From a virus: 28,069 bases of DNA. The notes beneath the pieces are model-generated. The model was not told the DNA's origin. It saw nothing but the letters and a program-made list of their open reading frames with translations, and made no database searches. Positions within the stretch are counted from its first letter, which is position 1; the number at the start of each line of letters is the position of its first letter. A program made the position numbers and the translations under genes. The DNA lies in the IMG/VR virus record IMGVR_UViG_3300022931_000017, positions 1-28,069 of that record. The stretch is one strand, 5' to 3'. Positions 1 through 28,069 of this stretch are shown here, piece by piece.

Positions 1-1
1 T

Positions 2-1729
2 ATTTCATCAAATAGTACTTTTACCAGTGATAATGTTTCAATTACTGGTGCAAATGTTTATATAACAAGTAATAGTACGTTTGCAGGAACAAATACTGTT
101 ATTTCATCAAATATTACTCTGTTGGCCACAAATACTCATATCATAAGTGAGAATTTATATTCTTCGGCTAATGCGACATTGGCAGGATCATTAACTACTA
201 TTACGTCTAATGTGAATATAACCGCAAATGTATCACTCACCTCAACAATAGACACCACAAGCAACAGCACTGGTGCTTTGACATTATCTGGAGGACTGGG
301 AATCGCTAAAAGTGCGGTTATCGGTGGAAACTTAAATGTTCATGGAAATATACATGCTAATGGAAATATCACAGCAGATGGTGGTACAATTGCATTAGGG
401 GATTCCAATGCAGATACAGTAACATTCAATGCTGATATTGGATCTGATATTCTTCCCAATATAGATTCGGTTTATGATCTAGGAAACACTACAAATCGTT
501 TTGCCAATGCTTATGTAGATGAACTTACAATAACAGGGAACGTTGTTGTTGCGAGTTCAATGACAGCAACGGGAAATGTAAGTGGTGCTTTTGGTATATT
601 TTCAGATAATGTAAGCATATCAGGAACAAAAGAATTAATTTTTAGAGATGCGGCGTTAACAATAAATTCTCCAATTGACGGAGAAATAGAGATCGCTTCT
701 GATGATCTTATTACATTTACCGCAACATCAAATGTAGAAGTGGATTCAGCGATATTTAATGTTATATCTAATTCAGTATTTGCTGGTACAAATACTAATA
801 TTACATCTAATGTTACATTATCTGGTACAAACACAAATATTAGTAGCTCTAATTTAAGTATAACAGGATCAGGCGCAACAATAGATGGAACATTGATGAA
901 TGTCAAATCTAATGTTGATATGACAGGAATTATAACGGTTGGGTCAGACGGTCTAGGAAAAAACTTTACAATATATTCTGGTACTGCGGGTAATAAAATT
1001 AAATTAAAAGCACTTTCGGATCAATTAGTTTCAAACACTCAAATTGAAAGTAGTGAAAAAATTCGAACAGACGGTAGTGTTTTTGTATCAAACGGCAGTT
1101 CTCTTGTATTTGGTAGTCAATTTAAAATTATGGACACCACAAACACGACTGGATTTCTGTTACAAGAAGATGGAACGGCCTCTGGAAGTGGTACTGAAGG
1201 CGGTAGACTTGATTTAGAAACTGATGAAGAAGCAAAAATAACTCATAATTTAACTGATGGATTTATTTTTAGTGATAAAATTAATCAAATCAATGTTTCA
1301 TCAACAACTAATTCAACATCGACTACTTCGGGGGCAATAAAAACTGCTGGTGGTTTGGGCGTTGTACAAGCGGCGTGGTTTGGTGGAGAAGTGCATGCTC
1401 AATCTTCTTTAGCCCTTGCTGGAGCAACTATAACTACTGGCTCTGTTGGATCAGGTGCTGGTATTCTAGCAATAAAAAATGGTACTGCACCAACTACTCA
1501 AGGAGTAAATCAAGCATATTTGTATGCAAGAGATGATGTCGCAGAATCACACATATATACAATGGATGAGGGGGGAAATGAAACAAAACTTGGTCCTCAC
1601 AATGAAAACAATGAATGGGAATTTTATTCTAGAAACGTTAAGACAGGAAAAGTTATTCGTGTAAATATGGAACGTATGATTCGAAAATTAGAAGAGTTTA
1701 CAGGAAATGTTTTTATAGAGGAATATTAA
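2..1729 (+). CDS. Repetitive tail-fibre/virion structural protein (5' truncated)
   Basis: The frame is open from base 2, so the true start lies upstream of the window; the first in-window TTG/ATG starts are not convincing. At least 575 codons are visible. The N-terminal part is built of beta-rich Ser/Thr/Asn/Gly repeats of the type ITSN.TFAGTNT.ISSN.TL, repeated many times up to about base 900. A second block contains the phrase LPNIDSVYDLGNTTNRFANAY, common in tail-fibre and structural proteins of marine phages. The C-terminus is charged and helical (MERMIRKLEEF), and may be a trimerisation or attachment end. No enzymatic motif is seen. A fibre or baseplate-associated fibrous protein is the best reading; the exact tail position cannot be told. 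It is followed after 7 bases by the next gene. Confidence 0.75.
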   Translation: MSSNSTFTSDNVSITGANVYITSNSTFAGTNTVISSNITLLATNTHIISENLYSSANATLAGSLTTITSNVNITANVSLTSTIDTTSNSTGALTLSGGLGIAKSAVIGGNLNVHGNIHANGNITADGGTIALGDSNADTVTFNADIGSDILPNIDSVYDLGNTTNRFANAYVDELTITGNVVVASSMTATGNVSGAFGIFSDNVSISGTKELIFRDAALTINSPIDGEIEIASDDLITFTATSNVEVDSAIFNVISNSVFAGTNTNITSNVTLSGTNTNISSSNLSITGSGATIDGTLMNVKSNVDMTGIITVGSDGLGKNFTIYSGTAGNKIKLKALSDQLVSNTQIESSEKIRTDGSVFVSNGSSLVFGSQFKIMDTTNTTGFLLQEDGTASGSGTEGGRLDLETDEEAKITHNLTDGFIFSDKINQINVSSTTNSTSTTSGAIKTAGGLGVVQAAWFGGEVHAQSSLALAGATITTGSVGSGAGILAIKNGTAPTTQGVNQAYLYARDDVAESHIYTMDEGGNETKLGPHNENNEWEFYSRNVKTGKVIRVNMERMIRKLEEFTGNVFIEEY

Positions 1730-1736
1730 TAATATT

Positions 1737-2024
1737 ATGAAAAAAAAACCCACTAAAAATCAAACGGTTTTAGAAAAAGAATATGTTGCAACTTATGACG
1801 AGAATAAAAAAAGAATTGATAATATCATGATTGAAAAAATAGAAAAAGAATTTGAAAAATTAAATAATGATAGAGGTTTGACGATACAAAAAATAAATCA
1901 ATTTGAAACAGAATTACTGAATTTAAAAACTCATCTTACTATGATTGATGGCGCAATTCAAACGTGTACTTATTTTTTAACCGGAAAAGAAGAAATAAAC
2001 AATGAAACAGCCATAAAAAGCTGA
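1737..2024 (+). CDS. Small coiled-coil protein
   Basis: Unrecognised 95-residue protein, highly charged and predicted almost entirely helical. A heptad-like run lies in the central two thirds (IMIEKIEKEFEKLNNDRG, then a second helix with FETELLNLKTHL). No catalytic motif, membrane segment or signal peptide is visible. It sits between a fibre gene and two conserved structural or hypothetical genes, so a chaperone or minor virion role is possible but unproven. The start is ATG, 7 bases after the preceding stop, with only a poor ribosome-binding site. Confidence 0.6.
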   Translation: MKKKPTKNQTVLEKEYVATYDENKKRIDNIMIEKIEKEFEKLNNDRGLTIQKINQFETELLNLKTHLTMIDGAIQTCTYFLTGKEEINNETAIKS

Positions 2025-2459
2025 TTGAAAGAAAAACCAGTGTTTGATGATTTGAATAAAGATAATTATATATTATATGCAATGAAATATTATGAAAATC
2101 CTCAATGTTTAAGTGAACAAGATTTTCATAATGATTTAAAAATTATAAAATACCTGAAAAGATTGTTGAATCGATATCATTTAGGTGGTGATTTAAAGGA
2201 AAGATTAATTTTAAATCACATAATAACATTAGGAAATGTTTTTCCAGTTGAGGTTTTATCTAGAATATTATTTTTGAAAATATCTCAAAAATATTGGACT
2301 TATTTAAAAACTTTTTTGATATATTTAGAATTCATGCCAGAACAAATATCAAGCATAAATGGCGAAAAGATTATTAGTAGTGATATAAGAGTAAATTTAG
2401 AAATAGCAAACAGATTACGAGAGATAACACCAAATGGGATTAGCTTCAGCCGCAGGTAA
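2025..2459 (+). CDS. Conserved-looking helical hypothetical protein, start uncertain
   Basis: About 144 residues, helical, with no catalytic motif I recognise. The C-terminal half (WTYLKTFLIYLEFMPEQI) resembles small hypothetical proteins I recall from T4-like marine phages, but no function is known to me. The start is doubtful: the frame opens with TTG directly after the previous stop, GTG follows at 2040 and the first ATG is at 2082. None has a clear Shine-Dalgarno, so translational coupling to the upstream gene is likely. Its 3' end overlaps the next gene by 26 bases. Confidence 0.55.
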   Translation: MKEKPVFDDLNKDNYILYAMKYYENPQCLSEQDFHNDLKIIKYLKRLLNRYHLGGDLKERLILNHIITLGNVFPVEVLSRILFLKISQKYWTYLKTFLIYLEFMPEQISSINGEKIISSDIRVNLEIANRLREITPNGISFSRR

Positions 2460-3204
2460 TATATTTTTTGTTTATACGTTTATTAAAAGACTTGCGACTC
2501 CTTTTAGTAGCACGAAAGCTTTTGAATTGGGGATTATTGATAAAAACGGAAAAATTCTTAAAAAAAGAAGTAAATTAAAGACTAAAGAAGAAAAAGAATC
2601 ATACACATTAACAGATACATTGGTTTTTAATTTAAAAAAAATTTTAGCGAAAGTTCCTGGGGGATCAACAAAATTTGCTACTTTTGTAGCGGCGCTGTTT
2701 TTACTGAAAGAAGAAAATAAAAACGCAAAATTATATTATGATCAGACATTTTTAGAAAAAAAATATACATCATTTTTACAAGAATGTCAATATAATAAAA
2801 AAGAAATTGGTCTATTAATAGATGAAATTAGCCGCAGAGAAGAAGAATTGAACGAAGACGGATTGGCCGCTGGTGGAGGCGCTATTGCAGGGCTCGGTGT
2901 TGAAAATCCCTCTATTCCAGGACAATCAGAACCAGGAATAAAGAAGAAGAAAATAAAAAAAGGAAGCACATTTGCTGGTTCAGAGGTTTTTATAGTTAAA
3001 CCAGAAACTTTTATGAGAGCGAGATACGGTAAACGTCGATATGCTAAATATGAACAATATGTAGGCAATGATGATACGGGAGAAGCCATTAGACAATATG
3101 GAAGAGCTAATCCAAGCAAACCCATTGTGTTACAAGATGAACTAACCGGTTCTATGATTTATCTTAAATACGGACGTAAACATGCTGGATTTCACGGCTT
3201 TTAG
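2434..3204 (+). CDS. Conserved virion-associated protein of T4-like marine phages
   Basis: 256 residues. The N-terminus is hydrophobic (about residues 3-22), followed by the segment FSSTKAFELGIIDKNGKIL and a basic stretch, then VFNLKKILAKVPGGSTKFATFVAALFLLKEE, a pattern I recall from conserved structural or hypothetical proteins of T4-like cyanophages and pelagiphages. The middle is acidic and helical, then a Gly/Ala/Pro-rich linker (about 144-165) and a KKKKIKK patch precede a basic C-terminal domain. Overlaps with both neighbours suggest translational coupling. The biochemical role is unknown; a virion or assembly role is inferred from the surrounding structural genes. Confidence 0.6.
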   Translation: MGLASAAGNIFFVYTFIKRLATPFSSTKAFELGIIDKNGKILKKRSKLKTKEEKESYTLTDTLVFNLKKILAKVPGGSTKFATFVAALFLLKEENKNAKLYYDQTFLEKKYTSFLQECQYNKKEIGLLIDEISRREEELNEDGLAAGGGAIAGLGVENPSIPGQSEPGIKKKKIKKGSTFAGSEVFIVKPETFMRARYGKRRYAKYEQYVGNDDTGEAIRQYGRANPSKPIVLQDELTGSMIYLKYGRKHAGFHGF

Positions 3205-3493
3205 ACAACAAAAAGAAACTACAATTCTTGCAGAAAAATATGATATCAGTTACAGTATTGCAAAAAATGTAATAGATGTGTTGGTAGAGAAAAATATAAA
3301 TAAGAGTGATACTGAAACCATTTCTTCTATCGTTAGAATGTTTAAGTTAAGAGAAGAACCCAAGAGTAAAAAGCAATTGCGTATAGAAGAAAAACAAGGA
3401 AATTTGCAACATCTTTTAAATGAATTTAAAAAAGATAAAGTAAAAAAACAAAATGTTGATATAAAATTTAAGTCAATTTTTAGTGATCAATAG
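3182..3493 (+). CDS. Hypothetical charged helical protein
   Basis: 103 residues, strongly basic and acidic mix, helical, without Cys clusters or membrane segments. Residues 1-48 could form a small helical domain and the remainder is a Lys/Glu-rich tail. The start overlaps the preceding gene by 23 bases. I do not recognise the family. Its place between a probable virion protein and a fibre-like protein suggests the same late operon. Confidence 0.5.
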   Translation: MLDFTAFRQQKETTILAEKYDISYSIAKNVIDVLVEKNINKSDTETISSIVRMFKLREEPKSKKQLRIEEKQGNLQHLLNEFKKDKVKKQNVDIKFKSIFSDQ

Positions 3494-3507
3494 AAAGAAT
3501 AGCAACC

Positions 3508-4140
3508 ATGATAGCAAGAGATACACTTACAATACAAAATCATACAGAAGGCGATGGAGCCGCCGCTAGATTGACTAATATTGCGTTTCAGGGGTGGTCT
3601 GATGGCGAAGATTCTGCCAATGATTATTTTAAAGGATTTGGTACAACCACCGCTACGGTATCTGGATTAGATGATATTACATTTGGAGGAAATTATAATT
3701 CAACTGATGTTAGAACTTATCGAGTAAAAATTGATGCGGCCGCCGCTACTGATACATTTACTTGGTCAAATGATGGGGGATCAACTTGGGAAGCCACTGG
3801 TGTTGCGGTTATGGGGTCCACTCAAGAATTAGATAATGGCATAACAATTACATTTGCCGCAACAACTGGTCATACGTTGAATGATTATTGGGAAATAACC
3901 ACAATCATAACAACGACTGCTATGCATAAATTGGGAGAAATAATTGTCGATCATGAAGGCACTTCCGCTGATGATAGGGGAGAATTGACCGTAAAAACGA
4001 ATAATGGGTCGGGTGTAAATTTAATCCAAACTTATCATTCTAATGGAGATTCAACATTTACCGCAAAATGTTATAATTCTGATGGCGCACATGGTTTGAT
4101 AACAATTAGAGACACTAGCGGTGTTATTGTAAACACATAA
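3508..4140 (+). CDS. Fibre-like structural protein with beta-sandwich repeats
   Basis: 210 residues, rich in Gly, Thr, Asp and Asn with few Lys, unlike the charged neighbours. The middle carries YRVKIDAA..DTFTWSNDGGSTWEATGV followed by FAATTGHTLNDYWEIT. I recall this kind of carbohydrate-binding or fibre module from marine phage tail proteins. No signal peptide, membrane segment or catalytic motif is visible. It is probably a minor fibre or head decoration. ATG start with a purine-rich but imperfect RBS. Confidence 0.6.
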   Translation: MIARDTLTIQNHTEGDGAAARLTNIAFQGWSDGEDSANDYFKGFGTTTATVSGLDDITFGGNYNSTDVRTYRVKIDAAAATDTFTWSNDGGSTWEATGVAVMGSTQELDNGITITFAATTGHTLNDYWEITTIITTTAMHKLGEIIVDHEGTSADDRGELTVKTNNGSGVNLIQTYHSNGDSTFTAKCYNSDGAHGLITIRDTSGVIVNT

Positions 4141-4143
4141 AGA

Positions 4144-4404
4144 ATGAAAATGAACGAGATTTTTCAATACAACCCCTTAAATTTGTTTGAAAAAGTCATA
4201 TTGGTTCCTATGATAACTGTTATCATAACCATAGTAGGATGGAGTCTTGTTAATATTATAGAATTAAAATCCGATGTGGCTATAGTGAAAACTGATATAA
4301 AACATATAACAAAACAGATTGATTTTATATCTGAAAGAATAGTCAAATTAAATCACTTAACTAATTTTAGTGTTGTTGTGCGAGATGAGTATGCTGTTAA
4401 ATGA
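4144..4404 (+). CDS. Small single-TM protein with C-terminal helix
   Basis: 86 residues. One membrane helix (about residues 18-38, VILVPMITVIITIVGWSLVNI) is followed by an amphipathic or coiled-coil stretch (KSDVAIVKTDIKHITKQIDFI). The topology resembles an inner-membrane spanin or a small lysis-associated protein, but no partner with a lipobox is adjacent. A second protein with the same architecture lies at 13462-13707. Function unknown. It overlaps the next small gene. Confidence 0.5.
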   Translation: MKMNEIFQYNPLNLFEKVILVPMITVIITIVGWSLVNIIELKSDVAIVKTDIKHITKQIDFISERIVKLNHLTNFSVVVRDEYAVK

Positions 4405-4549
4405 AAATGAACAACAAGTTTTGAAATTAGTTGTGTCTATAAAAAACAAAAACAAAGTCAAAGATTTGTCTCCAGTTTATAAGTATGCTTACGATTTAAA
4501 AGTAGATGATGAATCTATTCAAAAAATTTTATTATTGGCCTCGTGGTAG
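4385..4549 (+). CDS. Small hypothetical protein (54 aa)
   Basis: A 54-codon frame beginning MSMLLNENEQQVL and ending in LLLASW, overlapping the preceding gene by 20 bases. It is helical and basic in the middle (KNKNKVKDLSP), with no motif I recognise. Its stop is immediately followed by the promoter at 4550, so it is the last gene of the upstream unit. Length and position favour a real gene, but nothing confirms it. Confidence 0.4.
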   Translation: MSMLLNENEQQVLKLVVSIKNKNKVKDLSPVYKYAYDLKVDDESIQKILLLASW

Positions 4550-4578
4550 TTGACTTTTATAGTCAAATTTGATATAAT
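4550..4578 (+). promoter_or_regulatory. Sigma70-type promoter with inverted repeat over the -35
   Basis: TTGACT at 4550-4555 and TATAAT at 4573-4578 are separated by exactly 17 bases, a near-consensus bacterial promoter at the boundary between virion genes and the replication and nucleotide genes. The -35 is also one arm of a perfect inverted repeat (TTGACT, 5-base spacer, AGTCAA at 4561-4566) that could bind a repressor or form a hairpin. Predicted transcription would start near 4585 and serve the primase gene at 4630, which has no evident Shine-Dalgarno. Confidence 0.65.
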
Positions 4579-4629
4579 TATAATAAATCTATATTATATT
4601 CTAATATATCCTCTATCTAATTATTTGAC

Positions 4630-5631
4630 ATGTCTCTTTATATTGATGTAAAATATTTGAACCTTTTATCTAGTAGACTTCCTTTATATAAACAAAAAAA
4701 AGAATATCTCTGGAATTTCCGATGTCCAATTTGCGGAGATTCTCAAAAAAAACTAACCAAAGCAAGGGGATATGTTCATAGAAAAGAAAATAATCTTTTT
4801 TATAAATGCCATAATTGCGGAGTAGGGAAAACTTTTTCAAATTTTTTAAAAGAGTTGGATGTAAGATTGCATTCTGAATATTGTATGGAAAGATATATGT
4901 CTGGTGAAAATAAATTTAGTAATTATAAGGAGCCAACATTCAAATTTGATATTCCAAAATTTAAAAAAATTGATCTAAAAATACCATGCGTAAAAGACTT
5001 AAACGATGAACATTTTTGTAAGCAGTATGTCAAATCTAGAAACATTGTACCCAATAAATACCAATATCTTTATTTTGCTAAGGATTTTAAAAAATGGGTT
5101 GAAAGTCTTAACCTCGATACACATTATGAATTAATTAAAAATGATCCTAGATTGGTCATACCTTTTTTTGATAAAGATTATAATTTGATTGCCGCTCAAG
5201 GAAGATCATTAATAAAAAGTTCTAAATTAAGATATGTGACAATTAAGGTTAAAGAAAATGCACCAAAAATTTTTGGATTGAACACCTGGAATGAAAATAA
5301 GACCACCTATATAGTTGAAGGTCCGATAGATTCTTTATTTGTAGAAAATTCTCTTGCTATGGCCGGAGCTGATTTATCGACATGCAAAACACTATTAAAT
5401 GATATTGATGTAGTATTTGTTTATGATAATGAAAAAAGAAATAAAGAAATTGTTAAAAAAATGGATAAAATTATTTCAGATAACCATAAGATAGTTATTT
5501 GGCCCAATCATGTAATGGAAAAAGACATTAATGATATGATATTAAACAATGTAAATGTTATGAGTGTTATGGAAAATAATACCTTTCAAGGATTAATTGC
5601 AAAAACAAAATTATTAGAATTTAAATTATGA
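4630..5631 (+). CDS. 61: DNA primase, T4 gp61-like
   Basis: 333 residues, close to T4 gp61 (about 340). The N-terminal zinc ribbon has Cys pairs at residues 32/35 (CPIC) and 60/63 (CHNC). A Toprim-type catalytic core follows: VEGPIDSL with Glu230, then FVYDNEKRNKE with Asp266 (YDN instead of DxD). In the T4 family this enzyme makes RNA primers for lagging-strand synthesis and works with the gp41 helicase in the cytoplasm. The helicase is not in this window. It is the first gene after the promoter at 4550 and overlaps thyX by an ATGA. Confidence 0.85.
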   Translation: MSLYIDVKYLNLLSSRLPLYKQKKEYLWNFRCPICGDSQKKLTKARGYVHRKENNLFYKCHNCGVGKTFSNFLKELDVRLHSEYCMERYMSGENKFSNYKEPTFKFDIPKFKKIDLKIPCVKDLNDEHFCKQYVKSRNIVPNKYQYLYFAKDFKKWVESLNLDTHYELIKNDPRLVIPFFDKDYNLIAAQGRSLIKSSKLRYVTIKVKENAPKIFGLNTWNENKTTYIVEGPIDSLFVENSLAMAGADLSTCKTLLNDIDVVFVYDNEKRNKEIVKKMDKIISDNHKIVIWPNHVMEKDINDMILNNVNVMSVMENNTFQGLIAKTKLLEFKL

Positions 5632-6503
5632 TAAATGAAAAACAAGTGCATAATCATGGATTTGTGAAGTTATTAAATGTGATGGGCTCCGATGAAGAAG
5701 TCGAAAATGCCGCAAGAATTAGTTATGGAACCGGTACGAGAAAAACTAGTCAAACAAGAAATTTAATTCGATATTTAATGCGGCATAATCACACATCTCC
5801 TTTTGAAATGTGTGAAGTGAAATTTCATTTAAAACTACCTATCTTTGTAATGAGGCAATTTGTTAGACACCGAACCGCTAACATAAATGAATATTCAGGC
5901 CGTTATTCCATAATGAGTGACGAATTTTATTTACCTGCAGAAAAAGATGTTCATGAGCAATCAGAGCAAAACAATCAAGGCCGAGGAAAAGAATTAGATG
6001 AAGACAACAAAACACTTGTTCTTGGGCGAATGTATGATGCGAATGAACACTCACAGATGTGTTATAAACAAATTGTAGACCCTACACTATTAGACGGGTT
6101 TTATGATGGTTTTAATGGTATTGCAAGAGAATTGGCAAGAACTGTTTTACCAGTTTCTAATTATACGGAATGTATTTGGAAGATAGATTTAAATAATTTT
6201 TTTAAATTTTCCAAATTACGCATGGATTCTCATTCTCAAAAAGAAATTAGAGATTATGCAAATATAATGTATGATTTAGTAAAACCATTATTTCCTATAA
6301 GTTGTGAAGCATTTGAAGATTATATCTTAAAGGCTGAAACATTTTCAGCAGAAGAAATGAAGATCATTAAAGCCAATATAAAATGTACATTGGACTTTAA
6401 TGACCCTAAACTTGTAGAAGACCTGCATATAATGACAAACGCAGAGTTTAACTTATCAACCCGAGAACGTAAAGAGTTTTTAGAAAAATTGAAAGGAATT
6501 TAA
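5628..6503 (+). CDS. thyX: Flavin-dependent thymidylate synthase ThyX
   Basis: 291 residues. The ThyX signature RHRxxxxNEYSxRYS is complete at residues 80-94 (RHRTANINEYSGRYS), with the upstream HTSPFEMCEVKFHLKLPIF segment and the downstream C-terminal dUMP-binding region KLRMDSHSQKEIR. The enzyme makes dTMP from dUMP using methylenetetrahydrofolate and FADH2. ThyX is common in marine phages and in SAR11. The gene overlaps the primase stop by 4 bases and lies one base before nrdJ, so dNTP supply is co-expressed with replication. Confidence 0.95.
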   Translation: MINEKQVHNHGFVKLLNVMGSDEEVENAARISYGTGTRKTSQTRNLIRYLMRHNHTSPFEMCEVKFHLKLPIFVMRQFVRHRTANINEYSGRYSIMSDEFYLPAEKDVHEQSEQNNQGRGKELDEDNKTLVLGRMYDANEHSQMCYKQIVDPTLLDGFYDGFNGIARELARTVLPVSNYTECIWKIDLNNFFKFSKLRMDSHSQKEIRDYANIMYDLVKPLFPISCEAFEDYILKAETFSAEEMKIIKANIKCTLDFNDPKLVEDLHIMTNAEFNLSTRERKEFLEKLKGI

Positions 6504-6504
6504 A

Positions 6505-8436
6505 ATGTCTCTACCAACAGAATATCAATCATTTATTCATTTATCGAGATATGCAAGATGGAATTATAATCTCAAAAGACGTGAAACCTGGGAAGAAACG
6601 GTTAACAGATATTTGGCATTTTTTAAAGAACATTTAGATGATAATCATGATTTTGTTATTAGTAATGAACTAGAAGCAGAGTTGCGTGAGGCAATTTTAA
6701 CCCTTAAAGTGATGCCTTCAATGAGGTGCTTGATGACGGCCGGTGAAGCACTCAAAAAAGAAAATATAGCAGGTTATAATTGTTCGTATGTAAAAATAGA
6801 TAGTCCACGATCATTTGATGAAATTTTATATGTGTTAATGAATGGAACAGGAGTGGGATTTTCTGTGGAAGAAGAATATGTTAATCAACTTCCTATTATA
6901 TCAGATGAATTTTATGAAACAGATACTACAATTGTTATAGCAGATTCAAAATTGGGGTGGGCAAAATCATATAAAGAATTGATTTCATTAGTTTGGCAGG
7001 GGCAAATACCAAAATGGGATTTATCTAAGATAAGACCAGCGGGTTCTGCTCTTAAAACCTTTGGAGGAAGAGCCTCGGGTCCTGAGCCATTAGAAGATCT
7101 TTTTATGTTTACTATAAATACGTTTCGAAATGCTTCCGGGCGTAAATTAAAATCAATAGAAGCGCATGATATTGTATGTAAAATTGCAGAAATTGTTGTC
7201 GTAGGAGGTGTTCGTAGATCTGCTCTTATTAGTTTATCTAATCTTAATGATGAAACAATGAGACATGCTAAATCGGGTCTCTGGTGGGAAAATAATCCTC
7301 AACGAGCCCTCGCCAATAACTCTGTTAACTATAAAGAAAAGCCAGATGTTGGTACTTTTATGAGAGAATGGTTATCCCTTTATGATTCCAAATCAGGAGA
7401 ACGGGGAATTTATAATAGTTTGGCGGCTAGACAGCAAGTAGAAAAAATGAATACCGAAGAACATATTAGACGAAAACCTAGAAATGATTTTGGCACTAAT
7501 CCATGTAGTGAAATTATTCTTAGAAGTAGGGAATTTTGTAATCTTTCAGAAGTCGTAATCAGAGGAGATGATACATTAGAATCTTTAGAAAATAAAATTA
7601 AACTTGCAACTATCATTGGAACATTTCAATCAACTCTTACAAGTTTCAAATATTTATCAAAAGAATGGAAAAATAATTGCGAAGAGGAACGACTTTTGGG
7701 GGTCTCTCTTACAGGAATAATGGATAATTCTTTGACAAATGGTAAAAAAGGCAATTTAAAAGATTTATTGGATAAGTTAAAAAATGTTGCAATTAAAACT
7801 AATAAAGAATTCTCAAAAAAACTTAACATCCCGCAATCTGCCGCAATTACTTGTGTCAAACCTTCTGGTACGGTTAGTCAACTTGTTGATTCTGCTAGTG
7901 GCATACATGCTCGTCACAATCCCTACTATATTAGAACAGTGCGGGCTGATAATAAAGATCCGCTTTGTAAATTCATGAAGGAAGCAAACTTTCCAAATGA
8001 ACCAGATGTGATGAAACCGAAACACACATCTGTATTTTCATTTCCTATGAAAAGTCCACAAAATGCAAGATGTAGAGCCGATATAAATGCGATTGAACAG
8101 TTAGATCTTTGGTCAACATATCAAAAATATTGGTGCGAACACAAACCATCTATTACCATTTCAGTCAAAGAAAATGAGTGGATAGAAATGGGAAATTGGG
8201 TATGGAATAATTTTGATGATATTAGTGGAATATCTTTTTTACCTTTTTCTGAACATGCATATAGGCAAGCACCTTATCAAGATTGTACAAAAGCTGAATA
8301 TACAAAAGCATTAAAAGCAATGCCTAAAAATGTTGATTGGTCATTATTATCTGCATATGAGGAAAAAGATTTTACTGTAGGATCACAAGAATTAGCTTGC
8401 GCCGCAGGTGATGGGTGTGAAGTGGTGGATTTATAA
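6505..8436 (+). CDS. nrdJ: Class II (adenosylcobalamin-dependent) ribonucleotide reductase
   Basis: 643 residues, shorter than the Lactobacillus monomeric enzyme (about 739). The thiyl-radical Cys and general-base Glu lie in NPCSEI (Cys334, Glu336). Cys345 is exactly 11 residues later, the same spacing as Cys408/Cys419 of the Lactobacillus reductase. Cys93 (NCSYVKID) would be the redox partner, and the C-terminal shuttle pair is Cys632/Cys638, one residue wider than in the Lactobacillus enzyme. PSGTVSQLVDSASGIH is the phosphate-binding region. No N-terminal ATP cone is evident. It reduces ribonucleotides with B12 and depends on host cobalamin. It overlaps the glutaredoxin-like gene by one base, a likely reductant. 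Confidence 0.9.
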   Translation: MSLPTEYQSFIHLSRYARWNYNLKRRETWEETVNRYLAFFKEHLDDNHDFVISNELEAELREAILTLKVMPSMRCLMTAGEALKKENIAGYNCSYVKIDSPRSFDEILYVLMNGTGVGFSVEEEYVNQLPIISDEFYETDTTIVIADSKLGWAKSYKELISLVWQGQIPKWDLSKIRPAGSALKTFGGRASGPEPLEDLFMFTINTFRNASGRKLKSIEAHDIVCKIAEIVVVGGVRRSALISLSNLNDETMRHAKSGLWWENNPQRALANNSVNYKEKPDVGTFMREWLSLYDSKSGERGIYNSLAARQQVEKMNTEEHIRRKPRNDFGTNPCSEIILRSREFCNLSEVVIRGDDTLESLENKIKLATIIGTFQSTLTSFKYLSKEWKNNCEEERLLGVSLTGIMDNSLTNGKKGNLKDLLDKLKNVAIKTNKEFSKKLNIPQSAAITCVKPSGTVSQLVDSASGIHARHNPYYIRTVRADNKDPLCKFMKEANFPNEPDVMKPKHTSVFSFPMKSPQNARCRADINAIEQLDLWSTYQKYWCEHKPSITISVKENEWIEMGNWVWNNFDDISGISFLPFSEHAYRQAPYQDCTKAEYTKALKAMPKNVDWSLLSAYEEKDFTVGSQELACAAGDGCEVVDL

Positions 8437-8702
8437 TGCTAAAATATGAAATAGATTTTAACAAAGGAAATTATGTTGTTGGACATTTTACTTTCAGGGA
8501 ATGTGCAATGTGTGAAAAAGCAAAATCTTTATTAGATAAGTATAAAAAACAATATATGTTCATTCAGGCGGACAAGAGATTGTTTGGTAAAATATTGTCA
8601 ATTACAGGAAGTAAAAAAGTCCCTCAAATTTTTTTGGAGGGTCAAGTTTTTCTGACCGTTGAACAATTAGAAGAATCATTAAAAGACGAGGAGAAGGCTT
8701 AA
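8436..8702 (+). CDS. Glutaredoxin-like protein
   Basis: 88 residues with a thioredoxin-fold pattern: FRECAMCEKAKSLLDKY carries the redox CxxC at Cys23/Cys26, and VPQIFLEG supplies the cis-proline loop. The length matches a minimal glutaredoxin. The start codon shares a base with the nrdJ stop (TAATG), which argues strongly that its job is to re-reduce the reductase's C-terminal Cys pair. A thioredoxin-like assignment cannot be excluded, since the CAMC motif is neither CPYC nor CGPC. Confidence 0.8.
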   Translation: MLKYEIDFNKGNYVVGHFTFRECAMCEKAKSLLDKYKKQYMFIQADKRLFGKILSITGSKKVPQIFLEGQVFLTVEQLEESLKDEEKA

Positions 8703-8711
8703 AGTCTTAAT

Positions 8712-8864
8712 ATGGAAATATCGGAAAATATTAATTGCACTTATTGTTTTAAAACGTATGAAATTCTTGTTCATGAAGACGAAGATGAAATAGTACGATT
8801 TTGCTCTTATTGCGGAGAATTAATAGAATTACAAGAAGAAGATGATGGCAACTGGGACACCTGA
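8712..8864 (+). CDS. Small zinc-ribbon protein (50 aa)
   Basis: A 50-codon frame with two CxxC knuckles, CTYC (residues 9-12) and CSYC followed by GE (31-34), separated by 18 residues. It has an acidic linker and an acidic tail. This is a typical zinc-ribbon spacing. Such small proteins often bind nucleic acid or RNA polymerase, but no function is assigned here. It overlaps the start of the resolvase gene by about 20 bases. The spacing and the conserved-type knuckles support a real gene. Confidence 0.6.
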   Translation: MEISENINCTYCFKTYEILVHEDEDEIVRFCSYCGELIELQEEDDGNWDT

Positions 8865-9438
8865 TTTATATGTGGGAATTGATTATTCATTAACCAGTCC
8901 AGCCATAACAGAATGTCGTGGAGAGTGGAAATATGAAAATATTACACATTATTGTTTAGCAAAAAATGATAGACAATTTGAAAGATGGAAATCTTTTCGT
9001 AATATTCGAATAGAAAAATATCCTAAATATAATACAGAGATGGAAAGATATTTAGGACTATCGTCTTGGGTTAAAAAATGTATTATGAAATATGATGTTA
9101 CAGATCAAAACTTGCATCAAGTAGTTTTTATTGAAGATTATGCATATGCCGCAATTGGACAAAGAATTTTGCAAATTGCAGAAAATATGGCAATTTTAAA
9201 AAACACTTTATACAACTGTAAACTTGGGTATAAAATGATACCCCCTACAGTAATCAAAAAATACGCATCCGATAAGGGAAACGCAAATAAAGAATTGATG
9301 TATGATTCTTTTGTGTCTGATACGCATAGAAAACTCATAGATGAATTTCAAATAAACTGCGATAAAAATCCCATTTCAGATATAGTTGACTCTTATTGGA
9401 TTTGCAAATACGGATACGAAAATGGCAATAATACCTGA
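8842..9438 (+). CDS. RuvC-like RNase H-fold resolvase
   Basis: 198 residues from the first of two adjacent ATGs (8842 or 8845). RuvC-type acidic residues are in order: Asp14 in VGIDYSLTSPAI, Glu98/Asp99 in VFIEDYAYAA, and Asp180/Asp183 in ISDIVDSYWI. IPPTVIKKYASDKGNANKELM before the last motif also fits RuvC-fold proteins. Enzymes of this fold cleave Holliday junctions or branched DNA. In a T4-like phage this would serve recombination-dependent replication or debranching before packaging, the role of the unrelated T4 gp49. The end overlaps the next gene by 17 bases. Confidence 0.75.
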   Translation: MMATGTPDLYVGIDYSLTSPAITECRGEWKYENITHYCLAKNDRQFERWKSFRNIRIEKYPKYNTEMERYLGLSSWVKKCIMKYDVTDQNLHQVVFIEDYAYAAIGQRILQIAENMAILKNTLYNCKLGYKMIPPTVIKKYASDKGNANKELMYDSFVSDTHRKLIDEFQINCDKNPISDIVDSYWICKYGYENGNNT

Positions 9439-9787
9439 TGAATATGATAGTTATGACTTCGGTTTTTCCGCAGTAAATGATGAAGAATATAAAGCAAAAA
9501 CAACAGAAGTAGAAAAGAAAATAGTTGAGGTTCAAGCAAAATCTCAAAGTTTTGCAAATTTAGAAAAGAAAATAGATTCCGCAATTAAAGAAATTAGTTA
9601 TAAAAAAGAATATTTAGAAGAAAAATATATAGTAGATATGGGCAAAGTTGAGCAATTAATTTTACCTCTTTTATATAATCTTATGAAAAATCCAGATAAA
9701 GATTATATTTATTGGCCAAAACGGGAAGAAATTATTACTAAACAAATAGAAAAAATTAAAGATGTGACTCAAGACTTATCTAAATAG
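9422..9787 (+). CDS. Coiled-coil protein with N-terminal DFGFSAV motif
   Basis: About 121 residues from ATG 9422 (an ATG at 9386 would add 12 residues inside the upstream gene and has no RBS). The N-terminus is short and acidic with YDFGFSAVNDEEY. A long coiled coil follows (about 20-70), then a C-terminal segment NLMKNPDKDYIYWPKREEII that I recall from small hypothetical proteins of T4-like phages. The same DFGFSAV motif opens the gene at 27651, suggesting a shared docking peptide. The stop is at 9785-9787, immediately before the tmRNA acceptor piece. Confidence 0.65.
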   Translation: MAIIPDEYDSYDFGFSAVNDEEYKAKTTEVEKKIVEVQAKSQSFANLEKKIDSAIKEISYKKEYLEEKYIVDMGKVEQLILPLLYNLMKNPDKDYIYWPKREEIITKQIEKIKDVTQDLSK

Positions 9788-9802
9788 ATGTAGTTGATGA
9801 TA

Positions 9803-9851
<49 letters not shown>

Positions 9852-9953
9852 ATGAGCCATATGAATGATAATCCTACTTTGTTATTGTGGGTTTTTATAA
9901 TATCGATTATGATGGGATTATATTTTGTTCTAGACTGGACTTTGATGACTTAA
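9852..9953 (+). CDS. 33-codon hydrophobic frame inside the tmRNA spacer
   Basis: The spacer removed from a permuted pre-tmRNA is here almost exactly filled by one frame. It starts at ATG directly after the CCA and stops at TAA four bases before the coding piece. The encoded peptide begins MSHMNDNPTLLLWVF and is a single predicted membrane helix with an acidic end. There is no Shine-Dalgarno (the upstream bases are the acceptor strand), so translation is doubtful and the frame may be chance. It is noted because spacers would not be expected to stay open. Confidence 0.25.
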   Translation: MSHMNDNPTLLLWVFIISIMMGLYFVLDWTLMT

Positions 9954-9957
9954 TGTT

Positions 9958-10130
9958 GGGGGTGTTCGGGAATTCGATTGAATGTGATTATGCAGAGGAG
10001 ACCATCTTGACAGATGTAAAATGTCATTTAACTTAATCGCAAACAATGACGATTATTTTTCCGCACAGGTAGCATTGGCCGCTTAGTGTTGGAGTGGGCT
10101 TATGATTGTGCCTTGAAACAGAAACAATCA
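9958..10130 (+). ncRNA. tmRNA coding piece (mRNA-like domain)
   Basis: Begins with the 5' acceptor strand GGGGGTG (9958-9964), then a D-loop-like GGGAATTCGA (compare GGAUUCGA in E. coli tmRNA) and the P2 5' strand (9978-9995). PK1 is an H-type pseudoknot: CATCT 10003-10007 pairs with AGATG 10012-10016, and the loop TGAC 10008-10011 pairs with GTCA 10023-10026. The resume codon GCA (10039) lies 12 bases after PK1, behind TAATC. After the tag stop, GATTGT (10104-10109) pairs with ACAATC (10124-10129), a closing hairpin. The 3' end is approximate. Confidence 0.85.
10039..10086 (+). other. tmRNA proteolysis-tag reading frame
   Basis: From resume codon GCA the frame reads ANNDDYFSAQVALAA and stops at TAG (10084-10086). 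Starting with Ala and ending in ALAA matches known degradation tags recognised by ClpXP and related proteases. At 15 encoded residues it is longer than the 10-residue E. coli tag but in the range seen in alphaproteobacteria. Confidence 0.82.
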
Positions 10131-10150
10131 ATTACACAAATTAAGGGAAT

Positions 10151-10516
10151 ATGATATCGTTTACAGAAAAAGCCGCTAATAAAGTATTGGGTATAATGCA
10201 AGATCAGAAAGTTTCTGAAGGTACAGTAGTGCGAGTAGGCGTTAAAGGTGGCGGGTGTTCAGGATTTACTTATACAGTAGATTTTGAAAGCCGTAAAGGG
10301 AAATTTGATTTAGAGTTTGAATCTTTTGGATTAAACATTTTAGTAGATAAAAAAAGTCATTTATATATTAGAGATACAGAAATTGATTGGTCGGATAATT
10401 TAAATGATCGTGGATTAAAATTTAACAATCCTTCAGCAAAAGGAACATGCGGCTGTAGGACATCATTCATGTATGAACGTATTGAGGAAAATGAACACAA
10501 ACCAAGTTGGATGTAA
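10151..10516 (+). CDS. iscA: A-type Fe-S cluster carrier (IscA/SufA/ErpA family)
   Basis: 121 residues, slightly longer than bacterial IscA (107). The three cluster-binding Cys are all present at 36 (GGGCSG), 100 and 102 (TCGC), almost the same numbering as E. coli IscA (35, 99, 101). The family accepts Fe-S clusters from IscU and delivers them to apo-enzymes in the cytoplasm. It is the first protein gene after the tmRNA and precedes a second carrier and iscU. A short C-terminal extension after the CGC motif overlaps the next gene. I cannot separate IscA, SufA and ErpA by eye. Confidence 0.9.
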   Translation: MISFTEKAANKVLGIMQDQKVSEGTVVRVGVKGGGCSGFTYTVDFESRKGKFDLEFESFGLNILVDKKSHLYIRDTEIDWSDNLNDRGLKFNNPSAKGTCGCRTSFMYERIEENEHKPSWM

Positions 10517-10895
10517 ACTTAAAATTTCTGAAAAGGCATCAAATGTTTTTAAAGAAATGATTGAAGACGAAAAAAAAGACATTGAAAATTCATACTTACG
10601 AGTAGGAGCAAATTCCGGCGGTTGTTCTGGGTGGAAATATAGTTTAGATTTTGAAAATAAAATTAAACCAGAAGATTTGGTTTTTATTGAAAACGGAATT
10701 AAATTAGTAATAGATGAGCATATACTTAATGATATAGTTGGTGATGTAGAAGTAGATTATAAAATAGGAAATTTGGTAGAACAGGGATTCATATTTAAAA
10801 GACTCAAATATGGACATGTTTGTGGTTGCGGAGAAAGTTTTACACCAATAAAGGATATTCCCGCAGATAGTAGACAGCACTTAGGATGGAAATAA
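10491..10895 (+). CDS. Second, diverged A-type Fe-S carrier
   Basis: 134 residues from ATG 10491, chosen because a purine-rich GAGGAAA precedes it; an ATG at 10473 would add 6 residues without an RBS. Cluster ligands are Cys45 (GGCSG), Cys111 and Cys113 (VCGCG). An additional Cys8 lies near the N-terminus. Sequence outside the motifs has drifted far from the first carrier, so this is an old duplication or separate acquisition, not a recent tandem copy. It overlaps the first carrier by 26 bases and ends one base before iscU. Confidence 0.85.
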   Translation: MNTNQVGCKLKISEKASNVFKEMIEDEKKDIENSYLRVGANSGGCSGWKYSLDFENKIKPEDLVFIENGIKLVIDEHILNDIVGDVEVDYKIGNLVEQGFIFKRLKYGHVCGCGESFTPIKDIPADSRQHLGWK

Positions 10896-10896
10896 T

Positions 10897-11286
10897 ATGG
10901 CATATTCAGATAAAGTAGTAGAGCATTTTGAAAGACCCAAAAATATTGGAAGTTTTGATAAAAATGATCCTAGTATAGGAACCGGTCTTGTGGGGGCACC
11001 GGAATGTGGTGACGTTATGAAATTACAAATAAAGGTGGATGATAATGATAAAATTGTTGATGCAAAATTTAAAACATTTGGATGTGGTTCTGCAATTGCA
11101 AGTTCTTCATTGGCAACCGAATGGGTTAAGGGTAGATCATTGGACGAAGCATTTGCGTTAGATAATACAGTCATTGTGCAAGAATTATCATTGCCCCCAG
11201 TAAAAATTCATTGTTCGGTTCTTGCAGAAGATGCAATTAAAGGAGCAATAGCAGATTATAAAAGTAAACAAGAAGCAACAACTTAG
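10897..11286 (+). CDS. iscU: Fe-S cluster scaffold protein IscU
   Basis: 129 residues, the same size as bacterial IscU (128). Cys37, Asp39, Cys63 and Cys106, the assembly ligands, stand at the same residue numbers as in E. coli IscU (APECGDVM, FGCGSA, IHCSVLA). The HscA-chaperone recognition motif LPPVK is intact at 99-103. IscU receives sulfur from IscS and iron to build [2Fe-2S] clusters. No IscS, HscA/HscB or ferredoxin gene lies in the window, so it would rely on host desulfurase and chaperones. It follows the two carriers closely, forming a cluster-building and delivery operon. Confidence 0.93.
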   Translation: MAYSDKVVEHFERPKNIGSFDKNDPSIGTGLVGAPECGDVMKLQIKVDDNDKIVDAKFKTFGCGSAIASSSLATEWVKGRSLDEAFALDNTVIVQELSLPPVKIHCSVLAEDAIKGAIADYKSKQEATT

Positions 11287-11307
11287 AAAAACCAAATCCC
11301 CTATAAA

Positions 11308-11315
11308 CATAAATA
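11308..11315 (+). promoter_or_regulatory. Candidate T4-type late promoter (CATAAATA)
   Basis: NATAAATA octamer in the gap between iscU and the Cys-rich peptide, inside a weak hairpin (CCCTATA near 11299, TATAAGGG near 11314). Octamers of this kind also occur by chance inside genes of this AT-rich window, so position is the main support. Confidence 0.4.
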
Positions 11316-11338
11316 TAAGGGAGTTAAAAGGAGTTTAA

Positions 11339-11455
11339 ATGTGTAATAATCCAGAATGCGAATGTTCAAATTGCACCTGTGATCCATGCGAATGTACTGC
11401 AGAAGTTCAATGTGCCTGTTCGGAATTTGATGATGATCTAGTAGCACCAGTTTAA
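11339..11455 (+). CDS. Metallothionein-like Cys-rich peptide (38 aa)
   Basis: 38 residues with 9 Cys (residues 2, 7, 9, 12, 14, 17, 19, 25, 27), arranged as CEC, CTC, CEC and CAC doublets in the first 27 residues, then an acidic tail ending in LVAPV. CxC doublets without aromatic residues in the Cys region are the hallmark of metallothioneins, which bind Zn, Cd or Cu in thiolate clusters. A good Shine-Dalgarno (AAGGAG) stands at the right distance. It follows directly after iscU and the Fe-S carriers, suggesting metal buffering or Cys/metal supply. It is too short for firm family assignment. Confidence 0.7.
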   Translation: MCNNPECECSNCTCDPCECTAEVQCACSEFDDDLVAPV

Positions 11456-11464
11456 AAGGAAAAA

Positions 11465-11860
11465 ATGTTAAATGTAAAAGAATTATTTGAAAATTTAAGT
11501 GATCAAGAAAAAGAAGAACTTAAAAAACTTCTTCTTCATCACACAGATGATGTTAAAACGGAAAGTCCTAAAGAAGACACCTTTGCTAATATAGCAATAA
11601 TAGATCCGCTTCAACAGAATGAAGAAGTAGAAGCCCAAGAGCCTGAAGTAAAAGAGCCTGAAGTAAAAGAGCCCGAAGTAGAAGTTGCGGATCTTACAGT
11701 TTCAGAAAAACAAGAATTTTTAGTTAAATTTGGATATGATCCTACTAATGTCAAGTATATGAATACTGATATTTTAGGTCAAGCATATGATAGTGCCTTA
11801 AGAATTAGAGATGCAGAAGCAGGCGGAGAAACCATCACTGCACTTGGAACAGAAGGATAA
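11465..11860 (+). CDS. Acidic protein with EPEVK tandem repeats
   Basis: 131 residues, very acidic. The N-terminal helix (FENLSDQEKEELKKLLLHH) is followed by a disordered linker containing three direct repeats of EPEVK/E, encoded by 15-bp repeats at 11639-11683. The C-terminal domain (about 77-131) includes FLVKFGYDPTNVKYMNTDILGQAYDSALR. The function is not recognised. A good RBS (AAAGGA) precedes the ATG by 4 bases. An internal scaffold-like or transcription-associated role is possible but unsupported. Confidence 0.55.
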   Translation: MLNVKELFENLSDQEKEELKKLLLHHTDDVKTESPKEDTFANIAIIDPLQQNEEVEAQEPEVKEPEVKEPEVEVADLTVSEKQEFLVKFGYDPTNVKYMNTDILGQAYDSALRIRDAEAGGETITALGTEG

Positions 11861-11899
11861 TGTCTTTTTTAATAAATTAGACAACTATGGGGAAATATA

Positions 11900-12190
11900 A
11901 TGACAATAAATAAAAAAAAAATCAGTACTGAATTATCAGCTATAGAAAAAAGAAAAGTGAAAAATTTTTGGGCAAGAATTACTTTATCTTGGGCCATCGT
12001 AGGAACATTTTTAATTTTATTGTATTTGTTATTTTTTACAACTGGTACCACAGATAATCATATGCAATTAATCAATATTTTGGTTGGAGCCTATGTTGCT
12101 GTTTTAGCGAAAAGTACTGATTATTGGTTTAAAGAAAAAGATGATCCAGAACACAAAGAGACACAAGACTTAGCGAACAATGGCAATTAA
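11900..12190 (+). CDS. Two-TM membrane protein, holin-like
   Basis: 96 residues. The basic N-terminus (about 1-24) is followed by two membrane helices (about 30-50 and 57-76) and a charged C-terminal tail (KEKDDPEHKET). Size and topology fit class II holins or their modulators, and a clearer holin gene follows 300 bases later. No family is recognised with certainty. It has a purine-rich RBS and overlaps the following gene by 11 bases. Confidence 0.5.
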   Translation: MTINKKKISTELSAIEKRKVKNFWARITLSWAIVGTFLILLYLLFFTTGTTDNHMQLINILVGAYVAVLAKSTDYWFKEKDDPEHKETQDLANNGN

Positions 12191-12476
12191 AAAATCATTT
12201 TTAACTACTAGTGGAATACTTATAGACGAGGCTTATTATAAAGTATCTGATATTGAGCATTCGTCAAATAATACATATAAAGCAATTGTTCGAATTTATA
12301 CTAATGAATATCAAAGACATACCCATCCAGAACAGCCTCTCGCAGAAAATAGAATGATGTTTGAAGTAGACCCTTCTATGTTTGAAGTGTCTCCTGATGA
12401 AAATAAAATCAAACAAGCATATATTAAATTAAAAAGTTTAACAGATAGTTTTAAAAATGATTCAATTGATGTATAA
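12180..12476 (+). CDS. Conserved-looking phage hypothetical protein
   Basis: 98 residues, soluble, mostly beta in the first half (SGILIDEAYYKVSDIEHSSNN.YKAIVRIYTN) with an amphipathic C-terminal helix. The opening MAIKKSF..SGI..DEAYYKV resembles a small protein often found near lysis or tail genes in marine phages, but I know no function. It is translationally coupled to the membrane protein upstream and lies 9 bases before the holin gene. Confidence 0.5.
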   Translation: MAIKKSFLTTSGILIDEAYYKVSDIEHSSNNTYKAIVRIYTNEYQRHTHPEQPLAENRMMFEVDPSMFEVSPDENKIKQAYIKLKSLTDSFKNDSIDV

Positions 12477-12485
12477 AGGAACATA

Positions 12486-12953
12486 ATGTTTACTATTTTA
12501 GGTAGCCTATTAGGATTTGCTGGATCAGCGGTGCCATCACTAATAGATTATTTTAAAAATAAATCAGATAAAGAACAAAAAACGGAAGAATTTAAACTTC
12601 AATTAGAGGCAAAAAAACTAGGTGTTGATTTAGATATCAAACTATTTGATGCAAAGAAGGATTTCGAAGAACACAAAATGCTTTTAGATCATGATACTGC
12701 ACTAGGCAATCAAAAAGGATTTATAAATTCATTACGAGCATTTGTAAGACCATTTATAACATATATTTTCTTTTTAACGTTTATTGGAGTTAAAATAACA
12801 TTATTATATCAAGCAATACAGAATGGTAGCGACTTAAATACGACTTTAGGGGTTGTATGGGATGAACAAACTGAGGCATTATTTGCGACTATTATCAGCT
12901 TTTGGTTCGGTTCTCGGGTAATGCCTTCAGTAAAAAAGAGTGGAACTAGGTAA
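12486..12953 (+). CDS. Holin of the GTA/3TM type
   Basis: 155 residues. An N-terminal hydrophobic segment (about 1-22) is followed by a long charged coiled coil (about 25-70) with DAKKDFEEHKMLLDHD. Then comes SLRAFVRPFITYIFFLTFIGVKITLLYQ, a second membrane helix, and a third ending in ISFWFGSRVMP. The RxxVRP plus FWFGSR combination is characteristic of the GTA_holin_3TM family (first known from gene-transfer agents), which makes membrane lesions for endolysin release. A strong RBS (AAGGA) precedes it. No endolysin gene is recognised in the window. Confidence 0.75.
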   Translation: MFTILGSLLGFAGSAVPSLIDYFKNKSDKEQKTEEFKLQLEAKKLGVDLDIKLFDAKKDFEEHKMLLDHDTALGNQKGFINSLRAFVRPFITYIFFLTFIGVKITLLYQAIQNGSDLNTTLGVVWDEQTEALFATIISFWFGSRVMPSVKKSGTR

Positions 12954-12980
12954 CCATAAAGGTAAATAATAATTGAACAA

Positions 12981-13154
12981 ATGGAAAAAATGAATTTTCA
13001 CGAAATGTCTTTAGAGGATTTAGAGAGCCTAAAAGAATATTTTTTAGATTCTAGAAACTGTGACGAAGAATTCACAGAAAGAGGGGTTCTTAATAATAAA
13101 ATTTTGCTGGTTGATAAAGCAATTATTGATAAAAAACAACAATTAAACGGTTAA
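12981..13154 (+). CDS. Small hypothetical protein (57 aa)
   Basis: 57 codons from ATG 12981 (a second ATG lies at 12990). Acidic and helical: MSLEDLESLKEYFLDSRNCDEEF, then ILLVDKAIIDKKQQ. This helical hairpin pattern occurs in many small phage proteins of unknown role. It ends two bases before the bS21-like gene, so the two are probably translationally coupled. Confidence 0.5.
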   Translation: MEKMNFHEMSLEDLESLKEYFLDSRNCDEEFTERGVLNNKILLVDKAIIDKKQQLNG

Positions 13155-13156
13155 TT

Positions 13157-13399
13157 ATGTCAAAAAATATAGTACGTATTAGTGTAAAAAATAAATCAAA
13201 TAATAACTTTATACTTTTGCAAGCATTTAAGAATAAAGTTAATGATGAAGGTATTTTACAGGATGTTAAAAATAACAGGTATTTTTTAAAACCATCTCTT
13301 GCTAAACGATTAAAATCTAAAAATGCCGCAAAACAAAAGAAAGAAGATTTAAATAAAGCCATTAAACTTGCCTTAAAATTACAAAATGAAGTTTTCTAA
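13157..13399 (+). CDS. rpsU: Ribosomal protein bS21 homologue
   Basis: 80 residues, basic. The bS21 pattern is visible: ILLQAFKNKVNDEGILQDVKNN, then RYFLKPSLAKRLKSKNAAKQKKE, matching the order of the E. coli protein (ALRRFKR.., GVLAEVRRR, KPTTERKRAKASA). bS21 sits on the 30S platform near the anti-Shine-Dalgarno region of 16S rRNA. bS21 genes are established cargo of several marine phages including pelagiphages, where exchange of the host protein is thought to favour phage translation. The gene follows a small acidic protein by two bases. Confidence 0.8.
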   Translation: MSKNIVRISVKNKSNNNFILLQAFKNKVNDEGILQDVKNNRYFLKPSLAKRLKSKNAAKQKKEDLNKAIKLALKLQNEVF

Positions 13400-13461
13400 T
13401 ATACAAATAATAAACTAACACATGCATAACAGGGCACTCGATACAGAAATTAACTCGTTTA

Positions 13462-13707
13462 ATGAAGCATTCAGTAGTCAGCACGATGGTGCCATTAATT
13501 TTCGCCATATTAACAGGGTGTATAACATGGATAATCGTGACGGTTATGAGCATAGACAAAAGTCTTCATAAAGTAGAACAATCAGACATTCCTCGAATCC
13601 ATTCAGATATTATACGGGGCTTTAAAGAATTAGATGAAATAGATAAACAATTAATGGAGGTTAGGATCAAAATAGCCAAATCTTCGAAATATTCAAATAT
13701 TCAATAA
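13462..13707 (+). CDS. Small single-TM protein with C-terminal helix
   Basis: 81 residues. An N-terminal membrane helix (about 6-30, TMVPLIFAILTGCITWIIVTVM) is followed by a helical soluble part (SDIIRGFKELDEIDKQLMEVRIKI). The architecture matches the protein at 4144-4404, though sequence similarity is weak. A short alternative frame overlaps its 5' half but lacks features. The RBS is poor. Function unknown; a lysis or exclusion role is only a guess from the nearby holin. Confidence 0.5.
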   Translation: MKHSVVSTMVPLIFAILTGCITWIIVTVMSIDKSLHKVEQSDIPRIHSDIIRGFKELDEIDKQLMEVRIKIAKSSKYSNIQ

Positions 13708-13732
13708 TGACAAGAAATTAATAATCATAATA

Positions 13733-13975
13733 ATGAAAAAACTAACTGTCGAAACTCTAATACCGAAACATTTTAAATATGTTGCCCGAGACTTAAATGG
13801 CGCAATATTTGCTTTTCAAAATAAACCTGGATTGACAACTGATATAGCGTGTGATACATGGGACGTTAAAGCGGGAGACGTTTTACAAATAACTGTTCCG
13901 ATTTTGTTATCTGTAGAAGAAGTAGATTTGCAGTTGGGGGATTGGAAAAACTCATTAATTAATTTGAAAACTTGA
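13733..13975 (+). CDS. Small phage hypothetical protein
   Basis: 80 residues. It opens MKKLTVETLIPKHFKYVARDLNGAI and continues FAFQNKP, then an acidic, beta-rich C-terminal half (WDVKAGDVLQITVPILL). The KYVARD..G.I.AF..KP pattern resembles small proteins of marine phages and may represent a compact beta-barrel, but no role is known. It has no membrane segment or Cys. Confidence 0.5.
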   Translation: MKKLTVETLIPKHFKYVARDLNGAIFAFQNKPGLTTDIACDTWDVKAGDVLQITVPILLSVEEVDLQLGDWKNSLINLKT

Positions 13976-14227
13976 TTAATGAATAAATTATGGTGATAAA
14001 TGTGATTGTTGATAGCATATCACAAGGGGATTTAATTCTTGATGTCATGCTATCAAACGGGTTTAAAGTATCAAACTACATTGGACGTAATATGTAAGAT
14101 TTTAAACCAACACGATATGTCAAAAATTACAAAGATTATACAAACAATAACAATGCTGAAATTCATATGTTTAGTTTAAAATATCTTTACTTTGACATAT
14201 AACTTTAATAACTTTAAAAGGAGAATC
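13976..14227 (+). other. Structured non-coding region upstream of a small membrane protein
   Basis: About 250 bases with unusually many perfect inverted repeats: GATAGCAT 14011-14018 with ATGCTATC 14047-14054 (inner CAAG/CTTG at 14023/14038), and ATATGTCAAA 14115-14124 with TTTGACATAT 14191-14200 (inner AAAGAT/ATCTTT at 14131/14183). TTTTAAAC 14100-14107 with GTTTAAAA 14174-14181 would cross the second helix as a pseudoknot. A 35-codon frame (13990-14097) overlaps the first hairpin but looks incidental. Candidate regulatory RNA or long structured leader. Confidence 0.45.
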
Positions 14228-14449
14228 ATGGTAGAAAAAACTCTTGGATGGATTCGTTCCATCACGGAAATTGGATTAGCGTTTATAGCACTTGGAGTTG
14301 TGCTTCAAATAATATTTGGAGCGGCAGTTCCATTTATCGGACTGGATGTCGTAGGATCAGTAGTAGGAATAGTAAAGCAATTGGGCAATGAAGGACTTGT
14401 TGGATTAGTTGCTGTTTGGGTATTATGGGGAATTTATTCTAAAAAATAA
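14228..14449 (+). CDS. Small two-TM protein, phage-conserved type
   Basis: 73 residues from ATG 14228, chosen because AAAGGAG stands 4-8 bases upstream; a longer frame from 14192 would run through the upstream hairpin. Two hydrophobic segments, GLAFIALGVVLQIIFGAAVPFI and LVGLVAVWVLWGIY, flank a short loop with GLDVVGSVVGIVKQLGN. I recall very similar short proteins from marine phages, of unknown function. A holin-like or membrane-remodelling role is possible. It sits between the structured leader and a strong terminator, so it forms its own small, probably highly expressed unit. Confidence 0.65.
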   Translation: MVEKTLGWIRSITEIGLAFIALGVVLQIIFGAAVPFIGLDVVGSVVGIVKQLGNEGLVGLVAVWVLWGIYSKK

Positions 14450-14470
14450 ATTTAAAATAATATTAGTTAA

Positions 14471-14501
14471 AAAACGACAAGTTTACTACTTGTCGTTTTT
14501 T
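14471..14501 (+). terminator. Rho-independent terminator
   Basis: An 11-bp perfect stem (AAAACGACAAG 14471-14481 with CTTGTCGTTTT 14489-14499), a 7-base loop and a T run ending at 14501. It closes the unit of the small two-TM protein, and is the clearest terminator in the window. Confidence 0.9.
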
Positions 14502-14523
14502 ACGTCATAAAAGGAAACACAAA

Positions 14524-14991
14524 ATGAAAAGCGAAAATACATCAACAACTGCTAATATTGGATTAATAGATTCAGGAAAAACTGATTTAATTGCTAACCT
14601 AAATATTGATGCAGAAGTAGACCCCGATATTAAGAAAATATTACAACATGCAAAAGAAACGGCTAAAGCATCACAGCAACTTGCTAAAGAATCAGAAGAA
14701 GCGAATGAAGATCGAACTAGATATCTTGATGAAATAATAAGACTAACGGAAGAGCATAATAATGAAATAACAAATGCTGTTAAAGATCAATTATCAAGAA
14801 ATAAAGCGGCGGCCGAAGATGCCGCAGAGAAAGCAAAAAACGTTTCAGAAGAAAAAGCTAAACTCGCAGTGAAAAAATCAATTGAAGCAACGAGTGCCGC
14901 AAAAAAAGCAAGCAAAAAGAAAACAGACCAAACAAAGAAAACTACAAAAACAGTTAGTACTAAAAAGAAATCTCGTGTAAAAGTGGTGTAA
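14524..14991 (+). CDS. Lys/Ala-rich coiled-coil protein with basic tail
   Basis: 155 residues. The acidic N-terminal third is followed by a long coiled coil (about 40-95, ILQHAKETAKASQQLAKESEE and onward) and an Ala/Lys-rich helix. The basic C-terminal tail is KKASKKKTDQTKKTTKT, similar in composition to histone H1 or bacterial HU-like tails. That suggests nucleic-acid binding, but the sequence could equally be an internal head protein. Good RBS (AAAGGA). It lies between a terminator and the promoter at 15017. Confidence 0.55.
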   Translation: MKSENTSTTANIGLIDSGKTDLIANLNIDAEVDPDIKKILQHAKETAKASQQLAKESEEANEDRTRYLDEIIRLTEEHNNEITNAVKDQLSRNKAAAEDAAEKAKNVSEEKAKLAVKKSIEATSAAKKASKKKTDQTKKTTKTVSTKKKSRVKVV

Positions 14992-15016
14992 TGTAAAATA
15001 ATAGTCAAGAAAAGTC

Positions 15017-15045
15017 TTGCCATATGCTAGTAAGCGTGTTACAAT
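15017..15045 (+). promoter_or_regulatory. Sigma70-type promoter with flanking inverted repeats
   Basis: TTGCCA (15017-15022) and TACAAT (15040-15045) with a 17-base spacer, each 5 of 6 to consensus. A short inverted repeat CAAGA/TCTTG (15006-15019) overlaps the -35, and ACTTAA/TTAAGT (15055-15060/15084-15089) can form a hairpin in the leader. As at 4550, the upstream bases contain ATAGTCAA. It would drive the 15116 gene. Confidence 0.55.
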
Positions 15046-15115
15046 AGTTACTAGACTTAAGAAATATCCTGAAATTGGGTGTTTTAAGTAAATAACATTA
15101 CATTAAAAGTTAATT

Positions 15116-15718
15116 ATGATATTGTTGAAAGATAATAATGATCCAAATGGATATGCATTTGAAGATGCTCTGGCAAAAGCTCAATACATGTATCCAAAAC
15201 CCAGAAACCCCCACATACACACTATATTACAACATGCTCGCCAAATATATGATGGTGAATTAATTGAAAGATCAATTTGTAAAGAATTTCCTGGTGTTTT
15301 TAGACCAATTAATATGATAAACTGCATGAAGTATTTTAAACAGGCTTCTTCTCATCAATTTTTATTAAAATCTAAAGACAGAAAAATATCAAAAGAAACG
15401 ATGAGGAAAAACAATAATGAGTGGATAAAATATAATGAAGTAAAAACGGTTACGGAATGGGATTATATGTACTATGATATATTTCATGTATCAACTCTTT
15501 CACTCATAGAATGTAAAACATATGATTCAGAGGAAGGAAGAAAAAAACATTTGCAACACATTAGAGAAAATAATTGGAAATATAAGAACATGGATTATTT
15601 TTTGCTTGCATTAAATAAAGATAATACGAGTTTTGAAATCACTGATTTTTTAAGTTTAAATGGTTTAAATCAATTTAAAAATCATAATCTTACTGAATTT
15701 ATAGAGTATAAATATTGA
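15116..15718 (+). CDS. Hypothetical protein, 200 aa
   Basis: 200 residues, soluble, mixed alpha/beta and rich in aromatic residues. The region WDYMYYDIFHVSTLSLIECKTYDSEEG has an acidic residue followed by ECK, loosely like a PD-(D/E)XK nuclease core, but the pattern is too weak to claim. The N-terminus (LAKAQYMYPKPRNPHIHTILQHARQIYDGE) is helical. I do not recognise the family. It has its own sigma70-like promoter and a leader of about 65 bases, so early or constitutive expression is likely, unlike the late genes around it. Confidence 0.6.
   Translation: MILLKDNNDPNGYAFEDALAKAQYMYPKPRNPHIHTILQHARQIYDGELIERSICKEFPGVFRPINMINCMKYFKQASSHQFLLKSKDRKISKETMRKNNNEWIKYNEVKTVTEWDYMYYDIFHVSTLSLIECKTYDSEEGRKKHLQHIRENNWKYKNMDYFLLALNKDNTSFEITDFLSLNGLNQFKNHNLTEFIEYKY
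15707..15714 (+). promoter_or_regulatory. Candidate T4-type late promoter (TATAAATA)
   Basis: Exact T4 late-promoter octamer, 47 bases before the ATG at 15761, overlapping the last codons of the upstream gene. Confidence 0.5.
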
Positions 15719-15760
15719 TAATGATACATATATAATTAAACCCTCATTATAGGAGAATTG

Positions 15761-15991
15761 ATGGATTATAGTTCAAATGATCTTTTAAATAAAATTTCGG
15801 ATGGAGACCACACCCAAGCAAAAGCTGTTTTTTCCGCTTTAATGAACGACAGAGTGTTGTCCGAACTCGGTGCTAAAAAAATTGAAATAGCTAGAAATTT
15901 ATTACCCTCATCAGAAATCCCCCATTCTGAAGTTGTGTTTGATAAGGCCAAAGACATTTCCCGTGAAGATATTGAAAATGACGTTGCATAA
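15761..15991 (+). CDS. Small protein resembling T4 gp67-type prohead core protein
   Basis: 76 residues from ATG 15761, with AGGAG 5 bases upstream; a TTG three bases earlier adds one residue. The N-terminal part DYSSNDLLNKISDGDHTQAK, then VFSALMNDRVLSELGAKKIEIARNLL follows the pattern of T4 prohead core protein gp67 (xxLIxAIxxxDLxxAxxLFxxxMxxR...KxxIAxxxL). In T4 this protein is part of the scaffold core and is cleaved by the gp21 protease. The remaining acidic tail is short. Many unrelated phage proteins share this helical pattern, so the call is tentative. It lies downstream of an exact late-promoter octamer. Confidence 0.4.
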   Translation: MDYSSNDLLNKISDGDHTQAKAVFSALMNDRVLSELGAKKIEIARNLLPSSEIPHSEVVFDKAKDISREDIENDVA

Positions 15992-16001
15992 TAAAAAAAT
16001 A

Positions 16002-16015
16002 CACTATAAATAGTG
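16002..16015 (+). promoter_or_regulatory. Candidate late promoter embedded in a palindrome
   Basis: TATAAATA at 16005-16012 lies inside the perfect palindrome CACTAT-AA-ATAGTG (16002-16015). A further hairpin ATGATTA/TAATCAT (16034-16040/16052-16058) is in the leader of the metalloprotease gene at 16097. Confidence 0.45.
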
Positions 16016-16096
16016 ATAATGATATGCGAGTAAATGATTATTTTAATAAAGTAATCATATCTGAATTTTTTATAGACAGGCGGTCAGAAAAAGAAA

Positions 16097-16876
16097 ATGA
16101 AGACATTTCAAAATTTTGCTTTGAGCGAGGGATTAGTACAGATACCCCCCAAGATATATAAACAATTCGAGACCACTTTATTTACATTTGCTTTTTCGCA
16201 TATGATAAATGAAATTGGAATGTATAGTTTTTCTACTACAATTAAAAAACTTGCAAGAAAACATGGAATAAAACATTTTATTAGACCCACCACAAAAACA
16301 GATGTAGTATATAAAAACCCCCATCAAGATATGCCTTATCCAGATTGGGACGTTGACCAAAATGATGATATTACATTATTCTTAATTTATGATAACAAAC
16401 CAGCAAGTTATAATTCTTATTATGACACAGAACACGTAAAAACAGGTAATCCCGCAATTACGTTTTATGTTTCCAATTACGTAAAAGAAGCACATAATGC
16501 AGATAATGAAAATGACATAATATTGAATGTTGAACAAATCCTCGTAAGAATGCAATCAGACTTGAAACATGAATTAATGCATTATGTTCAAGACGTTTTT
16601 CTTTCAAATAAATCAGAAAAACAAGTTCAAACAGGAAACCCCGAAAATGAAATAGAATATTATACTTCACAAAAAGAATTTGATCCTACAATAATGTCTG
16701 AAATAGGCGAGTTTTTAGCTATCAGAAGTGTCAATAGTTCATTACAAAAACATATAGACCAGTCTAAATTTTTTGGACTATTAAAAAAATATGCACCCAA
16801 TAAATATAAAATAGCAAGTAAAAAGTTTGTTGTAGGAGTACAACTTGCCTTAGATAGGAAGAATAAAAAACAATAA
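16097..16876 (+). CDS. HExxH zinc metalloprotease with capsid-targeting-like leader
   Basis: 259 residues. The zincin motif HELMH is at residues 158-162 (LKHELMHYVQD), inside a helix preceded by an edge beta strand. Candidate third ligands are the Glu residues in EIEYY or EIGEF further down, undecided. The N-terminus MKTFQNFALSEG matches the T4 capsid-targeting leader (MKTYQEFIAE), with a plausible prohead-protease site after LSE. If so, the protein would be packaged in the head and injected with the DNA. No signal peptide. Substrate unknown; a virion-morphogenesis protease or an injected effector are both possible. Confidence 0.65.
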   Translation: MKTFQNFALSEGLVQIPPKIYKQFETTLFTFAFSHMINEIGMYSFSTTIKKLARKHGIKHFIRPTTKTDVVYKNPHQDMPYPDWDVDQNDDITLFLIYDNKPASYNSYYDTEHVKTGNPAITFYVSNYVKEAHNADNENDIILNVEQILVRMQSDLKHELMHYVQDVFLSNKSEKQVQTGNPENEIEYYTSQKEFDPTIMSEIGEFLAIRSVNSSLQKHIDQSKFFGLLKKYAPNKYKIASKKFVVGVQLALDRKNKKQ

Positions 16877-16879
16877 ATA
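16872..16879 (+). promoter_or_regulatory. Candidate late promoter (AATAAATA)
   Basis: NATAAATA octamer over the stop codon of the metalloprotease gene, 21 bases before the next small gene. Weaker than the TATAAATA copies. Confidence 0.3.
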
Positions 16880-16899
16880 TTCAAACCCAGCGAGAAAAA

Positions 16900-17046
16900 A
16901 TGAACAAACGAAAAGTAGGTAAACGAAAAAGTAAAAGAACTAGAAAACAACCAAAATGCACCCTGTGTACACCTTATAGATGGATGGGAAATACTAAGGG
17001 CCGACATCGGCATTCATATTACAGACAACAATGTGCTGATATGTAA
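16900..17046 (+). CDS. Small basic Cys-containing protein (48 aa)
   Basis: 48 residues. The Arg/Lys-rich N-terminus (NKRKVGKRKSKRTRKQPK) is followed by CTLCTPYRWMGNTKGRHRHS and a final Cys. The C-LC-P...GN(T)KG arrangement resembles tiny basic proteins with a CxxC knuckle found in some proteobacteria, function unknown. It probably binds nucleic acid. The next gene follows 59 bases later. Confidence 0.55.
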   Translation: MNKRKVGKRKSKRTRKQPKCTLCTPYRWMGNTKGRHRHSYYRQQCADM

Positions 17047-17105
17047 ATCAAAAAAAGATAAAAACAAGACACATTTTAAACAAAATATAATAGAAAGATA
17101 ACGAT

Positions 17106-17363
17106 ATGATACCTTTTAGAAATTTCATAAAAAACATCAAAGCCAAAATAACCAAGGAAGATTCTGCTGAAATGGATCCAGAAAATGATGATTCAGTTCA
17201 AGAAGACGATCAAGAAAAACGACGAGATGCATGGTATAAAGGGGATGAATATGTAGCTCAACACAAAAAAGACAACCCACTATTATACGACAAAAAAGCT
17301 TCTGTTACATTAAATAAAAAAAAGAAAGGTGATCTAAAAAGTCAACAGAACACAGAAAAATAA
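17106..17363 (+). CDS. Charged hypothetical protein, 85 aa
   Basis: 85 residues. A basic amphipathic N-terminus (FRNFIKNIKAKI) leads into an acidic, probably disordered centre (DPENDDSVQEDDQEK) and a Lys-rich tail. No recognised family. The N-terminus is vaguely like the capsid-targeting leaders but lacks MKTF. Position among small late genes is its only context. Confidence 0.4.
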   Translation: MIPFRNFIKNIKAKITKEDSAEMDPENDDSVQEDDQEKRRDAWYKGDEYVAQHKKDNPLLYDKKASVTLNKKKKGDLKSQQNTEK

Positions 17364-17380
17364 TAAAAATTGTAGTGAAA

Positions 17381-17692
17381 ATGAATTTTAATATTAATAA
17401 AAATATTAATAGATACTGGAGAGACTGGGCGGCATTATTGTATCTATTTATTTGTTTGGTTGATTTTTTTATTGCTCCGTTAGTGTGGAATATTAAGATG
17501 GAAGAACATTGTAATGATAAAAATCGATATCCGCCAGGAGTGAAATGTGATGTGTCAAGATGGGTGCCCCTTACACTAGGAGCAGGAGCAATGTTTCATT
17601 TAAGCTTTGGGGCCATACTAAGTGCAACCGCATGGAAGAAAAAAGACGAATTGGAAATCCATCATCGTAATGGTGACACTTTTAGTTCTTAA
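17381..17692 (+). CDS. Holin-like membrane protein, copy 1
   Basis: 103 residues from ATG 17381 (an ATG at 17375 adds two). It has two membrane segments: WRDWAALLYLFICLVDFFIAPL and VPLTLGAGAMFHLSFGAIL, the latter followed by SATAWKKK. A Cys-containing loop lies between them. The pattern W+.+AALVYL.IC..DF...P and W.PLTL..G.MFH.SFGAILG.TAW is one I recall as holin-like in marine phages. A clear paralogue lies at 23906-24268. Confidence 0.65.
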   Translation: MNFNINKNINRYWRDWAALLYLFICLVDFFIAPLVWNIKMEEHCNDKNRYPPGVKCDVSRWVPLTLGAGAMFHLSFGAILSATAWKKKDELEIHHRNGDTFSS

Positions 17693-17889
17693 TGGACATT
17701 TAAAGTTTTTCTACGAATCAGCAAAAAGGTATTCTCAAGTTTTATCTGGTGGACATCCTCGCATTGGCAGGTAGTTCACATTAACGATCCCACTGCCATG
17801 TCTCCTCATTATCGGTATGTTCACACAGAACTTTTCATAAACAATCGAACTTTAGATTGAGAACTAAATCATGATACGTAAAAACAATA
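17693..17889 (+). other. Intergenic region with candidate structured RNA
   Basis: About 197 bases without a convincing gene, locally less AT-rich. GGACAT 17751-17756 can pair with ATGTCT 17798-17803, and inside it GGCAG 17766-17770 with CTGCC 17793-17797, giving a stacked two-helix hairpin. No tRNA arms or T-run terminator fit. Could be a small RNA or a leader of the 17890 gene. Confidence 0.35.
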
Positions 17890-18243
17890 ATGATAAATCC
17901 TAGAAAAAAACATTTTTTTAGACAATTAATAGAAACCCAATTTAAACAGTATTTAAATGCCCTTCCTGAATTTAATTTTCTTATTAGTCTAGGAATAAAC
18001 GAAATATTTCAAACAGTTGGAACCGACGAGGTAGATTTTATAGGGATTCTCCATATAAAATGGATAAAAAAAACTAAAGAATGGGCGTTTATTTGGTATG
18101 ATGTTTTTGAAGAAGGAATTGAAGCACATAGAAAATGGTTTGAAGACGTTTCATTTAATAGAACAAAAATAATACACATTCATCAAGAGTTTTGTAAAAA
18201 TAAAATAAAAGAATCAAAGACATCAAGAATAGTATTAAATTGA
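17890..18243 (+). CDS. Hypothetical protein, 117 aa
   Basis: 117 residues, basic with many aromatic residues. A helical N-terminus (KHFFRQLIETQFKQYLNAL) is followed by alternating beta segments (FIGILHIKWIKKTKEWAFIWYDVF). Not recognised. No Cys, membrane helix or signal peptide. RBS weak. It stands alone between two intergenic stretches. Confidence 0.5.
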   Translation: MINPRKKHFFRQLIETQFKQYLNALPEFNFLISLGINEIFQTVGTDEVDFIGILHIKWIKKTKEWAFIWYDVFEEGIEAHRKWFEDVSFNRTKIIHIHQEFCKNKIKESKTSRIVLN

Positions 18244-18274
18244 AAAAGGCCTCAAATGTACACCTTTGCAATAA

Positions 18275-18282
18275 AATAAATA
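18275..18282 (+). promoter_or_regulatory. Candidate late promoter (AATAAATA) for the stator-like operon
   Basis: NATAAATA octamer in the 114-base gap before the MotA/ExbB-like gene, 76 bases ahead of its ATG. Confidence 0.35.
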
Positions 18283-18357
18283 TAAGAATGGTTTTATATA
18301 ATAGTGATATTTTGAAAGAAAAAGATTCACTTTAAGTAATTTTATTAGAGGCTAAAA

Positions 18358-18819
18358 ATGAAAATAGGAAGAAAACTTTTAAAATGGTGGTTAATATTTT
18401 GTTTAATACTTTTGGGTTTTGGAACAACATATTATTATAATTTACATCCAATTCTATATTATGCAGATGCAACTAAACTTAGTTTTTTGATTATTATCAT
18501 TTTTGTGAGTACTTCCCTTTGGATTGGAAGAAAAACTTATGATTTAGAAAAAACTTCAATCGTAGATAAAACAATTGAAGTTGGATGGTTTATTGCCGAA
18601 GCGTGTCTTGTACTTGGAATGATCGGTACTGTTACAGGGTTTCTTTTAATGTTAGGTACAGCTTTTGCTAATATTGATGTTACTAATTCGGTTACACTTC
18701 AACAAGCTCTCTCTGACATGGCAATTGGAATGAGTACTGCACTTTGGACTACTCTCACGGGTTTAGTTTGTTCTTTGATACTAAAAGTTCAATTAATAAA
18801 TTTTGAATCGGGTAATTAA
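18358..18819 (+). CDS. MotA/TolQ/ExbB-like proton-channel protein
   Basis: 153 residues with four membrane helices (about 8-26, 41-57, 78-98 and 118-144). The diagnostic block is in helices 3 and 4: LGMIGTVTGFLLML, then DMAIGMSTALWTTLTGLVCSLIL, matching the family pattern LGLLGTVxG...GIxxALxTTxxGL. Members form ion-driven stators with a partner carrying a conserved Asp in a single helix (MotB, TolR, ExbD). The following gene encodes such a protein and overlaps by one base. The large cytoplasmic loop of MotA is missing, so the size is near the minimum for the family. A phage copy is unusual. Confidence 0.75.
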   Translation: MKIGRKLLKWWLIFCLILLGFGTTYYYNLHPILYYADATKLSFLIIIIFVSTSLWIGRKTYDLEKTSIVDKTIEVGWFIAEACLVLGMIGTVTGFLLMLGTAFANIDVTNSVTLQQALSDMAIGMSTALWTTLTGLVCSLILKVQLINFESGN

Positions 18820-19532
18820 TGGACAGCAATTCTAAATATAAATCATCGGTCGGGTTCACCGATATGTTATTCAACATTTTGGTAGGATTTGCTTTTTTGT
18901 TTATGATAGCCTTTTTATTGATTAAACCCGAAGCCAAGAAAGAAGATTTTGAACGAAAAGCAGAGTTCATTATCATCATGGAATGGAACCACGATGCACC
19001 TGACGATATTGATCTTTATGTAGAAGATCCATTGGGAATGCGGGTTTCTTTCAGAAGAACGGTAGGCAATTTCATGCACCTCGACAAAGATGATTTGGGC
19101 AACAGAAACGATCAAATTGTTGTAGGTGGTGTCACATCATCGGTTGCACTCAATAGAGAAGTGGTGACTATCAGAGGAATCACTAAAGGGGAATATATAG
19201 TGAACGCACATTATTATTCGAAGGGGAAGTCTTCTACAATGATTTTACCCAATAGCGGAAAACAACCCGCTATTCAAAAGAAAAAATTCACACCAAAGAA
19301 ATCACTTATGGTTAGAATAGAAGTACATAAGGTCAACCCATATCGGTTGATTTGGGAAGGTGAGAAGAAGTTTTTCAAAAAGGGTCAAGAGGAAACATTT
19401 GTTCGATTTTCAATAGACCAAGACGGTAGATTTATTTCTCCTGTAACATTTGAAAAGAAAAAGTTTGTCTCACCTCTTGGTTCTATGGGTAATTTCTATG
19501 GAAACAGTAGAGAAGAACGGGATTCACCATGA
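18819..19532 (+). CDS. ExbD/TolR/MotB-like partner with large periplasmic domain
   Basis: 237 residues. A short cytoplasmic N-terminus precedes one membrane helix (about 13-35) with an Asp at its cytoplasmic end: GFTDMLFNILVGFAFLFMIA. This is the arrangement of the proton-binding Asp in ExbD, TolR and MotB. The periplasmic part (about 40-237) contains WNHDAPDDIDLYVEDPLGMRV, a beta-sandwich-like segment, and later a basic strand-rich region. There is no OmpA-like peptidoglycan-binding motif. It overlaps the MotA-like gene by one base and the third gene by four, suggesting a complex. Confidence 0.65.
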   Translation: MDSNSKYKSSVGFTDMLFNILVGFAFLFMIAFLLIKPEAKKEDFERKAEFIIIMEWNHDAPDDIDLYVEDPLGMRVSFRRTVGNFMHLDKDDLGNRNDQIVVGGVTSSVALNREVVTIRGITKGEYIVNAHYYSKGKSSTMILPNSGKQPAIQKKKFTPKKSLMVRIEVHKVNPYRLIWEGEKKFFKKGQEETFVRFSIDQDGRFISPVTFEKKKFVSPLGSMGNFYGNSREERDSP

Positions 19533-20020
19533 TAGTTCTTTTATTTTTGGGTTTGATTATTTTTGCAGTGGTGTGTCTGTGGATTTTAATAGACAGAAGG
19601 AAGAGTCCGAAGTTCTTGATTTGGTTCATTCCATTATTTCTCTTTTTTACTATTTCTCTCCACGAAACATATACTTCACTTTTGGGGCAACCGAGAATGA
19701 GTATTCCTGAAAAGGGGTTGTATCTTTCTCATTACGTAGATGAACCCAAATGGATTTATTTGTGGGTGGCGAATATGGATAATGTTCCGACCAATTATCA
19801 ACTACCCTATTCAAAAGAAACTCACAAATCATTAGAAGGTGTCAAAGGAGAGGCAGAAAAAGGTGAGTACATGATGTTAGAAGTCGATTCCGAAAAGGGT
19901 GATATGGACGGCGAGAACGAAAAAGAAGGCGAAGAAGCAAACGGATTTACTGTTGGCGGAGACGTTAGTTTTTACAAATGGGACTTTAAGAGTTCTATGA
20001 CCACTAAGGACGGAACATAA
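19529..20020 (+). CDS. Third membrane protein of the stator-like operon
   Basis: 163 residues. Two N-terminal membrane helices (about 3-21 and 27-46) precede an extracytoplasmic part beginning with SLLGQPRMSIPEKGLYLSHY and ending in a Glu/Gly-rich, probably disordered tail. KWIYLWVANMDNVPTNYQLPY is the most conserved-looking block. I do not recognise the family. The ATGA overlap with the ExbD-like gene and the one-base overlap with the next gene suggest a common transcript. Confidence 0.55.
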   Translation: MIVLLFLGLIIFAVVCLWILIDRRKSPKFLIWFIPLFLFFTISLHETYTSLLGQPRMSIPEKGLYLSHYVDEPKWIYLWVANMDNVPTNYQLPYSKETHKSLEGVKGEAEKGEYMMLEVDSEKGDMDGENEKEGEEANGFTVGGDVSFYKWDFKSSMTTKDGT

Positions 20021-20289
20021 TGAAAACATTTAAAGAACATGTATTGAACGAGATAAAGAAAGGTATTTTCAAGGGGATTGGTGGATTAAAAATCGACGGA
20101 CAGAAAGTAGATGTTGAAGTTGAACTGTATGGGACTGATAATAAGAACAACACTTTCCTGACGAGAATTGTTGGTATAGATAAAAAATATTGGAAAACAC
20201 ATCCAATAGGAAAAGAAGTCGCAATTCCTGCGAGGATATTCAGACGAGGCCCGTGGGTGAGGGTCAAAACACCTAGTGCATTTGATTGA
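20020..20289 (+). CDS. Small protein with MKTFKE leader (1)
   Basis: 89 residues. The N-terminus MKTFKEHVLNEIKKG resembles the T4 capsid-targeting sequence. The rest is beta-rich and basic (GLKIDGQKVDVEVELYGTDN, ending RIFRRGPWVRVKTPSAF), perhaps a small OB- or SH3-like barrel. If the leader works as in T4, the protein is packaged in the head, trimmed by the prohead protease near LNE, and injected. No recognised family. Confidence 0.55.
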   Translation: MKTFKEHVLNEIKKGIFKGIGGLKIDGQKVDVEVELYGTDNKNNTFLTRIVGIDKKYWKTHPIGKEVAIPARIFRRGPWVRVKTPSAFD

Positions 20290-20299
20290 GGTAAGGATT

Positions 20300-20593
20300 A
20301 TGATAACCAAGATTGTTTTGTTATTAGTGATTGTAATAACTTCTTCGTGTTCTCAGATGTTAGTGTCGGAACATGAAGCTCCCCTCTGGATTAGAAGTTT
20401 AGAGACAATTCCAACACTTGAAGGATATAGACGTGCAGGAGTATTTGAAATAGAAGATAAGATTTTAGTTCAACACTGTGATGCAAAGGGTAATCAGTTG
20501 TGGTTGAAATATAACGAACAGACTAATAGTTGGAGTAGGGGTAAATATGTCACTTTGGGTTGTGTAAAAACAGGTTGGAACGAAACAGAATGA
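20300..20593 (+). CDS. Small putative lipoprotein
   Basis: 97 residues from ATG 20300, chosen because GAGG and AAGGA precede it and the signal peptide then starts correctly. ITKIVLLLVIVITSSCSQ is a typical lipoprotein signal with a relaxed lipobox (TSSC, Cys16 to be lipidated). The mature part is about 80 residues with two further Cys (QHCDAKG, TLGCVKTG), which could form a disulfide. Phage lipoproteins of this size often act in superinfection exclusion, but that is only an analogy. The stop overlaps the next MKTFKE gene. Confidence 0.6.
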   Translation: MITKIVLLLVIVITSSCSQMLVSEHEAPLWIRSLETIPTLEGYRRAGVFEIEDKILVQHCDAKGNQLWLKYNEQTNSWSRGKYVTLGCVKTGWNETE

Positions 20594-20877
20594 AAACATT
20601 CAAAGAACATGTCAAATTTCAGAAAATTACAGTAAAAGATAAGAGTGGAAAGTCTCATACTACACAAGCTAGAATTAGACCCAATATAACTCATATTGCA
20701 CTGATACATTATAAGGCATTATCAGCAACTAATTTGTCATCTGCGGTCGATGCTCATACTGATCTTTCTTTTGGTTCTGAGGACAGTTTGTCAAAAGTAA
20801 TAAATCATGCAAAGAAAAGATATGGTAAAGATATTACAGGAATAGAGATTCAAAAAATAGACAACAAATACCTATGA
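20590..20877 (+). CDS. Small protein with MKTFKE leader (2)
   Basis: 95 residues from ATG 20590 (ATGA overlap with the lipoprotein stop). Opens MKTFKEHVKFQKI, then a beta-rich segment with TVKDKSGKSHTTQARIRP and a helical C-terminus (SKVINHAKKRYGKDITGIEI). No recognised family. The shared leader groups it with neighbours at 20020, 20874 and 23630. Its stop overlaps the following HAD gene. Confidence 0.55.
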   Translation: MKTFKEHVKFQKITVKDKSGKSHTTQARIRPNITHIALIHYKALSATNLSSAVDAHTDLSFGSEDSLSKVINHAKKRYGKDITGIEIQKIDNKYL

Positions 20878-21485
20878 AAACATTCAAAGAATACGTTTTA
20901 GAAAAAGTTCAAGAAGGAATAGGACTGACCATTTTCGATATAGACGAGACTTTATTCAAGACTACCGCTAACATCTTGGTTAAAAAGGATGGTAGAGTGG
21001 CTCGAAAATTAAACAACCAAGAGTTTAATAGCTATAAACTGAAAGACGGAGAAGAGTTTGATTTTGGGGAGTTTGGAGACGCAGAACATTTTCTGAAAAC
21101 GTCCGAACCCATCAAACCCATGATCGCTAAAATGAAAGCAATCGCAAAAAACGTGATTGCAAAGGGGGCGAAGATGATTATAGTTACGGCGAGAGCAGAC
21201 TTTGATGACAAGAAGAAGTTTCTCGACACATTTAGAAAACAAGGAATTCCGATAGATGATGTTTATGTTGAACGTGCGGGGAACCTAAATCTTGGTTCAT
21301 CTGCAAAAAACAAAAAAATTATTTTCAATAAATATTTGAAAACGGGTAAATATACCAGAGTTAGGTTATATGACGATGCACAGTCGAACATAACATCATT
21401 TTTGTCTTTGCAGAAAAAATACAAAGGTGTTTCATTCGAGGCATATTTGGTAGATGAAAGTGGTGGGATAACAAGGAAGAAATAA
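20874..21485 (+). CDS. HAD-superfamily phosphatase with MKTFKE leader
   Basis: 203 residues. After the leader MKTFKEYVLEKVQEG, the HAD motif I is FDIDETLF (Asp22, Asp24), motif II IIVTARADF with Thr, motif III a Lys in the SAKNKK region, and motif IV LYDDAQSN. Together these form a complete phosphohydrolase site. Such small phage HADs can act on nucleotides or on nucleic-acid ends, as the 3' phosphatase of T4 polynucleotide kinase does. The leader suggests that it may be a head-internal, injected enzyme. The ATGA overlap couples it to the preceding gene. Confidence 0.75.
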   Translation: MKTFKEYVLEKVQEGIGLTIFDIDETLFKTTANILVKKDGRVARKLNNQEFNSYKLKDGEEFDFGEFGDAEHFLKTSEPIKPMIAKMKAIAKNVIAKGAKMIIVTARADFDDKKKFLDTFRKQGIPIDDVYVERAGNLNLGSSAKNKKIIFNKYLKTGKYTRVRLYDDAQSNITSFLSLQKKYKGVSFEAYLVDESGGITRKK

Positions 21486-21573
21486 ATCATTATAGTTGGT
21501 AAAATGAATAAAGTAATTCAAGATTATAAAAAAGCAGAATAACTAACAAGATGAGACTAGTTAAGAGAGAGAA

Positions 21574-22236
21574 ATGCAACAGTTTAGAGATTATATCAAC
21601 ATTAAAGAATTTTTAAACAATAATATAACTGAATCGATAAAAGTAGATACTAAGAATATGACAGATCTTCTTGTCACGGCGGTCTATTCTCATTATGTGA
21701 AAAAATATGATAAAACTCATGTTGAAAGTGTAGGTTGGTTAGATGGTAATAAAAATGCTATTGAACGTAATGCACTATTATATGAGAGTATTGGAAACAC
21801 CGATTCTGTTTTAGATGTTGGATGTGGAGTGGGACATTTTTATTATTTTTTAGAGAGTAGGGGTTGGACAGGTAAATATTTAGGGATTGATCCTAACGCA
21901 AAAGCAGTTGAACTGATAGATGAAAATATCAATACAATGTGTGGTACAATAGATGGACTACCTGAGTATATGAAATATGATTGGGTAGTGGCTTCTGGAG
22001 TTTTTAATCTAGGACTAAAAGAGAAAAATACTAAGTGGATCATTGAACAAATGATAGACCACGCAGACAAGGGTGTTATATTTAACATGTTAACTGCTCC
22101 ATATAAAGATGAACGTTATCAGGCATATTATCCTGAAGAAATAAAAGAATGGTTGACACAATATGATCACAAAGATATAAAAATTGTTGAAGGTTTTGAT
22201 ACAGAATTCACAGTACATTTTTACAAGGAAAATTAA
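21574..22236 (+). CDS. SAM-dependent methyltransferase (class I)
   Basis: 220 residues. The SAM-binding motif I is VLDVGCGVGHFYYFLE (about 79-94), followed by the acidic motif II KYLGIDPNAKAVE and motif IV-like DWVVASGVF. No catalytic DPPY or NPPF is seen, so it is probably not a DNA adenine methylase; small-molecule, lipid or protein methylation is more likely. The N-terminus MQQFRDYINIKEF..NITES loosely resembles the capsid-targeting leaders and contains an ITE|S site of the gp21 type, but the match is weak. Confidence 0.75.
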   Translation: MQQFRDYINIKEFLNNNITESIKVDTKNMTDLLVTAVYSHYVKKYDKTHVESVGWLDGNKNAIERNALLYESIGNTDSVLDVGCGVGHFYYFLESRGWTGKYLGIDPNAKAVELIDENINTMCGTIDGLPEYMKYDWVVASGVFNLGLKEKNTKWIIEQMIDHADKGVIFNMLTAPYKDERYQAYYPEEIKEWLTQYDHKDIKIVEGFDTEFTVHFYKEN

Positions 22237-22736
22237 TGAAAACTTTACTAGAATTTGATTCACCACAAATTTATTGTGATATGGATGGTGTATTGGCAGA
22301 TTTCGTGAAGGGTGTGAAAGATCAAATTGGCAGAAAATTTAGTGATGATAGATGGGATGAATTACCAGATGATTTTTTCTTAAAATTAGAACCAATGGCT
22401 GATGCTAAAAAATTGTGGGGGTTCATAGGAAAATACGATCCATTTATCTTGACTGCTATCCCTAGAAGCAGTAGGGGTCCAATATCAAAACGTGCCACAA
22501 AAGATAAGACACGATTTATGAAACGGTGGTTTGGAGTTAGTTCGGATAAGATATACCCTGTTATGAGAAAAGATAAATCAAAGTTCGCTATGGATGGTAG
22601 AGATGGTAGACCTAATTTACTCATTGATGATCATCTAGGTAACATACAAACATTTAAAAAAGCTGGTGGTATAGGAGTACATCATAAAAGTGCATCAAAA
22701 ACAATAGCAGAATTGCAAGCAATAGGCTATAAATGA
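22236..22736 (+). CDS. HAD-type 5'(3')-deoxyribonucleotidase-like protein
   Basis: 166 residues. HAD motif I is IYCDMDGVLADF (Asp15, Asp17), motif II ILTAIP, and the Lys/acidic motif III-IV is NLLIDDHLGNI. YCDMDGVLADF and the LIDDHxxN end are typical of the NT5C (5' deoxynucleotidase) family. It would dephosphorylate (deoxy)nucleoside monophosphates, adjusting dNMP pools. It begins MKTLLEF, a weak relative of the MKTFKE leaders. Starts on the last base of the methyltransferase stop and overlaps the following gene by four bases. Confidence 0.75.
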   Translation: MKTLLEFDSPQIYCDMDGVLADFVKGVKDQIGRKFSDDRWDELPDDFFLKLEPMADAKKLWGFIGKYDPFILTAIPRSSRGPISKRATKDKTRFMKRWFGVSSDKIYPVMRKDKSKFAMDGRDGRPNLLIDDHLGNIQTFKKAGGIGVHHKSASKTIAELQAIGYK

Positions 22737-23344
22737 CAGTAGGAAAAACAATCGCATTTACAGATAAGGACTACGGAAGTAATTTATTTATTGATATTGC
22801 TTCCGCACCAGCTACTGAATATCTCAGAGGTGATGGTACATGGCAAACTATTATTCCACCACCAGCCGATCCATTATCGGGATCAGATATTGGTTCCCGC
22901 GTACAAGCATATGACGCAGACCTTACCGTATTAGGCGGACTAACATCTGCTGCAGATAAAGGTATTCAATTCACTGGAAGTGGTACTGCTGGAACATTTG
23001 ACCTAACTGTTGCGGGTAGAGCTCTTCTTGATGATGCTGATGCTTCTGCTCAAAGAACTACTCTTGGACTTGTAATAGGAACTAATGTTCAGGCATATGA
23101 CGCAGATATTACCGCACTTGCTGGACTAACATCAGCTGCCGATAAAGGTATTCAGTTTACTGGTAGTGGTTCAGCAGAAACATATGATCTTACTACAGCA
23201 GGTAAAGCTCTTCTTGATGATGCTGATGCCTCTGCTCAAAGAACTACTCTTGGACTTGTAATAGGAACTGATGTACAAGCCTATAATCCGGCAATTGCGA
23301 CTACAGGTAAATCTATAGCGATGGCGATTGTATTCGGTGGATAA
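22733..23344 (+). CDS. Repeat-containing fibre/structural protein
   Basis: 203 residues with a short unique start and Pro-rich linker (IIPPPADPL), then two near-identical 62-residue repeats beginning VQAYDAD (residues 57 and 119) and a truncated third at 181. Each repeat contains GLTSAADKGIQFTGSG and ALLDDADASAQRTTLGL. Such YDADL...LLDD..A..R.TLGL repeats are typical of tail-fibre shafts of marine phages. The C-terminus ends KSIAMAIVFGG, the usual fibre tip tail. Confidence 0.75.
   Translation: MTVGKTIAFTDKDYGSNLFIDIASAPATEYLRGDGTWQTIIPPPADPLSGSDIGSRVQAYDADLTVLGGLTSAADKGIQFTGSGTAGTFDLTVAGRALLDDADASAQRTTLGLVIGTNVQAYDADITALAGLTSAADKGIQFTGSGSAETYDLTTAGKALLDDADASAQRTTLGLVIGTDVQAYNPAIATTGKSIAMAIVFGG
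22901..23290 (+). repeat. 186-bp tandem direct repeats in fibre gene
   Basis: Two full copies (22901-23086, 23087-23272) and a partial third copy start with the VQAYDAD/VQAYNPA codons. Stretches such as the 23022-23084 region recur almost base for base 186 bases later, showing recent duplication. Confidence 0.85.
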
Positions 23345-23345
23345 A

Positions 23346-23615
23346 ATGTCTTACTCACGTTGGTCAACTTCTAAGTTCTACACATATTGGAATTCTACCA
23401 GTGTGTATGACAAGGAAGATGAAATTTTTATGTGTCATACTGACATTCAGAGATACTATGGATTTACTTATGCTGAATGTAAGGTTTTTATCGAAAACTT
23501 TGTTAGGATCAAGGGAAAAATCAATGAAATCAACGATGATGAAGAGGCTATTGAATTACAGGGTTATATTAAACAATTTATTAAATCCGTAGATACAGAA
23601 TATGACAAAATTTAA
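23346..23615 (+). CDS. Small hypothetical protein (89 aa)
   Basis: 89 residues from ATG 23346 (an upstream ATG at 23328 lies inside the fibre gene). Opens MSYSRWSTSKFYTYWNSTS, then FMCHTDIQRYYGFTYAECK and an acidic helical tail. The SRWS.S.FYTYW opening is common among small phage proteins of unknown function. Stop-to-start spacing to the fibre gene is one base. Confidence 0.5.
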   Translation: MSYSRWSTSKFYTYWNSTSVYDKEDEIFMCHTDIQRYYGFTYAECKVFIENFVRIKGKINEINDDEEAIELQGYIKQFIKSVDTEYDKI

Positions 23616-23629
23616 GGAACATTCAGAAA

Positions 23630-23890
23630 ATGAAAACCTTTAAAGAATATAGTTTCGACGATAAACTTGACAAAGCAGTTAGTGATGAAATCATAAAACG
23701 AAAATTCGCAAGATTTCCAATAAATGCTACTGATGACATAGGAATGAGACTACCACCTAACAAACCAGCATTCACATTTCCTTCCCCAAATAGTGATATG
23801 AAGATTCAAGTGTTTCTTAGAAAGATGACTCCAAGTAAAGGACAACCAAAAGGAATGATGGCATTTAATTATCAGTTCGAGGATAAGTAA
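23630..23890 (+). CDS. Small protein with MKTFKE leader (3)
   Basis: 86 residues beginning MKTFKEYSFDDKLDKAVSDE. The rest is basic and Pro-rich (RLPPNKPAFTFPSPNSD, then FLRKMTPSKGQPKG) with an aromatic end. No family recognised. It belongs to the leader-bearing set; a possible cleavage after SDE is only suggestive. Confidence 0.5.
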   Translation: MKTFKEYSFDDKLDKAVSDEIIKRKFARFPINATDDIGMRLPPNKPAFTFPSPNSDMKIQVFLRKMTPSKGQPKGMMAFNYQFEDK

Positions 23891-23905
23891 CGATGGGGTA
23901 TAAAC

Positions 23906-24268
23906 ATGAATATAAACAAAACCATCAATGAATTTTGGCGTGATTGGGCAGCTCTAGTATATCTTTGGATTTGTTTGAGTGACTTCTTTATAGGGCCAGT
24001 TGTTTGGAATATGCAGATGGACTCATACTGTAATATGATGGTGTCTAAGGGATTAGTTTGTGATGCAACCCGCTGGGTGCCATTGACTCTTGCAGGAGGT
24101 GCAATGTTTCATTTATCATTTGGGGCTATTTTAGGTGCGACCGCTTGGAAGAAGGGTGATAAAGATGAAAATCAAGATAAAGAAATTGGAGAACTTCATG
24201 CAGACCTTGAAGCACTTAAAGAAACTATCAAGACACACATTGTTAGTGGGGATCATTCTACTACTTAG
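23906..24268 (+). CDS. Holin-like membrane protein, copy 2
   Basis: 120 residues, paralogue of the protein at 17381: both read F/YWRDWAAL.YL.ICL.DFFI.P.VWN.+M, then C, then RWVPLTL..GAMFHLSFGAIL.ATAWKK. This copy carries an extra C-terminal charged helix (DEN QDKEIGELHADLEALKE) that overlaps the lipase gene. Two copies of a small membrane protein suggest either two lysis timers or one lysis and one antagonist form. Confidence 0.65.
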   Translation: MNINKTINEFWRDWAALVYLWICLSDFFIGPVVWNMQMDSYCNMMVSKGLVCDATRWVPLTLAGGAMFHLSFGAILGATAWKKGDKDENQDKEIGELHADLEALKETIKTHIVSGDHSTT

Positions 24269-24965
24269 TGGATGTGCAAAGAACATAGTAGACAAAAATA
24301 ATGATTTGGGTAGTGGTGATAAATCAACTCTACCAGTTACAATAGAATCACTCATTGAACACGCAGAGTATTCTGCTGCAATTTATGAGAATGGTTCAAC
24401 TGATGAGATTGTATTTGAGGTAAAACAGAATAATGGTATTACGATTATCACTGTTAGGGGCACTGCAAACGAGAATAATGTTCTTGCTGATTTGGATGCA
24501 AGACTGATAAAAGATGACGTATTGGGAATATATCTACATAAAGGATTTAAAGATGCGTCAACTTATGTTATGCAATCCATAGACAATACTTTTGTAAACA
24601 ATGTAAAACTCTACACACTAGAACATACCGTTTATATCACAGGCCACAGTTTAGGCGGCGCGATAGCACAAATAGTAGGTATGTGGTTACACAAAAGGGG
24701 TCACAATGTTCAAGTTTTTTCTTACGGATCACCAAAAGTCAGTAATGAAGTTCTTGTTTCAGGACAACCCGTACATTGGCGCGTATCTAATCCTGTCGAT
24801 CCTGTGCCTTTTACTCCTATTGTGCCTTATGCTCATACAGGCTTATTCATAGACCCTAGAACTGGAGCATGGGGTCCAGATAATGACAATGGATTGATAA
24901 GTAAAACCGATGGATTGGACCATGCGATTGCGAAATATGTAGAAAAGTTGAAAGCATTAAAGTAA
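24198..24965 (+). CDS. Class 3 lipase as a lipoprotein
   Basis: 255 residues from ATG 24198, chosen because GGAG stands 6 bases upstream and the signal peptide then begins correctly. A basic N-terminus and hydrophobic core end in LLSGC (lipobox, Cys26 lipidated). The alpha/beta-hydrolase triad is visible: Ser151 in GHSLGGA, Asp201 in NPVDPVPFTP, His242 near the end (LDHAIAKY). Class 3 lipases cleave acylglycerols or phospholipids. Anchored to the envelope, it could attack or remodel host membranes, aid lysis, or free fatty acids. A phage copy with a host-type lipobox is unusual. Confidence 0.8.
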   Translation: MQTLKHLKKLSRHTLLVGIILLLSGCAKNIVDKNNDLGSGDKSTLPVTIESLIEHAEYSAAIYENGSTDEIVFEVKQNNGITIITVRGTANENNVLADLDARLIKDDVLGIYLHKGFKDASTYVMQSIDNTFVNNVKLYTLEHTVYITGHSLGGAIAQIVGMWLHKRGHNVQVFSYGSPKVSNEVLVSGQPVHWRVSNPVDPVPFTPIVPYAHTGLFIDPRTGAWGPDNDNGLISKTDGLDHAIAKYVEKLKALK

Positions 24966-24967
24966 GA

Positions 24968-24975
24968 TATAAATA
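24968..24975 (+). promoter_or_regulatory. Candidate T4-type late promoter (TATAAATA)
   Basis: Exact octamer just after the lipase stop, 79 bases before the ATG of the next gene, where a 4-gene tightly packed unit begins. Confidence 0.5.
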
Positions 24976-25053
24976 TAAAGATGTTGGAAACACAAATTAA
25001 AAAATGCTGGAGTTAGACAGGGAGTTACCAAAGCACAACGAGAAGGAAATATA

Positions 25054-25401
25054 ATGAATGAATTATTTAATACTGCAGAATGGATAATGTTAGGATTAGT
25101 CCTATTCTCTTCATTCTGGATATTTCTATTTAATTATAGACAAGATCACAAAGAAAAGTATAATGGTCATTGGCCGTTAATTGCACTTGATCTGCTTATT
25201 AATATGGGAATGTCTGTAACTGGATACATGTTAATTTTAATTGTATTCACTAATGTTGACCAACTTCAACCCTATAAAGATTATCACTTTCCTATTGGAT
25301 ATCTTTTTGGACTCACTTCTAATGTGAGTATTCCAATTGTTCTTAAGTGGTTTGGTCAACAGATTACCAAAAAATTAAATGAAGTGGGGAAGGGGAAATA
25401 G
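25054..25401 (+). CDS. Membrane protein with three TM helices
   Basis: 115 residues. Hydrophobic segments lie at about 8-28 (EWIMLGLVLFSSFWIFLFNY), 44-68 (LIALDLLINMGMSVTGYMLILIVF) and 82-98. No channel or enzyme motif is seen; the family is not recognised. It starts the unit that also encodes the CxxCH protein, the solute-binding protein and the PycTM-like protein, and the next gene starts 3 bases after its stop, so it may be a membrane partner of one of them. Confidence 0.55.
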   Translation: MNELFNTAEWIMLGLVLFSSFWIFLFNYRQDHKEKYNGHWPLIALDLLINMGMSVTGYMLILIVFTNVDQLQPYKDYHFPIGYLFGLTSNVSIPIVLKWFGQQITKKLNEVGKGK

Positions 25402-25404
25402 ATT

Positions 25405-25875
25405 ATGGCTGAGCAAGAAAAACAACAAGCAAATGGAAAAGACCAAAAAATACTACAACATGATATTGAAGAAATAGATAAAAAGGTTGAAGAAGTTCAA
25501 GTATTAGAAAATATGATTAAAGACCAAACAGTTGCTAGTAAATCTTTCATCTATGTTATTATCGCACTTCTTGTATATTTAATCTTTATGGTTATACCTG
25601 ACATAGATAAAAAAGTTACATTTATGGAAAAGGATCTTAATTCCATTCTAGTACAGTCAGAACGATACAAAAAATCAACCAGAGTATTTGCGAAAGATAA
25701 TCAATGTGCAGAGTGTCATCTAAGTCCCGATTATCTACTCCACAACCTCTTAAAGAAATATCCAAGTTTTTCTGATGTTAAATCTTTCATGTCGGTTGGA
25801 CATCAACGATATTATACTATGGCGACACCAATGCCAGATGCTGAATTATTAGAAGTATATCGGGCGTTACAATGA
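25405..25875 (+). CDS. Membrane-anchored cytochrome c-like protein
   Basis: 156 residues. An acidic coiled-coil N-terminus (about 8-40) is followed by one membrane helix (about 46-66, SFIYVIIALLVYLIFMVI), a second short coiled coil, and a C-terminal domain with CAECH at 101-105 (heme c motif CxxCH). TPMPD with Met143 is a possible axial ligand, and the end ELLEVYRALQ is a typical cytochrome terminal helix. If heme is attached, the domain is periplasmic and the N-terminus cytoplasmic. One CxxCH alone can also bind zinc, so heme attachment is not certain. ATGA overlap with the solute-binding gene. Confidence 0.6.
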   Translation: MAEQEKQQANGKDQKILQHDIEEIDKKVEEVQVLENMIKDQTVASKSFIYVIIALLVYLIFMVIPDIDKKVTFMEKDLNSILVQSERYKKSTRVFAKDNQCAECHLSPDYLLHNLLKKYPSFSDVKSFMSVGHQRYYTMATPMPDAELLEVYRALQ

Positions 25876-26966
25876 TATTCATGGGAAAAGCTTTTGCTTG
25901 TTTGGTATGGTTGTTTTGGATAATGGTTGTAGATAATACAGCTATTGGTCAGGAGGACAATACTACCATCACGCTAGAATACAATCCTTCCTACAGTAGT
26001 ACATTTAATAGAGTGATGAAAAGAGGAGTTGTTATTTGTGGAACTAATGATGAGTTTCCAGGCTTCTCACAGGAGACATGGAGTAATGAATATGGTACAA
26101 AATGGATAGGGTTTGATGTTGATATGTGTCGTGTTGTTGCAACTGCCTTGTTTGGTGATGCAACTGCTATAGAATTCGTTGTAGTTAATGGTAAAACACG
26201 ATTTGAATTTTTGATAGATGGTACTATTGACATCCTTTCAGCCGCAACAACCTATACATTCACTAGAAACGTACTCAAAAAACTTGAGTTTGCGCCCACC
26301 ACATACTATGATGGTCAAGGATTTATTGTAAGAAAAACACTTGGTGTATCTTCAGCAAAACAATTAGAAGGGGCAAAGATTTGTTTTAGTTCTACTGGAA
26401 CTGGTGCAAAGAACATTGCAGACTTCTTTGCGACTCATGGCATAAATTACATTCCTGTTCCTGTACCACCAGACAAAGAAGCAAAACAAATGTACATTGA
26501 TGGTGGATGTGATATGTACGGAACGGACAGATCTGGCCTAGCATCTAATAGATTAGGTTTCAAAGATCCCAATAGACACATGATACTTCCAGAGATAATA
26601 TCCAAAGAACCTCTAGGACCAGTCGTTAGATATGGGGATCAACAATGGTCTGACATAGTAAGATGGTCAATATATGTTTTGTTTATTGCAGAAGAGATGG
26701 GTATCAACTCAAAAAACATTGACACTTTCAAGAACAATATAGATCCCAACATCCAAAGATTTATGGGTGAGAAGAATGGTTTAGATCATCCTAATCTTGG
26801 TGCAAAATTGGGGTTGCCTGCTACTTGGTCGTATGATATAATAAAACAAGTTGGTAACTATAAAGAAATATTTGACCGTAATATCACAAAGAAGTTAGGA
26901 CTAAAACGAGGTCTTAATAAATTATACAATAAAGGTGGACTATTGTATGCACCGCCCTTGAAGTAA
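25872..26966 (+). CDS. aapJ: Periplasmic amino-acid-binding protein, AapJ-like
   Basis: 364 residues, close to bacterial AapJ (about 340). An N-terminal signal peptide (about 1-26) ends TAIGQ. Family-3 solute-binding motifs are present: GVVICGTNDEFPGFS, WIGFDVDMCRVVATALFGD, KTRFEFLIDGTIDILSAATTYT, and DGGCDMYGTDRSGLAS. The C-terminus GLNKLYNKGGLLYAPP is the hallmark of the general L-amino-acid-binding subfamily. It would feed an ABC transporter (host AapQMP, not in the window). A complete phage copy suggests maintaining amino-acid uptake during infection, possible in a host such as SAR11. Overlaps both neighbours. Confidence 0.85.
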   Translation: MIFMGKAFACLVWLFWIMVVDNTAIGQEDNTTITLEYNPSYSSTFNRVMKRGVVICGTNDEFPGFSQETWSNEYGTKWIGFDVDMCRVVATALFGDATAIEFVVVNGKTRFEFLIDGTIDILSAATTYTFTRNVLKKLEFAPTTYYDGQGFIVRKTLGVSSAKQLEGAKICFSSTGTGAKNIADFFATHGINYIPVPVPPDKEAKQMYIDGGCDMYGTDRSGLASNRLGFKDPNRHMILPEIISKEPLGPVVRYGDQQWSDIVRWSIYVLFIAEEMGINSKNIDTFKNNIDPNIQRFMGEKNGLDHPNLGAKLGLPATWSYDIIKQVGNYKEIFDRNITKKLGLKRGLNKLYNKGGLLYAPPLK

Positions 26967-27625
26967 TGGGTAAGAATATATTCAATAACGTTCCAGAAGA
27001 TAGAACCGCAGTAGATAACATTTTCAGATTGAATGTTACCAATCAGATGCGGTTGAATATAATGGCTGATCAAAAGGCCAACATAATGATTACAGTTTCA
27101 GCGATTGTGTTTTCAGTTACAGTTGCAGAATTAGACAATCCTGTAATGAAATATCCATTGATGTTCTTTGCGGTTTGCTGTATTTTATCATTATTGTGTG
27201 CGATAGTAGCGATAATACCAAACACCAACTATCCAAAAGATGAAGATGGAAATTTAGATAGAACATCACCGCATTTCAAACCACTTTATTTTGGTCATTT
27301 TTCTCATATGGATGTGGAAGAATATAAAGAAAATTATGCTGATACGCTACGAACCGATGACACAATATATGATGCATTAGCTAATGAAATGTATACTAGC
27401 GGTAAGACTCTCGCACTTGTTAAGTATAGGTGGATACGTTGGTCTTATTCAGCATTCCTTGTTGGTATGTTTGGTGCAATGGTGATATTCCTTTTTGAAT
27501 TACCTATCTTTACTGGTGTATTTGAAGTAGTTGATAATCAGTTTGGTTGGAATGGAATTGTTTGGCAGAATTTTAGAGAAGGATTTTGTCAATTAAGTGT
27601 GGTATGTAGAGATAGTAATTTATAA
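26966..27625 (+). CDS. Pycsar-effector-like membrane protein (DUF5706/PycTM type)
   Basis: 219 residues. The N-terminal soluble part leads into RLNIMADQKANIMITVSAIVFSVTVAEL, the family's signature with an Asp-Gln-Lys-Ala-Asn turn before TM1. Two membrane helices follow (about 40-55 and 65-86, FAVCCILSLLCAIVAIIP), then a soluble domain (HFSHMDVEEYKENYADTLRTDD) and a third helix after LALVKYRWIRWSYSAFLVGM. In Pycsar defence a TM effector of this family damages the inner membrane when cCMP/cUMP binds. No cyclase lies next to it. Start overlaps the binding-protein stop by one base. Confidence 0.7.
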   Translation: MGKNIFNNVPEDRTAVDNIFRLNVTNQMRLNIMADQKANIMITVSAIVFSVTVAELDNPVMKYPLMFFAVCCILSLLCAIVAIIPNTNYPKDEDGNLDRTSPHFKPLYFGHFSHMDVEEYKENYADTLRTDDTIYDALANEMYTSGKTLALVKYRWIRWSYSAFLVGMFGAMVIFLFELPIFTGVFEVVDNQFGWNGIVWQNFREGFCQLSVVCRDSNL

Positions 27626-27628
27626 ATA
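27621..27628 (+). promoter_or_regulatory. Candidate T4-type late promoter (TATAAATA)
   Basis: Exact octamer 22 bases before the last gene of the window, overlapping the preceding stop, with an RBS (GAGGA) in between. Best-positioned late-promoter candidate here. Confidence 0.55.
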
Positions 27629-27650
27629 GTTTAAACATTAGAGGATTAAA

Positions 27651-28069
27651 ATGGCAGAAGAAGAGTTAGTAGATTTTGGGTTTTCCGCCGTTACGGCGGA
27701 TGAATACGATAGAGACAATACCGATGGGGAAAACACAGGGAGTGGAGGATCTGCTAGTCCAGACGCATTAGCATCAATGGACGCTAAGATAGAACAGATC
27801 ATGTCCGCCTTAGCCGCACAGAAAGATTTACCAAGTCCTGATTTTGGAGCTAGTGTAAGTGCGGGCAATGAAACTCTTAGTGAAAAATTAAATGAAGTCG
27901 AATTGAAGATCGACAAAATTTTATCCTTAGAACAAGATGAAGAACGTGCACAAACAACAGCAGATATTCTTTCTCAGTTGAATGATGCTACAGGTGAATC
28001 ACGTACATCATCTAAGAAGACAGGAGAAGTAGTAGGAAAACAAGATGAGATCATGAAGTTCTTGGAGAG
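27651..28069 (+). CDS. DFGFSAV-motif protein, 3' truncated by window end
   Basis: The frame opens at ATG 27651 behind GAGGA and stays open to the window end (139 codons seen). The N-terminus VDFGFSAVTADEYD repeats the DFGFSAV motif of the gene at 9422, then a Gly/Ser linker, helical segments (ALASMDAKIEQIMSALAAQK), and a Gln/Glu/Ser-rich coiled region. It is acidic, with no membrane segment. An internal or scaffold-type virion protein is possible; the rest lies outside the window. Confidence 0.6.
   Translation, partial: MAEEELVDFGFSAVTADEYDRDNTDGENTGSGGSASPDALASMDAKIEQIMSALAAQKDLPSPDFGASVSAGNETLSEKLNEVELKIDKILSLEQDEERAQTTADILSQLNDATGESRTSSKKTGEVVGKQDEIMKFLE

Follow-up and report, generated by a model that had tools for sequence, protein, structure and literature searches.

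The class 3 lipases of fungi such as Thermomyces lanuginosus and Rhizomucor miehei are alpha/beta-hydrolases with a GHSLGG elbow, an RG[ST] motif, an Asp, and a C-terminal His. Lipase_3 proteins also occur in eukaryotic viruses and in cyanophages, where the phrog_21992 lipases (PSSM2_200 of P-SSM2 and those of Cylindrospermopsis phages) are ~200 aa long and are read without a signal peptide, a lipobox, or an overlapping membrane gene. LysB of mycobacteriophages is a serine esterase of the alpha/beta-hydrolase type that acts at lysis and has the outer lipid barrier as its target (PMC6116005). In the two-component spanins (Rz/Rz1), whose target is also the envelope, a lipoprotein gene overlaps an inner-membrane protein gene. 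Marine T4-like phages are abundant, and their lysis systems are poorly defined: for Melnitz, the authors had to invoke curli pores in place of holins (PMC9004378).

We analyzed a 28-kb IMG/VR record (28,069 nt, GC 33%; the window) that encodes a predicted lipid-anchored class 3 lipase next to a small membrane protein (Table 1). The lipase shares the features listed above with the fungal enzymes, from which it differs in sequence (~20% identity), in its predicted lipid anchor, and in being phage-borne. With the phrog_21992 proteins it shares a phage Lipase_3-type domain (~30% identity over half). LysB, in contrast, is not a Lipase_3 lipoprotein, lies in a lysis cassette, and targets mycolyl-arabinogalactan. 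An o-spanin is tiny and lacks any enzyme domain, whereas the 255-aa window protein includes a complete lipase domain; the spanin partner has one TM helix and a periplasmic coiled coil, whereas the partner here has two TM helices. We found no description of the two-gene module in the literature searched, which lay mostly outside subscription papers and is weak evidence of novelty. The fold and the family are already known; what may be new is the conserved pair, which recurs across at least 80 viral contigs of marine T4-like phages. With its active site intact, the predicted lipid-anchored lipase and its small membrane partner form a concrete candidate for envelope breakdown, and enzymatic lipid release by a phage would affect what viral lysis puts into seawater.

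Table 1. Positions of the lipase module and of other features in the window.
Feature	Position	Strand	Remarks
Phage-encoded permuted (two-piece) tmRNA	9759–10177	+	Rfam RF04321, 88.7 bits; tag ANNDDYFSAQVALAA
Row of three genes: two for A-type Fe-S carrier-like proteins, one for an IscU-like scaffold	10151–11286	+	by inspection; also in relatives
Second intact membrane-protein gene copy	17381–17692	+	62% identical
Lipase relic of second module	17622–17860	+	signal-peptide end joined to C-terminal third, then frameshift
MotA/TolQ/ExbB-like protein, then TolR/ExbD-like protein	18358–19532	+	weak ZorA similarity
Two-helix small membrane protein, 120 aa, conserved partner	23906–24268	+	overlaps lipase gene by 71 nt
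Alternative lipase N-terminal extension	24135–24197	+	GTG 24135 aligns with relatives' GTG start
Predicted lipoprotein class 3 lipase, 255 aa	24198–24965	+	lipobox Cys26, Ser151, Asp201, His242, oxyanion RGT87–89
Small multi-TM protein, membrane-anchored CXXCH (c-type heme-like) protein, AapJ-like solute-binding protein	25054–26966	+	
PycTM-domain protein	26966–27625	+	Pfam E 2e-22; PADLOC E 6e-19

The lipase gene is an uninterrupted ORF with an ATG start and a GGAG 6 nt upstream. Its product opens with an n-region (KHLKKLSRH) and a hydrophobic stretch, followed by a lipobox, L-S-G-C26 (residues 23–26), recognized with the bacterial lipoprotein pattern [LVI][ASTVI][GAS]C. Residues 84–208 match Pfam Lipase_3 (PF01764) at 74.4 bits (cut-off 22, E 1.1e-20), and phrog_21992 (esterase/lipase) was matched at E 2.6e-16. 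The putative catalytic triad consists of Ser151 in GHSLGG, Asp201 in NPVDP, and His242 in LDHAIAKY, with R87-G88-T89 as the oxyanion motif. The top PDB match by sequence was Thermomyces lanuginosus lipase (E 2.5e-14), with GHSLGG and RG[ST] aligned. Built with AlphaFold2 on 72 viral sequences, a structure model (mean pLDDT 78, pTM 0.77; low quality in the signal region and in loop 232–239) retrieved fungal class 3 lipases in a fold search, the best being a partial match to 4tgl (E 3.9e-9, TM ~0.54). No LysB/cutinase-like family was reached among profiles, where Lipase_3 was the sole family over its cut-off, and in the fold search cutinases matched weakly. The preliminary description had read the gene as a lipidated class 3 lipase of a phage, with a canonical lipobox and a full Ser-Asp-His triad; the Lipase_3 score, the lipobox, and the triad support this well at the sequence level, where a real class 3 lipase gene is confirmed.

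Scans of viral contigs gave 18 close loci and then 80 loci (474 candidates overall). Ser151, Gly149, His150, and R87-G88-T89 were identical in 74 of 74 aligned sequences, and Asp201 and His242 were present in all but one, a truncated copy without the C-terminal part. Mutation of the triad in homologues had been named as the finding that would speak against the lipase; instead, the triad was unmutated in 72–74 viral homologues, which rules out a decayed active site. When the pattern was relaxed slightly, 80 of the 81 non-redundant copies showed a lipobox-like motif. Between the window lipase and its nearest orthologues dN/dS was 0.18–0.32, and the median over 1575 comparable pairs was 0.26, indicating that the lipase is under purifying selection. 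Because the residues and the lipobox are kept and dN/dS is low, we take the lipase to be a working gene and not a product of chance; together with the family score, this rules out a chance ORF. The single copy without a lipobox (L069) has a signal segment without the Cys and is the first of two tandem lipases. Loci L071–L076 share this arrangement of tandem lipases behind one membrane gene, with a second lipase that keeps its lipobox (read in L076). The lipobox-less first lipase of these loci would be secreted rather than anchored. A cellular origin was set aside: a genome collection gave a single fragment, which sits at one end of a MAG contig and probably stems from a phage whose sequence was binned along with it. 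Plasmid lipases were 26–31% identical to the phage lipase and did not indicate a donor.

The partner protein has two hydrophobic segments and two long helices, and its structure model (pTM 0.37) was insufficient for a fold search. Its gene and the lipase gene are read in different frames. Searched from the partner side, the lipase was directly next in 71 of the best 80 loci, a sample biased toward close homologues; in eight of the nine other loci there is ample DNA and no lipase in it. The overlap measured 62–74 nt (mode 68) in 66 of 68 loci with a readable start. Synteny with the membrane gene in relatives, which the preliminary description had suggested as a check, is thereby strongly confirmed, and the overlap is a family trait of the pair. 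The other two readable loci, both of the window's own type, have a 134-nt overlap counted from the start homologous to GTG 24135. In relatives, the lipase starts at a GTG within the FGAIL[GS]ATAW region of the partner. The window lipase carries an N-terminal insertion of ~21 codons (~63 nt) inside the overlap, and with a start at ATG 24198 the overlap is back at its usual length; therefore, both starts are possible. We set aside the conservation of the GTG start and of GGAG as evidence. It is partly circular, since FGAIL of the partner uses the same bases and the starts were selected.

The pair stays together while its surroundings change among terminase, Fe-S, and solute-binding-protein contexts. 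Neighbors of the 80–81 non-redundant pairs included PycTM (26), a solute-binding protein (24), small terminase (17), large terminase (13), and neck protein (13), as well as Fe-S carriers. One locus (L063) has two lipase/membrane-protein pairs, and the window has a second, partly decayed module. In its lipase relic, LNGH replaces the lipobox with loss of the Cys, the signal-peptide end is joined to the QVLSGG region, the nucleophile region is deleted, and the C-terminal third lies in another frame; in a search of seven short frames, the two parts gave profile E-values of 1.2e-12 and 7.3e-6. The membrane gene beside this dead lipase is intact, and the partner can therefore outlive its lipase. 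Distance matrices of lipase and partner correlated weakly (r 0.31), versus r 0.82 (n=18) for lipase and solute-binding protein.

The window comes from an uncultured marine phage of the T4-like type. Its T4-type primase is 46–48% identical to those of cyanophages, and it has a tail-fiber-like gene and, by inspection, ThyX-like and ribonucleotide-reductase-like genes. A 150.8-kb relative (G001) encodes a T4 portal, neck, sheath stabilizer, tail tube, gp32, and UvsY, and its terminase is closest to those of P-TIM68 and the OM43 phage Melnitz (59%). In Melnitz and P-TIM68 themselves (phages of OM43/SAR11 and cyanobacteria), the searches found neither lipase nor membrane-gene relatives. The low GC content (33%) and the two-piece tmRNA would fit a streamlined alphaproteobacterium as host.

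The expected destination of the lipase depends on the residues behind the lipobox cysteine. Position +2 was Asp in none of 80 copies, which by the E. coli rule predicts the outer membrane. Lys occupied +3 in 57 of 80 copies and Ser +4 in 22; in Pseudomonas, Lys+3 and Ser+4 have been proposed to hold lipoproteins back in the inner membrane; the authors of PMC6469965 question this rule. Anchoring to the outer membrane is thus plausible, depending on the host.

Our preferred reading, to which we give slightly less than an even chance, is that a Sec-exported, lipid-anchored lipase or phospholipase and its two-helix partner attack envelope lipids late in infection, probably for lysis. The first gene would yield a two-helix inner-membrane protein, and the lipase, whose gene begins inside the end of the first, would be co-translated with it. 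The lipase precursor would be exported by Sec, cleaved by signal peptidase II, and acylated at Cys26, so that its class 3 lipase domain would sit in the periplasm with a lipid anchor in the outer (or inner) membrane. There, its triad would hydrolyze acyl esters in envelope lipids. Made late, the lipase would most likely weaken these lipids and so let the cell open at lysis, with the membrane protein as a permeabilizer or a brake.

Points for such a lysis module are the export signal, the membrane partner, the conserved active site and overlap, and the late-region position in the 150.8-kb relative, where the pair sits between neck/small-terminase and large-terminase/sheath/tube genes. Against it stand the weak distance correlation, the phages in which the partner has no lipase, the window's own second partner copy beside a dead lipase, and mass-spectrometry data that list a partner homologue in PA5oct among the virion proteins. 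In addition, a lipase whose export follows directly on its synthesis would, unless held in check, act ahead of lysis. The preliminary description had the lipase overlap a holin-like gene, suggesting lysis. The overlap stands; the holin likeness comes down to the two hydrophobic helices, by which the partner resembles holins as small proteins with at least one TM helix, and about ten other small membrane proteins lie in the window alone. The partner had no Pfam or PHROG holin match, and the best holin-family match of its Atu_ph07 homologue was weak (E 0.023–0.087). The label of holin is accordingly weak, and we do not file the partner as one.

A SleB-type hydrolase, the sole endolysin candidate found, was in none of the 80 pair loci and lies ~96 kb from the pair in the 150.8-kb relative. 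The absence of an adjacent endolysin is weak counter-evidence because T4-like phages scatter their lysis genes. A regex search of the same relative gave no convincing T4-type lysozyme or M15 peptidase; Pfam later found the SleB-type hydrolase, whose closest relatives are likewise among Melnitz/P-TIM68-type phages. Leaving aside the lipase itself and a few short frames on the minus strand, the lipobox screen of this relative returned one further plausible lipoprotein and no obvious spanin pair, which also speaks for the lysis reading. Matches to the T4-type late promoter TATAAATA near the genes (6 versus 5.7 expected) were uninformative. A 3-TM protein weakly similar to holins (E 0.0059) occurs together with an N-TM coiled-coil protein in 13 of the 80 pair loci, mostly directly upstream, possibly as a lysis-like neighborhood. 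With points on both sides, lysis is our first choice of role, though an unproven one, ahead of nutrient scavenging and superinfection exclusion. More doubtful is the extension that, in widespread marine T4-like phages of Gram-negative hosts, the lipid-anchored lipase, with its overlapping two-helix membrane protein, takes the place of spanins through digestion of envelope lipids as a third-step lysis enzyme, the Gram-negative counterpart of mycobacteriophage LysB.

The association with solute-binding proteins bears on a different reading, that of an auxiliary metabolic gene, which we consider unlikely. Here, a periplasmic lipase would split host or scavenged lipids and supply the infected cell with fatty acids, glycerol, or phosphate, acting with the neighboring AapJ-like amino-acid-binding and cytochrome-like proteins. 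A solute-binding protein does lie within a few kb in the 24 loci counted above, with distances that follow those of the lipase, and another phage lipase, S-CREM1 ORF157, was interpreted as metabolic (PMC9964418). However, no solute-binding protein is present in the stretch seen in most pair loci, and the partner that recurs throughout, a small membrane protein, is neither a transporter nor the product of a lipid-metabolism gene. Cyanophage-type lipases, moreover, have no signal peptide, whereas the window lipase is predicted to be anchored.

Less probable again is superinfection exclusion or envelope remodeling, in which the lipoprotein and the membrane protein would change the envelope and block injection by a second phage. 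Among the classic exclusion factors of phages are both lipoproteins and two-helix membrane proteins (T5 Llp, T4 Imm), and the pair behaves as a movable cassette, at times duplicated (L063 and the window) and near genes such as PycTM. Yet the known exclusion lipoproteins block receptors and are not known to carry an enzyme, and the lipase active site is strictly retained. Least probable of all is that the two are mere neighbors, the lipase a lipoprotein acting alone and the partner a membrane or virion-associated protein without relation to it, held together by translational coupling and cassette exchange: the weak distance correlation, the nine lipase-less loci, and the PA5oct virion homologue would allow it, but the overlap length is almost constant and the pair is retained in widely different contexts.

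Several other features of the window were recorded. The block downstream of the lipase, including its CXXCH, is retained in two relatives (L013, L175). The PycTM-domain protein belongs to a Pycsar effector family; no cyclase gene was noticed nearby, and the protein could be a counter-defense factor or an unrelated membrane protein. A TolQ-like gene similar to that of the window lies near the lipase-less membrane gene in two loci (L118, L153). Five plus-strand proteins, at 16097, 20020, 20590, 20874, and 23630, begin with MKTF[KQ][EN][YHF], and the set includes a HAD-like hydrolase and a HEXXH protein. These starts resemble the capsid-targeting N-termini of T4. The proteins are possibly packaged and injected; the role of the T4 sequence (CTS) is described in PMC9026906.
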